NCBI GenBank assembly: GCA_902595125.1
Contig: CACJOY010000001.1
Span: forward strand, 62,001 to 126,000
Direction: 5' to 3'
DNA length: 64,000 nucleotides
Origin: an uncultured Pelagibacteraceae bacterium
GTDB lineage: Bacteria; Pseudomonadota; Alphaproteobacteria; Pelagibacterales; Pelagibacteraceae
Positions 1-64,000 of the stretch are shown one piece after another. Made by a program: the position numbers and the translations under genes. The notes beneath the pieces are model-generated. The model did no database searches. It worked only from the letters and a program-made list of their open reading frames with translations, and was not told the DNA's origin. Position 1 is the first letter of the stretch; the number at the start of each line of letters is the position of its first letter.

Positions 1-63
1 GTATTTTTAAGAAATATTTTGTGAATTAAGAAAAATATATACTTAATATAAAGAATTTCATAG

Positions 64-681
64 ATGAAACAATTAAATATACAAAACCTTCAAAATAAAC
101 TTAGAAATAAATTTTTAAAGTCTGGAGTAAAAATGATTGGACCAGATACAATTTATTTTTCTAATGATACAAAAATTGGTAAAAATGTAACTATTGAGCC
201 CTATGTTGTGTTTGGATCAAAGGTTAAAATTGGAAATAATGTAATTATAAAATCTTTTTCTCATCTTGAAAATTGCAAAATTGAAAATAAAGTCAATATC
301 GGACCCTACGCTAGAATAAGACCTGGAGTAGTTTTAAAAGAGGGATCGAAGGTTGGAAATTTTGTAGAAATCAAAAAAAGTATAATTGGTAAAAATTCTA
401 AAGTGAATCACTTAACTTATATAGGAGACAGTTATATAGGAAAATCAGTTAATGTTGGAGCTGGTACAATTACTTGTAATTACGATGGAGTTAAAAAAAG
501 TAAAACAATTATTAAAGATAGTGTCTTTATTGGATCTAATTCATCATTAATAGCTCCATTAAAAATAGAACAAGGCAGTATAGTTGGCGCAGGTTCTGTC
601 ATTACCAAAAATGTTAAAAAAAAATCTCTTGCATTAACAAGAGTTGAGCAAAAAGAAATTAAAAATTACAAAAGAAAATAG
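64..681 (+). CDS. glmU: GlmU-like glucosamine-1-phosphate N-acetyltransferase (C-terminal half only)
   Basis: This 205-residue protein is a left-handed beta-helix of hexapeptide repeats. It matches the acetyltransferase half of GlmU, which acetylates glucosamine-1-phosphate with acetyl-CoA in the cytoplasm. Visible hallmarks are RIRPG (about 84-88), the NHLTYIGD block with catalytic-type His116, and AGTITCNYDG (133-142). Normal GlmU has about 450 residues with an N-terminal uridylyltransferase; that half is absent. In-frame stops at 22, 49 and 61 exclude a longer reading frame within the window. It lies 2 bp before glmS, so the two form a UDP-GlcNAc precursor pair. The uridylyltransferase may be encoded upstream of the window or elsewhere. 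Confidence 0.85.
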   Translation: MKQLNIQNLQNKLRNKFLKSGVKMIGPDTIYFSNDTKIGKNVTIEPYVVFGSKVKIGNNVIIKSFSHLENCKIENKVNIGPYARIRPGVVLKEGSKVGNFVEIKKSIIGKNSKVNHLTYIGDSYIGKSVNVGAGTITCNYDGVKKSKTIIKDSVFIGSNSSLIAPLKIEQGSIVGAGSVITKNVKKKSLALTRVEQKEIKNYKRK

Positions 682-683
682 CT

Positions 684-2504
684 ATGTGTGGTATTATTGG
701 AATAAATAGTAACAAACCTGTCTCATCAACTATAATTAATTCTCTTAAGAAGTTAGAGTATAGAGGATATGACTCTGCGGGTATTGCAACCCTTTATGAT
801 GGCTTAATTGATGAGGTAAAATCTGAAGGAAGAGTGAACAATCTTGAAAAAAATTCATTAGTTCAAAGTATGAAAGGAACTATTGGAATTGGACATGTAA
901 GATGGGCAACCCATGGGCTTCCAAATAGTATAAATGCTCACCCTCATTCTTCTCAATATGTGTCTGTTGTACATAATGGTATTATAGAAAATTCAACACT
1001 ATTGAAAAAATTTTTAATTAGCAAAGGTCATAATTTTAAATCTCAAACAGACACAGAAGTAATAGTCCATTTGATTACTGAAAATCTTAAAACAGAAAAT
1101 ATTGTTAACTCGATTAAGAAAACCTTAAAATCATTACAAGGAAGCTTTGCTCTAGGAATTGTATTTAAAGACCAACCAGATTTGATTGTTGGTGCTAGAA
1201 GAGGTTCACCCTTGGCTGTTGGATATGGTCCAAATGAAAACTATTTAGGCTCAGATTCTTATGCACTCAAATCAATGACAAATAAAATTACTTATTTAAA
1301 TGATGGTGAGTTTTGTATAATTAAAAAAGACCATGTTGAATTTTTTGATGAAGATGGAGTAAAAGTAAATAAAAAAGTTTTAGAATTATCCTCTGAAGAA
1401 AAAAGTTATGATAAAGGTGATTACAAACATTTCATGGCAAAAGAAATAGAGGAACAACCAACTACTCTAAAAAATGGAATAAAAGAATATATAGATAATT
1501 CTAATAATGATATTAATATCTACAATTTTCCGTGGAAAACCAACGAGATTAACGCAATAACTTTAATCGGTTGTGGAACAGCTTATCATTCATGCTTAAT
1601 GGCAAAATATTGGTTTGAAGAATTAACCTCTTTGGATGTAAGTATAGATATAGCCTCAGAATTTAGGTACAGAAAGAATAGATTTAAAAAAAATTCATTG
1701 TATGTTTTTGTTTCTCAATCTGGTGAAACAGCAGATACTTATGCTGCATTAGATCTATGCAATCAAAACAATATGAAAACATGTTCAATTGTAAATGTTA
1801 TTGAAAGCTCAATAGCTAGAGATTCTAAATTTGTTTTACCAATTCATTGTGGAACTGAGATAGGTGTTGCTTCTACAAAGGCTTTTTTAGGTCAAATGCT
1901 TATACTTTATATTTTTGCCCTAAAAATTGGATTACTAAGAAAAGATATAATTAAAGAGAAATTTACAGAAAAAATTAAAGATCTTAAAACACTACCAAAG
2001 CTAGTTGAGCAAACTTTATTGACAGACAATAAAATACAAACAATATCAACTACTTTTAATGAAGCAAAGGGATCAATGTTTTTAGGAAGAGGATTTTCTT
2101 ATCCAATTGCATTAGAGGGTGCTTTAAAACTAAAAGAATTATCATATATTCATGCTGAAGGTTATCCTGCAGGTGAAATGAAACATGGACCACTTGCTCT
2201 TATTGAAGAGGGAATGCCAGTTGTCATATTGGCACCAAGAGACAGTTATTATAAAAAAACAATTTCTAACATGCAGGAAGTTATTGCTAGAGGAGCAAAG
2301 GTTTTATTAATAACAAATAAAAGTAAAGATGAGGTGATTTCTGAAAATATTTGGGAAAAAGTAGAAGTTGAAAGTACTAATGACGATCTTTTACCCTTCC
2401 TTTTAACAATACCTTTACAAAAATTAGCTTATTATTCAGCGTTAAAAAAAGGATATGATATTGATAAGCCGCGTAATTTAGCTAAATCAGTAACCGTTGA
2501 ATAA
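684..2504 (+). CDS. glmS: Glutamine-fructose-6-phosphate aminotransferase (isomerizing)
   Basis: A full-length 606-residue GlmS, which makes glucosamine-6-phosphate from fructose-6-phosphate and glutamine as the first committed step to UDP-GlcNAc. After the initiator Met comes Cys2 (MCGIIG), the N-terminal nucleophile of class II glutamine amidotransferases, followed by RGYDSAG and HVRWATHG. Two SIS sugar-isomerase domains follow at about 290-420 and 455-590, including the GCGTAYHS and SQSGETADT motifs. The C-terminus DKPRNLAKSVTVE is the typical GlmS end. It begins 2 bp after the GlmU-like gene, so the two are probably co-transcribed. Confidence 0.97.
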   Translation: MCGIIGINSNKPVSSTIINSLKKLEYRGYDSAGIATLYDGLIDEVKSEGRVNNLEKNSLVQSMKGTIGIGHVRWATHGLPNSINAHPHSSQYVSVVHNGIIENSTLLKKFLISKGHNFKSQTDTEVIVHLITENLKTENIVNSIKKTLKSLQGSFALGIVFKDQPDLIVGARRGSPLAVGYGPNENYLGSDSYALKSMTNKITYLNDGEFCIIKKDHVEFFDEDGVKVNKKVLELSSEEKSYDKGDYKHFMAKEIEEQPTTLKNGIKEYIDNSNNDINIYNFPWKTNEINAITLIGCGTAYHSCLMAKYWFEELTSLDVSIDIASEFRYRKNRFKKNSLYVFVSQSGETADTYAALDLCNQNNMKTCSIVNVIESSIARDSKFVLPIHCGTEIGVASTKAFLGQMLILYIFALKIGLLRKDIIKEKFTEKIKDLKTLPKLVEQTLLTDNKIQTISTTFNEAKGSMFLGRGFSYPIALEGALKLKELSYIHAEGYPAGEMKHGPLALIEEGMPVVILAPRDSYYKKTISNMQEVIARGAKVLLITNKSKDEVISENIWEKVEVESTNDDLLPFLLTIPLQKLAYYSALKKGYDIDKPRNLAKSVTVE

Positions 2505-2539
2505 TAAAAAAACTCTGATACAACAATCTTGAGTTGAAT

Positions 2540-3919
2540 ATGAAAAATTGGAAAGTAAATAGCTGGAGAAAGTATCCTGTAAAGCACATACCAACGTATG
2601 ATGATGATAAGGAACTTAATAGTGTTTTAAATAAATTAAAAACATTTCCGCCACTCGTATTTGCAGGCGAAACAAGACATCTTAAAGATCAATTGGCTAA
2701 AGTAGTTGATGGTAAAGCTTTTTTATTACAAGGAGGAGATTGTGCAGAAAGTTTTGCAGAATTTCATCCTGATAATATTAGAGATACTTTTAAAGTAATT
2801 CTTCAGATGGCTTTAGTGATGACATATTCTGCATCTTTACCTATTGTGAAGGTTGGAAGGATTGCTGGACAGTTTTCTAAACCAAGAAGTGCACCAACAG
2901 AAAAACAAGGCAATATAGAATTACCAAGTTATTTAGGAGATAACATTAATGGAATAGATTTTAACGAAAAAGCAAGAAGACCTGATCCAAAGAGAATGTA
3001 CAAAGCGTATTCCCAATCAGCTTCAACACTTAATCTACTGAGAGCATTTTCAAAAGGAGGTTTTGCAGATTTGAACAAGGTCCATTTATGGAACTTAGAT
3101 TATATAAAAAAAAGTCCTCAAGCTAAGAAATTTAAAGACTTGGAGGATAAAATTGCTGATGCTTTAGCATTTATGGAAGCATGTGGAATAACCTCAGATT
3201 TTAATAATAGATTATATACTGTAAATTTTTGGACATCACATGAAGCGCTACATTTACCATTTGAAGAAAGTATGACTAGAGTAGACTCTACAACAGGTGA
3301 GTACCATGATACATCTGCTCATTTTGTTTGGATTGGTGACAGAACTAGACAATTAGATGGTGGTCATGTCGAGTTTTGTAAAGGAATAGAAAATCCTATT
3401 GGAATAAAATGTGGTCCCACTTCTAAACCAGAAGAAATTGCAAAAATTTGTGAGGTATTAAATCCAAAAAATGAAAAAGGTAAAATAACTTTAATTTCAA
3501 GATTTGGTTATAAAGATGTTGAAAAATTTCTACCTAAATTAATTAGACGAATTAAAAAAGAAGGACTTAATGTTATTTGGTCATGTGACCCAATGCATGG
3601 TAATACCATCGCATCAACTACTGGTTTTAAAACAAGACCTTTTAACAATGTAGTAAATGAGGTTAAAAATGTTTTTGGTGTTCACCAATCTGAAGGGTCT
3701 TATGCAGGTGGTTTACATGTTGAAATGACTGGCCAAGATGTGACAGAGTGCACTGGTGGAGCAAGAAAAATATCTGATGCAGATTTGTCAAGCAGATATC
3801 ATACCCATTGTGATCCAAGATTAAACTCTGATCAAGCTTTAGAATTAGCTTTTTTAATTTCAGATGAGATTAAAAAGAATAGCAGCTATTCTAAAAATGC
3901 TATTCAAGCGGCATCTTAG
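2540..3919 (+). CDS. aroF: Class II (plant-type) DAHP synthase
   Basis: 3-deoxy-D-arabino-heptulosonate-7-phosphate synthase condenses phosphoenolpyruvate with erythrose-4-phosphate at the entry to the shikimate pathway. The protein has about 459 residues and belongs to the class II family. Signature blocks are LLQGGDCAESF, RIAGQFSKPRS, the KCGPTSKP region, SCDPMHGNT and the C-terminal ECTGGARK and DPRLN blocks. I placed the start at ATG 2540, which has a GAG core 6 nt upstream. A TTG two codons earlier (2534) is possible but less likely. The product feeds the trp genes at 33844-37652. The gene symbol is generic for the enzyme. Confidence 0.95.
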   Translation: MKNWKVNSWRKYPVKHIPTYDDDKELNSVLNKLKTFPPLVFAGETRHLKDQLAKVVDGKAFLLQGGDCAESFAEFHPDNIRDTFKVILQMALVMTYSASLPIVKVGRIAGQFSKPRSAPTEKQGNIELPSYLGDNINGIDFNEKARRPDPKRMYKAYSQSASTLNLLRAFSKGGFADLNKVHLWNLDYIKKSPQAKKFKDLEDKIADALAFMEACGITSDFNNRLYTVNFWTSHEALHLPFEESMTRVDSTTGEYHDTSAHFVWIGDRTRQLDGGHVEFCKGIENPIGIKCGPTSKPEEIAKICEVLNPKNEKGKITLISRFGYKDVEKFLPKLIRRIKKEGLNVIWSCDPMHGNTIASTTGFKTRPFNNVVNEVKNVFGVHQSEGSYAGGLHVEMTGQDVTECTGGARKISDADLSSRYHTHCDPRLNSDQALELAFLISDEIKKNSSYSKNAIQAAS

Positions 3920-3958
3920 GCTATTGCTATCTTTTGAAAGAATATTAAATATATAATT

Positions 3959-4696
3959 ATGAAGACTAGAGAAAAAGTAGAATTCATATCAAATTGGATC
4001 AAATCTTATGCAGAAGGAATGCCATCAAAAGCTCAATCTTTAGTAATTGGTATTTCTGGAGGAATAGACTCGTCTGTTTCAAGTACATTAAGTGCCATGA
4101 CAGGATTAAGAACTATAGTTCTTACGATGCCAATAAAACAAATAGAAAATCAACATGATTTAAGCTTAAAACACCAAAACTGGTTGGTTAAGAATTTTAA
4201 AAATGTCGAAGCTCACACAATTAGTTTGGATAAATTATTTGAGACTTTTTCTATAACACTAAATAGATTTGACAATGAACATGGTTTTGCGAATTCTAGA
4301 GCAAGATTAAGAATGACAACACTTTACCAAGTAGCTGCAGCTAATAAAGGTATAGTTGTAGGTACGGGCAATAAAGTAGAGGACTTTGGTGTTGGATTTT
4401 ATACAAAATATGGAGATGGTGGAGTTGATATTTCTCCAATAGCAGATTGTAATAAAACTGAAGTTTGGGAATTAGGTAAAGAACTAGGAATATTAAAAGA
4501 AATCATTGATGCTCCCCCAACAGATGGTCTATGGGATGATGGAAGAACTGACGAAGGACAGCTAGGTTTTAGTTATGATGAATTAGAAGATGCAATGATT
4601 AATCCCGACTCACCTCATAAAGCTAAATACGAAAAAATTAGAAAACAAAACTTGCATAAAATGGACCCTATTCCTGTATGCAAAATTCCTAGTTAA
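3959..4696 (+). CDS. nadE: NH3-dependent NAD+ synthetase
   Basis: NadE amidates nicotinic acid adenine dinucleotide to NAD+ using ATP. The 245-residue protein shows the ATP-pyrophosphatase loop SGGIDSSV (33-40), the GTGNKVEDFGVGF block and DISPIADCNKTEVW. It has no N-terminal nitrilase/glutaminase domain, so it should use free ammonia, unlike the roughly 550-residue glutamine-dependent form. A 39-bp gap separates it from the DAHP synthase gene. Confidence 0.94.
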   Translation: MKTREKVEFISNWIKSYAEGMPSKAQSLVIGISGGIDSSVSSTLSAMTGLRTIVLTMPIKQIENQHDLSLKHQNWLVKNFKNVEAHTISLDKLFETFSITLNRFDNEHGFANSRARLRMTTLYQVAAANKGIVVGTGNKVEDFGVGFYTKYGDGGVDISPIADCNKTEVWELGKELGILKEIIDAPPTDGLWDDGRTDEGQLGFSYDELEDAMINPDSPHKAKYEKIRKQNLHKMDPIPVCKIPS

Positions 4697-4747
4697 TCAA
4701 ATAGATTAACAAATCATAAAATAAGGTATATTTCTTAATCTAGTACA

Positions 4748-6094
4748 ATGGATATTTATTTAACAAATAGTTTAACTAATAAAAAAGAACAATTTATTCC
4801 TAGAGATATCAAAAATGTAGGAATGTATGTTTGTGGTCCTACAGTCTATGACGATCCCCATATTGGAAATGCAAGACCATTAGTTATTTTTGATATTCTT
4901 TTTAAATTACTTAAAAATAAATTTTCTTCAGTAACATATGTAAGAAATATAACAGACATTGATGATAAAATTATCAAATCTTCAAAAGAACAAAATATAT
5001 CATCAAAAGATTTGACTGAAAAAATAATTAAAAGTTTTTTGAGTGATTGTTCCTATTTAAATTGTGAAAGTCCAACTCATCAACCTAAAGCTACTGAACA
5101 TATTGATTTGATGATCAAAATGATAAATGAATTGTTAAAAAAGGGTTTTGCTTATGAAAATAATAAGCATGTTTATTTTGAAGTTAAGAAATTTTCTGAT
5201 TATGGAAAATTATCAAATAAAAAGTTAGAAGATTTGATAGCTGGATCAAGAGTTGAAGTAAGCGAAGACAAAAAAAATTCAGAGGATTTTGTACTATGGA
5301 AACCATCAAATGAAGGCGAACCATCATGGGAGTCTCCTTGGGGAAAGGGAAGGCCTGGCTGGCATTTAGAATGTTCTGCTATGTCAAAAAAATTTTTAGG
5401 TAATGAGTTTGACATTCATGGAGGAGGTATAGATCTAATATTTCCTCATCATGAAAATGAGATTGCTCAATCAAGATGTGCAAATGACACAAAAAATTTT
5501 GCAAATTATTGGATCCATAACGCTTTCATAACTATGTCCAATGAAAAAATGGCTAAGTCTCAAGGAAATATTCAAAAGATCAAAGATTTAAAAAAAAAAA
5601 TGAGTGGTCAAGTTTTAAGATTAGCTTTAATGAGTGCTCATTATAAGCAACCTTTGGACTGGAACGATAAACTCTTAGATGATTGTCAAAATACATTGAA
5701 TAAATGGTACCTTGTGTATTCAGATAATTTAAAAGCTAAAACTAAAGTTTCAGATGAAACTTTAAAACCTTTATATGAAGATCTTAATACTCCTGGATAT
5801 ATAGCTAATTTACATCAACTTTATGAAAAAGCTAAAAAAGGGGAGGATAAAGAATTATTTATCTCTGCATGTAAATTTGTTGGATTATTTTGTGAAAGTA
5901 ATGAAACCTGGGAAAAATTTAAAAAAGATAAAGTAAACATTAGTGAAGTCGAGATACAAAATAAAATAGAATTAAGAAATAAAGCAAGAAAAAACAAAGA
6001 TTATAAAGAAGCTGATAGAATAAGAGATGAGCTTTTAGACAAAGGTGTTTTAATAGAAGATAAAGATGGTACAACACTTTGGAAATTTAAATGA
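4748..6094 (+). CDS. cysS: Cysteinyl-tRNA synthetase
   Basis: A class I aminoacyl-tRNA synthetase of 448 residues that charges tRNA-Cys; a tRNA-Cys gene lies at 58956-59029. It has zinc-ligand Cys29 in MYVCGPTVYDD, a HIGH-type motif HIGN (38-41), the LECSAMSKK and GGGIDLIFPHHENE blocks, and a KMSKS-type motif KMAKS (about 264). A run of 11 A lies inside the gene just after the KMAKS region, and the frame stays open through it. The stop overlaps the start of the citramalate synthase gene by 4 bp. Confidence 0.97.
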   Translation: MDIYLTNSLTNKKEQFIPRDIKNVGMYVCGPTVYDDPHIGNARPLVIFDILFKLLKNKFSSVTYVRNITDIDDKIIKSSKEQNISSKDLTEKIIKSFLSDCSYLNCESPTHQPKATEHIDLMIKMINELLKKGFAYENNKHVYFEVKKFSDYGKLSNKKLEDLIAGSRVEVSEDKKNSEDFVLWKPSNEGEPSWESPWGKGRPGWHLECSAMSKKFLGNEFDIHGGGIDLIFPHHENEIAQSRCANDTKNFANYWIHNAFITMSNEKMAKSQGNIQKIKDLKKKMSGQVLRLALMSAHYKQPLDWNDKLLDDCQNTLNKWYLVYSDNLKAKTKVSDETLKPLYEDLNTPGYIANLHQLYEKAKKGEDKELFISACKFVGLFCESNETWEKFKKDKVNISEVEIQNKIELRNKARKNKDYKEADRIRDELLDKGVLIEDKDGTTLWKFK

Positions 6095-7692
6095 GCAAAG
6101 AAAGATTATATATTTTTGATACGACATTAAGAGATGGAGCTCAAACTCAAGGTGTACATTTCTCAATTGATGAAAAAACTAAAATTGCTCACGCCTTAGA
6201 TAATTTAGGCGTCGATTATATTGAGGGTGGCTGGCCAGGGGCAAATCCATCAGATACTGAGTTTTTTCAGAAAGGTTTAAACTTAAAGAGTTCAAAATTT
6301 ACGGCTTTTGGAATGACAAAAAAATCTGGACGCAGTGCAGAAAATGATCCTGGTTTATCAGCTATTATGAATTCTAATACCAAGTCTGTTTGTTTAGTTG
6401 GAAAGACTTGGGATTTCCATGTTCATGTTGCATTAGGTATTTCAAATGAAGAAAATATAGAAAACATAAAAGATACGACAAAACATTTTGTAAAAAATGA
6501 TAAGGAATTTATGTTTGATGCTGAGCATTTTTTTGATGGATATAAATCAAATCCAAAGTATGCATTAGAATGCATTAAAGCTGCTTATAACAATGGGGCA
6601 AAATGGATAGTTTTGTGCGATACAAATGGAGGAACACTTCCTCATGAGGTGACTAAAATTGTTAAAGAGGTTTCCAAACATATTCCTGGTAAGAATTTAG
6701 GAATACATGCTCATAACGATACAGGTAATGCAGTAGCAAATTCAATCGCTGCTGTTTTGTCAGGCGCAAGACAAATTCAGGGTACAATAAATGGTTTAGG
6801 AGAAAGATGTGGGAATGCTAATTTGATGTCAATAATACCAACATTTCATCTTAAAAAAGAGTTGTCTGACAAATTTGAAATAAATATGAAAGAAAAAAAT
6901 ATTAAATATATTACACAATGTTCAAGACTACTCGATGAAATTTTAAACAGAAAACCAAACAAACATTTACCTTATGTTGGAGCTGCAGCATTTTCACATA
7001 AAGGTGGTTTACATGTATCTGCTGTTCAAAAGAATCCAAAAACTTATGAGCACATTAATCCTGAAGAAGTAGGAAATAACAGAAATATAGTTGTTTCAGA
7101 TCAATCAGGGAAATCAAATATCTTATCTAGACTAAAAACAATAGGAATTGTAATTAAAGAAAATGATCCAAAAGTAAAAAAGTTACTAGAAGAAGTAAAA
7201 GATAGAGAATTTATTGGTTATAGTTATGATGGAGCTGACGCATCATTTGAATTATTGGCAAGAAGAGTAATGGGTGAAATTCCAAGATATATTTCAATTA
7301 AAGAATATGATGTATCTGTATCAAAAAATAACAAAGATCAAATAATATCTAAAGCGAAGGCTAAATTTGAAGTTGATGGAGAATGTATTGTTTGTGAAGG
7401 TGAAGGAAATGGACCAGTTAATGCTTTAGATAATGCGATAAGAAAAAATGTTACAAAATTAGAAAAGTATGCAGAGTATTTAAAAGATCTGAAACTTGTT
7501 GATTATAAAGTCAGGATTTTAAATACTGGAACTGAGGCAATAACAAGAGTATCAATTGAAAGTACAGACTCCCAAGGCAAAAATTGGTTTACAATTGGTG
7601 TTTCACCAAACATAATTGATGCATCATTTAAAGCCCTTATTGACAGTTTAGATTTTAAATTATTTAAGGACAAAGCTCCCGCAAGTAAATAA
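6091..7692 (+). CDS. cimA: (R)-citramalate synthase
   Basis: This 533-residue protein belongs to the isopropylmalate/citramalate synthase family. It has an N-terminal HMGL-like TIM barrel with DTTLRDGAQTQG (about 10-21) and GIHAHNDTGNAVANS, and a C-terminal LeuA-type regulatory domain. The AQTQG wording and the length match the long bacterial CimA type, which makes citramalate from pyruvate and acetyl-CoA for threonine-independent isoleucine synthesis. IlvD at 61777 would act downstream. The start overlaps the cysS stop by 4 bp, suggesting translational coupling. A 2-isopropylmalate synthase role is possible but less likely from these motifs. Confidence 0.88.
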   Translation: MSKERLYIFDTTLRDGAQTQGVHFSIDEKTKIAHALDNLGVDYIEGGWPGANPSDTEFFQKGLNLKSSKFTAFGMTKKSGRSAENDPGLSAIMNSNTKSVCLVGKTWDFHVHVALGISNEENIENIKDTTKHFVKNDKEFMFDAEHFFDGYKSNPKYALECIKAAYNNGAKWIVLCDTNGGTLPHEVTKIVKEVSKHIPGKNLGIHAHNDTGNAVANSIAAVLSGARQIQGTINGLGERCGNANLMSIIPTFHLKKELSDKFEINMKEKNIKYITQCSRLLDEILNRKPNKHLPYVGAAAFSHKGGLHVSAVQKNPKTYEHINPEEVGNNRNIVVSDQSGKSNILSRLKTIGIVIKENDPKVKKLLEEVKDREFIGYSYDGADASFELLARRVMGEIPRYISIKEYDVSVSKNNKDQIISKAKAKFEVDGECIVCEGEGNGPVNALDNAIRKNVTKLEKYAEYLKDLKLVDYKVRILNTGTEAITRVSIESTDSQGKNWFTIGVSPNIIDASFKALIDSLDFKLFKDKAPASK

Positions 7693-7695
7693 TGA

Positions 7696-8556
7696 ATGAA
7701 AATTAAAAAGTTTTCTGAAAAACCGACTGATATAAAAGATAGAGTTGGAGCCAAACCAGTGGTTTGTTATCCAAATGATAATCTTAATAACAATCTAATT
7801 ATATTACATGAAGCTAGAAAATACATAAAACTAATTGATGAGGTTATAATACCACCCAGAGATGCTAAAACTTTTAATGTTAAATCAGGTAATTTTTTTA
7901 GGATAGAAAGCGTTGAGGGACCACAGGTTGGTGATCTTAATCTGTTCAATGCCGAAAATTTAGATGAAAAATTCTACTCTGGAAAGACTAGAGCACTATA
8001 TGGAACACATATATCGGTTGGTGACAAAATGTTTAGTAGTTTTCCTTATCTTAGGTCTCTAGCCACAATTACCTGGGATACTTTAGATTGGTATGGTTAT
8101 GATAAAGATGGAGGTTCAGTTCATGATGTTATAGGAACAAGATGTGATCCTTATACATCTAAGTTAATTTCAGATAAAGATTATCATTATTGTTGTCACT
8201 CAAATTTAACTAGAGCTTTGGTAAAAGAAAAAAATATTAAAGTAGATGATGCTGAAAAGATGGTTCACGACGTATTAAATGTATTTATGCTTACTGGTTT
8301 TACTAAAGATACAAAACAATATTTTATGAAATCAAGTCCAGTTAGACCTGGTGATTATTTGGAGTTTTTTGCAGAAACAAATTTATTAGGCGCACTATCT
8401 GCGTGTCCGGGTGGGGATTGTGGATCAGAACACTCATCTGATATTGCAAAATGTTATCCTTTAAAAGTTTCTATTTGGGATGTTGATCGAAAATATTTAG
8501 AAGGAATAAGTTTTTCAAAAAAATCTAGTTATAATAGAAGTCACGGAATTAAATAA
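7696..8556 (+). CDS. DUF1989 (urea carboxylase-associated family) protein
   Basis: The 286-residue protein matches the DUF1989 family. Members elsewhere sit beside urea carboxylase or allophanate hydrolase genes and include the carboxyguanidine deiminase subunits. Likely metal-binding residues are visible: His143, Cys150, Cys166-Cys167-His168 and Cys237-PGGD-Cys242. No urea- or guanidine-carboxylase gene occurs nearby. The gene instead starts 3 bp after cimA and ends 3 bp before trmJ. The chosen ATG (7696) lies just behind the cimA stop. The family assignment is fairly firm, but the substrate is unknown. Confidence 0.75.
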   Translation: MKIKKFSEKPTDIKDRVGAKPVVCYPNDNLNNNLIILHEARKYIKLIDEVIIPPRDAKTFNVKSGNFFRIESVEGPQVGDLNLFNAENLDEKFYSGKTRALYGTHISVGDKMFSSFPYLRSLATITWDTLDWYGYDKDGGSVHDVIGTRCDPYTSKLISDKDYHYCCHSNLTRALVKEKNIKVDDAEKMVHDVLNVFMLTGFTKDTKQYFMKSSPVRPGDYLEFFAETNLLGALSACPGGDCGSEHSSDIAKCYPLKVSIWDVDRKYLEGISFSKKSSYNRSHGIK

Positions 8557-8559
8557 TTC

Positions 8560-9273
8560 ATGAAAAAAAACAATGTTACATTTATTTTAAATAAGCCACA
8601 ATTATCCGAAAATATAGGCGCATGTGCAAGAGCGATCAAAAACTTTGATTTTAAGAAATTAATAATAGTAAATCCAAAGCCTATTTTTCCTAATGATAAA
8701 ATTTTAGCAATCTCAGTAGGTGCAAAAAATATTATTAAACAAAGTAAGGTTTATCAGAATATCGAAAAAGCAATTGAAAATGTTGATATTGTTATTGCTA
8801 CATCTGCAAGATTTAGAAATAAAAATATTAAACATATTAACTTAGAAGGACTTAAAAAAATCAATTTTAAAAAGAAAGTTGGTTTTTTATTTGGTTCAGA
8901 GGCCTCCGGACTTTCTAATAATGAGATTAGTTACGCAAATTATACTCTACAAATTCCTACAAATTCAGAATTTAAATCTTTAAATCTCTCACATAGTTTA
9001 ATAATTATTGCGCAAGTTGTTTCAGGTATCTTAAAAACTAAAACAAAACCATTTTTGAGATCAAGGAAAGTAAAAACTGCTTCAAAAAAAGAAATTCAAT
9101 CAATGATTAACCTTTGTTTAAAAAATCTAGAGGATATTAATTTTTTTAAACCTAAAGAAAAAAGACCATTAATGTTACAAAATTTACGGAATATTTTTTA
9201 TAAGATGGACCTGTCTGATAAAGAAACTCGTATATTATCAAGCGTATTTGCAAGTCTAGGTAAAAAACGTTGA
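8560..9273 (+). CDS. trmJ: TrmJ-like tRNA 2'-O-methyltransferase (SPOUT family)
   Basis: A 237-residue member of the SpoU/TrmH (SPOUT) superfamily. It begins with LNKPQLSENIGACARAIKNF, typical of TrmJ, then shows FGSEASGLSNNEI and LNLSHSLII, the knotted SAM-binding motifs. TrmJ methylates the 2'-hydroxyl of position 32 in tRNA anticodon loops. The C-terminal part is also TrmJ-like. It directly follows the DUF1989 gene and precedes the rpsD promoter region. Assignment to TrmJ rather than another SpoU methylase is likely but not certain. Confidence 0.85.
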   Translation: MKKNNVTFILNKPQLSENIGACARAIKNFDFKKLIIVNPKPIFPNDKILAISVGAKNIIKQSKVYQNIEKAIENVDIVIATSARFRNKNIKHINLEGLKKINFKKKVGFLFGSEASGLSNNEISYANYTLQIPTNSEFKSLNLSHSLIIIAQVVSGILKTKTKPFLRSRKVKTASKKEIQSMINLCLKNLEDINFFKPKEKRPLMLQNLRNIFYKMDLSDKETRILSSVFASLGKKR

Positions 9274-9301
9274 TTGACAAAATATTGGTTAAGTTTATAA
9301 G
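9274..9301 (+). promoter_or_regulatory. Candidate sigma70 promoter for rpsD
   Basis: A perfect -35 hexamer TTGACA (9274-9279) is followed after 16 bp by TATAAG (9296-9301), 5 of 6 matches to the -10 consensus. The ATG of rpsD is at 9314, only 12 nt beyond the -10 box. The mRNA would therefore start about 5 nt before the start codon and be nearly leaderless. No Shine-Dalgarno sequence is present. Confidence 0.6.
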
Positions 9302-9313
9302 ACCCATTATTAG

Positions 9314-9931
9314 ATGACAAAAAGATTAAACTCCAAACATAAAGTAGACAGAAGATTGAAGGTAAATCTTTGGGGAAGACCTAAGAGTCCATTTAATACA
9401 CGAGCTTACGGTCCTGGTCAGCACGGTCAATCTAAAACTTCCAAACCATCTGATTATGGAATTCAACTTCAAGCAAAACAAAAATTAAAAGCATATTACG
9501 GTAATATAAATGAAAGACAATTTAGAAATATATATAAAAAAGCAAGTATGCTTAAAGGTGACACAAGTGAGAACTTAATTGGATTACTTGAGAGAAGATT
9601 AGATGCAGTAATTTATAGAGCAAAGTTTGCTACTACCATTTTTTCTGCAAGACAGTTAATTAATCATGGTCATGTAAAAGTTAATGGTAAAAAAGTAAAT
9701 ATTGCTAGCTATTCAGTAAAAGAAGAGGACTCAATTGAAATAAGAGATAAGTCAAAAGAACTTGCAATTGTCGATATTGCTCTAGCAAATAAGGAAAGAG
9801 AGACACCAGAATATATTCAGATGGATGAAAAAAATAAAAAATTTAAATTTGTTAGAGTCCCTAAATTTGAAGAAGTTCCTTACCCAATAGTAATGGAACC
9901 TAATTTAGTTATAGAATATTATTCTAGATAA
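9314..9931 (+). CDS. rpsD: 30S ribosomal protein S4
   Basis: A 205-residue S4, the primary 16S rRNA-binding protein that nucleates assembly of the small-subunit body. It has the N-terminal [19 protein letters not shown] region and a C-terminal S4 RNA-binding domain at about 92-155 ([27 protein letters not shown]). The length is normal. It is a stand-alone S4, not part of the alpha operon with rpoA. A good promoter lies immediately upstream. Confidence 0.98.
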
Positions 9932-9936
9932 TTAAA

Positions 9937-10539
9937 TTGATAAGCCGAACATCAAAAACACATATTGAAAACCTTCTTTCAACAAAAAAAGATTGGAAAA
10001 TTCTAGATATTGGTTGTGGATATAGTGCTAATAATTATGCAACAACTATTTGTGACGTTCAAGATCTCTCTAATTTTTATAAAGATAGAAATTTTGTAAT
10101 TCTAGAAAATAATGATTTACCCTTTGATGATAATCATTTTGATTTTGTTATTTCCAGTCATGTTATGGAACATGTAAAAGATCTTGAACATTTTATTAAA
10201 GAAATACAGAGAGTTTCTAAAAAAGGTTATATTGAATTACCAACTAAACTTGAAGATAATTTAGTTTTTGAGAATAAAAAAGAGCACCTTTGGCAAATGG
10301 ACTTTGATGATGTAAATCATAAATTATTAATTTCAAAAAAAATTCAATTCTTAGAACCTGTTTTAACAGTTTCAACAATCCAAAAAATGCGTGAATATTT
10401 TAGATCAAGTCTTATTTTAGAATTATTTTGGGAAAATAAAATTGAATATGAATTTATTGAAGTAAATCAAGATCGTAAAGATGCTTTAAATTTGATAACA
10501 TTGTTGAGAAAATTTATTTCTAAAAAATTAAGAAAATAA
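9937..10539 (+). CDS. SAM-dependent methyltransferase (type 11 family)
   Basis: The 200-residue protein has a class I methyltransferase core: motif I ILDIGCGYSANNYA (about 22-35), LPFDDNHFDFVISSHVMEHV (motifs II-III) and an acidic residue after strand 2. The substrate cannot be read from sequence. The only usable start is TTG 9937; the next in-frame Met is inside the core. It begins 5 bp after rpsD, so it probably relies on the rpsD transcript and is weakly translated. Similar small methyltransferases often act on lipids or glycans, but nothing here decides this. Confidence 0.75.
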   Translation: MISRTSKTHIENLLSTKKDWKILDIGCGYSANNYATTICDVQDLSNFYKDRNFVILENNDLPFDDNHFDFVISSHVMEHVKDLEHFIKEIQRVSKKGYIELPTKLEDNLVFENKKEHLWQMDFDDVNHKLLISKKIQFLEPVLTVSTIQKMREYFRSSLILELFWENKIEYEFIEVNQDRKDALNLITLLRKFISKKLRK

Positions 10540-10551
10540 TTATATAATTTT

Positions 10552-11298
10552 ATGTATATTTTAGGTGATATAGGTAATTCTGAGACTAAAATTTATTTGG
10601 TTAATTCAAATAAAAAAATTATCAAAAGAATCAATATTCCATCAAAGAATATAAATTTAAATACTCTAAAAAAAAAACTTAATAAGTTGACAAATAATTT
10701 TAAAGGAATTAATAAAATATTATTCTGTAGTGTAGTTCCTAAAACATTTTTTTTGATAAGAAAATTCTTTAAAAAAAATACAAAAATAAGATGTCATGAA
10801 GTAAAAGATCTTAATTTAACATCGATGATTAATATTGATGTTAATTTTAAACAAGTAGGTTCAGACAGAATTACTAATGCTATAAGTGTAATAAATAATA
10901 AAAATAATTTTATAATTTTAGACTTTGGAACCGCAACAACTTTTGACGTAGTGATTAAAAATTCTTATAAAGGAGGCGTCATTGCTCCTGGAATAAAATT
11001 ATCTTTAAATACCCTTTCAGATAAGGCGACATTAATACCAAAGATTAATTTAAAAAAAATTAATAAGATTATTGGTAAAAATACTGTTACTGCTGTAAGG
11101 TCGGGTTTTTTTTGGGGATATTCAGGTTTAATAGATAATATAATTGGATTAATTAAGAGTGAGAATAAAAAAAATTTTAATACAATAATTACAGGTGGTT
11201 TATCAAACTTATTCAAATCATCGATTAAAACTAAAGTAAAACAAAACAAAGATATAACAGTTAAAGGTTTAATAAAAATTTCAAGGTTAATTAATTAG
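10552..11298 (+). CDS. coaX: Type III pantothenate kinase
   Basis: CoaX phosphorylates pantothenate, the first step of coenzyme A synthesis, and is not inhibited by CoA. The 248-residue protein shows the ASKHA-fold phosphate loop DIGNSETKI (about 5-13), GSDRITNA, DFGTATTFDVV and GGVIAPGIKLS. It belongs to the BAF/CoaX family. It sits one base before the RNase J gene, an adjacency also common in other alphaproteobacteria. Confidence 0.92.
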   Translation: MYILGDIGNSETKIYLVNSNKKIIKRINIPSKNINLNTLKKKLNKLTNNFKGINKILFCSVVPKTFFLIRKFFKKNTKIRCHEVKDLNLTSMINIDVNFKQVGSDRITNAISVINNKNNFIILDFGTATTFDVVIKNSYKGGVIAPGIKLSLNTLSDKATLIPKINLKKINKIIGKNTVTAVRSGFFWGYSGLIDNIIGLIKSENKKNFNTIITGGLSNLFKSSIKTKVKQNKDITVKGLIKISRLIN

Positions 11299-11299
11299 T

Positions 11300-12958
11300 A
11301 TGAAAAATGAGTTGTTATTTTGCCCATTAGGTGGTGCAGGTGAAATCGGGGCCAATATGAATTTGTATGCTTATGGTAAACCAGGTGAACATAAATGGAT
11401 CATGGTCGATATAGGTGTAACATTTGCTGATGACTCGCTTCCAGGCATTGATTTGATTTATCCTGACCCTGGTTTTATTATTGACAAAAAAGATGATCTT
11501 TTAGGTATAGTATTAACACACGCTCACGAAGATCACATCGGAGCAATTGCACATTTATGGCCAAAATTACAATGCAGAATATTTGCAACACCATTTACTG
11601 CTGTTTTAATAACAGAAAAATTTAGAGAAAAAAAAATTGATATCACTAACTTTTTAAAGATCGTTGAGCTGAATGGAAGTATTAATTTAGATCCATTTAA
11701 AATAGATTATGTAGCGATGACACATTCAATATTAGAACCAAATGGTTTAAGGATTGAAACTCCTGCTGGAGTTGTTTTGCATACAGGTGACTGGAAAATA
11801 GATGAAAATCCATTAGTTGGTGGAAATATGGATATCAATAAACTTAAAAAAATTGGAGATGAAGGAGTTATTGCAATGATTTGCGACTCTACAAATATTT
11901 TTTCAGTAGGTAGATCTGGTTCTGAGGAGACCGTTAGAAAAAGTTTACTTAAAATAATGGAAAGATTAAATAAGAGAATTATCGTGACTTCTTTCGCATC
12001 AAATGTGGCTAGAATGGAAAGCATTTTTCATTGTGCAGAAAAAACAAATAGACAAATATCTCTTGTTGGAAGATCAATGCATAGAATTTATAAAGCTGCA
12101 AGACAATGCGGTTATTTAAAAAATGTAATAGAACCAATAGATCCAAGAGAAGCAAAAAATATATCTAGAGAAAAAATTGTATATTTATGTACAGGCAGCC
12201 AAGGTGAACCTATGGGTGCGATGATGAGAATTTCAGGTTATACACATCCCGATGTGTTTATAGAAGAGGGCGACACAGTAATTTTTTCTTCAAAAATAAT
12301 ACCTGGGAATGAAAAAAAACTTTACAAATTACACAACCAGTTAGTTAAAGATGGGATAGAAGTTATTTCAGAAGAAAATGAATTTGTTCACGTTTCAGGT
12401 CATCCGAATAGAGATGAAATGAGAGATATGTATAATTGGATAAAACCAAAATGTGTGATTCCAGTTCATGGCGAGCATCGACATTTAATGGAACATGTAA
12501 ATTTTGCAAAAGAAATGCAAGTTCCACATCCTATTTTAATCGAAAATGGTGATATTATAAAATTATCTCCTAATGAAGAACCTAAAATATCTGATAAAGC
12601 TCCTAGTGGAAGATTATATTTAGATGGAAATATTAGTGTTGAGGAAGACTCGCAGTCAATCAAAGATAGAAAAAACTTAGGTGCAAATGGATATCTTGAA
12701 GTAACAATTATGATAAACTCTAAGGGAAATATCCACAACAACCCTGTGATATCATATAAAGGCCTTCCTATTTATGATAATGAGGAATTTAATTATGGTC
12801 TAGAATATGAAATAGAAAAAACATCAAGGTCATTTAAGATTGCAAGTAAGCAACAGGAATATAATTTAATAGATGCACTAAAAATTGCTTGTAGAAAGTT
12901 TTCTAAAGAAAAAACTGGAAAAAAACCTTATACCAATATCAACCTTGTTCGAATTTAA
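11300..12958 (+). CDS. rnj: Ribonuclease J
   Basis: A 552-residue metallo-beta-lactamase/beta-CASP nuclease. The metal motif HAHEDH (His74, His76, Asp78, His79) is intact, with further ligands around HTGDWKID and the C-terminal PVHGEHRHL. RNase J performs 5'-3' exonuclease and endonuclease steps of mRNA decay and rRNA maturation. The last base of the gene is the first base of the following small membrane protein gene. Confidence 0.95.
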   Translation: MKNELLFCPLGGAGEIGANMNLYAYGKPGEHKWIMVDIGVTFADDSLPGIDLIYPDPGFIIDKKDDLLGIVLTHAHEDHIGAIAHLWPKLQCRIFATPFTAVLITEKFREKKIDITNFLKIVELNGSINLDPFKIDYVAMTHSILEPNGLRIETPAGVVLHTGDWKIDENPLVGGNMDINKLKKIGDEGVIAMICDSTNIFSVGRSGSEETVRKSLLKIMERLNKRIIVTSFASNVARMESIFHCAEKTNRQISLVGRSMHRIYKAARQCGYLKNVIEPIDPREAKNISREKIVYLCTGSQGEPMGAMMRISGYTHPDVFIEEGDTVIFSSKIIPGNEKKLYKLHNQLVKDGIEVISEENEFVHVSGHPNRDEMRDMYNWIKPKCVIPVHGEHRHLMEHVNFAKEMQVPHPILIENGDIIKLSPNEEPKISDKAPSGRLYLDGNISVEEDSQSIKDRKNLGANGYLEVTIMINSKGNIHNNPVISYKGLPIYDNEEFNYGLEYEIEKTSRSFKIASKQQEYNLIDALKIACRKFSKEKTGKKPYTNINLVRI

Positions 12959-13203
12959 TGAGTGGTACAGGATTAGCCATAATCTATATTATAATATGGT
13001 GGATCATTTTTTTTGCTATTCTACCAATAGATGTTGAAAGAAAAAAAATGATCAAAGTTGAAGGGGAAGATCCAGGTTCTCCAGAAAATCCAAAAATGTG
13101 GAAGAAGTTCATTTATTGTACAGTAATAACAACGATTTTGTTCATTATTATTTATCTATTAATGAAATTTGAATATTTGAATTTAAGAAATATAATCATT
13201 TAG
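12958..13203 (+). CDS. DUF1467 family small membrane protein
   Basis: An 81-residue protein with two predicted transmembrane helices (about 6-24 and 54-73) flanking a short polar loop that contains GEDPGSPENP. This matches DUF1467, a small alphaproteobacterial family of unknown function commonly found between the RNase J gene and proS. It overlaps rnj by one base and precedes proS by one base, so it is almost certainly co-transcribed with them. Confidence 0.82.
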   Translation: MSGTGLAIIYIIIWWIIFFAILPIDVERKKMIKVEGEDPGSPENPKMWKKFIYCTVITTILFIIIYLLMKFEYLNLRNIII

Positions 13204-13204
13204 T

Positions 13205-14539
13205 ATGTATATTTCTAAATCTTTTATTCCTATTCTTAAAAATAATCCATCAGAGGCAAAAATCAAATCTCATCAATTAATGTTAAGAGTTGGAATGATC
13301 AAGCAATCATCGGCTGGTATCTATTCTTGGCTACCATTGGGTTTTAAAGTAATGAAAAAAATTGAAAAAATCGTAAGAGAAGAGCAAGATAAAATTGGTG
13401 CACAAGAAATTTTGATGCCAACTATTCAATCTAGTGAGATTTGGAAAGAAAGTGGAAGATACGAAGATTACGGTGAGGAAATGCTTAGGATTAAAGATCG
13501 TCAAGATCGTGAAATGCTTTATGGACCCACAAATGAAGAACTTGTAACTGATATATTTAGATCATCAATCAAATCTTATAAGTCTTTACCCCAACTGTTA
13601 TACCATATTCAATGGAAGTTTAGAGATGAAATTAGGCCAAGATTTGGAATAATGAGGTGTAGAGAATTTTATATGAAGGATGCATATTCATTTGATATAA
13701 CAGATGAAGAGGCATTGTTTTCATATAATAAATTTTTTTTGTCTTACTTAAAAACTTTTAAAAGATTAGATTTAACTGCAATTCCAATGGCTGCTGATAC
13801 TGGACCAATAGGTGGAAATCTTTCTCATGAGTTTATTATTTTAGCTGAAACAGGTGAAAGTAAAATTTTTACTGATAAAAGAATTTTTAATTTAGATAGC
13901 AATGAGTCAAAATTGGAAAAAAAATCTTTAGAAAACTTAAGAAAAAAATATGAAAATTTTTATTCCGTCACTGATGAAAAATTTGACAAAGATGAATTTG
14001 AAAAAAAAGTATCAGAGGAAAATCGTTTAATAACTAAAGGCATAGAAGTTGGTCACATATTCTATTTTGGTGATAAATATTCTAAACCTATGGAGGCATC
14101 TGTTGATTTGCCTGGAGGAAAAAAAGATTTTGTTAAAATGGGTTCATATGGAATAGGTGTTTCAAGACTTGTTGGTGCAGTAATAGAGGCAAAATATGAT
14201 GAAAAAAATGAAATCATGAAATGGCCTATTTCAATTGCACCATACGATATAGCAATAATTCCTATGATAAATAAGAATAATATGACAGCTTTAGAAAAGG
14301 CAAATAACATCCATTTAGAGCTTAATAAAAATAATATAGACACAATTATTGATGATACCGATGAAAATTTTTCCTCTAAAATAAAAAAAATGAATTTAAT
14401 TGGTGCACCATATCAAATTATTATAGGTAAACAGTCAGATGGAGATCTATTAGAATTTAAAGAAGTTGGGGGAGTATCCCAAAAACTAAAATTAAAAGAT
14501 ATAATTAATTTAATTACTGAAAAAAAAATAAAAAATTGA
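13205..14539 (+). CDS. proS: Prolyl-tRNA synthetase (short alphaproteobacterial type)
   Basis: A class II aminoacyl-tRNA synthetase of 444 residues. It has an N-terminal catalytic core with motif 2 (QWKFRDEIRPRFGIMRCREF, about 140-160), motif 3 (GSYGIGVSRLVGAVIE, about 312-327) and a C-terminal HGTP anticodon-binding domain. It lacks the roughly 180-residue editing insertion of the E. coli enzyme, as is usual in alphaproteobacteria. Removal of mischarged Ala-tRNA-Pro would need a free-standing editing protein, which is not seen here. Its stop codon overlaps the following TTG start. Confidence 0.95.
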   Translation: MYISKSFIPILKNNPSEAKIKSHQLMLRVGMIKQSSAGIYSWLPLGFKVMKKIEKIVREEQDKIGAQEILMPTIQSSEIWKESGRYEDYGEEMLRIKDRQDREMLYGPTNEELVTDIFRSSIKSYKSLPQLLYHIQWKFRDEIRPRFGIMRCREFYMKDAYSFDITDEEALFSYNKFFLSYLKTFKRLDLTAIPMAADTGPIGGNLSHEFIILAETGESKIFTDKRIFNLDSNESKLEKKSLENLRKKYENFYSVTDEKFDKDEFEKKVSEENRLITKGIEVGHIFYFGDKYSKPMEASVDLPGGKKDFVKMGSYGIGVSRLVGAVIEAKYDEKNEIMKWPISIAPYDIAIIPMINKNNMTALEKANNIHLELNKNNIDTIIDDTDENFSSKIKKMNLIGAPYQIIIGKQSDGDLLEFKEVGGVSQKLKLKDIINLITEKKIKN

Positions 14540-15768
14540 TTTCTACACTAGAAAAAGAGATTACACTTAGGTTTCTTAAAGCCAGAAAAAAAGATGGTTT
14601 TTTAAATGTAATTTCGATTTTTTCTTTTATCGGAATAAGTTTAGGTGTTGCAGTTTTGATAATTGTAATGTCTGTTATGAATGGATTTAGGTCTGAGCTG
14701 ATTAATAAAATTGTCGGCTTTAACGCGCATATAACAGTAGAGCCTTATGAAAAATATATAAACCCTGATAATTTTAATAATCCACAATTAAATTCTATTA
14801 GTGAAAATTTAATATCAAGTAATACAGGTGAAGCAATTATAATTCAGAAAGATATATCGAAAGGAGTAGTTTTACGAGGCTACACTAAAGAGGATTTCTC
14901 GAAGTTAAAAATAATAAAAGATAAAACTTTTATAGGTGATAGAAATAATTTAACAAAAAATTATATATCAATAGGAAAAGAATTAAGTTTTACCCTTGGA
15001 CTTAAAATGGGTGATGACGTTACAATAATGTCATCATCAGGAGTTGAAACAATTATAGGTAATCTTCCAAAAAAGAAAAAATTTACAGTTATATCTCTTT
15101 TTGAAAGTGGTTTAGCTGATTTTGATAACAATGTTGCTTTTATAAATTTAGATACTTTGGATGAGTTTTTTAATTCAACTAAAGATGATAGAAATTTAGA
15201 GATCTATCTTAAAAATCCTCAAAATATTGAAAATCAAAAATACATTGTTCAAAAAATTTTTCCAAATGAATTTGTTTATAGTTGGGCAGATACAAATAGT
15301 TCATTATTCTCTGCATTAAAAGTAGAAAGAAATGTAATGTTCATTATTTTATCTCTTATAATAATTGTTGCTGCTTTCAATATTATTTCAGGGCTAACAA
15401 TATTAGTTAAAAATAAAACTCGAGATATAGCAATTTTAAAATCAATAGGGGTTTTAAATAAATCAATTGTTAAAATATTTTTTTTAATTGGTGTAATAAT
15501 CGGTACTACCTCAACTATTTTTGGGATTATTTTAGGTATAACATTTTCAATATATGTAGAAAATCTAAGACAATTCTTAAGCACTGTTTTTAATATAAGT
15601 TTATTTCCTGAAGAAATATATTTTTTAAGTTCAATGCCTTCAGAAATAAATTTTCTCTCTATATTTATTATTTCTATGTGCTCAATATTTATAACGGTTA
15701 TAGTTTCTATATTTCCAGCACGTAAAGCAGCCAAACTTGATCCAATCAAAGCACTAAAATATGAATAG
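14536..15768 (+). CDS. lolC: Lipoprotein-releasing ABC transporter permease (LolC/LolE type)
   Basis: A 410-residue FtsX/MacB-type permease with one N-terminal membrane helix (about 23-45), a large periplasmic domain and three C-terminal helices (about 267-290, 315-340, 370-395). It ends with FPARKAAKLDPIKALKYE, the classic LolC/E tail. With LolD it would extract outer-membrane lipoproteins from the inner membrane. Only one permease gene is present, as in alphaproteobacteria that use a single LolC/E-type subunit (LolF-like). The start is TTG 14536, overlapping the proS stop by 4 bp. Confidence 0.9.
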   Translation: MISTLEKEITLRFLKARKKDGFLNVISIFSFIGISLGVAVLIIVMSVMNGFRSELINKIVGFNAHITVEPYEKYINPDNFNNPQLNSISENLISSNTGEAIIIQKDISKGVVLRGYTKEDFSKLKIIKDKTFIGDRNNLTKNYISIGKELSFTLGLKMGDDVTIMSSSGVETIIGNLPKKKKFTVISLFESGLADFDNNVAFINLDTLDEFFNSTKDDRNLEIYLKNPQNIENQKYIVQKIFPNEFVYSWADTNSSLFSALKVERNVMFIILSLIIIVAAFNIISGLTILVKNKTRDIAILKSIGVLNKSIVKIFFLIGVIIGTTSTIFGIILGITFSIYVENLRQFLSTVFNISLFPEEIYFLSSMPSEINFLSIFIISMCSIFITVIVSIFPARKAAKLDPIKALKYE

Positions 15769-16438
15769 TTTAATTCATCTTAAAAATATAAATAAATCTT
15801 TCGATACTTTTAAGAAAATAAAAGTATTGAGTAAAGTTTCATATAAATTTAAAAAAGGAAAAATTTATTCTCTCATGGGCCCCTCAGGATCTGGAAAATC
15901 AACTTTATTAAATCTGATTTCATTGATTGATAGACCAAGTTCTGGATCTATCTATTTAGAAAAAGAACAAATTAATTTTGATGAGTCTAATAAAAATGAT
16001 ATTTTAAGGGCCAATAAAATCGGTATTATTTATCAACAAGATAACTTACTTTCAGATTTTACTGCTCTTGAAAATATATATCTTTCAAGTCTTGCGGCAG
16101 AAAATGACAAAAATATATCAATAATCAAAGCAAAAACTATGCTTAGAAAAGTTGGTCTTACGAATAGAGCTGACCATTATCCATCTCAACTTTCTGGAGG
16201 AGAAAAACAGAGAGTTTCAATAGCAAGAGCATTAATTAATAATCCTCAAATAATTTTAGCAGATGAACCTACTGGAAGTTTAGATATGGAGACAGCAAAG
16301 GGGATCTTTAGTATTTTAAAAAAACAGATAAATAAAGATCGATTGATTATATTTGCAACCCATAATAGATTTTTTGCTAATAAGGCAGATTGCTTATTGG
16401 AAATAGTTAATGGTAATATAAAAACCATTAATGGCTGA
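15761..16438 (+). CDS. lolD: Lipoprotein-releasing ABC transporter ATPase
   Basis: A 225-residue ABC ATPase of the LolD/MacB group. Walker A is GPSGSGKST (40-48), the signature is LSGGEKQR (about 145), Walker B is IILADEPTGSLD, and the switch His is in FATHNR. It overlaps the permease gene by 8 bp and dnaE by 8 bp, so the exporter and polymerase genes are probably translationally coupled. Confidence 0.93.
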   Translation: MNSLIHLKNINKSFDTFKKIKVLSKVSYKFKKGKIYSLMGPSGSGKSTLLNLISLIDRPSSGSIYLEKEQINFDESNKNDILRANKIGIIYQQDNLLSDFTALENIYLSSLAAENDKNISIIKAKTMLRKVGLTNRADHYPSQLSGGEKQRVSIARALINNPQIILADEPTGSLDMETAKGIFSILKKQINKDRLIIFATHNRFFANKADCLLEIVNGNIKTING

Positions 16439-19400
16439 GTCTAAAATTCAAAATTTTAACCATTTAAAAATTCATTCTCAATTTTCGATATGTGAGGGTG
16501 CTGTCAAGATTGATGATCTAAGAGATTATCTAAAAGAAAATAACGCTAAATCAATTGCTTTGTGTGACACTTCTAATTTGTGTGGAGCATTAGAGTTTGC
16601 TGAAAAAATTTCAAAAGTTGGTACACAACCAATTATTGGTACCCAGATAAATTTTAGATATGGTGAAACTACAGGTTTATTACCATTATATGCTTTAAAT
16701 GAAGGAGGTTACAAAAGAATAATTGAGCTATCATCGTTATCATATTTAAAGAATGATGAACTCTCTGATCCTCATTTAGATTTAAATGAATTATTCAAAA
16801 AAAATAATGGTGTTTGTTTATTCTCAGGCACTATTAATGGTTTATTTGGTCAATTATTTGATAAGGGCAAATTCAATGATATTAAAGAATTATACACTAA
16901 ATTAAAATCTATATATAGTGATTCTTTTTATATTGAAATTCAAAGACATGGAGATTTAAATGAAGTTGGCTTTGAAAAATTTAATCTAACAAAATCATTA
17001 GAATTAGAAATCCCAATAATCGCAACTAACGAGGTCTTCTATTTGGATAAAAGTATGCATGAAGCTCACGATGCTTTAATTTGTATTAAAAATAAGACAT
17101 ATATAAATGAAAAAAATAGAACTAGATTTAGTAATCAACATTATTTTAAAAAAAATTCTGAAATGTCAGAATTATTTGCTGACTTACCAGAAGCTTTAGA
17201 AAATAACTATAATTTTCCATTACGTTGTAGTTACAGACCTTTATTTTCCAAACCTATTCTTCCAAATATAAGTTCAGAAAAAGATGGAGATGCTGATAAA
17301 ACTTTAAAAAAAAATTCTTTAGATGGTTTAAATGAAAAATTTAGAAAATTCTTTCATATTGAAAACGATAAGCTCAAAGCAAACAAGGATTATTTAAATT
17401 ATAAAGATAGACTTGACCATGAGTTAGCTATTATTACTGAGATGAAATATGCAAGTTATTTCCTCATTGTTTCTGATTACATTAAATGGGCAAAAGAAAA
17501 TGATATACCTGTTGGACCAGGACGTGGATCTGGTGCTGGTTCATTAGTTGCATGGTGTTTGTCAATTACAGATGTTGATCCTATAAAGTTTAATTTGATT
17601 TTTGAAAGATTTTTAAACCCTGATCGTATTTCAATGCCTGATTTTGATATAGACTTTTGTGAGGAAAAAAGAGATTTAGTTTTTGAGTATTTAACAAAAA
17701 AATATAAAGAGAGCGTTGCTCATATAATTACATTTGGAAAACTTAAAGCTAGAATGGTTATAAGAGATGTTGGGAGAGTACTAGGTTTGGCATATGGATT
17801 TGTGGATAGTATATCAAAAATGATCCCCTTTGATCCATCGAGACCTCAAAATTTAAGTGAATGTATAGCTGGTGAACCAAGATTACAAAAATTAATCAAT
17901 GAGGACGCAAGAGTAAAAAAACTTACTGATCTATCTTTAAAATTAGAAGGTTTAAATAGAAATGTTGCAACTCATGCTGCGGGCGTAGTTATCGCAGATA
18001 AGAAATTAACTGAAATAGTACCACTTTACAAAGATTCTAGTGCTGAACTTTTATTACCATCCACTCAATTTGATATGTACTCTGCAGAGAACGCAGGATT
18101 AATCAAGTTTGATTTTTTAGGTTTAAAAACTTTAACAGTAATAAGTAATACACAAAAATTAATAAGAAAAAGTAATAAAGATTTTGATATTGAGAATATA
18201 AGCTTTGAAGATCAAAAAGTTTTTGATTTATTGTCTACAGGCAAAACTGTTGGATTATTTCAAATTGAGAGTTCTGGCATGAGAGAAGCTCTAATCCAAA
18301 TGAAGCCAAATCATATTGAGGATATAATTGCCCTGGTAGCTCTTTACAGACCAGGTCCTATGAGCAATATTCCAACTTATAATGACTGTAAACATGGCAA
18401 ACAAACGCCTGATTATTTACACCCTCTTCTTGAAGATATTTTAAAACCAACATATGGAGTAATAATTTATCAGGAGCAAGTCATGCAAATTGCTCAAAAG
18501 TTGTCAGGATTTACTGCAGGTCAGGCAGACATTTTAAGACGAGCAATGGGAAAAAAAAAAAGAGCTGAACTCGAAAAACAGAAACAAAGTTTTATTGCCG
18601 GAGCTGTAAAAAATGGAATTAGTAAAGATATTGCAGCAGGAATATTTTTAAAAATTGAGCCTTTTGCAGAGTATGGTTTTAATAAGAGTCATGCCGCAGC
18701 ATACGCTATCATTTCATATCAAACAGCTTTTTTAAAAAACTATTATCCAAAAGAATTTATAGCAGCATCAATGACAATGGATATTTCAAATCAAAATAAA
18801 TTGAGTGAATTTTATGAGGAACTAAAAAGATTAAACATAGAAATTATTAGACCTGATATTAATGAATGTTTTGCAGACTTTAGAACAGAAAACAAAAAAT
18901 TTTATTATGCTTTAGGTGGTATTAAAGCTGTGGGTTATGAAGCTATATCAAATATTGTTAATGAAAGGTTAAAAAATGGAAAATTTAAATCTATTACGGA
19001 CTTTTTAAATCGTATAAAGCCAAAAGATATCAATAAACTTCAATTAGAAGGTCTAGTTAAAGCTGGTGCATTTGATAAATTTAACTCGAATAGACAATCA
19101 ATATTTAATTCAATACCAAATTTGATAACTAAGTCAAAAAATATTTTTGAAAATAAAATTGCCAATCAAATAGATTTATTTGGAGAAAACGAGAATCAAG
19201 AAAATGAAATAATTACAAATATAGATGATTGGAAATTTGAAGATAGATTGGCTAAAGAATTTGAAGCAGTTGGTTTCTTTATTTCTGACCATCCTTTAAA
19301 TCAATATAAAGAAATATTCGATGATTATAATATTATTGATTATCAAACATTTAATAATAATGATGATTTAAAAAACACAAATATAGCTGCAACTTTATTG

Positions 19401-19847
19401 AAAGTTCAAGAGAGAAAAACTGCAAAGGGAAATTCTTATGCAGTTTTAAAACTGACTGATTTGACAAGTGTATTTGAATTATTTATTTTTTCTGACGTGT
19501 TAGAGGCGAATCGAGAGATTTTAAAAGAAGGTAGTTCATTAATTTTAACTTTAATTAAATCAATTTCAAATGACGATAATAGATTTAAAAGAATAAATGT
19601 TCAAAAAATTGCCTCGTTAAAAGAAATTTTAGATAAACCAATTAGTCAGGTTACATTTAATCTAAAATCACTGAAGGAATTAGATGAAATTTCAAAATTT
19701 TTGCCCAAAATTGGTGATACTATAATTAAGATTAAATTAAGTGATCAAAATAATGATTTCAATTTTCAGTTAAAAAATAACAGAAAAATTGACCGAAAAA
19801 CTATTAATCTTCTCAGAAATCGAGAAATATCTACTATAATTAGTTAA
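16431..19847 (+). CDS. dnaE: DNA polymerase III alpha subunit
   Basis: The replicative polymerase, 1138 residues. It has an N-terminal PHP domain beginning NHLKIHSQFSICEG, the palm motif GPGRGSGAGSLVAW (about 363-376), the catalytic PDFDIDF (about 402-408), a helix-hairpin-helix region and a C-terminal OB fold (IAATLLKVQERKTAKGNSYAVLKL). The length and order match DnaE1-type alpha rather than DnaE2. In the PHP domain the Asp that usually follows HxHS is Gln (HSQFS), so PHP exonuclease activity may be weak. It overlaps lolD by 8 bp and has no promoter of its own that I can see. Confidence 0.97.
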   Translation: MAESKIQNFNHLKIHSQFSICEGAVKIDDLRDYLKENNAKSIALCDTSNLCGALEFAEKISKVGTQPIIGTQINFRYGETTGLLPLYALNEGGYKRIIELSSLSYLKNDELSDPHLDLNELFKKNNGVCLFSGTINGLFGQLFDKGKFNDIKELYTKLKSIYSDSFYIEIQRHGDLNEVGFEKFNLTKSLELEIPIIATNEVFYLDKSMHEAHDALICIKNKTYINEKNRTRFSNQHYFKKNSEMSELFADLPEALENNYNFPLRCSYRPLFSKPILPNISSEKDGDADKTLKKNSLDGLNEKFRKFFHIENDKLKANKDYLNYKDRLDHELAIITEMKYASYFLIVSDYIKWAKENDIPVGPGRGSGAGSLVAWCLSITDVDPIKFNLIFERFLNPDRISMPDFDIDFCEEKRDLVFEYLTKKYKESVAHIITFGKLKARMVIRDVGRVLGLAYGFVDSISKMIPFDPSRPQNLSECIAGEPRLQKLINEDARVKKLTDLSLKLEGLNRNVATHAAGVVIADKKLTEIVPLYKDSSAELLLPSTQFDMYSAENAGLIKFDFLGLKTLTVISNTQKLIRKSNKDFDIENISFEDQKVFDLLSTGKTVGLFQIESSGMREALIQMKPNHIEDIIALVALYRPGPMSNIPTYNDCKHGKQTPDYLHPLLEDILKPTYGVIIYQEQVMQIAQKLSGFTAGQADILRRAMGKKKRAELEKQKQSFIAGAVKNGISKDIAAGIFLKIEPFAEYGFNKSHAAAYAIISYQTAFLKNYYPKEFIAASMTMDISNQNKLSEFYEELKRLNIEIIRPDINECFADFRTENKKFYYALGGIKAVGYEAISNIVNERLKNGKFKSITDFLNRIKPKDINKLQLEGLVKAGAFDKFNSNRQSIFNSIPNLITKSKNIFENKIANQIDLFGENENQENEIITNIDDWKFEDRLAKEFEAVGFFISDHPLNQYKEIFDDYNIIDYQTFNNNDDLKNTNIAATLLKVQERKTAKGNSYAVLKLTDLTSVFELFIFSDVLEANREILKEGSSLILTLIKSISNDDNRFKRINVQKIASLKEILDKPISQVTFNLKSLKELDEISKFLPKIGDTIIKIKLSDQNNDFNFQLKNNRKIDRKTINLLRNREISTIIS

Positions 19848-19854
19848 ATTATCC

Positions 19855-19876
19855 TTGTTTATTAAAACAAATTTTT
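19855..19876 (+). terminator. Weak candidate intrinsic terminator after dnaE
   Basis: A perfect 6-bp A+T-rich stem, TTGTTT (19855-19860) with AAACAA (19865-19870) and a 4-nt loop, is followed by ATTTTT (19871-19876). The position just behind the dnaE stop fits a terminator, but the stem is weak and such sequences arise by chance in A+T-rich DNA. Confidence 0.35.
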
Positions 19877-19902
19877 GTAAACAATCTTTAAATTAATTAA
19901 AT
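19875..19902 (+). promoter_or_regulatory. Candidate promoter of the rpsB operon
   Basis: TTGTAA (19875-19880, 4 of 6 matches to -35) and TTAAAT (19897-19902, 4 of 6 matches to -10) are separated by 16 bp. Transcription would start at about 19908-19910, exactly where the first helix of the structured leader begins. That agreement is the main support, since the hexamers themselves are modest. Confidence 0.4.
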
Positions 19903-19907
19903 ACGCA

Positions 19908-19979
19908 CACAGTTATTGGTTTTATACCTCCGGTCCATTTTGTTTGGAAATTACTGTGGTGGCTTAACCGGGAATAAAT
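19908..19979 (+). ncRNA. Ribosomal protein S2 (rpsB) leader RNA, probable autoregulatory element
   Basis: This 5' leader is clearly richer in G+C than its surroundings. CACAGT (19908-19913) pairs perfectly with ACTGTG (19953-19958). CCGGT (19930-19934) pairs with ACCGG (19967-19971). The two helices cross, giving a pseudoknot. The second helix includes part of the GGGA Shine-Dalgarno (19970-19973), 6 nt before the rpsB ATG at 19980, so folding would hide the ribosome-binding site. A small hairpin TCCA/TGGA (19934-19937/19945-19948) is also possible. A cis-regulatory RNA preceding the S2 gene has been described in Candidatus Pelagibacter. That S2 itself binds this leader is inference. Confidence 0.75.
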
Positions 19980-20801
19980 ATGAAGATACCTAACGTCACA
20001 ATACAACAACTGTTAGAAGCTGGAGTTCACCTTGGTCACAAAACTTTAAGGTGGAATCCAAAAATGAAAAAGTATATTTTTGGAAAAAGAGATTCAATTC
20101 ACATTATAGATCTTACTCAGACTTTAGAATTGACTAAAATTGCACTTGAAAAAGTTCACGAAATTGTTGCAAATAATGGAAAAATTTTATTTGTTTCAAC
20201 AAAAAAACAAGCATCAGAGGCTATTGCTGAAGTAGCAAAAGAAACGGATCAATACTTTGTCAATTATAGATGGTTAGGAGGAATGCTTACTAACTGGGGA
20301 ACAATATCGAATTCCATAAAAAAACTTAAAAAATTAGAAATAGATATAGTCGCTGAAAATAGAGGTTTTACAAAAAAAGAACTTCTAAAAATGAGCGTAA
20401 AAAAGGATAAGCTTCAGAGATCTCTTGGTGGGATTGCAGAAATGAAAAAAATTCCTGATTTGGTTTTTATAATAGACACAAATTACGAGTCATTAGCAAT
20501 TCAAGAGTCTGTTAAATTGGGAATTCCAATAATTGCAATTTTGGACAGCAACTCAAATCCAGATGGCATAAGTTATCCTATACCTGGTAACGACGATGCA
20601 AGAAGAGCAATAGATCTTTATTGTAATTTAATTAAAGAAACAATCATTTCAGCAAAAAAAGTAGCTTCAAATGTTGAAAAAAAAATATCAATTGAAAATA
20701 ACGATGAAGATAAAAAAAATAAAAATAAAACAATTGCTGAAACTGATAGAGAAAAATTAGACAAAAAATTTTTAAAAAAAAAAGAGTCTAAAATAAACTA
20801 A
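19980..20801 (+). CDS. rpsB: 30S ribosomal protein S2
   Basis: S2, 273 residues, begins with the typical [23 protein letters not shown] and contains [10 protein letters not shown] and the [23 protein letters not shown] block. The last 40 or so residues form a Lys-, Glu- and Asn-rich tail beyond the conserved fold. It opens the long operon that runs to lpxB and is preceded by the structured leader described separately. EF-Ts follows after one base, as in most bacteria. Confidence 0.98.
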
Positions 20802-20802
20802 A

Positions 20803-21654
20803 ATGAGTGATATTGAAAAAGTTAAAAAATTAAGAGAAGCAACAGGTGCGGGCTTTAAAGATTGTAATTTAGCAATAAAAGAATCAAATGGAGATTTAGA
20901 TAAAGCAGTAGAGATACTCAGAGTAAAGGGAATTTCAAAAGCTTCTAAAAAAATGTCTAGAGATGCAAAAGAGGGTGTCGTTGCAATTAGTGGTAATGAA
21001 AAAAAAACATCTATTATCGAAGTAAATTGTGAAACAGACTTTGTAGCAAAAAATGATGATTTTATAAAATTTGTAAAAGAATTAAGTGAATTGAATAATC
21101 AAAATGATTCAAATGTTGAGGAACTAAAAAAATCTAAAATGAAAAATGGAGACACAGTTGAAGAAACACTTGTGTCACTAATAGCAAAAATAGGTGAGAA
21201 AATTACTATTGGCAAAACAAAAACTATTATAAATTCTTCAAGTTTAAATTATCAATATTTACACTCTGTTGTAAAAGATAATTTAGCTAAATTAGCTGTG
21301 GTAGTATCTTTAGAAACAAAAGAAAACTCAGATAAAGTAAAAAATTTTGGTAAACAATTATCAATGCATATAGCTGCTTCAAATCCTTTAGCATTGGACA
21401 CAAGTTTAATTGATAAAGCAATTATTGATAAAGAACAGGAATTAGTCACAGAAGAACTTAAGAATTCAGGCAAGCCAGAAGATATTGCTAAAAAAATAAG
21501 TTTAGGTAAAATGAACAAGTTTAAAGAAGAGAATGCATTATTAACGCAGGCATGGGTTATGGAACCAAAAAAAAAAGTTCAAGATATATTAAAAGAACTT
21601 GCTATTAATGATTTAAAAATTAAGGAGTTTAGCAGAATTAAGATAGGCGAATAA
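20803..21654 (+). CDS. tsf: Elongation factor Ts
   Basis: EF-Ts recycles EF-Tu-GDP to EF-Tu-GTP. The 283-residue protein has an N-terminal UBA-like domain ([21 protein letters not shown]) with the [13 protein letters not shown] motif at about 75-90, followed by the core domain. Length is normal. The stop codon is immediately followed by the frr ATG, and pyrH, which usually lies between tsf and frr, is absent here. Confidence 0.97.
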
Positions 21655-22206
21655 ATGTTTGATGAAAAATCACATAGCCTTAAAATGGATAAAGCCATTG
21701 AAGTATTTTCTAAAGAACTTTCATCACTTAGAACGGGAAGAGCTAATGCATCAATGTTAGATATCGTAAGAGTTGATGTTTATGGACAACAAATGCCAAT
21801 TAATCAAATAGGAAGTATTACCACTCCAGAACCAAGGACAATTAATATTCAAGTTTGGGATCAAAATAATGTAGCATTAGTTGATGCAGCAATAAAAAAA
21901 TCAGAATTAGGATTAAATCCACAAATCGATGGACAGTTAATTAGATTACCAATACCTGAATTGAACGAAGAAAGACGAATAGAATTAAAAAAATTAATTA
22001 AATCAATGGGTGAAAAATGTAAAATTTCAATTAGAAATATTAGACGAGATGCAAATGAGGAATTGAAAAAATTGTTAAAGTCCAAAGAAATTGGAGAAGA
22101 TGAAGAAAAATCTTTTGAAAAAAATGTTCAAACAATAACAGATGACCATATTAAAATTGTTGATGATAAAGTTTCATCAAAAGAAAAAGAAATAATGACT
22201 ATATGA
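21655..22206 (+). CDS. frr: Ribosome recycling factor
   Basis: RRF, with EF-G, splits post-termination ribosomes. The 183-residue protein contains LRTGRANASMLD (about 30-41), YGQQMPINQIGSI and the C-terminal ISIRNIRRDANEELKKL helix. Full length. It abuts tsf and overlaps uppS by 4 bp. Confidence 0.97.
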   Translation: MFDEKSHSLKMDKAIEVFSKELSSLRTGRANASMLDIVRVDVYGQQMPINQIGSITTPEPRTINIQVWDQNNVALVDAAIKKSELGLNPQIDGQLIRLPIPELNEERRIELKKLIKSMGEKCKISIRNIRRDANEELKKLLKSKEIGEDEEKSFEKNVQTITDDHIKIVDDKVSSKEKEIMTI

Positions 22207-22877
22207 ACCCATTAAATCATGTAGCCATTATCATGGATGGTAATGGGAGATGGGGCTTGAAACACAAAAACTCTCGTAACGCTGGTCATAAAGCAGGTTT
22301 AAATACTGTCGAAAAAATAATTAAAGAAACAATAAAAAATAAAATTAAATTTCTTACATTATATGCATTTTCTACTGAAAATTGGAAAAGACCAAAAAAA
22401 GAGATTAATTTTTTATTTAATTTATTAGAAAATTTTTTAAAAGAAAGATTAAATGAACTTCACAAACAAAATATTAAATTAAAGATTATTGGTTTAAAAA
22501 ATTTTTCACCCAAACTAAATAAATTATTAAACTTATCAGAAAAAAAAACTGTCAAAAATAAAAGATTACAAATTAATTTAGCATTAAATTATGGCTCAAA
22601 ATTTGAATTAATTAATGCATTTAAAAATCTACAAAAAAAAAGAGATAAAATTAATGAAAAAAATCTAATCAAATATTTACAAACAAAGAATATTCCAGAT
22701 CCAGATTTATTAATAAGAACAGGTAATACTAAGAGATTAAGTAACTTTTTATTATGGCAGTTAGCTTATTCAGAAATTTTCTTTGAAAAGAAACTATGGC
22801 CTGAGTTTAGTGAAAAAGATTATAATAAGATAATAAAAAACTATAAAAAAATTAAGAGAAATTTTGGTAATATTTAA
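22203..22877 (+). CDS. uppS: Undecaprenyl (di-trans,poly-cis) diphosphate synthase
   Basis: A cis-prenyltransferase of 224 residues that elongates farnesyl diphosphate to the C55 lipid carrier for peptidoglycan and polysaccharides. The catalytic Asp lies in IIMDGNGRWG (about 9-18). Other family blocks are GHKAG, LTLYAFSTENWKRP and DLLIRTGNTKRLSNFLLWQLAYSE. Slightly shorter than average but complete. It overlaps frr by 4 bp and cdsA by one base. Confidence 0.95.
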   Translation: MNPLNHVAIIMDGNGRWGLKHKNSRNAGHKAGLNTVEKIIKETIKNKIKFLTLYAFSTENWKRPKKEINFLFNLLENFLKERLNELHKQNIKLKIIGLKNFSPKLNKLLNLSEKKTVKNKRLQINLALNYGSKFELINAFKNLQKKRDKINEKNLIKYLQTKNIPDPDLLIRTGNTKRLSNFLLWQLAYSEIFFEKKLWPEFSEKDYNKIIKNYKKIKRNFGNI

Positions 22878-23533
22878 TGAAAAAAGAATTTCAAAAAAGA
22901 GTCTTTAGTTCAATAATTTTAATTCCAATAGCTTTATATTTTATTATAAAAGGTTCATTTTTTTTTACTTTTTTTGTATCCATATGTCTTTTAATTACTT
23001 TGTATGAATGGCATATGATGAGTAAAAAAAAATCTTATTATATTTATGGCTTTATTTTTATATTAATTTCATTTTACTCTGTTTTTCTTTTAAGGAATTA
23101 TGATCGATATACAAATATTATAGACCCAGGACTAACTTTTTTTTTAATTGTCACTTTAATTTGCGTATTTACAGATCTTGGAGGCTATATGTTTGGAAAA
23201 ATATTTAAAGGACCAAAGTTAACAAAAATAAGTCCTAATAAAACTTATGCTGGTATGTTCGGTAGCTTTTTTCTATCTATTATATCTATTAATTTATTTG
23301 TAAATTATACTTCTTTAAATTTATATTTTACAAAACAACTCTTCATTTTTGTAATATTGATTTCCGCAATAAGTCAGATAGGAGATATCTTAATTTCTTT
23401 TTTTAAACGTAAATCAAAAATTAAAAATACTGGAAAAATAATCCCCGGACATGGGGGATTACTAGACAGAATAGACGGAATGTTATTTGCTTTTCCATTA
23501 TCATATATCCTTTTAATAGGATTGAACTATTAA
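22877..23533 (+). CDS. cdsA: Phosphatidate cytidylyltransferase
   Basis: CdsA makes CDP-diacylglycerol, the precursor of all phospholipids. The 218-residue integral membrane protein has about six hydrophobic segments and the C-terminal family signature SQIGDILISFFKRKSKIKN followed by PGHGGLLDRIDG (about 190-201). It is shorter than the E. coli enzyme at the N-terminus, as is common in alphaproteobacteria. It lies in the conserved uppS-cdsA-dxr order. Confidence 0.94.
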   Translation: MKKEFQKRVFSSIILIPIALYFIIKGSFFFTFFVSICLLITLYEWHMMSKKKSYYIYGFIFILISFYSVFLLRNYDRYTNIIDPGLTFFLIVTLICVFTDLGGYMFGKIFKGPKLTKISPNKTYAGMFGSFFLSIISINLFVNYTSLNLYFTKQLFIFVILISAISQIGDILISFFKRKSKIKNTGKIIPGHGGLLDRIDGMLFAFPLSYILLIGLNY

Positions 23534-24691
23534 ATGAAAAAAAAAATAGCAATTTTGGGATCAACAGGTTCAATTGGAAAATCATGTGTCGATATTTTAA
23601 GAAATGATAAAAAAAATTTTGAAGTAATTTTATTAACTGCTAATAAAAATTATAAAGAACTATATAAACAATCAAAATTATTAAATGTTAAGAATTTAAT
23701 TATTATAGATAAGGAAGGATTTAATTTTTTAAAAAAAAAGAACAAAAAACTCAATATTTATAATGACTACAAATGTTTAGATAAGATTCTAAAAAAAAAA
23801 ATAGATTATACAATGAGCTCAATAACTGGCTTAGATGGGCTAAAACCAACTTTAAATATAATTGAAAAAACAAAGACTATTGCTATAGCCAACAAGGAAT
23901 CAATTATATGCGCTTGGAATTTGATACAAGAAAAATTAATCAAATTTAAAACTGAATTTATACCAATAGACTCTGAGCATTTTTCAATATGGTCATTAAT
24001 CAATAATCAAAAAAAAGAAAATATCGAAAAAATATATATCACAGCCTCTGGTGGTCCTTTTATTGATCTACCAAATAAAAAATTTGATAAAATTAAACTT
24101 TCTGATGCTCTTAAACATCCAAGTTGGAGAATGGGAAAAAAAATTACTATTGATTCTGCAACACTGATGAACAAAGTTTTTGAAGTAATCGAGGCAAAAA
24201 ATATATTTAATATCAATTATAAAAAAATTTCAATTTTAACACACCCCAAATCTTATGTTCATGCAATTGTAAAATTTGAAAATGGCTTGACTAAAATTCT
24301 TGCTCACGATCCTGATATGAAAATTCCAATTTATAATTCGTTATATTCTCCAGAGAAAAAAAATTATAAATCTAAATCTTTGAACTTTGAAATTTTAAAT
24401 CAGCTAAATTTAAAAAAAGTAGATCTTATAAAATTTCCTCTAGTTAAAATATTAGATAATCTACCTAAATATCCATCTTTATACGAAACAGCCCTTATTA
24501 CAATTAATGATTATCTGGTTCATAAGTTTCTAGCGAAGGAGATAAATTTTAAAAAATTAACTAAATTAATTAATAAAATTTCGAATTTAAAAGAATTTCA
24601 AAAATTTAAGAAAATTAAGCCAAAAAATGTAGATGATATCTATCGTTTAAGAGAATATGTAAGTTCCAAAATGAACTCTTTCAGTATATAA
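23534..24691 (+). CDS. dxr: 1-deoxy-D-xylulose 5-phosphate reductoisomerase
   Basis: DXR makes 2-C-methyl-D-erythritol 4-phosphate in the MEP isoprenoid route. The 385-residue protein has an N-terminal NADPH-binding motif GSTGSIGKS (about 9-17), the metal/substrate region IPIDSEHFSIW, TASGGPF and HPSWRMGKKITIDSATLMNK. Its product is the substrate of IspD, encoded at 46513-47619. It starts directly behind cdsA. The rseP protease gene that usually follows is absent, and bamA is next. Confidence 0.96.
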   Translation: MKKKIAILGSTGSIGKSCVDILRNDKKNFEVILLTANKNYKELYKQSKLLNVKNLIIIDKEGFNFLKKKNKKLNIYNDYKCLDKILKKKIDYTMSSITGLDGLKPTLNIIEKTKTIAIANKESIICAWNLIQEKLIKFKTEFIPIDSEHFSIWSLINNQKKENIEKIYITASGGPFIDLPNKKFDKIKLSDALKHPSWRMGKKITIDSATLMNKVFEVIEAKNIFNINYKKISILTHPKSYVHAIVKFENGLTKILAHDPDMKIPIYNSLYSPEKKNYKSKSLNFEILNQLNLKKVDLIKFPLVKILDNLPKYPSLYETALITINDYLVHKFLAKEINFKKLTKLINKISNLKEFQKFKKIKPKNVDDIYRLREYVSSKMNSFSI

Positions 24692-24725
24692 GACAACATT
24701 TTAATAAGTTATAATAATATTATTT

Positions 24726-26972
24726 ATGATAAAATTTTTAATAAAATTTTTTGTAATTACATTTTTATTTTTATCTAACGTTTATTCAGAGATTGTAAGA
24801 AAAATTGAAATTTTTGGTAATCAAAGAATCTCTTCAGACACAATATTAGTTTTAGCTAATATATCGACTAACAAAAATTTTGAAGATGAAGATTTGAATA
24901 AATCACTTAGAGAATTATATAATACGAATTTTTTTAGTGATATTCAGATTTCACTTGATAATGGCGTATTAAAAATTGACCTAGTTGAAAATCCAATAAT
25001 TGAGGATATTGAAATTTTAGGTATAAAAAATAAATCTTTTTTAGAGGACATCTATGAAAGAATAAGTTTAAAAAATAGAATGTCTTATACAAAAAATCAA
25101 TTAGCATCCGATGTAAATTTGATTAAAAATATTCTAAAATCCAGTGGTTTTTATTTTGCTGAAGTTAATCCCTCACTAATTGAGAATAATGATTTAAATT
25201 CTGTAAGACTTAAAATTGATATTAATCAAGGAGAGAGAGCCAGAATTAAAGATATCGTATTTATTGGAGATAAAAAAATTAAAGATAAAAAATTATTAGA
25301 AGTTATTGCATCTGAAGAACATAAATTTTGGAAATTTATCTCAAGAAAAGTTTATTTAAATGAGTCATTAATCAAACTGGATAAACGTTTATTAAAAAAT
25401 TATTATTTGAATCAAGGTTATTACAAAGTTAAGATATTAAATTCTTTTGCTGAATTAAATGATAAACAATCATTTAAACTTGTCTTTAACATTGATGCTG
25501 GAAATAAATATTATTTTAATGATTTGTCACTCTCGTTACCCTCAGATTATGATGAAGAAGACTTTTCTAAAATAGATAAAATCTTTAAAAAGTTAAAGAA
25601 TAAAAAATATTCTTTAGACAGAATTAACACAATATTAGAGGAGATTGATAGAGTAGCTTCACTTAAACTATATGATTTTATCGACGCAAAAGTGAGTGAA
25701 GAAATTATCCAAGACAATAAAATAAATTTTTCTTTTAATATAACAGAGTCAAAAAAATTTTATGTAGAGAGAATAAATATACTTGGTAATTTTCAAACAA
25801 TAGAGGAAGTAATTAGAAATAAATTTATTGTTGATGAGGGTGACCCATTAAATGAACTTTTATTTAATAAATCTCTCGATAATATCAAATCTATGGGAAT
25901 CTTTAAATCGGTTGATGCTGATATTATAGATGGATCACAAGAGAATTTAAAGATTGTTAATTTAAGTGTTGAAGAACAACCAACTGGAGAAATTACTCTA
26001 GGTGCAGGTGCAGGTACAGGTGGCACAACTATTGGTGGTGGAATTAAAGAAAAAAATTTTTTAGGAAAAGGTATAAATTTAAATACTAACTTAGAAATTT
26101 CAGAGTCAGCTATAAAAGGTCAGTTTGTTTATTCAAAACCCAATTTTGCTTATACTGACAATACTTTATTTACAAGCGTCCAATCTTCAACAAAGGATAA
26201 TTTAAAAGATTATGGTTACAAGGTATCTAATACGGGTTTTAGTCTTGGAACAACTTATGAACAATATGAGAATTTATTTTTTAGTCCAGAAATTGATTTT
26301 TCTTTGGAAGATTTAGAAACTAATACAACTGCTTCAAGTTCTTTAAAAAAACAAGAGGGAAGCTATGAGGATTTTTATTTTAATTATGGGCTAGTTTATG
26401 ATCTAAGAAATTCAACTTATAGAGCAACTTCAGGAAGCAAGACAACATTTTACCAGAATTTGCCTGTAGTTTCAGGAAATAATGAAATATCGAATACAAT
26501 TGTTTACACAAATTATAAAACTTTGAATAGATCTTCAGATATTGTTGGAAAAGCAAGCTTATATTTTAAAGCGGTAAACTCTGTTGATGGTTCAGATGTA
26601 AGAATTTCAAAAAGAGCTTATATGCCGTATAATAGATTGAGAGGTTTTGAGAAAGGTAAAGTGGGTCCAGTAGAAAATTCTGATTTTATTGGAGGAAATT
26701 ATGTTTCTGCATTAAATCTTTCCACAAATCTACCAGGTTTTACAACAGTAGAGAATATTGATTTTTCTTATTTTATAGATTTAGGAAGTGTTTGGGGAGT
26801 TGATTATGATAGCGCAATAGATGATTCAAATAAAATTAGAAGTTCAACAGGTTTAGCTTTAGATTTATTAACACCAGTAGGACCGTTGTCTTTTTCATTA
26901 ACACAACCAATTTCTAAAGCATCTACTGATAAAACTGAAACTTTTAGATTCAATTTAGGTACCACTTTTTAA
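24726..26972 (+). CDS. bamA: Outer-membrane protein assembly factor BamA
   Basis: The core of the beta-barrel assembly machine, 748 residues. It has a Sec signal peptide (1-21, likely cut after VYS), POTRA domains from about 22 to 420, and a C-terminal Omp85 barrel (about 430-748). In the barrel, the conserved RGF of loop 6 is visible in YNRLRGFEKG, and the chain ends FRFNLGTTF with the terminal Phe expected of barrel proteins. A TATAAT (24710-24715) lies 10 nt before the ATG. It overlaps the skp-like gene by one base. Confidence 0.96.
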   Translation: MIKFLIKFFVITFLFLSNVYSEIVRKIEIFGNQRISSDTILVLANISTNKNFEDEDLNKSLRELYNTNFFSDIQISLDNGVLKIDLVENPIIEDIEILGIKNKSFLEDIYERISLKNRMSYTKNQLASDVNLIKNILKSSGFYFAEVNPSLIENNDLNSVRLKIDINQGERARIKDIVFIGDKKIKDKKLLEVIASEEHKFWKFISRKVYLNESLIKLDKRLLKNYYLNQGYYKVKILNSFAELNDKQSFKLVFNIDAGNKYYFNDLSLSLPSDYDEEDFSKIDKIFKKLKNKKYSLDRINTILEEIDRVASLKLYDFIDAKVSEEIIQDNKINFSFNITESKKFYVERINILGNFQTIEEVIRNKFIVDEGDPLNELLFNKSLDNIKSMGIFKSVDADIIDGSQENLKIVNLSVEEQPTGEITLGAGAGTGGTTIGGGIKEKNFLGKGINLNTNLEISESAIKGQFVYSKPNFAYTDNTLFTSVQSSTKDNLKDYGYKVSNTGFSLGTTYEQYENLFFSPEIDFSLEDLETNTTASSSLKKQEGSYEDFYFNYGLVYDLRNSTYRATSGSKTTFYQNLPVVSGNNEISNTIVYTNYKTLNRSSDIVGKASLYFKAVNSVDGSDVRISKRAYMPYNRLRGFEKGKVGPVENSDFIGGNYVSALNLSTNLPGFTTVENIDFSYFIDLGSVWGVDYDSAIDDSNKIRSSTGLALDLLTPVGPLSFSLTQPISKASTDKTETFRFNLGTTF

Positions 26973-27496
26973 TGTTTAAGAAAATACTTTCTATAATTTT
27001 TTTTTTATTTTTTTTTAGTTCCAGTAACGTTTATAGTCAGGAAAAGTTAGTCTTTATTGACATCAATTACATTTTTAGTAATTCTGAAGCGGGGAAAAAA
27101 ATTAATAAAGAAATATTAAATGAAAATAAAAAGATCAATTCTGAATTTTCTAAGTTTCAAAAAAAAATTGATTCTGAAAAAGAAACACTATTAACTCAAA
27201 AAAATGTTTTATCTGATGAAGAATATGAAAAAAAGTTACGTGAGCTAGAAAAGAATTTTAATGAATACAATTCTATAATAAATACTAAAAATAGAGATTT
27301 GAATAATTTTAAAAAAAAAGTCAGATTAGAATTTTCAAACAATTTAAATAAAATATTGGAAGATTATTCAAAAAAGAACTCTATTAGTATGATTTTAAAA
27401 AAAGAAAATATCTTAATTGGAAAAACTAACTTAGATGCTACTAATGATGTTTTAGTTCTATTTAATAAGAATGTTAAAAAAATTTCTGTAAAATAA
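26972..27496 (+). CDS. skp: OmpH/Skp-like periplasmic chaperone
   Basis: A 174-residue protein with an N-terminal signal peptide (1-22), the opening KLVFIDINYIFSNSEAGK typical of OmpH/Skp, and a long Lys/Glu-rich coiled coil (about 45-130). Skp holds unfolded outer-membrane proteins on the way to BamA, encoded immediately upstream. Sequence in the coiled coil is low-complexity, so the family call rests on the N-terminus, size and position. Confidence 0.86.
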   Translation: MFKKILSIIFFLFFFSSSNVYSQEKLVFIDINYIFSNSEAGKKINKEILNENKKINSEFSKFQKKIDSEKETLLTQKNVLSDEEYEKKLRELEKNFNEYNSIINTKNRDLNNFKKKVRLEFSNNLNKILEDYSKKNSISMILKKENILIGKTNLDATNDVLVLFNKNVKKISVK

Positions 27497-27497
27497 A

Positions 27498-27941
27498 ATG
27501 AAATTAAATAAATCTGAAATAATTAATTTACTTCCTCATCGAGAGCCAATGCTTTTAATTGATGAATTATTAGATATTAAAAAACTTAAATCTGCTACAG
27601 CTATTATGAATGTTAAGAAAGATGCATTTTATGTTCAAGGTCACTTTCCAGATCAACCAGTTATGCCAGGAGTATTGATTGTTGAAGCTTTTGGTCAAGC
27701 TGCAGCAGCTTTAACTGCTCACGGAATAGATAAAGAAACTTATGAAAATAAACTTGTATATTTGATGAGTGTTGAAAAAGCAAGATTTCGAAACCCTGTT
27801 ATTCCTGATTGCAAATTAGAATTAAAGATCGAAGCTATCAGATCTCATGGAAGAGTGTGGAAATATAAAGGTGAAGCTTTTGTCGAAGGTAAAAAAATGG
27901 CTGATGCCCAATGGTCAGCTACTATAGTTGATAGGAAATAA
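27498..27941 (+). CDS. fabZ: 3-hydroxyacyl-ACP dehydratase
   Basis: A hot-dog fold dehydratase of fatty-acid elongation, 147 residues. It shows LLPHREPMLLIDELLD and the active-site block GHFPDQPVMPGVLIVEAFGQ (His about 48, Glu about 62). It starts one base after the skp stop. In many alphaproteobacteria fabZ follows lpxD; here it precedes it. It lies among the lipid A genes, which use the same 3-hydroxyacyl-ACP pool. Confidence 0.96.
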   Translation: MKLNKSEIINLLPHREPMLLIDELLDIKKLKSATAIMNVKKDAFYVQGHFPDQPVMPGVLIVEAFGQAAAALTAHGIDKETYENKLVYLMSVEKARFRNPVIPDCKLELKIEAIRSHGRVWKYKGEAFVEGKKMADAQWSATIVDRK

Positions 27942-27995
27942 TTAGCAATAAATCTTGATAAGCTTTTCAAATAAGTTTTGATATTAAACTTATTA

Positions 27996-28976
27996 ATGGT
28001 TAATCCTTTTTTTAAAAATGCTGGTCCTTTCAATATCGAAAAATTATTAATTAAAGCAAACATTGAAAATAAAGAAAATTTTAAAAAGGACAAAGTATAT
28101 AATGTTTCTGATTTAGTAACTGCTTCTAATAAAGATTTAACTTTTTTTCATTCCAAAAATTATTCTGAATTAGCATTAAAAACAAAAGCATCATATTGCG
28201 TTACTTTAGACAATCTTTCTCAGTTTTTACCAAGTTCGTGCAAAAAAATTATTGTTAAAAGTGTATTATTAACAATGGCAAAAATTACAAAGGAATTTTA
28301 TCCAAATTCTATTGTTGATAATTTTGATAACTCTGCAAAAGATATTTCTAAAACACCTTTTAAAAAAAAGGTAAAATTTGGAAAAAATGTTTTAGTTGGT
28401 AAAAACGTTGAAATAGGAAAAAATTGTTTAATTGGCCACAACACAATCATTGAAAAAAATGTAATTATTGGCTCAAATTGTTCCATTGGCTCCAATGTAA
28501 TTATTAGAAATACTATTATTAAAGACAACGTAAGTATTTTAGATGGATGTGTTGTAGGTAAAAAGGGTTTTGGTTTTTTTCCTAATAATGAAAAAAACAT
28601 AAGATATCCTCATATTGGAATAGTTATAATAAACGAAAACTGCGAAATTGGATGCGGCTCTACAATTGACAGAGGCTCATTATCAAATACGATAATTGGT
28701 AAAAATACATATTTAGATAATCAAGTACATATTGCTCACAATAATAAAATTGGAGATAATTGTATTATTGCAGGTCAAGTTGGTTTTGCTGGCAGCTCAA
28801 CTCTAGGTAATAATGTTATGATTGGTGGTCAGGCCGGTGTTTCAGGTCACTTAAAAGTTGGAAACAATGTTCAAATAGGAGGCGGCAGCGGTGTTATAAA
28901 TGATATACCTGACAATACAAAAGTTATGGGATATCCAGCAACAAATTTAAGAGAATTTATAAAAAATAATAGATGA
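27996..28976 (+). CDS. lpxD: UDP-3-O-(3-hydroxyacyl)glucosamine N-acyltransferase
   Basis: LpxD adds the N-linked acyl chain in lipid A synthesis. The roughly 326-residue protein has an N-terminal uridine-binding domain and then a left-handed beta-helix of hexapeptide repeats. Conserved parts include YPHIGIVII, GSTIDRGSL and VHIAHNNKIGDN (with the catalytic-type His). I prefer ATG 27996; a TTG at 27978 would add six residues. It overlaps lpxA by 4 bp. Confidence 0.94.
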   Translation: MVNPFFKNAGPFNIEKLLIKANIENKENFKKDKVYNVSDLVTASNKDLTFFHSKNYSELALKTKASYCVTLDNLSQFLPSSCKKIIVKSVLLTMAKITKEFYPNSIVDNFDNSAKDISKTPFKKKVKFGKNVLVGKNVEIGKNCLIGHNTIIEKNVIIGSNCSIGSNVIIRNTIIKDNVSILDGCVVGKKGFGFFPNNEKNIRYPHIGIVIINENCEIGCGSTIDRGSLSNTIIGKNTYLDNQVHIAHNNKIGDNCIIAGQVGFAGSSTLGNNVMIGGQAGVSGHLKVGNNVQIGGGSGVINDIPDNTKVMGYPATNLREFIKNNR

Positions 28977-29749
28977 TACACAAAACTGCAATCATAGATT
29001 CAAAAGCAAAATTGGATAAAAATGTTCAAGTAGGCCCGTTTTGTGTAATAGGCCCCAACGTTGAGATTGGGGAAAATACTGTTATTCAAACACATGTAAA
29101 TATTTTTGGAAATGTTAAAATTGGCAAAGGGAACAAGATATACCCTTTTGTTTCTATCAACGACCCACAAGACTTAAAATATGGTGGAGAACCAACTAAT
29201 CTGATAATTGGGGATAATAATAAGATCAGAGAATATGTAACAATAAATCCAGGGACAGTCGGTGGAGGTGGCAAAACAGTTATTGGAAATAATTGTTTAT
29301 TTATGATTTCATCGCATATTGCTCATGATTGCCAGGTAGGAAACAATGTAATAATTGCTAATAATGTTCCATTAGGAGGACATGCAGTTGTTGAAGATAA
29401 TGTTGTTATAGGAGGAAACTCTGCAGTTCAACAATTTACAAGAATTGGAAAAATGGCAATGATTGGTGGGATGACAGGTGTACTGCATGATGTAATTCCT
29501 TATGGATTATCAACAGGAAATAGAAATTCTTTACAAGGATTAAACTTAATAGGACTCAGAAGAGCCAAGTTTGAAAACAAAGATATTCTAGGTTTAAGTG
29601 AAGCTTATAAGGAGATTTTTGCCACAAAAAATATCAATGAAAATATAAGTAAATTGAACGGTTCTTTTCAAGAAAATCCATTAGTAAAGAATGTAATTGA
29701 TTTTATAACAAAGGATAAAAAAAGATCGATTTGCACACCATTTTCGTAA
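28973..29749 (+). CDS. lpxA: UDP-N-acetylglucosamine O-acyltransferase
   Basis: LpxA performs the first step of lipid A synthesis, acylating UDP-GlcNAc from 3-hydroxyacyl-ACP. The 258-residue protein is a hexapeptide-repeat beta-helix (IIDSKAKLDKNVQVGPFCVIG onward) with REYVTINPGT, the catalytic-type SSHIAHDCQVGNN and a C-terminal helical domain (GLNLIGLRRAKF). It sits in the order lpxD-lpxA-lpxI-lpxB. Confidence 0.96.
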   Translation: MIHKTAIIDSKAKLDKNVQVGPFCVIGPNVEIGENTVIQTHVNIFGNVKIGKGNKIYPFVSINDPQDLKYGGEPTNLIIGDNNKIREYVTINPGTVGGGGKTVIGNNCLFMISSHIAHDCQVGNNVIIANNVPLGGHAVVEDNVVIGGNSAVQQFTRIGKMAMIGGMTGVLHDVIPYGLSTGNRNSLQGLNLIGLRRAKFENKDILGLSEAYKEIFATKNINENISKLNGSFQENPLVKNVIDFITKDKKRSICTPFS

Positions 29750-29750
29750 A

Positions 29751-30545
29751 ATGATAGGATTAATTTTTGGTGATACTGAATTTCCAAAGGAAATTCTAAA
29801 AAATATCAAAAAAAGAAAAATTAGATATTTGATAATTGATTTGTCAAAATCAAAGAAGTTTAAAAAGGATAGAAAATCTCATTCTGTTTCCATAGGTCAA
29901 TTTGGTAAAATCATTAATATTCTTAAGGAAAATAACTGTAAAAAAGTCTTATTTGCTGGAAAGGTAAATAAACCAAACTTTTCTAAACTGAAATTAGACT
30001 TCAAAGGTATTTATTACATTCCAAGAATTATGAAAGCATCGAAACTTGGTGATGCAGCAATACTTAAAGAAATCATTAAGATATTGGACCAAAACAAGAT
30101 CAAAACTGAAAATTCACTTAAATTTAATCCTGAACTTTCATTAAAAAAAGGCAATTATTCAAAATTTAAACCAAACAAACAAGACCAATTAGATATTAAA
30201 AAAGCAATTAAAACTTTAAATAGTTTAAGAGAATATAATTTTAGCCAAGGAGTTGTAGTTAGAAATAAAAAAGTTGTTTCTATAGAAAGTAAAGGTGGAA
30301 CTGAAAAAATGCTTGAAAAAAGCAGAAGCAAAAAATTTAGAAATCATGGAGTTTTAGTTAAGTTTCCAAAAAAGAAACAAGATTTAAGAGTTGATTTACC
30401 TACTATTGGATTAAAAACTATCAAACAAAGTAAGAATGCTGGATTAAAGGGTATTGTTGTAAAAAGTAAACAACACGTTTTTTTAGATAAAAATAAATGT
30501 ATTAAATTAGCTAACAAAAATAAGATGTTTATCTCAGTAAAATGA
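29751..30545 (+). CDS. lpxI: UDP-2,3-diacylglucosamine pyrophosphatase LpxI
   Basis: A 264-residue DUF1009 protein. LpxI hydrolyses UDP-2,3-diacylglucosamine to lipid X and replaces the unrelated LpxH in alphaproteobacteria. Family features are the N-terminal IGLIFGDTEFP, SIGQFGKIINILKENNCKKVLFAGKV, the block from DQLDIKKA to GVVVRNKKVVSIE, and DLPTIGLKTIKQ near the end. Its position between lpxA and lpxB supports the call. It overlaps lpxB by 4 bp. Confidence 0.93.
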   Translation: MIGLIFGDTEFPKEILKNIKKRKIRYLIIDLSKSKKFKKDRKSHSVSIGQFGKIINILKENNCKKVLFAGKVNKPNFSKLKLDFKGIYYIPRIMKASKLGDAAILKEIIKILDQNKIKTENSLKFNPELSLKKGNYSKFKPNKQDQLDIKKAIKTLNSLREYNFSQGVVVRNKKVVSIESKGGTEKMLEKSRSKKFRNHGVLVKFPKKKQDLRVDLPTIGLKTIKQSKNAGLKGIVVKSKQHVFLDKNKCIKLANKNKMFISVK

Positions 30546-31678
30546 AAAAAATATTTATATTAACAGGTGAACCCTCAGGAGATAAATTAGCATCTACTGT
30601 AATTAATAAACTTAAAAAAAAACATTCTAATATAGAATATTCAAGTGTTGGAGGTTCTCATTTAAAATCGCTAGGCATCAAATCAATATATGATCTTAAA
30701 GAAATAACTTATATCGGTTTTACTAGTGTCATCTTAAATTTATTCAAAATTAGAAATAAAATTAATGAGACTGTTAAACAGATTATTGAATTTAATCCTG
30801 ACATTTTATTTAGTGTTGATAGTCCAGATTTTACTTTGAGAGTTACTGAAAAAGTAAAAAGTATTAATCCTAATATTAAAACAATACATTACGTAGCTCC
30901 TCAAGTTTGGGTTTGGAGAGAGGGAAGGGTTAAAAAGTTTAAAAAATTCTTAGATCATATTTTATTATTATTTGATTTTGAAAAAAAGTATTTTGATAAA
31001 GAAAATATCCCAAATACTTTTGTTGGACATCCATTATTAGAACATGAAACTAAAAATAAGATAGATCTGTCTAGTATCATATCAAATGATAAAAAAATTA
31101 TTTCTCTTTTTTCTGGTAGTAGATCATCCGAAGTGAATTTACTTTTACCTATCTTGATTGATTTTATAAACATGATGAATACAAAATTTGATAATTTTAC
31201 TTTTGTATTTCATGCTACCGATGAAAATAAGAATTTAATTAGTGAAAAGATTAATAATGTAAATTTAAAAAATATCGAAGTTATTTCTGATGAAAATATA
31301 AAAAAACAAATATTAAGTAAATCTACTTTTGCTGTTTCTAAATCTGGAACAGTTTCCCTTGAAATCTGTAATGCAAAAGTTCCTTCTATAATTATCTATA
31401 AAATGAATTTTTTAAATTTTTTGATTGTTAAAATGTTGGTCAAAATTAAATTTGCTAACATCATTAATATAATTAATAACAAAGAAATAATTCCAGAATT
31501 AATACAAAAAGAATGTAATGCTAAAGAGATTTTTAATTCAGTTGTTTATTTTTTAAAAAATCCAGAATTAATGAAAAAACAAATTAATGATTGTGAGGAA
31601 ACTTTAACAAAAATAAGATCAAAAACCTCATCTTCTGATGAAGCCTCCTCGGTATTAACTAAGTTTCTTATTGGTTAA
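30542..31678 (+). CDS. lpxB: Lipid A disaccharide synthase
   Basis: A GT19 glycosyltransferase of 378 residues that joins lipid X to UDP-diacylglucosamine. Motifs are FILTGEPSGDKLAS at the N-terminus, SVDSPDFTLRV, YVAPQVWVWREGRVKK, LLFDFEKKYF, FVGHPLLE, FSGSRSSEV and SKSGTVSLE. It ends the long plus-strand operon and overlaps the 3' end of the convergent gltX gene by 24 bp. Confidence 0.96.
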   Translation: MKKIFILTGEPSGDKLASTVINKLKKKHSNIEYSSVGGSHLKSLGIKSIYDLKEITYIGFTSVILNLFKIRNKINETVKQIIEFNPDILFSVDSPDFTLRVTEKVKSINPNIKTIHYVAPQVWVWREGRVKKFKKFLDHILLLFDFEKKYFDKENIPNTFVGHPLLEHETKNKIDLSSIISNDKKIISLFSGSRSSEVNLLLPILIDFINMMNTKFDNFTFVFHATDENKNLISEKINNVNLKNIEVISDENIKKQILSKSTFAVSKSGTVSLEICNAKVPSIIIYKMNFLNFLIVKMLVKIKFANIINIINNKEIIPELIQKECNAKEIFNSVVYFLKNPELMKKQINDCEETLTKIRSKTSSSDEASSVLTKFLIG

Positions 31679-33055
31679 TCTTTTTGTTACTTCTTCTTTT
31701 CCAAGTGAAATAATTATATCATATATTCCAGGTCCAAATTTGGAACCTGTTAAAGCTATTCTTAAAGGCTGCCCAACACCCTTAAAATTAGTATCGTTTG
31801 ATTTAATCAACATATTCACTATTGGCTCTAATGTTTCTTTGCTCAGTTTATCAACGCTACCAAATTGAGTATTGAAATCGGAAATGACTTTTTTAGCCTT
31901 TTCATCAATTAACTTAATATCATCTTGATTAAAATTTATCTCATCAACTATTATATATTGACCATTATTATATATATCTTCCAACGTTTTAGCTTTGTTT
32001 TTTAGGAAGGTAAGGGATTTTTTAATCTTATCTTTTTTATCTGATTGAATTTCACTTTTATATAATTTGCAATACTCTGTTAATTGATTGAATAAATCAT
32101 TTTCGACGATATTTTTAATATAGTGTTCATTCATTGATAAAATTCTGCTCATGTCTAACTTTGATGGAGATTTACCAATTCCTTCTAGATTAAAATGTTT
32201 GATACTTTCATCTAAAGTGAATATTTCCTTATCTTTATAAGACCATCCTAATCTAAGAAGATAGTTTCTAAGAGCATCAGGCATAATACCAATTTTAGAG
32301 TAATCATCTAACGTAGAAGCCTTGTCTCTCTTTGATAGCTTCTTTCCTTCAATAGTATGTATTAAAGGTATATGTGCAAATGAAGGTATTTCCCATTTCA
32401 TAGCTTGATAAATTTGAATTTGTTTAAAAGTATTTATTTTATGGTCATCACCTCTAATTATATGTGTCATATTCATTTGATGGTCGTCCACAGATGCTGA
32501 CAAGTTATATGTTGGAGTTCCATCATTTCTTAAAATGATAAAATCTTCTATAGTATTATTATCTATTTCAACATCACCTTGAACTAAATCTTTTAATATA
32601 GATGTTCCATCTATCTTACTTTTAAATCTGATAACTGGTTTAATATCTTTTGGAGCATCAGTTTCTTTCTTATCTCTCCATTTTCTATCGTAGATATAAG
32701 GAATTTTTTTTTGTCTTGCTCTTTTTTTTTGTTCTTCTATTTCTTCACTAGAACAATAACATTTATAAGCATGACCTTTTTTAAGCAATTCATTTGCAAC
32801 TTTTATGTGATCTTCTATCTTTTTTGATTGTATATATTCTTCTCCATCATAGTTGATACCAATCCATTTAAGAGACTGTATAATTTGATTTTTATATTCA
32901 TCTTTCGATCTTTCTTTATCAGTATCTTCGACTCTAAGATAAAAATCACCTTTTTGGTTTTTAGAATATAACCAATTAAATAAAGCCGTTCTGACCCCAC
33001 CTATATGCAAAGGCCCAGTAGGAGATGGAGCAAATCTTGTTGCTACTTTTTTCAT
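31655..33055 (-). CDS. gltX: Glutamyl-tRNA synthetase
   Basis: A class I synthetase of 466 residues. HIGH-type motif PTGPLHIGG (about 12-20), a zinc-knuckle-like CYC at about 97-99, and KMSKS-type motif GKKLSKRDKAS (about 237-247) are present, with a helical anticodon-binding C-terminus. In alphaproteobacteria GltX may also misacylate tRNA-Gln for GatCAB amidation; sequence alone does not settle which. The gene converges on lpxB, overlapping by 24 bp, and lies 22 bp downstream of lexA on the same strand. Confidence 0.96.
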   Translation of the reverse strand: MKKVATRFAPSPTGPLHIGGVRTALFNWLYSKNQKGDFYLRVEDTDKERSKDEYKNQIIQSLKWIGINYDGEEYIQSKKIEDHIKVANELLKKGHAYKCYCSSEEIEEQKKRARQKKIPYIYDRKWRDKKETDAPKDIKPVIRFKSKIDGTSILKDLVQGDVEIDNNTIEDFIILRNDGTPTYNLSASVDDHQMNMTHIIRGDDHKINTFKQIQIYQAMKWEIPSFAHIPLIHTIEGKKLSKRDKASTLDDYSKIGIMPDALRNYLLRLGWSYKDKEIFTLDESIKHFNLEGIGKSPSKLDMSRILSMNEHYIKNIVENDLFNQLTEYCKLYKSEIQSDKKDKIKKSLTFLKNKAKTLEDIYNNGQYIIVDEINFNQDDIKLIDEKAKKVISDFNTQFGSVDKLSKETLEPIVNMLIKSNDTNFKGVGQPLRIALTGSKFGPGIYDIIISLGKEEVTKRLTNKKLS

Positions 33056-33077
33056 TAAAAATGTTTAGACTATTTTT

Positions 33078-33755
33078 CTAGAAGTTTCTATATAAAGATA
33101 CTAATACGCCCTGTACTTTAACTCTATCTGGACCAAAAATTTTAGTTTCGTAGTTTTTATTTGCACTTTCAAGTGCTACCACTTTACCTTTTTTTCTTAT
33201 TCTTTTAAGCATAGCTTCATGTTCATCGATTAAAGCTACAACTATTTTTCCGTTATCAGCTGTATCTGTTCGTTTAATTATAACTGTATCACCTTCATTA
33301 ATCCCAGCTTCAATCATAGAGTCTCCTTGTACTTTCAGACCAAAATAATCACCATTTTTTTCTAAATTACTAGGCAGTGGAATTCTAGATACTTCGTTTT
33401 GAATTGCTTCTACAGGGGTTCCAGCTGCTATTTTTCCTAAAACTGGAACTTCTACGTCATCAGACATAGGCTTATCTTCGTCCAAACCACCTTTTATAAC
33501 ACTAGGTGAAAAACTGTTATAAATATCATTTGCCGATGCTGTTTCTGGTAATTTTATAACTTCTAATGCTCTTGCTTTATGAGCAAGTCTTTTGATAAAT
33601 CCTCTTTCTTCTAATGCACTAATTAATCTATGAATTCCTGACTTAGACTTTAAATTAAGAGACTGTTTCATTTCTTCATAAGAAGGAGATACTCCTGAGC
33701 TTCTCAACCTTTTGTTGATAAATAAGAGTAAGTTTTTTTGTTTTTTTGTTAGCAT
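33078..33755 (-). CDS. lexA: LexA repressor (SOS regulator)
   Basis: A 225-residue LexA. It has an N-terminal winged helix (1-65, with SPSYEEMKQSLNLKSKSGIH), the self-cleavage bond Ala111-Gly112 in GKIAAGTP, nucleophile Ser146 in QGDSMIEAG and the catalytic Lys184 in AMLKRIR. RecA-stimulated cleavage induces the DNA-damage response. A consensus alphaproteobacterial SOS box lies in its own promoter, so it is autoregulated. It reads toward gltX. moaC, moeA and comEC, frequent neighbours in related genomes, are missing. Confidence 0.97.
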   Translation of the reverse strand: MLTKKQKNLLLFINKRLRSSGVSPSYEEMKQSLNLKSKSGIHRLISALEERGFIKRLAHKARALEVIKLPETASANDIYNSFSPSVIKGGLDEDKPMSDDVEVPVLGKIAAGTPVEAIQNEVSRIPLPSNLEKNGDYFGLKVQGDSMIEAGINEGDTVIIKRTDTADNGKIVVALIDEHEAMLKRIRKKGKVVALESANKNYETKIFGPDRVKVQGVLVSLYRNF

Positions 33756-33772
33756 AAGAACAAATATCGTAC

Positions 33773-33801
33773 AAAATATGTTCTATAAAAGTTCTTTACA
33801 A
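33773..33801 (-). promoter_or_regulatory. lexA promoter with SOS box (GTTC-N7-GTTC)
   Basis: On the plus strand, GTTC (33780-33783), seven bases TATAAAA and GTTC (33791-33794) form a perfect alphaproteobacterial LexA operator. Read on the minus strand, TTGTAA (-35, plus 33796-33801) and TATTTT (-10, plus 33773-33778) are separated by 17 bp, and the operator fills that spacer. Repressor binding would block RNA polymerase. The lexA ATG is 17 nt beyond the -10 box. No second GTTC-N7-GTTC was noticed in the other intergenic gaps I read. Confidence 0.88.
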
Positions 33802-33843
33802 TTCACAATAGAAAAAAAGCTAATAAAACAAGGGATTATTTGA

Positions 33844-34635
33844 CTAAAGAACAGAAAAAATAGAATTATTATCCAAATCTTTCAAAAGTGATTCACCAAT
33901 TAAAAAAGTTTTTATAGAGGTATTTTTTGAGAGCTCTAAAAGTTCATCCTTTGTTTTTATTCCACTTTCAGAAATTAATGGACATTTGTGATTTACCAAA
34001 ATTTCATAAATTTCATAAGTTGTATTTATATCAGTCTTAAGAGTTTTTAAATTTCTATTATTTATACCTATCAAAGCATTTTTATACTTCAGAGCATGTT
34101 TGGCTTCTTCAACAGTGTGCACTTCAACTATAACTGACATATCTAATCTTAATGCTTCGTCATATAATTCATTAGCAAGTTTATCTGAAACTCCAGCTAA
34201 AATTATTAGTATTGCGTCAGCCCCATAACTTTTTGCCAGAGGTATTTGAAACTTATCTACAAAAAAATCTTTACAAAGGATTGGTAAATTAATTTTTTGT
34301 TTAATTCTACTTATGTGCTTCAAATTACCTAAAAAAAAATCTTCCTCAGTCAAAACTGATAAACAAGTGGCTTTATTATTGTTATATATATTGGCTATTT
34401 TGACAGGATCATAATCTTCAATAATTACACCTGCAGATGGACTAGCTTTTTTTATTTCAGCAATAATTGAAAATTTACTATCTTTAATATTATTTTCAAT
34501 TTTTTCTTTAAAATTGATAAATATTTTATTTGAATCTATTGATTCATTTAACGAGTCTAATGAAATGGTTTTTTTTAAATTAACTATTTTTTCCCTTTTC
34601 TTATCAATTATTTTTTCAAGAATATTTTCAGTCAT
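33844..34635 (-). CDS. trpC: Indole-3-glycerol phosphate synthase
   Basis: A TIM-barrel enzyme of tryptophan synthesis, 263 residues, closing the indole ring of carboxyphenylaminodeoxyribulose phosphate. Visible blocks are IAEIKKASPSAGVI, LSVLTEEDFFLG, ILCKDFFVDKFQI, IGINNRNLKTLKTD and SESGIKTKDEL. Full length and not fused to TrpF. It overlaps trpD by 8 bp and is the last trp gene of this operon; trpF, trpB and trpA are not in the window. Confidence 0.96.
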   Translation of the reverse strand: MTENILEKIIDKKREKIVNLKKTISLDSLNESIDSNKIFINFKEKIENNIKDSKFSIIAEIKKASPSAGVIIEDYDPVKIANIYNNNKATCLSVLTEEDFFLGNLKHISRIKQKINLPILCKDFFVDKFQIPLAKSYGADAILIILAGVSDKLANELYDEALRLDMSVIVEVHTVEEAKHALKYKNALIGINNRNLKTLKTDINTTYEIYEILVNHKCPLISESGIKTKDELLELSKNTSIKTFLIGESLLKDLDNNSIFSVL

Positions 34636-35620
34636 TTTGAATTCTTTCTAAATGATTTATAACTTTGCCTGATAAAATATGCTCTCTTGCGTCTTTGTAA
34701 GAATCGGCAAAATTTTGATTTGTTTCATTTACAATTAATCCAGCGGCAGCATTTAAACATACTGCTTTTGAAAAGTCATTATCTTCACCTTTAAATATAT
34801 CTGTCATTTTATCTGCATTAAATTTTGCATTATCGCCAATTAGATTTTCAAATTTATCTGCTTTAACGTTTAAGTCTTTTGGATCAATTATAATTTCAGT
34901 AATTTTATTATCTTTTAATTGAATGACATTTGTTTTTGCATAGGGTGAAATTTCATCTAAACCATCTTCACTATTAACAATCCATGCAAATTTAATATCC
35001 AAATTTATTAAAGCATTTGCGAATATCTTTAAGAGTTTTTTATCAAAAACACCAACAACTTGTCGCTTTACTAAAGCAGGACTACTTAGAGGTCCAATCA
35101 TATTAAATATAGTCCTTTTTCCAATTTTTTTTCTAGTTGGTCCAACAAATTTCATTGCACTATGATAATTAGGTGCAAACATGAAACCAAAGTTATTTTT
35201 ATCAATTTGAGTCTCAATATCATTTGGTTCCAAATCAATTTTGATATTTAAAGTCTCTAAAACATCACCCGACCCACACTTTGAGGATACAGCTTTATTT
35301 CCATGTTTTGCAACTTTAACACCCATACTTGAAAGTAATAATGCAGAGGCTGTTGAAATATTAAGAGTATTCATACCATCTCCACCAGTTCCACATGTAT
35401 CAATACAATTTTCTACATTAACTCTTTTTGATTTATCTCTCAAAACGTAAACACCACCTGCTATTTCATCGGATGCTTCACCTTTGACTGACAAAAGTGT
35501 CAAAAAATCATATATTTCTTGATCTTCTGCTTTACCTTCCATTAATTGTTCAAAAGCTTTTTTACTTTCTTCAAATGATAAATTTTCTTTTTTTTTAATT
35601 TTTTCAATGAACTGTCTCAT
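34628..35620 (-). CDS. trpD: Anthranilate phosphoribosyltransferase
   Basis: TrpD joins anthranilate to PRPP. The 330-residue protein has the PRPP-binding motif DTCGTGGDGMNTLNIST (about 79-95), HGNKAVSSKCGSGDVLE, FAPNYHSAMKFVGPTRK and NMIGPLSSPA. The length is typical and it is separate from TrpG, unlike the enterobacterial fusion. It lies 5 bp after trpG and overlaps trpC by 8 bp. Confidence 0.96.
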   Translation of the reverse strand: MRQFIEKIKKKENLSFEESKKAFEQLMEGKAEDQEIYDFLTLLSVKGEASDEIAGGVYVLRDKSKRVNVENCIDTCGTGGDGMNTLNISTASALLLSSMGVKVAKHGNKAVSSKCGSGDVLETLNIKIDLEPNDIETQIDKNNFGFMFAPNYHSAMKFVGPTRKKIGKRTIFNMIGPLSSPALVKRQVVGVFDKKLLKIFANALINLDIKFAWIVNSEDGLDEISPYAKTNVIQLKDNKITEIIIDPKDLNVKADKFENLIGDNAKFNADKMTDIFKGEDNDFSKAVCLNAAAGLIVNETNQNFADSYKDAREHILSGKVINHLERIQND

Positions 35621-35625
35621 TAATT

Positions 35626-36195
35626 CTAAATTCTAATAAAGTTTTTTAAAATTTTAATACCTAATTTAGTTTTAATACTTTCGGGGTGAAATTGCACTCC
35701 ATGAACCTGATATTTTTTGTGTCTTACACCCATTATTAACCCGTCTTTAGTTTCAGCAGTTATTTCAAGGTCTTTGGACAGTGATTTTTTGTCAATAATT
35801 AAGCTATGATAACGAGTTGCTTCAAAAGTTCTTGGTAAATTTTTTAATACACCAGTTTTTTTTGATATTATTTTACTAGTTTTTCCATGCATTAATTTTT
35901 TTGCTTGAATAATTTTAGATCCAAATACCTGTCCTATAATTTGATGACCTAGACAAACACCAAGTATTGGTACCTTATAATATAAAGATTTTACAATTTT
36001 CAGACAATTACCAGATTGATTGGGGTTACCTGGACCAGGTGAGATTACAATCTTATTATATTTTCTTTTTAAAATTTCATTTGAAGTAATCTCATCATTT
36101 CTTATAACTTCAACATTTACTTTTAAAGAAGAAAGATAATGATAGAGATTAAAAGTAAAACTATCGTAATTATCAATTAGAATTATTTTTTTCAT
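35626..36195 (-). CDS. trpG: Anthranilate synthase glutamine amidotransferase component
   Basis: A class I glutamine amidotransferase of 189 residues that supplies ammonia to TrpE. It has LIDNYDSFTFNLYHYL at the N-terminus, the oxyanion strip SPGPGNP, the nucleophile Cys in LGVCLGHQIIGQ (about 79) and the His-Glu pair in GVQFHPES. It overlaps trpE by 4 bp, as expected for subunits made in equal amounts. PabA function as well is possible, since no separate copy is seen here. Confidence 0.95.
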   Translation of the reverse strand: MKKIILIDNYDSFTFNLYHYLSSLKVNVEVIRNDEITSNEILKRKYNKIVISPGPGNPNQSGNCLKIVKSLYYKVPILGVCLGHQIIGQVFGSKIIQAKKLMHGKTSKIISKKTGVLKNLPRTFEATRYHSLIIDKKSLSKDLEITAETKDGLIMGVRHKKYQVHGVQFHPESIKTKLGIKILKNFIRI

Positions 36196-37652
36196 TTTAA
36201 AGCATTAATTAAAGCTTTAGCTTTATTAATTGTTTCTTCATATTCATTTAAAGGTTTACTATCAGCAACAATACCAGCTCCAGCCTGAACATAAAATTTA
36301 TCTTTTTTTGCAACAGCTGTTCTTAAAGCTATACATGTGTCAAATTCTCCATTTGCTGAAAAATATCCAATACCACCAGCGTAAACCTTTCTTTTTGTTG
36401 TTTCAAGTTCATCAATAATTTCCATTGCTCTTATCTTTGGAGCGCCAGAAACAGTTCCAGCTGGAAAGCCAGCTAAAAGTGATTTGAATTTTGAAAATTT
36501 CTTATTGTATTCACCGACAACGTTTGAAACTATATGCATTACATGTGAATATCTCTCAATTAAAAAGCTCTCTGTTACTTTTACAGTATTGATTTTTGAA
36601 ACTTTACCGGCGTCATTCCTTCCCAAATCTAACAACATTAAATGTTCTGAAAGTTCTTTTTTATCGTTAAGAAGACTTTTTTCATAATTGCGATCTTCTT
36701 TAATTGTTTTCCCACGAGGCCTTGTTCCTGCAATTGGTCTTACTGTAATTTTATTTTCTCTAAGTCTAACTAAAATCTCAGGACTTGCACCTATGATCTG
36801 AAAATCTTTAAAATTAAAAAAAAACATAAAAGGTGAGGGGTTAGTAACTCTGAGTTTTTTGTAAATTTCTAAAGGTTCTTTTGTTAATTTAGCCTCAAAT
36901 CTTTGACTTAAAACTACCTGAAAAATATCACCTATTTTGATATATTTTTTTGCTTTTCTGACCATTTGTAAAAACTTACTTTTAGAAGTATTTGATTTTA
37001 CTTTTATTTCTTTAAAGTCTTTATATATTTTCTTATTAATATTTTTTATTGAAGACTGAATAAGAAGTTTAAAAAGATTTGATTTGATTTCATCATATTT
37101 TTTTTTATAGTTTGTAATTTTTTCATCTTTGAAAATATTGCAAATATAAAATATTTCTTTTTTTAAGTTGTCATAAATAATAAGTGTTCTAGGCCGTAAA
37201 AGTCTTACATCAGGCAAGTTAAGATCATCTTTACATTTATTTGGAATTTTTTCGAGATACCTGATTGAGTCGTAAGAAAAATACCCAGATATAAGTGAAC
37301 AAATTTTTGGTAAATTTTTGGGAGTTTTAAATTTAAAATCTTCAATTATTTTTTCGATTAATTTCTCAGGTTTATCTCTTAATCTTAGTTTTTTATTTTT
37401 TTTTATTAAATATGAGTTATTGTTTTTAAATTCCCAGATTTTATCAGGATTTTTTCCAAATATTGTATATCTACCTTTGATTTTTCCTTTTTCTACAGAC
37501 TCAAAGATAAAACTATTTTCTTCATTTAAAAAATTTTCAATTAAGTTTAAAACTTTATCATCATTTTTAACTTTATTAGAAGTATATATTATCTGATTAG
37601 TATTGTTTCTATGTCGAAACTTAAAATCTTTGAAGCTTCGATTAATTATCAT
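36192..37652 (-). CDS. trpE: Anthranilate synthase component I
   Basis: A chorismate-binding enzyme of 486 residues that converts chorismate and ammonia to anthranilate. Catalytic-domain motifs are GDIFQVVLSQRF, RPIAGTRPRG, LMLLDLGRNDAGKVS, FPAGTVSGAPKIRAMEII and YAGGIGYF. The N-terminal domain resembles the tryptophan feedback site region, but I cannot verify that the inhibitory residues are kept. It overlaps the upstream ppiD-like gene by 4 bp. No leader peptide or attenuator is present. Confidence 0.96.
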   Translation of the reverse strand: MIINRSFKDFKFRHRNNTNQIIYTSNKVKNDDKVLNLIENFLNEENSFIFESVEKGKIKGRYTIFGKNPDKIWEFKNNNSYLIKKNKKLRLRDKPEKLIEKIIEDFKFKTPKNLPKICSLISGYFSYDSIRYLEKIPNKCKDDLNLPDVRLLRPRTLIIYDNLKKEIFYICNIFKDEKITNYKKKYDEIKSNLFKLLIQSSIKNINKKIYKDFKEIKVKSNTSKSKFLQMVRKAKKYIKIGDIFQVVLSQRFEAKLTKEPLEIYKKLRVTNPSPFMFFFNFKDFQIIGASPEILVRLRENKITVRPIAGTRPRGKTIKEDRNYEKSLLNDKKELSEHLMLLDLGRNDAGKVSKINTVKVTESFLIERYSHVMHIVSNVVGEYNKKFSKFKSLLAGFPAGTVSGAPKIRAMEIIDELETTKRKVYAGGIGYFSANGEFDTCIALRTAVAKKDKFYVQAGAGIVADSKPLNEYEETINKAKALINALK

Positions 37653-39061
37653 TGAAAGAAATTCTTAACTCGTTCTATTGTTTTTTGATTTATAACTATA
37701 TCGTATTTATTGTTTAATAATAAATCATAAGTTTTTAACATAGTATTTCTAATATTTGAATTTTGCTTATTAGCATATTCATTAATCTTGTCTTTATTTT
37801 TTGCTTTATTCTGAAAACTTATAACATTTGCAAGAAATATATTATTTTGTTCATCGTTTATAAGCGTAAATGAACCTACTGGCATTGAATATAGTAATTC
37901 AACTGCATTGATGTCGAATTTATTATTATCTTTAATAGAGTTCAATTTTATAAATTGAATATCTTTTTTACCCATCTCTTCAAACTCTTTATTACTAAAT
38001 TCATTATTCCTAATTTTATCTAATAACTTTCTATTATAATCAAATTTATTTTTCTGAATAAGTAATTCAATAATTTCATTTCGTGTTTTATTATCATCTA
38101 AACTAGGTTTTTTTTTCTGGATATTCGTAATGTTATATAAAATGTAATTATTTCCACTTTCAAAAATATCGTAAGAATTGTTTTTAAGTTGAAATATTTT
38201 TTTTTCAATTTCGTTTTTATCAGATGAAAATTTGAAATTCTTTATATCTATTGGTCTTATTTCTAATCCAGATATAATGGTATCAAATTTGACCTCATTG
38301 GATATATCTATTTCAATCTGGTCAATTTTATCAAAAAAAGATTGATTAAATTCATCAACACCAATTAAATTTTTTGGATTAATTATTGCGTATTTAAAAT
38401 CAAGATATTCCTCCTTTAATTGATTTTTATTTTCTTCAACAAATTTTAATAAATCTTCATTTTGAAAAGAGTCTTTATTTTTATAAAAATTTTCTAAATT
38501 AATAAATTTAATCTCTAATATTTTATTTTCTTCTTCATATATTTTTTCTATCAAGAATTGCGGAGAAGTTGTTCCAGCTCCTATATAATCAAATAAACTT
38601 TTTTGTAACTCTCTTCCTTTAAGTCTAAGTTCAAATAAAGGGGCAGTTATGTTATTTGCTAATAAAAATTTTTCATACTTAGTTCTCTGAAAATTTTGAT
38701 TTTCATCAAGGAAATTTTCATTTTCTTTAATTTTTTTTAACAATGTTTTTTCTGAAACAGTTAACTCATAATCTATAACTTCCATTTCTAATAAAGTTCT
38801 CGAAACAAGACCTGATAAAAGCTCTTCTAAAATACCTTTATCTAAATTTTTTTTTATAGTCTCTTGAGATATATTAGAGGTATTTAAGTATTCTAAAAAT
38901 TCTTCTGTAGAAATATTTCTTTTGTTTATTTTTGCTACAGTATTTGTATTACCACTACTGAACATGCTTCCCATACCCCAAAATACAAATGGGATAATCA
39001 TTATAAAAACTAGTACTCCAGCCAATCTAGTTTTTGCAAAATTTCTAAAACTGCTTATCAT
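37649..39061 (-). CDS. ppiD: PpiD-like membrane-anchored periplasmic chaperone (no evident parvulin domain)
   Basis: A 470-residue protein with a short cytoplasmic N-terminus, one membrane anchor (about 13-33, ending MGSMF) and a SurA_N-type chaperone region (about 40-165, with VAKINKRNISTEEFLEYL). PpiD assists folding of secreted proteins near the Sec translocon. E. coli PpiD has about 620 residues with a parvulin domain in the middle. Here I cannot find that module: the chain goes from EYLDFKYAIINP to a further low-similarity region. Position upstream of trpE and divergent from tpiA is the alphaproteobacterial arrangement. Confidence 0.82.
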   Translation of the reverse strand: MISSFRNFAKTRLAGVLVFIMIIPFVFWGMGSMFSSGNTNTVAKINKRNISTEEFLEYLNTSNISQETIKKNLDKGILEELLSGLVSRTLLEMEVIDYELTVSEKTLLKKIKENENFLDENQNFQRTKYEKFLLANNITAPLFELRLKGRELQKSLFDYIGAGTTSPQFLIEKIYEEENKILEIKFINLENFYKNKDSFQNEDLLKFVEENKNQLKEEYLDFKYAIINPKNLIGVDEFNQSFFDKIDQIEIDISNEVKFDTIISGLEIRPIDIKNFKFSSDKNEIEKKIFQLKNNSYDIFESGNNYILYNITNIQKKKPSLDDNKTRNEIIELLIQKNKFDYNRKLLDKIRNNEFSNKEFEEMGKKDIQFIKLNSIKDNNKFDINAVELLYSMPVGSFTLINDEQNNIFLANVISFQNKAKNKDKINEYANKQNSNIRNTMLKTYDLLLNNKYDIVINQKTIERVKNFFQ

Positions 39062-39117
39062 TACTTTATAAATTTATTGAACTATAAAAAGCAAACCTAT
39101 AGATTAAAATATACCAG

Positions 39118-39855
39118 ATGACAAATAAATATATGTATTTTATCGCTAATTGGAAAATGTTTGGTAGCTTAAACTCATTAAAATCTTTAGATAAAGTAAT
39201 TAAATTTTTTAAAAACTTTAAAAAAAATACTTCTAGCAAAATAATTTATTGTCCTCCTAGCACCCTTATCAATCCAATGTTCAAAAAACTAAAAAAAACA
39301 CCTATTCAAGTAGGAGCTCAAAACTGTCATGAAAATCAAAATTACGGTGCCTTTACTGGATCAATTAATACTACAATGCTAAAAAATGCTGGAGCCAAAT
39401 ACGTAATTATTGGCCACTCTGAAAACAGACAAAATGGTGAAACAGATAAACTAATTAACACTAAAATTAAATCTGCTCTTAAATCAGGACTTAAAGTTAT
39501 ATTTTGTATTGGTGAAACTTTAAAAGAAAAAAAAAAAAATAAAACGAATAGACTATTAAATAAACAGATTACACTTGGCTTAAATAATATTAAGAGTAAA
39601 AAGAATATTATCATAGCTTATGAACCAATATGGTCTATTGGATCTGGTTTAATTCCAAAATCAAAAGAATTATTCGAGACGATTAAATTCATAAAAAAAA
39701 AAGCTAAAAACTTTAAAGTTCTTTATGGTGGTTCAGTAAATCCAAAAAATATTAATGAATTAAATTTAATAAATAATATTGACGGTTATATGATCGGTGG
39801 TGCATCTCAAGACGCAAAAAAATTTATTGATATAATTAAAAAAACATATATTTAA
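39118..39855 (+). CDS. tpiA: Triosephosphate isomerase
   Basis: TIM interconverts dihydroxyacetone phosphate and glyceraldehyde-3-phosphate. The 245-residue protein shows ANWKMFGS (catalytic Lys), VIIGHSENRQ (catalytic His) and IAYEPIWSIGSG (catalytic Glu). Full length. Its coding sequence contains a run of 13 A at 39527-39539, read in frame as part of a Lys-rich loop. It is divergent from ppiD across 56 bp and 5 bp ahead of secG. Confidence 0.96.
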   Translation: MTNKYMYFIANWKMFGSLNSLKSLDKVIKFFKNFKKNTSSKIIYCPPSTLINPMFKKLKKTPIQVGAQNCHENQNYGAFTGSINTTMLKNAGAKYVIIGHSENRQNGETDKLINTKIKSALKSGLKVIFCIGETLKEKKKNKTNRLLNKQITLGLNNIKSKKNIIIAYEPIWSIGSGLIPKSKELFETIKFIKKKAKNFKVLYGGSVNPKNINELNLINNIDGYMIGGASQDAKKFIDIIKKTYI

Positions 39856-39860
39856 CCGAC

Positions 39861-40163
39861 ATGGAAAATATTTTATTAACTCTAAATATCATTTTAGCAA
39901 TAATTTTAGTATTACTTGTTTTAATGCAAAAATCTGAGGGCGGTGCCCTTGGTATTGGTGTTTCACAAGAAAATTTCATGTTTTCAAGATCAGCAGGAAA
40001 TTTTATGACTAAAGCAACTGCTATTGTTGCCACTCTTTTTATTGTTTGCAGCTTAGGATTAACAATTATTTCAAGAGGTGATTTGGCCCCTACATCTTCA
40101 GTTTTAGATACAGTAGAGGAAAAAACAGAGGATACACCAGAGATTCCAGAAAATAATAATTAA
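39861..40163 (+). CDS. secG: Preprotein translocase subunit SecG
   Basis: A 100-residue SecG with two membrane helices (about 5-22 and 52-72) joined by the conserved loop LMQKSEGGALGIG. It completes SecYEG in the inner membrane. A short acidic C-terminal tail follows. The tpiA-secG-pyrG order is standard in alphaproteobacteria. Confidence 0.94.
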   Translation: MENILLTLNIILAIILVLLVLMQKSEGGALGIGVSQENFMFSRSAGNFMTKATAIVATLFIVCSLGLTIISRGDLAPTSSVLDTVEEKTEDTPEIPENNN

Positions 40164-40189
40164 TACTTTTCAATTACTTTTTTATTCGC

Positions 40190-40195
40190 TATAAG
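40190..40195 (+). promoter_or_regulatory. Candidate -10 element for pyrG
   Basis: TATAAG lies 8 nt before the pyrG ATG, with TTTTCA (40167-40172) 17 bp upstream as a poor -35 box. If used, the transcript would begin at or next to the start codon. A+T richness makes chance matches common. Confidence 0.3.
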
Positions 40196-40203
40196 ATACT
40201 TCC

Positions 40204-41820
40204 ATGGCGCGATTTATTTTTGTCACGGGCGGCGTGGTTTCTTCATTGGGAAAAGGACTTTCTTCAGCTTCACTAGCGTATCTTCTTCAATCTAGAGGAT
40301 ATAAAGTAAGATTAAGAAAATTAGATCCATATTTAAATGTTGATCCAGGAACAATGAGTCCATTTCAACATGGAGAGGTTTTTGTTACCGATGATGGAGC
40401 AGAAACTGATTTAGATTTAGGACACTACGAAAGATTTTCAGGAGTTTCAGCAAAAAAATCTGACAACATTACTACAGGAAAAATTTATAATGATGTACTT
40501 AAAAAAGAACGTAAGGGAAATTATTTAGGTAAAACAGTTCAGGTAATACCACATATCACAGATCGAATTAAAGAATTTATCAAAAATGAATCTTCTAAAG
40601 AAGATTTTGTAATTTGTGAAATAGGAGGTATAGTTGGAGATATTGAAAGCTTACCATTTGTTGAAGCAATAAGACAATTCGCTAATGATATTGGAAAAAA
40701 AAATGCATTATTTATACATTTAACACTTGTTCCTTACTTAAAATCTTCTGATGAAATTAAAACTAAACCTACTCAACATTCAGTTAAAGAACTTAGAAGT
40801 ATCGGTATACAACCAGATATAATTATTTGTAGATCTGAAAGATCAATACCATTAGAGCACCGTAGAAAAATATCATTGTTCTGTAATGTTGATATAAAGA
40901 ATGTTATTGAAACTGTTGATGTTAAAACTATTTATGAAGCACCTATAAGTTTTTTTAAAGAAAAACTTGATATTCAAGTTTTAAATTATTTTAATTTAAG
41001 ATCCAAAAAACCTGCAAACCTTACTCCTTGGAAAAAAATAACTAAAATCATTATACAAAATAGAAAACAAATAAATATAGCCATTATTGGAAAATATGTG
41101 GAATTAAAAGACGCTTATAAATCTCTTGACGAAGCTCTAACACATGGGGGTATCGAAAATAATGTTAAAGTTAATTTAGTAAGAATTGACTCAGAAAAAC
41201 TCAAAGTATCTGAAATTAAATCAAAACTTAATAATATTTCTGGGGTTTTAATACCGGGTGGTTTTGGAAAAAGAGGAACAAATGGAAAAATTGAAGCTAT
41301 TAAATATGCTAGAAAAAATAAAATACCATTTCTCGGTATTTGTTATGGAATGCAAATGGCGATTATAGAGTTTGCAAGAAATAAATTAAATTTAAAAAAA
41401 GCCACTTCTAGTGAGTTTGATAAAAAAGGTTTACATATTATAGGTTTAATTAATGAATGGACAAAAGATGGTAAAAAAATCATAGGTACAAAAACAGACC
41501 TTGGAGGAACTATGAGACTAGGATCTTATGATGCAAAACTTAAGGAAAATTCAATGATAAAGAAAATTTATAATAAGAATTTAATTAAAGAAAGACACCG
41601 TCATAGATATGAGGTTAATATAGCTTATAAAGAAATATTTGAGAAAAATGGCATGTCATTTTCAGGTTTATCTCCAGATGGTAAATTACCTGAAATAATT
41701 GAGCTTAAAAATCACCCTTGGTTTATTGGTGTTCAGTTTCATCCTGAATTTAAATCTAGACCTTTATCTCCTCATCCTTTATTCTCATCATTTATTAAGG
41801 CATCAAAAAATCACAAATGA
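40204..41820 (+). CDS. pyrG: CTP synthase
   Basis: CTP synthase aminates UTP to CTP. The 538-residue protein has an N-terminal synthetase domain (GGVVSSLGKGLSSASLAYLL, DPYLNVDPGTMSPFQHGEVFVTDDG begins here) and a C-terminal class I glutamine amidotransferase with IPFLGICYGMQMA (nucleophile Cys) and GVQFHPEFKSRPL. Complete. CTP is needed by CdsA and for CMP-Kdo, and kdsA follows with a 4-bp overlap. Confidence 0.97.
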   Translation: MARFIFVTGGVVSSLGKGLSSASLAYLLQSRGYKVRLRKLDPYLNVDPGTMSPFQHGEVFVTDDGAETDLDLGHYERFSGVSAKKSDNITTGKIYNDVLKKERKGNYLGKTVQVIPHITDRIKEFIKNESSKEDFVICEIGGIVGDIESLPFVEAIRQFANDIGKKNALFIHLTLVPYLKSSDEIKTKPTQHSVKELRSIGIQPDIIICRSERSIPLEHRRKISLFCNVDIKNVIETVDVKTIYEAPISFFKEKLDIQVLNYFNLRSKKPANLTPWKKITKIIIQNRKQINIAIIGKYVELKDAYKSLDEALTHGGIENNVKVNLVRIDSEKLKVSEIKSKLNNISGVLIPGGFGKRGTNGKIEAIKYARKNKIPFLGICYGMQMAIIEFARNKLNLKKATSSEFDKKGLHIIGLINEWTKDGKKIIGTKTDLGGTMRLGSYDAKLKENSMIKKIYNKNLIKERHRHRYEVNIAYKEIFEKNGMSFSGLSPDGKLPEIIELKNHPWFIGVQFHPEFKSRPLSPHPLFSSFIKASKNHK

Positions 41821-42641
41821 GTAGTATTAAAGTAAAGTGTGGAAAAATAGAAATTTCTAACAAAAATAAGATTTGTATTATAGCGGGTCCTTGTCAGTTG
41901 GAAACTGAACAACACGCAATGGATATGGCAGGTAAAATTCAAGAAATCACAAAAAAATTTGGACTTGGATTCATTTATAAAACCTCTTTTGATAAGGCGA
42001 ACAGAACAAGCTTGAAAGGTAAAAGGGGTGCGGGTCTTGATGCGTCTTTACCAGTTTTTGATAAAATTAAAAAAGAACTAAATATTCCAATTTTAACTGA
42101 TATTCATAATGTTGAGCAATGTTCTTTAATAGCTAACCATGTTGATGTTTTACAAATACCTGCTTTCTTGTGCAGACAAACAGATCTGTTAATAGCTGCC
42201 GCTAAAACAAATAGAATTATTAATGTTAAAAAGGGTCAGTTCTTAGCTCCATGGGATATGGTTAATGTAACAAAAAAAATTTCAGACTCAGGGAATAAAA
42301 ATATTTTGGTAACAGAGAGAGGTGCAAGCTTTGGTTATAATACTTTAGTTTCAGATATGAGGTCTTTGCCAATCATGGCTAAAAATGGTTATCCAGTAAT
42401 TTTCGATGCAACACATTCAGTTCAACAACCTGGTGGACAAGGAGAGTCCTCAGGAGGGCAAAGAGAATTTGTTGAATATTTAGCTAGAGCCGCTGTAGCC
42501 GTAGGTGTTGCTGGAGTGTTTATTGAAACACATCAAGATCCTGATAGTGCACCTTCAGATGGTCCTAATATGGTACCATTGAATAAATTAGAGAATTTAT
42601 TAAAACAATTAAACGACATAGATAATCTAATCAAAAAATAG
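41817..42641 (+). CDS. kdsA: 3-deoxy-8-phosphooctulonate synthase
   Basis: KdsA condenses phosphoenolpyruvate with arabinose-5-phosphate to Kdo-8-phosphate for the lipopolysaccharide inner core. The 274-residue protein shows AGPCQLETEQHAMDMA, YKTSFDKANRTS, LTDIHNVEQC, VLQIPAFLCRQTDLL and VIFDATHSVQQPGG. It supports a complete lipid A-Kdo pathway with the lpx genes at 27996-31678. Its last base overlaps the GTG start of eno. Confidence 0.96.
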   Translation: MSSIKVKCGKIEISNKNKICIIAGPCQLETEQHAMDMAGKIQEITKKFGLGFIYKTSFDKANRTSLKGKRGAGLDASLPVFDKIKKELNIPILTDIHNVEQCSLIANHVDVLQIPAFLCRQTDLLIAAAKTNRIINVKKGQFLAPWDMVNVTKKISDSGNKNILVTERGASFGYNTLVSDMRSLPIMAKNGYPVIFDATHSVQQPGGQGESSGGQREFVEYLARAAVAVGVAGVFIETHQDPDSAPSDGPNMVPLNKLENLLKQLNDIDNLIKK

Positions 42642-43897
42642 TGAGCAAAATTTTAAAAATTAAGGCACGTCAAGTATTTGATAGTAGAGGTAATCCAACA
42701 GTTGAGGCTGAAGTTTATATCAATAATATTAGTTCCACTGCCATTTGTCCCTCTGGCGCATCAACAGGTACTTATGAGGCTTTTGAAAAAAGAGATAATA
42801 ATAATAAAAGATATTTAGGAAAAAGTGTTTTAAATGCGGTTAATTTGATTAATTCAAAAATTGCAAAAAAATTAAAAGGACAAAGTATTCACAACCAGGA
42901 AAGAATTGATACTTTACTAATCAACTTAGATGGTACAAAACAAAAAACCAATCTAGGTGCCAATGCAATGTTAGCTGTTTCGATGGCAGTTAAAAAACTT
43001 TCTGCGAAATCTAAAAAATTACCTTTATATAAAACTTTTCTTCAAAAAAATAATTTTCAATTACCATATCCATTAATGAATATTATTAATGGTGGAGCAC
43101 ACGCAAACAACGGCCTTAGAATTCAAGAATTTATGATTAGACCAGATCTTGCAAAAAGTTTTACAGAGGCTATGAGAATTTGTTTTGTAGTTATTAAAAA
43201 TTTAAGTAAATTAATTAAAGATAAAGGTTTATCAACCTCTGTTGGCGACGAAGGTGGATTTGCACCAATGATAAGCAATAATAATCAAGCATTAGATCTG
43301 ATTGTAAAAGCAATACATAAATCAGGGTTTAAAAATGGTAAAGATGTTTCAATTTGTTTAGATGTGGCTGCAAACGAATTATTTAGAAAAGGCAAATATT
43401 CAATTCATTCAAAAAATTATATCTCAGTAGAAAGATCTATTAAAGAATACCAAAAAATTATTAAAAGATATAAAATTAAGTCTATTGAAGATCCATTTGC
43501 TGAAAATGATTGGCTTGCATGGAACAAGTTAATGAAATCAACTAAAAAAGTTCAAATCGTAGGAGATGATTTATACGTAACAAACCTTGAAAGATTGAAG
43601 AAAGGTTTCTTAAATATTTCATCTAATTCAATTTTAATTAAGCTAAATCAAATTGGTACAGTTTCAGAAACATTGGATGTTATAAAATTTGCACAAACAA
43701 TCGGTTATAAAACTATAATTTCTCATAGATCTGGGGATAGTGAAGATACTTTTATAGCTGATTTAGCTGTAGGAACTAATTCAAACCAGATAAAAACGGG
43801 ATCTCTAGCTAGATCTGAAAGAGTAGCTAAATATAATCAATTAATACGTATAGAAGAAGAACTTGGAAAAAAGGCTAGAATGAATAAGATTCATTAA
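42641..43897 (+). CDS. eno: Enolase
   Basis: Enolase interconverts 2-phosphoglycerate and phosphoenolpyruvate. The 418-residue protein contains KARQVFDSRGNPTVEAEV, CPSGASTGTYEAFE, SVGDEGGFAP, the metal ligands around ICLDVAANE, SIEDPFAEND and VGDDLYVTN, and the SHRSGDSED loop. The start is GTG 42641, overlapping the kdsA stop by one base. Slightly shorter than average but complete. Confidence 0.97.
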   Translation: MSKILKIKARQVFDSRGNPTVEAEVYINNISSTAICPSGASTGTYEAFEKRDNNNKRYLGKSVLNAVNLINSKIAKKLKGQSIHNQERIDTLLINLDGTKQKTNLGANAMLAVSMAVKKLSAKSKKLPLYKTFLQKNNFQLPYPLMNIINGGAHANNGLRIQEFMIRPDLAKSFTEAMRICFVVIKNLSKLIKDKGLSTSVGDEGGFAPMISNNNQALDLIVKAIHKSGFKNGKDVSICLDVAANELFRKGKYSIHSKNYISVERSIKEYQKIIKRYKIKSIEDPFAENDWLAWNKLMKSTKKVQIVGDDLYVTNLERLKKGFLNISSNSILIKLNQIGTVSETLDVIKFAQTIGYKTIISHRSGDSEDTFIADLAVGTNSNQIKTGSLARSERVAKYNQLIRIEEELGKKARMNKIH

Positions 43898-44205
43898 TGC
43901 TTAAAAGATTTAAAAAAAACTACCTTTTATTACTTTTTACTTTTTTGATACTCTATTTTTTTTTTAATCTCTTATCAGGACAAAGAGGCCTAATTTCTTA
44001 TTTTGAGAAAAAACAAATATTAAATGATTTAAAAAAAAATGAAAATTTAATAAAAAATCATATAAAAGACTTGGATTTTAAGAATTCATTACTAAGTGAC
44101 AATTTAGATACTGATTATATTGAAAGTTTGATTAGAGAAAGACTTTTACTTGGAAAAAAAAATGAGACAATTTATATAATACGAAATAATGACACAAAAA
44201 ATTAA
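43897..44205 (+). CDS. ftsB: FtsB/DivIC-like septum formation initiator
   Basis: A 102-residue protein with one N-terminal membrane helix (about 8-28), a following Leu/Lys-rich coiled coil (about 35-65) and the family end [20 protein letters not shown]. This bitopic layout and the position behind eno match FtsB/DivIC, part of the FtsQBL division complex. Its 3' end overlaps lipA by 17 bp. In many alphaproteobacteria pdhABC lies between these two genes. Confidence 0.85.
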
Positions 44206-45121
44206 ATATCGACACCCTGAAAAAGAAAAAAATCAAATTAATCCAATTAAAAAAAAACCAAATTGGATTAAATCCAAATTAATAGATAGTAAAGAATTTT
44301 TTCTCACAAAAACTATAATTAATAAAAGTAATCTTGTGACTGTATGTCAAGAAGCTAACTGTCCAAATATTACTGAATGTTGGAGTAAAAGACACGCAAC
44401 TTTTATGATCATGGGTGATACATGTACTCGAGCCTGTGCATTTTGTGATGTTAAAACTGGCAAACCAGAAAAACTAGATCCTTTCGAGGATATAAAAATA
44501 GCTAATGCAGTAAAAAAACTTAATTTGAAACATGTTGTTATCACATCTGTTGATAGAGATGATCTCTCAGATGGCGGTTCAAATCATTTTAAAAAAGTTG
44601 TGGATACTACAAGAAAAAAAAATCCTAATACTACGATTGAAGTTCTAACTCCTGACTTTTTAAGAAAGGGTGAATCTTATAAAAAAATACTCGAAGCAGA
44701 TCTAGATGTGTTCAATCATAATATAGAGACTGTACCTCGTCTGTATTTAAAAGTTAGACCAGGAGCCAGATATTTTGCATCACTTGAACTTCTAAAAAAA
44801 GCAAAAAAAAATAATGATAAAGTTTTTACGAAGTCAGGAATTATGGTTGGTCTTGGTGAAGAGTATGATGAAATTATTCAAGTTATGGATGATTTAAGAT
44901 CAGCAAATGTTGATTTTATAACTATTGGCCAATATCTTCAGCCTTCTGTTAAACATCACCCTCTTCAAAGATATTATCATCCAGATGAATTTAAAGAATT
45001 AGAATTAATTGCAAAATCAAAAGGTTTTCTTTTAGTTTCATCTTCTCCTTTAACGAGATCTTCTTATCATGCGGATGAAGACTTTGCTAAATTGCAAAAA
45101 AAGAGATTAAATATAAATTGA
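44189..45121 (+). CDS. lipA: Lipoyl synthase
   Basis: A radical-SAM enzyme that inserts two sulfurs into protein-bound octanoyl groups. The 310-residue protein has auxiliary-cluster cysteines C53, C58 and C64, the radical-SAM triad CTRACAFC (C79, C83, C86) and the C-terminal RSSYHAD motif that supplies the Ser ligand. It starts inside the 3' end of the ftsB-like gene. The stop overlaps the next ATG in the sequence TGATG. Confidence 0.97.
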
Positions 45122-45579
45122 TGCCAAAAGCTTCTGTAAAGAGGTTGATTGAATGTAAAAAAAAGGATTTGATTAATCTTGTGCTTGATATTGAAAGATA
45201 TCCAGATTTTGTTCCTTTTTGCTATGATGCTAAAATTTATAAAACTAAAGATGAAGGTGATTTAAAAAATATAGTTGCTGACTTAACAATCGGAAAAGGT
45301 CCATTTAAAGACACTTATAAAAGTGATGTTGTTTTTAACAAAAAAAAAGACTCCATATATGTTAAAAACATAGACGGACCTTTAAACCATCTTTCAAATA
45401 ATTGGTCATTTTCTGATAAACAAAACGGTATTACTGAAGTAATTTTTGATATTGATTTTGAAATTAAAAATAAATTTTTAAATTCTTTAATGGTTGTTTC
45501 ATTCCAATTTGGATTAGAGAAAATAGCTGATGCTTTTCAGAAGAGAGCAGAAAAGTTATTTAATAATTCTAAAAACTAA
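45121..45579 (+). CDS. RatA/COQ10-like START-domain protein
   Basis: A 152-residue polyketide cyclase/START-family protein. It opens with ASVKRLIECKKKDLINLVLDIERYPDFVPFC in the style of RatA and COQ10, and later has VDFKNGPLNHL-like content (NIDGPLNHLSNNWSF). In proteobacteria with ubiquinone it is thought to bind quinones; in E. coli RatA was described as a ribosome-association toxin. I favour a quinone-related role by family and lipA context. The start is ATG 45121, overlapping the lipA stop. The 3' end overlaps the convergent pncC gene by 24 bp. Confidence 0.85.
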   Translation: MPKASVKRLIECKKKDLINLVLDIERYPDFVPFCYDAKIYKTKDEGDLKNIVADLTIGKGPFKDTYKSDVVFNKKKDSIYVKNIDGPLNHLSNNWSFSDKQNGITEVIFDIDFEIKNKFLNSLMVVSFQFGLEKIADAFQKRAEKLFNNSKN

Positions 45580-46017
45580 ATTTAAAGCTTTTTTAACTGT
45601 AGCCTTTTGAATTAACGATCTTTTTTTACTTCTAAATACACATCTATTTATTGATGTCTTATTATTTTTTTTAATTCCTATATAAACTAAACCAACTGGT
45701 TTTTGTTTTGTTCCACCTTTGGGCCCAGCAATTCCGGTGATTGAAATATTGATATTTGCTTTTGAGATTTTAGATAAATTATTTACCATCGCTAAACAAC
45801 ATTCACGACTAACTGCACCGTATCTTTTAATTGTATTTTTATTTACATTTAAAATTTTAATTTTTGCTTGGTTAGAATAAGTGACTAAACCTAAATTGAA
45901 TACTTTTGAGGCGCCACTAATGGAAGTAATTGAGCTAGCTAATAATCCGCCAGTGCAAGATTCGGCTATAGAAATTTTTAATTTTTTTTTAGCTAATCGT
46001 CTTACTAAAGATTCCAT
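45556..46017 (-). CDS. pncC: CinA C-terminal domain protein (nicotinamide-nucleotide amidase type)
   Basis: A roughly 153-residue stand-alone CinA C-terminal domain. It has SIAESCTGGLLASSIT (catalytic-type Ser), VTYSNQAKIKIL, SRECCLAMV and SITGIAGPKGGTKQKPVGLVYIGI. PncC hydrolyses NMN to nicotinate mononucleotide, salvaging the pyridine ring for NadE-type NAD synthesis. I chose the ATG at 46017, which overlaps the pgpA stop, over a Met 22 codons upstream that would extend into pgpA. Confidence 0.9.
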   Translation of the reverse strand: MESLVRRLAKKKLKISIAESCTGGLLASSITSISGASKVFNLGLVTYSNQAKIKILNVNKNTIKRYGAVSRECCLAMVNNLSKISKANINISITGIAGPKGGTKQKPVGLVYIGIKKNNKTSINRCVFRSKKRSLIQKATVKKALNLVFRIIK

Positions 46018-46520
46018 TACATCAAATATCTGTTTAAAACCATGAAACAAATTAAAGATAAAACAACGTAAAATCCAGCACAAATATCGTCCATGATTAC
46101 ACCAAAACTATTTTTGAAATTTTTATCAAAAAAATTCACAGGAAATGGTTTTACTATGTCGAAAAACCTAAATAATATAAAACAAACACCATAAAAAATA
46201 ATAGCTTCATCGGGTGACTTTTCTGTACTGTGTGAGATTTCATATAAATATATTGGTATTGATTGACCAATTAATTCATCAATAACAACTTCTTTCGGAT
46301 CTTTATTTTTTTTATCTTTTATATGTGCTGATACTGCAAAAAAAGAAAAAACAAAAATAATCATTAATCCTATTAATATTAAATTCGATGATAAATCTAA
46401 AATATGAAAGAAAATATAAAGTATAATTACTGTAGCTAAAGATCCAAAGGTGCCAGGAATCTTTGGAATCTTTCCTAAACCAAACATAGTTACAAACAAA
46501 GCAATTATATTTTTATTCAT
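46017..46520 (-). CDS. pgpA: Phosphatidylglycerophosphatase A
   Basis: PgpA dephosphorylates phosphatidylglycerophosphate to phosphatidylglycerol in the inner membrane, downstream of CdsA. The 167-residue protein has the family start GLGKIPKIPGTFGSLAT, an acidic metal-binding block VVIDELIGQ and a C-terminal DDICAGFY, with about four membrane helices. It overlaps ispDF by 8 bp and pncC by one base. Confidence 0.93.
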   Translation of the reverse strand: MNKNIIALFVTMFGLGKIPKIPGTFGSLATVIILYIFFHILDLSSNLILIGLMIIFVFSFFAVSAHIKDKKNKDPKEVVIDELIGQSIPIYLYEISHSTEKSPDEAIIFYGVCFILFRFFDIVKPFPVNFFDKNFKNSFGVIMDDICAGFYVVLSLICFMVLNRYLM

Positions 46521-47619
46521 ATTTTGTAATTGAGATTATAACTTCACAAGCAATAGCTTTTTCCTGTCCTATTAATCCTAATTTTTCAACTGTTTTACCT
46601 TTTAGATTAATCTTATTTTTATCTAAATTCATTATTTGAGATATTGAGTTAATTATCTTATTTCTATATTTTGATACTTTAGGTTGTTGACAGATTAAAT
46701 TTATATCTAAATTATTTATGAAATAATTTGATTTAACCAGATTATCAGTAATAGGTTTTAATATTTTTGGTGATCTTATATTCTTAAATTTTTTTATATT
46801 AGGAAAGAAGGTTCCAATATCTTTTTTTTTCATAGCTCCTAAAATGGAATCAGTTATAGCATGTAAAATGACATCACCATCCGAGTGACCTTGCAATCCT
46901 GAATGAAAAGGTATTCTACTTCCACCAAGATAAAGCTTTTTATTTCTTACTAATTTATGAATATCAAAACCTAATCCATAATAAGTTTTAGCATCTTGCA
47001 AATCTTCCAAAAAGGTAATCTTATTATTGGTATTTTCACCAGGTATAAATTTTATCTTATAATTTTGATTAAGAAAAAGAGAGGCTTCATCGCTTACTTT
47101 TAACTTTTCTTTTACTGAAATATTATACAATTCATTATATCTGAAAGCTTGTGGAGTTTGTGTTAGTATCAAATTTTCTTTATTTAAATTCACAACTTTG
47201 TTTTTAATTTTATATTTTGCAGAGTCCTTTGAATATACGATTGGAACTACTGCTTTATTTTTTTTAAGGCTTTTTGAAATATTTTTGAGTAATCTTATTG
47301 AAAAATTTGGTCTCGCAGCGTCATGTATATAGACATTTTTGGGTCTATACTTTTTAAGATATTTTAGAGCTTTTAATGATGAGTCCGATCTTTCTTTACC
47401 ACCTTTAATAAAGCTTATAAATTTTGAATATTTCTTTTTTTTCAAAAATTTTAAATCATTTGTTACAACAATTATTTTTTTAAAAAGTCTTGAATTTAAT
47501 GATTTTTCTATTGAATGTTCTATAATTTCTTTATTTTTATAAATATGAAATTGTTTAGCAATATTGGCTTTAAATCTCTTACTTTTTCCTGCAGCCAATA
47601 TTACAAAATAGTTGTTCAT
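46513..47619 (-). CDS. ispDF: Bifunctional IspDF (MEP cytidylyltransferase / MEcPP synthase)
   Basis: A 368-residue fusion. Residues 1 to about 205 are IspD (FVILAAGKSKRFKANIAKQF, NVYIHDAARPNFS, LTQTPQAFRY). About 212 to 368 are IspF (GLGFDIHKLV, GHSDGDVILHAITDSILGA, LIGQEKAIACEVII). The two activities are non-consecutive steps of the MEP pathway, separated by IspE. The fusion is characteristic of alphaproteobacteria. It is divergent from ntrY across 26 bp. Confidence 0.96.
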   Translation of the reverse strand: MNNYFVILAAGKSKRFKANIAKQFHIYKNKEIIEHSIEKSLNSRLFKKIIVVTNDLKFLKKKKYSKFISFIKGGKERSDSSLKALKYLKKYRPKNVYIHDAARPNFSIRLLKNISKSLKKNKAVVPIVYSKDSAKYKIKNKVVNLNKENLILTQTPQAFRYNELYNISVKEKLKVSDEASLFLNQNYKIKFIPGENTNNKITFLEDLQDAKTYYGLGFDIHKLVRNKKLYLGGSRIPFHSGLQGHSDGDVILHAITDSILGAMKKKDIGTFFPNIKKFKNIRSPKILKPITDNLVKSNYFINNLDINLICQQPKVSKYRNKIINSISQIMNLDKNKINLKGKTVEKLGLIGQEKAIACEVIISITKYE

Positions 47620-47631
47620 TTGTTTAAATGC

Positions 47632-47637
47632 TATAAT
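47632..47637 (+). promoter_or_regulatory. Candidate -10 element for ntrY
   Basis: A perfect TATAAT sits 8 nt upstream of the ntrY ATG (47646) in the 26-bp gap to the divergent ispDF. The -35 region would fall inside ispDF and is poor (TTGTTC at 47612 gives only a 14-bp spacer). A transcript from here would be leaderless. Confidence 0.35.
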
Positions 47638-47645
47638 TCTAATTT

Positions 47646-49442
47646 ATGTTTGAATTTTTGAAAAAAAATATATTCATCATTATTCTATCTAGTATCACAT
47701 TATTAGTAGGTTTTTTAACCTTTTTAACATTTATTGATAGAAGTTTTATTGAGTTAAATCAAAGCAATTTACAATATTTACTGATATCAAATATTCTTCT
47801 ACTTTTTTTATTATTTGTATTTATTTTTTTAGAAATAAAAAGATCAATTAAAAATGATATTGATAAAGATGGCCTAAAATCAAATAAAAAATATATTACA
47901 TATTTTTCATTATTTACGTTAATACCTTCGATTTTGATTTCTGTTTTTTCTCTATTTCTGTTTTCATTCGCTCTAGAAAAGTATTTTGATAAAAAAGTGA
48001 CAACGGTAGTAAATAATTCTTACGAACTAGCAAAAAGTTACGTTGAAGAGGTAAGAAATAAAATTGAAGCCGACATAGTTTTAATTGCATTTGACACTAA
48101 TAAAAGTGCTAATTTTTTGAATGATAAAACAAATGAGTATATTAGATTTCTAAGAACACAAAAACTTATAAGAGATGTGGATGAAATTCACATAATAGAT
48201 AAGAATAAAAATCTTCTTCATTCTTCTGAAAATAACACCTATAAACCTCCAGTAGATAAAGCATTAAATCTTGTTTTAGATGATGATCGGCCTCTTAAAA
48301 TTATTAATGCATCAGAAAATATATCTGCTGCAATTATGAGACTACAATCATTTGAAAATAGATTTATTTATGTGGTTAAATATCTAGATAAAGATATATC
48401 TAATTATTTAACAGAGTCTCAAGAAGCAATTAATTTTTATTATAATGTTGAGGAAAAAAGTACAGGAATTAAGATTTCATTTGCTATTATATATCTAATA
48501 ATAGTTACTTTATTATTATTCATTTCAATTACTATTGCTATTAGATTTTCTTCAAGATTTTTTAGATCAATAAATAATCTCATTTTAGCATCTACCTCAA
48601 TTGGAGAGGGTGATTTAAATATAAAGGTTCCAGAAATTAAAACTGATAAAGATTTAGAAGTATTGAATAGAAATTTTAATTCAATGATAAGTCGATTGAA
48701 GAATCAACAGGATAAACTTATTATCAATGAAAGACATGAAGCATGGGGGAGTTTAGCTAGAAAGCTTGCTCATGAAATTAAAAATCCTTTAACACCAATG
48801 CAATTAACATTGGATAGAATGAAAAGTAAATACATCAGTCAGATAGATAATAATGATCAAGAAATTTTTAAAAATAACTTGAAGATATTAAACAATCAAA
48901 TTAAACAAATTGAAAATTTAGTTAACGAGTTTTCTGATTTTGCTCGAATGCCAAAACCAATTTTCAAAGATAATAATTTGCTTAGTATTCTAAATGATAA
49001 TATTAAGTTGTTATCTGAAATTGATAATTCAATCAAAATTAGTTTAAAGAAAAATTCTGAAAAAATATTCTTAAATTGTGATAAAGAACAATTATCAAGA
49101 GTTTTTTTTAATTTAATAAAAAATTCGATAGAGAGTATTCAGCAAAAAACTGAAAAAAACCCTAATTTCAATAAAAAAATATTAATTGAAATTTCAATAG
49201 AAAATGACCATATTCATTTCATTTTGGAAGATAATGGAATTGGACTTAATTCTTTTAAAAATTTAAAAGATATACTCAACCCATATTTTACCACAAAAAA
49301 AAATGGAACAGGTCTTGGACTATCAATTGTTAATAAAATTATAAATGATCATAATGGAAAAATTGAATTTATTCCTATCCAAGATGGGGCAAAAATTGAA
49401 ATAAATTTTAATGTAAATGGCAATAGAAATACTAATAGTTGA
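47646..49442 (+). CDS. ntrY: NtrY-like membrane sensor histidine kinase
   Basis: A 598-residue kinase. Predicted membrane helices lie at about 8-28, 42-62, 86-110 and 278-300, with an extracytoplasmic sensor region (about 111-277) between the last two. A HAMP domain (about 300-355) leads to HisKA with phospho-acceptor His376 in LARKLAHEIKNPLTP. The HATPase domain shows N493 in NLIKNSIES, DNGIGL (529-534) and NGTGLGLS (553-560). The PAS domain often found before HisKA in NtrY is not evident. NtrYX controls nitrogen and redox responses in other alphaproteobacteria. It overlaps ntrX by 26 bp; ntrBC, the usual neighbours, are absent. Confidence 0.93.
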   Translation: MFEFLKKNIFIIILSSITLLVGFLTFLTFIDRSFIELNQSNLQYLLISNILLLFLLFVFIFLEIKRSIKNDIDKDGLKSNKKYITYFSLFTLIPSILISVFSLFLFSFALEKYFDKKVTTVVNNSYELAKSYVEEVRNKIEADIVLIAFDTNKSANFLNDKTNEYIRFLRTQKLIRDVDEIHIIDKNKNLLHSSENNTYKPPVDKALNLVLDDDRPLKIINASENISAAIMRLQSFENRFIYVVKYLDKDISNYLTESQEAINFYYNVEEKSTGIKISFAIIYLIIVTLLLFISITIAIRFSSRFFRSINNLILASTSIGEGDLNIKVPEIKTDKDLEVLNRNFNSMISRLKNQQDKLIINERHEAWGSLARKLAHEIKNPLTPMQLTLDRMKSKYISQIDNNDQEIFKNNLKILNNQIKQIENLVNEFSDFARMPKPIFKDNNLLSILNDNIKLLSEIDNSIKISLKKNSEKIFLNCDKEQLSRVFFNLIKNSIESIQQKTEKNPNFNKKILIEISIENDHIHFILEDNGIGLNSFKNLKDILNPYFTTKKNGTGLGLSIVNKIINDHNGKIEFIPIQDGAKIEINFNVNGNRNTNS

Positions 49443-50772
49443 TGATAACACGGATATAAGGAATATTTTAAATGACCTTATTTTAGATGCTGGGTATAAA
49501 ACCAGAGTAGCAGCTAATTATAATCAAGCTTTAAGTGAAATTAATAAAAAAATTCCTGATGTTGCAATACTAGACGTAAAATTAGACAAGGGTGATAATG
49601 ATGGGATTGAACTTTTATCTCATATTAAATCCAAAAATAAAGATGTTCCTGTAATAATGATTTCAGGTCATGCTAATATAGAGATGGCAATTTCATCATT
49701 AAAGCACGGGGCTTTTGAATTTGTAGAAAAACCCTTTGATCAAGCGAGATTATTAAATTTTATTAGTAGAGCAGTAGAAAATTTAAATCTCAAAACACAA
49801 AATAAAGAATATGAAAATAAATTATTTTCTTCATATGACCTGATTGGCGTAAGTAAGAATATATTAAATATCAAAGATCAAATCAAAAAAATATCATTAA
49901 CTGAAAGCAGAGTTATTATTAATGGCCCTTCAGGATCGGGGAAAGAATTAATAGCAAGAAAAATTCATAAAAATTCTAAAAGAAATAAAAAACCATTTAT
50001 TATTATCAATGGAGCTTTGCTTGACTCAAATAAATATGAATTAGAGTTATTTGGTGAAAATAAAGATAATGGATCTATTTCTTATGGAGCTTTAGAAAAA
50101 GCTAATAGAGGAACCTTAATGATTGATCAAGTATCTGAGATCCCATTAAATATACAATCTAAAATTTTGCGTGTCCTCTCTGATCAAAAATTTAAAAGAA
50201 TAAACGGAAATGATGATATTTATGTTGATGTTCGAATTATTTGTTCATCTAGCAAAGATTTAACAAATGAGATTAATTTGGGAAATTTTAGAGAAGATCT
50301 ATATCATAGACTAAATGTTTTTGAAATTAATGTTAAACCACTAAATGAAAGAATTTCAGACATTCCTCTATTAATCAAGTATTTCTCAAAAAAAATTTCT
50401 GAAAGTTATAATCTTACTGAATTGAATATAGATGAAAATGACAGCTATATTTTAAATTATAATTGGAAAGGTAATGTTAGAGAATTACGAAATTTAATAG
50501 AAAGAATTGCAATATTGCAGCCTGAAAATAAGGAAAAGGTTTCGCATATAGTTAAAGAATCTCTCAAAAATGATAATCTAACTGAAAAGATTACAGAAAA
50601 TAGCCTATCTGTACCATTAAAAGAGGCTAGAGAAAAATTTGAAAAGGAGTATTTAACTATTCAATTAAAAAAATTTAATGGAAATATATCAAAAACAGCA
50701 AGTTTTGTTGGTATGGAAAGAAGCGCTCTTCACAGAAAGCTTAAGGGCTTAGGTATTAAAGAATTTAATTAA
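49417..50772 (+). CDS. ntrX: NtrX-like response regulator with degenerate AAA+ domain
   Basis: A 451-residue regulator. The receiver domain (1-120) has D9, D10, phospho-acceptor D53 and K105. The AAA+ domain (about 140-365) has Walker A GPSGSGKE (170-177), but the sigma54-contact loop GAFTGA expected after ELFG (209-213) is replaced by ENKDNGSISYGALEKA. Walker B reads MIDQ (235-238) instead of the usual LDE. A Fis-type helix-turn-helix is intact at about 410-447 (NGNISKTASFVGMERSALHRKL). It is thus likely to bind DNA but unlikely to activate sigma54 polymerase. The start overlaps ntrY by 26 bp. Confidence 0.93.
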   Translation: MAIEILIVDDNTDIRNILNDLILDAGYKTRVAANYNQALSEINKKIPDVAILDVKLDKGDNDGIELLSHIKSKNKDVPVIMISGHANIEMAISSLKHGAFEFVEKPFDQARLLNFISRAVENLNLKTQNKEYENKLFSSYDLIGVSKNILNIKDQIKKISLTESRVIINGPSGSGKELIARKIHKNSKRNKKPFIIINGALLDSNKYELELFGENKDNGSISYGALEKANRGTLMIDQVSEIPLNIQSKILRVLSDQKFKRINGNDDIYVDVRIICSSSKDLTNEINLGNFREDLYHRLNVFEINVKPLNERISDIPLLIKYFSKKISESYNLTELNIDENDSYILNYNWKGNVRELRNLIERIAILQPENKEKVSHIVKESLKNDNLTEKITENSLSVPLKEAREKFEKEYLTIQLKKFNGNISKTASFVGMERSALHRKLKGLGIKEFN

Positions 50773-50774
50773 AA

Positions 50775-52166
50775 ATGAATATTATAATTTGTGGAGCTGG
50801 AAGAGTTGGTTTTACTATAGCCAAATTATTAAGTGAACAGGGTCATTCTATTACTGTTATTGATCAATCAAGTGAGGATATTCAAAAAATAAATGACTCT
50901 CTAGATGTTAAGGCAATAGTTGGTAAAGCCACTTATCCTTCTATACTTGAAAAAGCTAACGCTTCAGAAACTGATATGATTATAGCTGTTACAAGAAATG
51001 ATGAGATCAATATGCTTATATGTCAAATTGCATTTTCTATCTTTAATATTACAAAAAAAATTGCAAGAATTAGGTCTCAAGACTATTTGAATCCTAAATT
51101 TACAAGAGTTTACAGTAAGGAGAATTTACCAATTGATGTTATTATTTCCCCAGAAATAGAAATCGCTAAATCAATACAAAGAAAATTAGAAGCCCCAGGA
51201 GCCTTAGATAGTGTTCCTTTTGCAGATAATAAAATTAGACTTTTAGAGATTCTTATCAAAAAGGATTGTAAATCAATTAATATTAAATTTAATGAATTAA
51301 CTAAAAAATATCCAAAACTTGAAGCAAATGTTATTGGTATCAATAGAGAAGATAATTTTTTTATTCCAAAAAAAACTGACTCAGTTAAACAAGATGATAA
51401 GATTTATATAATTATAAATTCTTCACAGATGGCTGAAACTTTAGAAGCATTTGGTCATGAGGAAAAGATATCGAAAAAAATATTGATAATTGGTGGTGGT
51501 AATATTGGTTATAACCTAGCAAAAAACATCGAAGAAACGCTTGATAGTGTTCGAGTAAAAATTGTTGAAAAAAATAAAGACCGTGCAGAATATTTGGCTA
51601 ATGAGTTAAATAATACGATCGTTATCAATGGAGATGGACTCGATGAAGAAGTCTTGACTGAAGCAAATTTAAATGAAGCTGAAACTGTTTTAGCTCTCAC
51701 TAATGATGATGAAGATAATTTAATGGTAAGTGTTTTAGTTGAAAAATTTGCAAAAGATCTAAAAGAAATTGATGACAAGAGAACTATGGCTTTAATAAAT
51801 AAACCAAATTATTCTTTGCTTCAATCGTCATTAAAGATTGATGATTTAATTGATCCAAGAATGAATACCGTTTCAAGTATTTTGAAACACGTGCATAAAG
51901 GGACTATTGAGAATGCTTATACAATTTCTAATGGTGAATATGAAGTAATTGAAGCGGAGATTATAGAAACATCAGAACTGATCAATAAAGAATTAAAAAA
52001 TTCTAATCTTCCAGAAGAAATTAGAATAGGAGCTATATTAAGAGACAAGAAAGTAATAATACCAAGTTCAAATTTTATCTTTAAAAAAGATGATAGTGTT
52101 GTTTTTTTAGCTAAAAAAGATTCTATTTCATTTGTTGAAAACATTTTTAGATTAAGTTCAGTTTAA
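50775..52166 (+). CDS. trkA: Trk potassium uptake regulator TrkA
   Basis: A peripheral NAD(H)-binding gating protein, 463 residues, with two tandem RCK units. The nucleotide-binding motifs are IICGAGRVGFTIAKLL (4-19) and ILIIGGGNIGYNLAKN (about 236-251), each followed by a TrkA_C domain. It starts 2 bp after ntrX, an association common in alphaproteobacteria, and lies 4 bp ahead of the channel gene trkH. hfq and hflX, which often follow trkA, are not here. Confidence 0.96.
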   Translation: MNIIICGAGRVGFTIAKLLSEQGHSITVIDQSSEDIQKINDSLDVKAIVGKATYPSILEKANASETDMIIAVTRNDEINMLICQIAFSIFNITKKIARIRSQDYLNPKFTRVYSKENLPIDVIISPEIEIAKSIQRKLEAPGALDSVPFADNKIRLLEILIKKDCKSINIKFNELTKKYPKLEANVIGINREDNFFIPKKTDSVKQDDKIYIIINSSQMAETLEAFGHEEKISKKILIIGGGNIGYNLAKNIEETLDSVRVKIVEKNKDRAEYLANELNNTIVINGDGLDEEVLTEANLNEAETVLALTNDDEDNLMVSVLVEKFAKDLKEIDDKRTMALINKPNYSLLQSSLKIDDLIDPRMNTVSSILKHVHKGTIENAYTISNGEYEVIEAEIIETSELINKELKNSNLPEEIRIGAILRDKKVIIPSSNFIFKKDDSVVFLAKKDSISFVENIFRLSSV

Positions 52167-52170
52167 TCAG

Positions 52171-53577
52171 ATGTATGTAATACAATTTAGATATTTAAGT
52201 TTTTTTTTTGGTATAATTTCAATACTCTCTTTTTTTAACATTATTTATTCATATTATCTTAATTTATATTTAAATTTGGATACATATTATTATTGTTTAT
52301 TTGTATCATTTATAATTAGCTTAATATTTTATAAAATTAGAAGATCAGAAAAAAAACCAAATATATACCACAAAATTTTAACAGTATTTTTTGGTTATAT
52401 CTCATTGCCTCTAATTCTTTCTATACCTTATTATTTAAGTATTTATAATTTAACATTTTTAAATTCTTTTTTTGAAGGCATTTCAGGCTTTACTTCAACA
52501 GGTTTTACAATTTTTGAAAATATAAAACATATCGATCAAAGTCTAATATTATGGAGATCTTCCACTCAATGGATTGGGGGACTATATTTTCTATACTCAA
52601 TTATTTTTTTGATAGATATTTATGATCAAAGTTTTAAGAAAACTTTAACGAATTTTTTTTCATTAAATAGTTCTGAAATATTAAAACAAGCTATTAAAAT
52701 ATTTTTATTATATTCCTCATTAACTCTTATAATTTTTTTAATTTTAAATCTATTTTCAATTAGAGCATTTGACTCACTTAACCTTGCTTTTACTCTTATT
52801 TCTTCAGGAGGTTTTCTACCTGTAAATGATTTATCAATCATTATTAAAGAAAATTCTCAAATTATTATTTTATCCTTACTGATGATGTTTTCTTTTTTTA
52901 GTATTTTTTTTTCTTACAATTTAATACTCTTTAAAGACAAAAATTCTAATTTTTTTTATGAAGACTTACACCTTATTATTTATTATATAATTATAATTAC
53001 TTTTTTTTTTCTTTTTTTTAGTTTTAATAACAACTTTTCAAATAATCTATTATCTATATCCAGTAGCATGTCAAATATCGGCTTTACATTAGACTCTGAA
53101 AGAAAAAATTTAACATTTATTTTTTTAATATTAGTAATAATTGGAGGATCTTTTTTTTCAACTAGCTCCGGATTAAGATTTATTAAATTGTACTCATTAT
53201 TTAAATACTCAATAAATCAAATTCTTTCTTTTAGTCGTCCTAAAAATATTTTTATGAACAGATTGATATTTACTAAGATTAATTTTGATTTTGACGAAAT
53301 AAACAAGTATTTTTTAACAATAATAATTTTCATTTTATCACTTTTTATTTTAACATCATTGTTAAGTTTATCTGGAATTGAGTTTGAAAATTCATTTAAA
53401 TTATCTATTTTAACATTAATGAATACAGTTAATTCCTCAATTTATGGTTTAAGTGAGTTTGATTTTAATAATTTACATTTTTTTACTAAATACACTCTTA
53501 TTTTCTTTATGATTGTAGGAAGAATTGAATTGTTAACAATTCTACTTCTTATTAAAAAATTTCTTTTTAAAAATTAA
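52171..53577 (+). CDS. trkH: Trk potassium uptake channel subunit TrkH
   Basis: A 468-residue integral membrane protein with eight to ten hydrophobic segments and four pore-loop filter sequences: SGFTSTGFTIF, LISSGGFLPVND, SNIGFTLDSE and a degenerate last one NSSIYGLSEF. This matches TrkH/KtrB-type K+ channels gated by TrkA. It ends the ntrYX-trkAH run. Strong T-richness in the coding strand reflects the hydrophobic composition. Confidence 0.94.
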   Translation: MYVIQFRYLSFFFGIISILSFFNIIYSYYLNLYLNLDTYYYCLFVSFIISLIFYKIRRSEKKPNIYHKILTVFFGYISLPLILSIPYYLSIYNLTFLNSFFEGISGFTSTGFTIFENIKHIDQSLILWRSSTQWIGGLYFLYSIIFLIDIYDQSFKKTLTNFFSLNSSEILKQAIKIFLLYSSLTLIIFLILNLFSIRAFDSLNLAFTLISSGGFLPVNDLSIIIKENSQIIILSLLMMFSFFSIFFSYNLILFKDKNSNFFYEDLHLIIYYIIIITFFFLFFSFNNNFSNNLLSISSSMSNIGFTLDSERKNLTFIFLILVIIGGSFFSTSSGLRFIKLYSLFKYSINQILSFSRPKNIFMNRLIFTKINFDFDEINKYFLTIIIFILSLFILTSLLSLSGIEFENSFKLSILTLMNTVNSSIYGLSEFDFNNLHFFTKYTLIFFMIVGRIELLTILLLIKKFLFKN

Positions 53578-53610
53578 TTTATTATTGTATATGTATATTT
53601 CTAATATATT

Positions 53611-53687
53611 GCGCCCTTAGCTCAGCTGGATAGAGCATCGGTTTTCTAAACCGAGGGTCGGAGGTTCGAATCCTCCAGGGCGCGCCA
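53611..53687 (+). tRNA. tRNA-Arg (anticodon TCT)
   Basis: A 77-nt cloverleaf: acceptor GCGCCCT (53611-53617) pairs with AGGGCGC (53677-53683), followed by discriminator G and an encoded CCA (53685-53687). The anticodon stem TCGGT/ACCGA encloses loop TTTCTAA with anticodon TCT. The T arm is GGAGG-TTCGAAT-CCTCC. It reads AGA codons, the common Arg codon in this A+T-rich genome. Confidence 0.97.
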
Positions 53688-53783
53688 TTATCAGACCAAA
53701 ATGGGTTCTTATGCGCTATTATCACTACAGATATGAATTAATTTTTTCTTGAAGACTTATTTCTTACATGCTTAAATTATAAA

Positions 53784-53821
53784 AATTCAAAAGTTATTTT
53801 GAATTATTTGTTAACAAATAA
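53784..53821 (+). promoter_or_regulatory. Inverted repeat and 18-bp palindrome upstream of aapJ
   Basis: AATTCAAAA (53784-53792) and TTTTGAATT (53797-53805) are perfect 9-bp arms around a GTTA loop. The next element is a perfect 18-bp palindrome, TTATTTGTTAACAAATAA (53804-53821), which ends 9 nt before the Shine-Dalgarno. A possible promoter TTGAAG (53749-53754) / TTAAAT (53772-53777) with a 17-bp spacer would start transcription at about 53784, placing both repeats in the leader or initial transcribed region. They are candidate operator sites for control of the amino-acid transporter. Which regulator binds is unknown. Confidence 0.5.
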
Positions 53822-53830
53822 ATAAACAAT

Positions 53831-53836
53831 AGGAAG
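53831..53836 (+). promoter_or_regulatory. Strong Shine-Dalgarno of aapJ
   Basis: AGGAAG ends 4 nt before the aapJ ATG. Few genes in this window have a recognisable ribosome-binding site, so this one marks a highly translated gene. Confidence 0.75.
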
Positions 53837-53840
53837 AAAT

Positions 53841-54881
53841 ATGTTTAAATACTTAAAACAATTAACTTCTTTAGTTGCTATGGTTGCAGTGTTGTTCACT
53901 TTTACAACTGAGACTATGGCTGCTAAAAAATCTAAAACACTTAAAAACACTCAAAAAAAGGGTTTTGTAAGATGTGGAGTATCTCAGGGTCTTCCAGGAT
54001 TTTCTAATGCAGATGCTGCAGGAAATTGGACTGGTGTTGACGTTGATGTATGTAGAGCGGTAGCTGCTGCAGTGTTAGGTGATGCAAACAAAGTTAAGTT
54101 TACACCACTAAGTGCTAAAGAAAGATTTACAGCTTTAACTTCTGGTGAGATTGATATCTTATCAAGAAACACAACTTGGACTCTTTCAAGAGATGCTGAT
54201 ATCGGACTTACTTTTGTTGGTGTGAACTTTTACGATGGACAAGGTTTCATGGTAAGAAAAAGTTCAGGTATAACTTCAGTAGATCAATTCAAAAATGGTA
54301 TCTCAGCTTGTACAAACATAGGTACAACAACTGAGCTAAATATGAGAGACTTCTTTAATTCTAGAGGAATTTCTTATGAACCAGTTGCTTTTGAAAAAGC
54401 TGACGAAGTTGTAGCTGCATACGATGCAGGTAGATGTGATACTTATACTACTGATAAATCTGGTTTAGCTGCACAAAGAACTAAAATGAAAAATCCTGAT
54501 GAACACATTGTATTGCCAGAGACTATTTCTAAAGAACCTTTAGGACCAGTTGTAAGACAAGGTGATTCTGTATGGGAAGATATCGTTAGATGGTCTTTGA
54601 ACACTATGATCGAAGCTGAAGAATACGGTATTACATCAGCTAATGCAGACTCAATGAAAACTTCAGATAACCCACAAATTAAAAGACTTGTTGGTGCTGA
54701 AGGTGAAATGGGTGCAGCATTCGGTTTAGATAATGAGTGGAACTTAAGGATTATCAAACAAGTTGGAAACTATGGTGAAAGTTATAAGAGAAATATAGCT
54801 GACACTGGTATTTTACCAGACAGAGGTCCAAATGAATTGTGGACTAAAGGTGGTATTTTATACGTTCCACCATCAAGATAA
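53841..54881 (+). CDS. aapJ: General L-amino-acid ABC transporter, substrate-binding protein
   Basis: A 346-residue periplasmic binding protein of the AapJ/BztA (YhdW) family with a Sec signal peptide (1-28, ending MAA). The mature part begins with VRCGVSQGLPGFSNADAAGNWTGVDVDVCRAVAAA in family style and contains LTSGEIDILSRNTTWTLSRD and DTYTTDKSGLA. The family binds many polar and acidic amino acids. Codon use and the strong ribosome site suggest very high expression, as expected for transporters of oligotrophs. YhdW is reported to rise under nitrogen limitation in Pelagibacter. A terminator follows directly. Confidence 0.95.
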   Translation: MFKYLKQLTSLVAMVAVLFTFTTETMAAKKSKTLKNTQKKGFVRCGVSQGLPGFSNADAAGNWTGVDVDVCRAVAAAVLGDANKVKFTPLSAKERFTALTSGEIDILSRNTTWTLSRDADIGLTFVGVNFYDGQGFMVRKSSGITSVDQFKNGISACTNIGTTTELNMRDFFNSRGISYEPVAFEKADEVVAAYDAGRCDTYTTDKSGLAAQRTKMKNPDEHIVLPETISKEPLGPVVRQGDSVWEDIVRWSLNTMIEAEEYGITSANADSMKTSDNPQIKRLVGAEGEMGAAFGLDNEWNLRIIKQVGNYGESYKRNIADTGILPDRGPNELWTKGGILYVPPSR

Positions 54882-54900
54882 TTTAAGTCATAAATTACTT

Positions 54901-54934
54901 AAAAAGGGCTAGATTTTTCTAGCCCTTTTTTTTT
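54901..54934 (+). terminator. Rho-independent terminator between aapJ and aapQ
   Basis: A perfect 13-bp stem (54901-54913 with 54918-54930) contains the G+C core GGGCTAG/CTAGCCC, has a 4-nt TTTT loop, and is followed by a T run to 54934. It lies 20 nt after the aapJ stop and 22 nt before the aapQ start. It is the only strong intrinsic terminator I found in the window. Confidence 0.93.
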
Positions 54935-54956
54935 AAAATCATATATTAACTTCATA

Positions 54957-56108
54957 GTGAATTTTAAACTAAAAGATATAGGCCCTCAATTAATGACAGT
55001 TGTAGCTGTTGTTCTTATCTTTGGTTTTTTTACGTATAATGCCCAAGTCAATATGGAAAACAGAGGTATTGATTTTGGTTACGGATTTTTGTCACAGGAA
55101 TCCTCATTTGATGTCCAGTTTTCTTTAATTGAATATGATGGATCTCACTCCTACTTTAGAGCATATTTAGTCGGTTTATTAAATACAATACTTGTTTCAG
55201 TCATTGGAATTTTTCTGGCAACTATTCTTGGAGTAATAGTTGGTATAGCTAGGTTATCTCCAAATTATTTAATTAATAAATTTGCTGCTTTTTATGTAGA
55301 ATTTTTTAGAAATATACCCTTGCTTTTGCAAATATTTTTTTGGTATTTTGCTGCTTTAAGAGCTTTACCACTTCCCCAAGATGCTGAACCAATCTTTGGA
55401 ATTTCATATTTAACAATAAAAGGTTTATTTGTTCCTGCATTTATTTGGGAAAACTTTAATATTTTCTTATACTCAATAATTGCAACAATAATCTCAATAA
55501 TTGTTATTCGCTCTCACGCTAAAAAAGTCCAAGAAAATCGGGGTAAACAAATCCCAGTTTTATTAATCTCAATTGGTTTAATTATCATTTTGCCTCTTTT
55601 AAGTTTTTTAATTGGAGGCGTAAAATTATCATTCGAAGTTCCTGTTTTAAAAAAGCTAGCAACAACATCATACATATATGATGGTGGTGTAAGTTTACCA
55701 CCTGAATTAATTGCGCTTGCATTATCTTTATCTCTATACACTGCAACTTTTATAGCTGAATGTGTAAGAGCTGGAATTCAAGGGGTCGGTAAGGGTCAAA
55801 AAGAGGCTGCAGCATCTATTGGTCTTACACAAAATCAAGTACTTAAGTTGGTGGTAATGCCCCAAGCTTTGAGAATAATAATTCCACCTACAACAAACCA
55901 GTATTTAAATCTTACAAAAAATTCATCATTAGCTGCCGCTATAGCTTACCCTGATTTAGTACTAGTTTTTGCAGGAACAGCATTAATGCAAACTGGTAAA
56001 GCAATCGAAATAGTTTCTATAACAATGTTTACTTACTTATCATTAAGTATTTCAATCTCGGTTTTTATGAATTGGTACAACAATAAAATAGCAATACAGG
56101 AAAAATAG
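54957..56108 (+). CDS. aapQ: General L-amino-acid ABC transporter, permease AapQ
   Basis: A 383-residue HisM-type permease with about eight membrane helices, starting DIGPQLMTVVAVVLIFGFF. The conserved permease loop is ECVRAGIQGVGKGQKEAAASIGLTQNQVLKLVVMPQALRIIIPP near the C-terminus, which contacts the ATPase. The start is GTG 54957, preceded by a terminator and no clear promoter, so expression probably depends on read-through from aapJ. It overlaps aapM by one base. Confidence 0.93.
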   Translation: MNFKLKDIGPQLMTVVAVVLIFGFFTYNAQVNMENRGIDFGYGFLSQESSFDVQFSLIEYDGSHSYFRAYLVGLLNTILVSVIGIFLATILGVIVGIARLSPNYLINKFAAFYVEFFRNIPLLLQIFFWYFAALRALPLPQDAEPIFGISYLTIKGLFVPAFIWENFNIFLYSIIATIISIIVIRSHAKKVQENRGKQIPVLLISIGLIIILPLLSFLIGGVKLSFEVPVLKKLATTSYIYDGGVSLPPELIALALSLSLYTATFIAECVRAGIQGVGKGQKEAAASIGLTQNQVLKLVVMPQALRIIIPPTTNQYLNLTKNSSLAAAIAYPDLVLVFAGTALMQTGKAIEIVSITMFTYLSLSISISVFMNWYNNKIAIQEK

Positions 56109-57550
56109 TGTCTAAAATCAATTTTTTAAAACCTGATAAATCTAATCTTTATACTTTTTTATATTTAGGTTCTTTTCTGTTTTTTGTTAGTGTTTTGGAT
56201 GTTTTTTTAAATTCTTTCTTTAGATTAAATATAACAGGTTTCTTGCCAGGTCTTTTGAGTTTTTTATTTCCTTTAATAATTGGATTTATAGGCCTTTATT
56301 TTATAAGGATTGAATTTAGCGGGATTAAGAAATTAGATTTATTAAACAAGCATATTAATACTAATAATTTCAACGCATTATTATCTTTATTTATTATATT
56401 TATAATTCTTAAATCAATTCCACCTATATTAAGTTGGTTTTTTATTGACGCTAGTTTTGCAGGTGACTCTAAAGATGTTTGTACTGGCACAGGAGCTTGC
56501 TGGACCTATATAAAAGTTTGGATAAGAAGATTCATGTATGGCATGTATCCTAATGGAGAACAATGGAGAATAAATTTATCTTTTATAGCTTTGGCTTTAC
56601 TTGGATCAGTAGGATATTTTGCAACAGATAGATTTAAAAAATATTTAACTCTTTATTATGTAGTAATTTACCCTTTTATTGCATTCTTGTTTATATTTTT
56701 TTTTATATCAGGTGGTCCAGTATTTTTTGATTTTTCATATGGAATAATAGCTGCAATTTTATCTATCATTATTGGTTTTTTTATTCCCAGTAAGTTTAAA
56801 TTTTACTATTTCTTAATTGTTCCTTTTGCTCTTTATATCTTATTAAAGTATTTTATTTTTTATGAAGAATTAATTGAGTTAGGAAAATTAGATGGTTTAA
56901 ACTGGGTAGAAACAGGTGCTTGGGGTGGTTTGTCATTAACTTTTATAATTTCTTTCTTTTGCCTTATTTTTTGCTTTCCAATAGGAATGGCATTTGCACT
57001 TGGTAGAAGATCTGAATTTCCTTTAATAAGATATATATCAATAGGCTTTATTGAATTTTGGAGAGGTGTTCCTTTAATTACAGTACTATTTATGTCTGCA
57101 GTAATGTTTCCAATGTTTTTACCAGCAGACTTTTTTATAGATAAGTTGGTAAGATGTATAATAGCTATTTCTTTGTTTGAAGCAGCTTATGTTGCCGAGG
57201 TCATAAGAGGTGGACTGCAAGCCCTCCCTAGAGGACAATATGAAGCTGCAAAATCATTAGGAATGGGATATTGGAGAATGCATATATTTGTGATTTTACC
57301 TCAAGCTTTAAAACTTGTAATTCCAGGTATAGCAAATACATTTTTGGCTTTAGTTAAAGATACTCCTTTAATATTTGTCGTAGGGCTTTTAGAAATAGTT
57401 GGAATGCTTAATTTAGCTAAGACAAATCCAGAATGGCTAGGTTTTGCAATGGAGGGGTATGTGTTTGCAGCGATAATTTTCTGGATTATTTGTTATGCAA
57501 TGAGTAAATATAGTTATAATTTAGAACAAAAATATAAAACAGATCGATAA
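56108..57550 (+). CDS. aapM: General L-amino-acid ABC transporter, permease AapM
   Basis: A 480-residue partner permease. It carries about eight to ten membrane helices and a C-terminal coupling loop EVIRGGLQALPRGQYEAAKSLGMGYWRMHIFVILPQALKLVIP. Longer than AapM of Rhizobium through extra N-terminal hydrophobic segments. The GTG start overlaps the aapQ stop. A Cys pair in DVCTGTGACW lies in an external loop. Confidence 0.93.
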   Translation: MSKINFLKPDKSNLYTFLYLGSFLFFVSVLDVFLNSFFRLNITGFLPGLLSFLFPLIIGFIGLYFIRIEFSGIKKLDLLNKHINTNNFNALLSLFIIFIILKSIPPILSWFFIDASFAGDSKDVCTGTGACWTYIKVWIRRFMYGMYPNGEQWRINLSFIALALLGSVGYFATDRFKKYLTLYYVVIYPFIAFLFIFFFISGGPVFFDFSYGIIAAILSIIIGFFIPSKFKFYYFLIVPFALYILLKYFIFYEELIELGKLDGLNWVETGAWGGLSLTFIISFFCLIFCFPIGMAFALGRRSEFPLIRYISIGFIEFWRGVPLITVLFMSAVMFPMFLPADFFIDKLVRCIIAISLFEAAYVAEVIRGGLQALPRGQYEAAKSLGMGYWRMHIFVILPQALKLVIPGIANTFLALVKDTPLIFVVGLLEIVGMLNLAKTNPEWLGFAMEGYVFAAIIFWIICYAMSKYSYNLEQKYKTDR

Positions 57551-57556
57551 ATAAAT

Positions 57557-58291
57557 ATGTCAGACAACATAATCCAAATTAATAATATGAATAAATGGTT
57601 TGGAGATTTTCAAGTTTTAAAAGGGATTAATTTAGAAGTAAAACCAAAACAAAAAATTGTTGTTTGTGGTCCTTCTGGTTCGGGTAAGTCTACATTAATA
57701 AGATGTATCAACAGATTGGAAGAACATCAAGAAGGCGATATAATAGTTGATGGGACTGAATTAACTGAAGATACTAAAAATATAGAACAAATAAGGGCGG
57801 AAGTTGGAATGGTGTTTCAACAATTTAATTTGTTTCCACATTTATCAATTTTAGATAACTGTACTTTAGCTCCTATTTGGGTGAAAAAAATGCCAAAAAA
57901 AGAGGCTGAAGAATTAGCACTAAAACATTTAGAAAGAGTGCAAATATTAGATCAGGCTCAAAAATATCCTGGTCAACTCTCGGGAGGTCAGCAACAAAGA
58001 GTTGCAATAGCTAGAGCACTTTGCATGGAACCTAAAATAATGCTTTTTGATGAACCGACATCAGCATTAGACCCTGAAATGATCAAAGAAGTGCTGGATG
58101 TAATGGTTAATTTAGCAAATCAAGGTATGACTATGATAGTTGTTACCCATGAAATGGGCTTTGCAAAAGAGGTAGCAGATCAAATGATTTTTATGGATGA
58201 AGGTATGATTGTAGAAAAAGCAGAGACTAAAGAATTTTTTGCTAATCCAAAAAACGATAGAACTAAACTTTTCCTGAGCCAGATACTATAG
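57557..58291 (+). CDS. aapP: General L-amino-acid ABC transporter, ATPase AapP
   Basis: A 244-residue ABC ATPase of the polar amino-acid class (GlnQ/HisP-like). Walker A is GPSGSGKST (about 38-46), Q-loop [13 protein letters not shown], signature LSGGQQQR (about 141-148), Walker [16 protein letters not shown] and switch His in VVTHEMGFA. It completes the aapJQMP operon, 6 bp after aapM. Confidence 0.96.
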
Positions 58292-58292
58292 A

Positions 58293-58431
58293 TCAAGTTA
58301 AATTCAACTATTTTTTCTTCATATTTTAAACAAGATTAACTTGACAGGTTATCAAAAAGTACGTCTTTTCTGATAAAATAAAATAAATTTATTCTTGCAG
58401 TGGACTTCAAAAACTTGTTGAATAAGTTTTT
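58293..58431 (+). repeat. Three inverted repeats in the aapP-XRE regulator intergenic region
   Basis: This 163-bp gap holds three stem-forming repeats. First, TCAAGTTAA (58293-58301) matches TTAACTTGA (58336-58344). Second, TTATCAAAAAG (58349-58359) matches CTTTTCTGATAA (58365-58376) with one bulged base and a 5-nt loop. Third, AAAAACTT (58409-58416) matches AAGTTTTT (58424-58431) with a 7-nt loop. None is followed by a T run like an intrinsic terminator. A perfect -35 hexamer TTGACA occurs at 58341-58346 without a well-spaced -10 box. They may be operator sites or leader structure for the following regulator. Confidence 0.45.
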
Positions 58432-58443
58432 AATAAAAATTAA

Positions 58444-58449
58444 GAGGGG
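58444..58449 (+). promoter_or_regulatory. Shine-Dalgarno of the XRE regulator
   Basis: GAGGGG ends 5 nt before ATG 58455. It decides the start and is, with aapJ, among the few clear ribosome-binding sites in the window. Confidence 0.7.
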
Positions 58450-58454
58450 TCTTA

Positions 58455-58826
58455 ATGGAAGAAAATTTTAATAAGCATTTAGGCAATAAGCTTAAGCTTA
58501 GAAGACTAGCGTTAGGTTTAACACAGACAAAAGTAGCAAAAGCAATTAATGTTACATTTCAACAAATCCAAAAATATGAAAAAGGTACTAATGGTGTAAG
58601 TTCAATAAGATTATTACAACTGTCTAATTATTTAAAAGTGCCAATTAATTATTTTTATGAAGATTTTTCAGAATATTTAGTTAATTTAGAAAAATCTCAA
58701 GAAGGCCATATGAACGTTAATTATAATTTTTTGGTAAAATTATATTCTGAACTAAATGCTGACCAGAAATTAAAGTTAAGTAAATCTTTACAGACATTAA
58801 GTAGCAGTATCTCTAAAACTGGATAA
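58455..58826 (+). CDS. XRE-family helix-turn-helix regulator
   Basis: A 123-residue protein with an N-terminal HTH_3 domain (about 8-66): LGNKLKLRRLALGLTQTKVAKAINVTFQQIQKYEKG followed by SIRLLQLSNYLKVPINYFYED. The FQQIQKYEKG wording is typical of an alphaproteobacterial group that includes PraR-like regulators. The C-terminal half is a short helical region likely used for dimerisation. It stands alone behind a structured-looking leader with a good Shine-Dalgarno. Target genes are unknown; the adjacent aap operon is one candidate. Confidence 0.88.
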   Translation: MEENFNKHLGNKLKLRRLALGLTQTKVAKAINVTFQQIQKYEKGTNGVSSIRLLQLSNYLKVPINYFYEDFSEYLVNLEKSQEGHMNVNYNFLVKLYSELNADQKLKLSKSLQTLSSSISKTG

Positions 58827-58830
58827 TTTT

Positions 58831-58906
58831 TGGCTCCTCGGGCAGGACTCGAACCTGCGACCAATTGATTAACAGTCAACTGCTCTACCAACTGAGCTAC
58901 CGAGGA
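58831..58906 (-). tRNA. tRNA-Asn (anticodon GTT)
   Basis: On the minus strand a 76-nt cloverleaf begins TCCTCGG and ends CCGAGGA-G-CCA with the CCA encoded. The anticodon stem TTGAC/GTCAA-type pairing encloses loop CTGTTAA with anticodon GTT. The T arm is GCAGG-TTCGAGT-CCTGC. It lies 4 bp beyond the XRE gene, on the opposite strand. Confidence 0.97.
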
Positions 58907-58955
58907 ATATAAAAAGTCAACTTACTTTCTTTTAAAACTAAAACAAGATTTTTTT

Positions 58956-59029
58956 TGGAGGCAACGCCCGGAATCGAACCGGGATACAAGGATTTGCAAT
59001 CCTCTGCGTAACCATTCCGCCACGTTGCC
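58956..59029 (-). tRNA. tRNA-Cys (anticodon GCA)
   Basis: On the minus strand a 74-nt cloverleaf begins GGCAACG and ends CGTTGCC-T-CCA with the CCA encoded. The anticodon stem AGGAT/ATCCT encloses loop TTGCAAA with anticodon GCA. The discriminator base U73 is the main CysRS identity element. It is 49 bp upstream of tRNA-Asn on the same strand, so the two are probably co-transcribed. Confidence 0.97.
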
Positions 59030-59110
59030 GGATGTTTTAGTAGATAGCTACAAGGAGTTTTATATAAAATATTTGTGATTAGTCTATCAAATAACGATCT
59101 AATTTGATTA

Positions 59111-59138
59111 TTGTTAATTTAGATTATTAAATTATAAA
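59111..59138 (+). promoter_or_regulatory. Candidate promoter of valS
   Basis: TTGTTA (59111-59116) and TATAAA (59133-59138) are spaced by 16 bp. The valS ATG (59150) is only 11 nt beyond the -10 box, again predicting a nearly leaderless mRNA. The gap of 120 bp to the divergent tRNA-Cys must hold promoters for both directions. Confidence 0.45.
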
Positions 59139-59149
59139 CTACTTAATCC

Positions 59150-61777
59150 ATGAATAGTGATAAATATATACATTCTGAAGTAGAAGATAATATTTATTCT
59201 TATTGGGAAAAAAATCAATTATTTAAGCCAAAAAAAAATTCAAAAAAATATTCAATTGTTATTCCACCACCCAATGTAACTGGAAGTTTACATATGGGTC
59301 ATGCATTGAATAATTCAATTCAAGATCTTTTAGTTCGTTATTATCGAATGAACAATTATGAGACTTTATGGCAACCTGGAACTGATCATGCTGGGATAGC
59401 TACCCAAGCTCTTGTAGAAAAACAACTTCAAAAAGAGAATTTAAATAAAAACGATTTAGGAAGAGAAAAGTTTATTGAGAAAGTGTGGGAATGGAAAAAT
59501 CAGTATGGTGACATTATTATTAATCAGCTTAAAAAACTCGGATGTTCATGTGATTGGTCTAGAAACGCGTTTACAATGGATGAAAATCTATCAAAGTCGG
59601 TAGTTAAAGTTTTTGTTGAATTACATAAAAAAAAATTAATTTATAAAGCAGAAAAATTAGTCAATTGGGACACAGTTTTAAAAACAGCAATATCTGATCT
59701 AGAGGTAGATCAAAGGGAAATGAATTCAAAGATATACTATATTAGATACTCAATAGACAATTCTAATGATTTTATAACCATTGCAACAACTAGACCTGAA
59801 ACAATGCTTGGAGATACAGCTATTGCTGTTAATCCAAAAGATAAGCGGTTTAAAAAATATGTGGGCAAAACTGTCACAATCCCAATTGTAGGAAGAAAAA
59901 TAAAAATTATAAAAGACAATTACGCGGATCCAGAACAAGGAACTGGTGCATTAAAGATTACCCCAGCTCATGACTTTAATGATTATGATGTTGGACAAAG
60001 AAATAAGTTAGATATTATAAATGTATTTACTGAAGACGGTAAAATAAATGATAATGCACCTAGTGATTATGTTGGATTAGATAGATTTGAAGCACGTAAA
60101 AAAATTTTAAACGAGTTAAAAGAAAAAGATTTTTTTGTTAAAGAAGAAAATATTAAAAATAAAGTACCATATGGGGATAGATCAAATTCAGTTATCGAAC
60201 CTTTTTTAACGGAGCAATGGTTTGTGAATGCAAAAAAATTATCTGTTAAAGCTAAGCAAATAGTTAAATCAAAAAAAACAAATTTCTTTCCAGAAAATTG
60301 GTCAAAAACTTATTTTCAATGGATGAATAATATTGAGCCTTGGTGTATTTCAAGACAGCTTTGGTGGGGTCACCAAATACCAGCTTGGTATGGTCCTGAT
60401 AAAAAAATCTTTGTAGCAACAAATGAAACTGATGCAAAAAAACAAGCTAAAAAATTTTATAAAAAAGATGTTAAAATTACTAGGGATCCTGATGTTTTAG
60501 ATACTTGGTTTTCATCTGGTTTATGGCCTTTTGCAACATTAGGTTGGCCTGATAAAAAAGAATTTGTTAAAAAATTTTATCCAACAACTGTTTTAGTTAC
60601 TGGCTTTGATATTATATTTTTCTGGGTAGCAAGAATGATGATGTTTGGAATGGAATTTTTAAATAAAGAACCATTTAAAGATATTTACGTTCATGCTTTA
60701 GTTAGAGATGAAAAAGGACAAAAAATGTCTAAGTCAAAAGGTAATGTAATTGACCCATTAGATTTAATTGAAAAATATAGTGCAGATGCTTTAAGATTTA
60801 CTCTTCTTTCTATGGCGTCACCAGGAACAGATGTTAAACTTTCAGAAGATAGAGTTAAGGGGTATAGGAATTTTTTAAATAAGTTATGGAATGCTAATAA
60901 TTTTTTAATCACTAATAAATGTGATTTTAATAAAATTGATAAAGTTCCTAAAACTACACTAAATATTAATAAATGGATTTATTCAGAACTAATTCAAACA
61001 AAAGATAAAATTGAGAAAAATCTTAAAGATTATCGATTTGATGAAGCAGCTAAAAATGCCTACCAGTTTGCTTGGCACTCTTATTGTGACTGGTACATTG
61101 AGCTTTCAAAAACTATTCTGTTTTCAGACAATGAAAAAGCTAAAAAAGAGGTAAAAGAAGTATCAGCTTATATATTTAAACAAATACTTGTTATTCTTCA
61201 TCCATTTATTCCATTTGTTACAGAGAAAATCTGGTTAAAAAATAAATTTGATAAATCAGATAAGAATTTTTTAATGTATGCTAATTGGCCATCAGGAAAA
61301 GCTAAGAAAGACCAATCTATGAAAGATGTAGAAAGTATTATCAATGTCATTTCTGAACTTAGATCCTTTAAAAATGAATTAAATGTGAGCCCAGGTTCAT
61401 TTATTGATATTTCAATTAATAGAATTGCTAAAAAAAATAAAACATTAATGATCAATAATGAAATTATTCTCAAAAAGCTTGGTCGTATCAATAATTTCTA
61501 TGATAAAGACCAAGAAAAACCCTCAGCTACATTGGTTATATCTGGCGACATATTTAAGATTTATTTTGATGAGAATGTTGATTTAAATTTAATAAAAGAA
61601 AACTTAGTTAAAAGACAGAACAAATATCAAGAGGAAATGGACAAAATATCTCAACGATTATCTAACAAAGGATTTACCGATAGAGCTCCAAAAAATATTG
61701 TTGAACAAGAAAAAACTAACTATAGTAATTTAAAAAATGATATCAAAAAAATATCATTAACAATTGAAAGTTTATAA
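59150..61777 (+). CDS. valS: Valyl-tRNA synthetase
   Basis: A class I synthetase of 875 residues. It has HMGH in [17 protein letters not shown] (48-51), an editing (CP1) domain with [19 protein letters not shown], the tryptophan-rich [19 protein letters not shown], the KMSKS loop [12 protein letters not shown] (about 524-535) and a C-terminal coiled-coil arm (about 810-875). Complete. Its stop overlaps the ilvD ATG by one base; valine synthesis and charging genes are thus linked. Confidence 0.97.
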
Positions 61778-63495
61778 TGCGGAAGTTTAACAAGAAGAAA
61801 TTACCCAGCAGACATACATCTTTAGGTGCAGATAGAGCTCCGCATAGGTCATTTTATTATGCAATGGGTGAAACTGAGAAAGATGTTTCAAAACCTTTTG
61901 TAGGCGTTGTATCAACATGGAATGAAGCTGCTCCGTGCAATATTGCTCTTATGAGACAAGCACAATCAGTTAAAAAAGGTGTTAGAGCTTTTGGCGGAAC
62001 ACCAAGAGAATTTTGTACAATTACGGTTACTGACGGTATTGCTATGGGTCATGAAGGAATGAAATCTTCATTAATCTCTAGAGAAGTAATAGCAGATTCA
62101 GCAGAACTTACTGTAAGAGGTCATTGTTATGATGCATTAGTGGGTATTGCAGGTTGTGATAAGTCTTTGCCAGGTTTAATGATGTCGATGGTTAGACTTA
62201 ACGTGCCAAGTGTATTTATTTACGGTGGTTCAATACTACCAGGAAAATATAAAGGTAAAGATGTAACCGTAGTTGATGTTTTTGAAGCTGTTGGAAAACA
62301 TTCATCAGGACAGATGACAGCCAAAGAATTAAGAAAATTAGAATTAGTTGCATGTCCTACTGCTGGAGCTTGCGGTGGTCAATTTACTGCAAATACGATG
62401 GCATGTGTATCTGAAGCAATCGGTTTAGCATTACCTTATTCAGCTGGAACTCCTGCTCCTTATGAGGAGAGAGATAAATACGCAAAAGATAGTGGTAAAA
62501 TGGTAATGGAATTATTAGCAAAAAAAATTAAACCAAGAGATATTGTTACAAAAAAAGCATTAGAAAATGCTGCAACAATTGTTGCTGCAACTGGTGGTTC
62601 AACTAATGCGGCTTTACATTTACCTGCAATCGCTAATGAAGCAGGAATTAAATTTGACTTAATGGATGTTGCAAAAATATTTAAAAGAACTCCATATCTT
62701 GCAGATTTAAAACCAGGTGGAAAATATGTTGCAAAAGATATGTGGTTAGCAGGTGGTGTACCAATGTTATTAAAAACTTTATATGATGGTGGTTATATTC
62801 ATGGTGACTGTATGACGGTTACAGGTAAAACAATGAAAGAAAATTTAAGAGGAATTAAGTTTAATCCAAAACAAAAAGTTTTAAGAGCTTATAATAGACC
62901 CTTGTCACCAGATGGAGGTGTGGTTGGATTAAAAGGTAATTTAGCTCCAGAAGGTGGAATTGTTAAAATTGCTGGACTTAAAAAATTACAGTTTACCGGA
63001 AGAGCAAGATGTTTTGATAATGAAGAAAGTGCTATGAAAGCAGTTCAAAGCAGGAAATATAAAGACGGCGATGTAATAATTATTAGATACGAAGGACCTG
63101 TTGGTGGACCAGGTATGAGAGAAATGCTTTCAACAACAGGTGCTATTTACGGTCAAGGTAAAGGAGAAAAGGTTGCTTTGATAACTGATGGAAGATTTTC
63201 AGGAGCAACTAGAGGATTTTGTGTAGGCCATGTTGGACCTGAGGCAGCATTAGGTGGACCTATCGCTTTATTACGTAATGGAGATATGATTGATATCGAT
63301 GCCAAGAAGGGAACGATTAATGTTCGATTAACTAGGGCTCAATTAGCTTCAAGAAAAAGAAAATGGAAGGCTAGAAAATCTGATTTTGGATCAGGTACAC
63401 TTTGGAAATACGCTCAAACAGTTGGACCTGCTTATTTAGGAGCACCAACGCATCCAGGTAAGAAAAAAGAAGTTAAGGATTACTCAAAAATTTAA
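61777..63495 (+). CDS. ilvD: Dihydroxy-acid dehydratase
   Basis: A 572-residue iron-sulfur dehydratase of branched-chain amino-acid synthesis. Cluster-ligand Cys are visible in GCDKSLPG (about 127) and [15 protein letters not shown] (about 199). Further motifs are [25 protein letters not shown] and [23 protein letters not shown]. It works downstream of CimA and the acetohydroxy-acid enzymes. The last base of its stop is the first base of the following manC-like ATG. Confidence 0.96.
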
Positions 63496-64000
63496 TGAAA
63501 ATTCGCCCAGTCATTTTATGTGGTGGAGCAGGAACGAGACTTTGGCCAAATGCCAAAAAACATCAAGCTAAACAGTTTATAGATTTCGGTAATTGGACTT
63601 TATTAGGTAAAACACTAGAGAGAGTTAAAGCATCTATATTTGATGCACCAATTATAAGTACTAATACAAAATATCTAAAACAAGTTAAACAACACTTAAA
63701 GAAACACAAAATAAGAAAATTTAAGATAGTTTTAGAGCCAGCTAAAAGAAACACAGCACCAGCTATATTAAGTACGGCATTAATCAAAGATATACCCAAC
63801 GAACAACCTCTAATGTTTTTGGCTGCTGATCATTTGATAGAGAAGGTTGGTTTATTCAATAAAGCCATCAAAAAAAATCAAAAAAAACTTACTCATAATA
63901 ATATTTTTATATTTGGAATTAAACCCACAATGCCTTCTAGTGAATTTGGATATTTTTTAACAAAAAATAATAAAGTCTCTAGATTTGTAGAAAAACCTAA
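63495..64000 (+). CDS. manC: Mannose-1-phosphate guanylyltransferase (partial, runs off the window)
   Basis: An open frame starts at ATG 63495 and continues 168 codons to the window end without a stop. It begins RPVILCGGAGTRLWP, the nucleotide-binding motif of mannose-1-phosphate guanylyltransferases, and later has VLEPAKRNTAPAIL and FLAADHLI. The enzyme makes GDP-mannose for surface polysaccharide. After LWP the usual S-R-x-x-x-P-K-Q-F is NAKKHQAKQF, so the basic loop is altered but the KQF is kept. Whether the protein is the long bifunctional ManC/AlgA type or a short form cannot be seen. Confidence 0.85.
   Translation, partial: MKIRPVILCGGAGTRLWPNAKKHQAKQFIDFGNWTLLGKTLERVKASIFDAPIISTNTKYLKQVKQHLKKHKIRKFKIVLEPAKRNTAPAILSTALIKDIPNEQPLMFLAADHLIEKVGLFNKAIKKNQKKLTHNNIFIFGIKPTMPSSEFGYFLTKNNKVSRFVEKP

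Follow-up and report, generated by a model that had tools for sequence, protein, structure and literature searches.

The NtrX protein of Brucella abortus reportedly binds ATP with neither ATPase activity nor oligomerisation on ATP, despite an Asp-Glu pair at Walker B (a paper of 2017). It has been crystallised with ATP and with ADP (PDB entries 5m7n and 5m7p, by title). In PspF, the Walker B variant E108Q keeps <1% ATPase activity, binds ATP 30-fold more tightly and forms a constitutive hexamer; irrespective of the nucleotide, the substituted residue keeps its bond to Asn64 as part of a network that includes Arg162 and Asp164 from the adjacent subunit, and the activity of the variant needs its own GAFTGA loop (excerpted text of PMC4132715). 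Two NtrC proteins without GAFTGA are described in the excerpted text of PMC10274813. That of Rhodobacter capsulatus needs ATP binding, not hydrolysis, and that of Caulobacter needs its Walker B Asp235, so that a protein lacking GAFTGA may still depend on hydrolysis. Absence of the motif from NtrX itself is in print for Caulobacter (PMC10274813) and for Thioalkalivibrio thiocyanoxidans (PMC5744179). For SAR11, four (PMC13198564) or five (PMC10592609) two-component systems have been counted, NtrX belonging to one of them, and the excerpted text of PMC13198564 gives sigma70 and sigma32 as the only sigma factors.

The SAR11 NtrX compared here is encoded in the window, by which we mean the whole 64,000-nucleotide stretch of DNA that was analysed. 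The relevant features are given below. The Q clade is the clade of the window's genus in which Gln occupies the second Walker B position, and PspF residues were mapped onto SAR11 NtrX by alignment in this analysis, with PspF position names from PMC4132715.

47646..49442, + strand: ntrY, membrane histidine kinase (NtrY_N, 69 bits; HAMP, HisKA and HATPase_c), overlapping ntrX by 26 nt
49417..50772, + strand: ntrX, a single open frame of 451 aa with the order REC - AAA+ - Fis HTH; best NCBIfam model NtrX
49573..49575, + strand: Asp53, receiver phospho-acceptor; Asp in all survey rows covering the position
49924..49947, + strand: Walker A GPSGSGKE, residues 170-177; Lys176 in 104/104 genus rows
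50008..50010, + strand: Asn198, aligned with PspF N64, the 'glutamate switch' partner of the Walker B residue; Asn in 74/74 Q-clade rows
50056..50103, + strand: L1 segment ENKDNGSISYGALEKA, residues 214-229, without GAFTGA and 4 residues shorter than in NtrC4
50125..50130, + strand: Walker B Asp237-Gln238 (within LMIDQ, residues 234-238), with Gln at the position of the catalytic Glu
50290..50310, + strand: Arg-finger segment R292-E-D-L-Y-H-R298; R292, E293, D294 and R298 invariant in 74/74 Q-clade rows
50479..50481, + strand: Arg355, sensor II (GNVREL); 74/74 Q-clade rows
50629..50745, + strand: Fis-type HTH (HTH_8), residues 405-443, by profile match
50775..52166, + strand: trkA, potassium uptake subunit (TrkA_N, 168 bits), starting 2 nt past ntrX
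52171..53577, + strand: trkH, potassium transporter, downstream of trkA

Analysis of the 451-aa protein with NCBIfam placed NF051870 (NtrX) first, with 535.2 bits over residues 3-447, against 331.7 bits for ntrC. The score lies below the curated NCBI cut-off of 600 bits, which is a naming threshold and no biological feature; among ten other alphaproteobacterial rows, seven also fell under it (449 to 596 bits) and three exceeded it. Other features of the NtrX family were found as well, namely the adjacent ntrY and trkA genes and the REC - AAA+ - Fis HTH order without GAFTGA. The Sigma54_activat AAA+ domain and its lid lie between the receiver and the Fis-type HTH, and ntrX gives the only Sigma54_activat match in the source genome. 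A first inspection, made from the sequence alone, had described Walker A, Asp53 and the HTH as intact, and profile matches and alignment agree with it. A decaying pseudogene was ruled out by the open frame and by purifying selection across the domain. In an AlphaFold model of the protein (mean pLDDT 78.6, pTM 0.56), the nearest PDB chains were those of Brucella NtrX, with a whole-chain TM-score of only 0.49 because the domain arrangement of the model is unreliable.

To place these residues in context, 286 rows were aligned: the window protein, 5m7n, 156 further rows from the same order and 128 rows from other orders. A strong NtrX match was present in 198/247 genomes of the order, and 157 of those 198 were sampled; the remaining 49 genomes gave weak matches only (E about 1e-10 to 1e-15), which were taken as other response regulators. 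The window's genus contributed 104/126 rows, the 22 left out all being at 68-74% identity, and the Q clade was wholly sampled from the order listing. Outside the order, 148 genomes matched at E 1e-80 or better and 128 were used. Three duplicate loci were removed from the survey.

Alignment with Aquifex NtrC4 (3dzd) placed GAFTGA on the window's L1 segment, just after ELELFG (residues 208-213), and Asp-Glu on Asp237-Gln238. When 80 named loci were added to the same alignment, 36 of them carried GAFTGA, GSFTGA or GAFSGA, all at the L1 columns; the others were one fragment, alphaproteobacterial NtrX without the motif, and other proteins whose further variants include GAFTSA. Walker B was Asp-Glu in nearly all of the 80 that cover the position. 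The open frame and the NtrC4 alignment thus bear out both residue-level statements of the sequence-only reading, that no GAFTGA follows ELFG and that Gln238 stands at the Walker B Glu position, and the two alignments rule out a hidden GAFTGA or Asp-Glu elsewhere in the domain. Sensor I also differs, Thr-Asn of NtrC4 being Ser-Ser in the window NtrX, and is variable across NtrX generally. This hints at a relaxation of hydrolysis that preceded the loss of the Glu.

Neither GAFTGA nor a near variant occurred in any of the 157 order rows (156 informative, L061 not covering the loop), and both were likewise absent from all 128 other alphaproteobacterial NtrX rows, 103 of which come from rpoN-bearing genomes. 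Its absence is therefore ordinary for these proteins and unrelated to the loss of sigma54; it is a property of alphaproteobacterial NtrX, and an already known one. The earlier claim that the domain had lost both elements thus holds for the Glu, which was lost inside SAR11, and fails for GAFTGA, which was not lost by the window protein.

The Walker B residue showed a different distribution. Across the order rows the pair was Asp-Glu in 74, Asp-Gln in 69, Asp-Asn in 9, Asp-His in 2 and Glu-Gln in 2, with 1 row not covered. At the second residue, the 104 sampled rows of the window's genus had Q in 71, E in 30, H in 2 and N in 1, so that 74/104 were without the Glu. Every sampled genus row at 68-74% identity has Glu, and the 22 rows left out all fall in this Glu-only range; Gln is therefore less frequent in the genus than the figure of 71/104 suggests. 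Genera g2, g3 and g4 had Asn at this residue in 8/8 rows, while g5, g6 and the second family had Glu in all rows covering Walker B. Sequencing error or a lone variant at Gln238 was ruled out, as Gln is common to 71/104 genus rows that form a clade. Among named SAR11 records, which may partly duplicate genomes of the order survey, L290-L294 (including Candidatus Pelagibacter ubique SCGC AAA797-I19) have Asp-Gln and L295-L298 and L320 have Asp-Glu; L319 does not cover the site. Outside the order, Glu was found in 118/128 rows, the rest being N in 4, D in 3, H in 2 and S in 1, and several of these non-Glu rows (L207, L225, L237, L240) also have a damaged Walker A. NtrX was the best NCBIfam model for all 10 non-Glu rows; the 118 others were taken as NtrX on the search match. 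No description of Walker B in SAR11 NtrX appeared among the literature matches listed, in a coverage that leaves out most subscription journals.

A quick maximum-likelihood tree was built from 113 rows, 105 from the order and 8 as outgroup, with the two Walker B columns removed. Three fragments were left out, as were rows more than 93% identical to another unless they were DN, DH or EQ. In the genus, the 35 rows lacking Glu grouped together to the exclusion of every Glu row (SH-aLRT 97), and a second group (SH-aLRT 89) was made up of the 8 DN rows from the three other genera; the 62 remaining order rows were all Glu. The least number of changes at the residue on this tree was 4. A DNA tree of the genus gave one change from E to Q, GAA to CAA, with no reversion to Glu. 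Most simply, the Walker B Glu was lost two independent times inside SAR11, once to Gln and once to Asn.

Sequence variation within the Q clade was used to examine constraint on the altered site. By parsimony, codon 238 had undergone 11 synonymous and 2 nonsynonymous changes; on a protein tree the counts were 11 and 3, one of the latter being a return to Gln. With the transition bias varied from 1 to 8, a simple neutral expectation gave P values of 7e-9 to 5e-4. Two-fold sites of the protein averaged 7.6 synonymous and 4.3 nonsynonymous changes, about 60% of sites had fewer amino-acid changes than site 238, and the exceptions to Gln were His in 2 rows and Asn in 1. The constraint on site 238 is thus real, not extreme, and its conservation moderate. 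K176, N198, R292, E293, D294, R298 and R355 were invariant, 74/74. Together with the 11:2 ratio at codon 238, these unchanged ATP-site residues suggest that Gln is kept by selection. Ratios of nonsynonymous to synonymous change were 0.20 for the receiver, 0.285 for the AAA+ core, 0.39 for the lid and 0.091 for region 400-451, which includes the HTH and shows the strongest constraint of the four regions compared. A value of 0.285 for the core against 0.20 for the receiver indicates that the domain is not decaying.

The hallmarks of a sigma54 activator (bEBP) were also sought at the level of the genome. A profile search for rpoN (PF04552) gave no match in the source genome (1.18 Mb, 97.7% complete, 21 contigs), and the identical search was positive in 4/14 control genomes. 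The gene was present in 144/190 genomes of the class and over the cut-off in 0/247 genomes of the order, where the single sub-threshold match, in G021, reached 19.8 bits against a cut-off of 22.8 and lies in an 874-aa frame. GAFTGA in L1, Asp-Glu at Walker B and rpoN in the genome are thus all absent for the window NtrX.

The change at Walker B is real, clade-fixed and repeated, and apparently under selection. Neutral decay would account for it otherwise: hydrolysis had already ceased to be useful to NtrX, its Glu disappeared by drift, and the Gln or Asn now in its place is without function. Such drift would fit the two separate losses seen in the order, as it would the 10/128 non-Glu rows elsewhere, some with damaged Walker A, and the only average conservation of site 238 in the Q clade; Brucella NtrX, with its Asp-Glu, is moreover said to be inactive as an ATPase already. 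If this is right, Gln may change little in SAR11 and would extend a trend already known. Drift, however, sits poorly with 11 synonymous against 2 amino-acid changes at codon 238 (P at most 5e-4) and with ATP-site neighbours that are invariant in 74/74 rows. Nor are the losses scattered, since the 62 order rows outside the two non-Glu groups are all Glu. Neutral decay therefore seems rather unlikely. The invariance of Glu among the 'E rows' of the genus was set aside as an argument against it, being true by construction for rows picked by residue.

It might also be that ATP is still hydrolysed slowly through another residue, such as Glu241 in I-D-Q-V-S-E, so that NtrX is a weak motor on sigma70 polymerase. 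Glu241 is nearly invariant in a 13-row alignment, neither the Arg finger nor sensor II is damaged, and Caulobacter NtrC depends on its Walker B Asp although it has no GAFTGA (PMC10274813). Gln238, however, aligns at the catalytic position itself, the <1% activity kept by PspF E108Q (PMC4132715) speaks against a substitute, and the sensor I Thr-Asn of NtrC4 has become Ser-Ser; a weak motor of this kind is improbable. We give still less credence to the idea that both motifs went because the genome lost sigma54. The sequence-only reading had seen its observations as fitting a genome without sigma54, and the search for rpoN, which it had set beforehand as a refuting test, returned nothing in the source genome and nothing over the cut-off in the 247 genomes of the order. 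Non-Glu residues were also weakly enriched in rpoN-less genomes of other orders, at 5/25 against 5/103 in genomes with rpoN (Fisher p = 0.024, uncorrected for relatedness). For GAFTGA, however, such a cause is ruled out, as the motif is missing from 103/103 NtrX rows from rpoN-bearing genomes. The rpoN-less order itself keeps Asp-Glu in 74/156 scorable NtrX rows, which indicates that lack of sigma54 is not in itself enough for the Glu to be lost. The fit to a sigma54-less genome therefore stands, whereas a coupling of the two losses, or their explanation by it, is not supported.

The reading that we prefer is that NtrX is a response regulator of the sigma70 type, in which the AAA+ domain probably binds ATP without turnover and serves as a subunit-contact module, not a motor. 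SAR11 NtrX most likely binds ATP with very little turnover; we infer this ATP binding, the lost hydrolysis, the oligomeric state and the use of sigma70 promoters. The earlier proposal that the AAA+ fold is kept for ATP binding or oligomerisation gains from the invariant Walker A Lys, switch Asn and Arg-finger residues in a protein whose Glu is gone. DNA-bound NtrX would act at promoters recognised by the ordinary form of RNA polymerase, that of sigma70 type. The GAFTGA loop would already have been gone in the alphaproteobacterial NtrX ancestor, so that ATP hydrolysis was no longer needed as the driving force for sigma54 remodelling. Later, inside SAR11, Gln would have taken the place of the catalytic Glu once, in the window's clade, and Asn would have done so once elsewhere. 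Analogy with PspF E108Q, whose network partners align with Asn198, Arg292 and Asp294, suggests that Gln238 still bonds to Asn198 and also to Arg292 of the neighbouring subunit, with ATP tightly held and only very slowly hydrolysed. The dependence of PspF E108Q on GAFTGA means that its behaviour may not carry over to SAR11 NtrX. We raise tentatively the possibility of a natural 'Walker B trap' in a large SAR11 clade, in which the switch pair would stay engaged and ATP permanently bound in one assembled state, set solely by phosphorylation, with no cost of ATP turnover and no ATP-driven reset; a second lineage might do similarly through Asn.

The published NtrX site is CAAN2-5TTG (PMC9223101, excerpted text), and two such sequences lie just upstream of ntrY, at 47559 and 47604; the whole window holds 139. 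They are candidate sites for autoregulation by NtrX. The upstream region was compared in the best 30 of 43 matching genomes (61 searched), of which 27 were readable and one was the source genome. A site ≤100 bp from ntrY was found in 9/26 relatives, 8 of them at the window's position. The opening codons of the divergent ispDF gene overlap this conserved site, whose conservation can thus be explained by that of the coding sequence.

Should the AAA+ domain prove to be a fixed scaffold with ATP bound, this would partly answer why NtrX-type regulators keep so well conserved a domain without sigma54, namely for ATP binding and assembly. To our knowledge, most work on the Walker B Glu to Gln mutation has used laboratory constructs. 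Close SAR11 relatives offer natural E, Q and N versions of it.

Among known systems, Vibrio cholerae VpsR (a non-canonical bEBP; 7v2b) likewise has an NtrC-type fold without GAFTGA and acts at sigma70 promoters, ATP not being needed (PMC10274813, excerpted text, spelled VspR there). It differs in binding c-di-GMP, and the likeness was drawn irrespective of its Walker B state. The R. capsulatus and Caulobacter proteins resemble the window NtrX as NtrC-type regulators without GAFTGA, and theirs act at sigma70 promoters (PMC10274813); they are NtrC, not NtrX, and their L1 deletions differ. PspF E108Q (PDB 4qos and relatives) has the identical Walker B change together with the switch Asn and Arg finger. 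It is, however, a laboratory mutant of a protein that has GAFTGA and acts on sigma54, whereas the SAR11 Gln is natural, clade-fixed and found in a protein with a receiver domain. The best match in both sequence and fold is B. abortus NtrX (5m7n, 5m7o, 5m7p), a full-length homologue that shares with the window NtrX the short L1 without GAFTGA, Walker A, the receiver Asp and the Fis-type HTH. At Walker B the two differ, with Asp-Glu in Brucella and Asp-Gln in the window NtrX.

Among genomes of the window's own genus, all seven single-contig assemblies gave a strong match to NtrX. Three draft genomes of the genus (G097, G142 and G177, 90-95% complete) gave no strong match to NtrX or NtrY. In these drafts, the entire ntrY-ntrX locus may be absent, or it may be hidden in assembly gaps.

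The region upstream of ntrY in the window contains the following features:

46513-47619, (-) strand: ispDF, a fused IspD-IspF gene
47604-47646, upstream of ntrY: TATAAT and a CAAN5TTG palindrome

The ispDF and ntrY genes are divergent, with start codons merely 26 bp apart. TATAAT lies immediately 5′ of the ntrY ATG; the palindrome falls close to the position of a -35 box relative to it, within the start of ispDF. Of the 26 readable relatives, drawn from the best 30 of 43 matching genomes, 9 carry a CAAN2-5TTG site no more than 100 bp from ntrY.

Elsewhere in the order, a sub-threshold Sigma54_DBD match (19.8 bits) was located within an 874-aa frame in a genome of a second family (G021:C2:141677-142015), and was probably due to chance.

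As judged from the alignment, the AAA+ domain of NtrX from genus g2 (L037 and L038, from G007 and G001) is more altered: Asp occupies the switch Asn position, Asn replaces the first Glu of ELFG, and Walker B reads Asp-Asn. These proteins also form a long branch in the tree (1.62). Among alphaproteobacterial NtrX rows, Walker A was altered in L207, L225, L235, L237, L239 and L240, by replacement of the Lys or of the glycine preceding it, which suggests that some NtrX may have wholly given up ATP binding.
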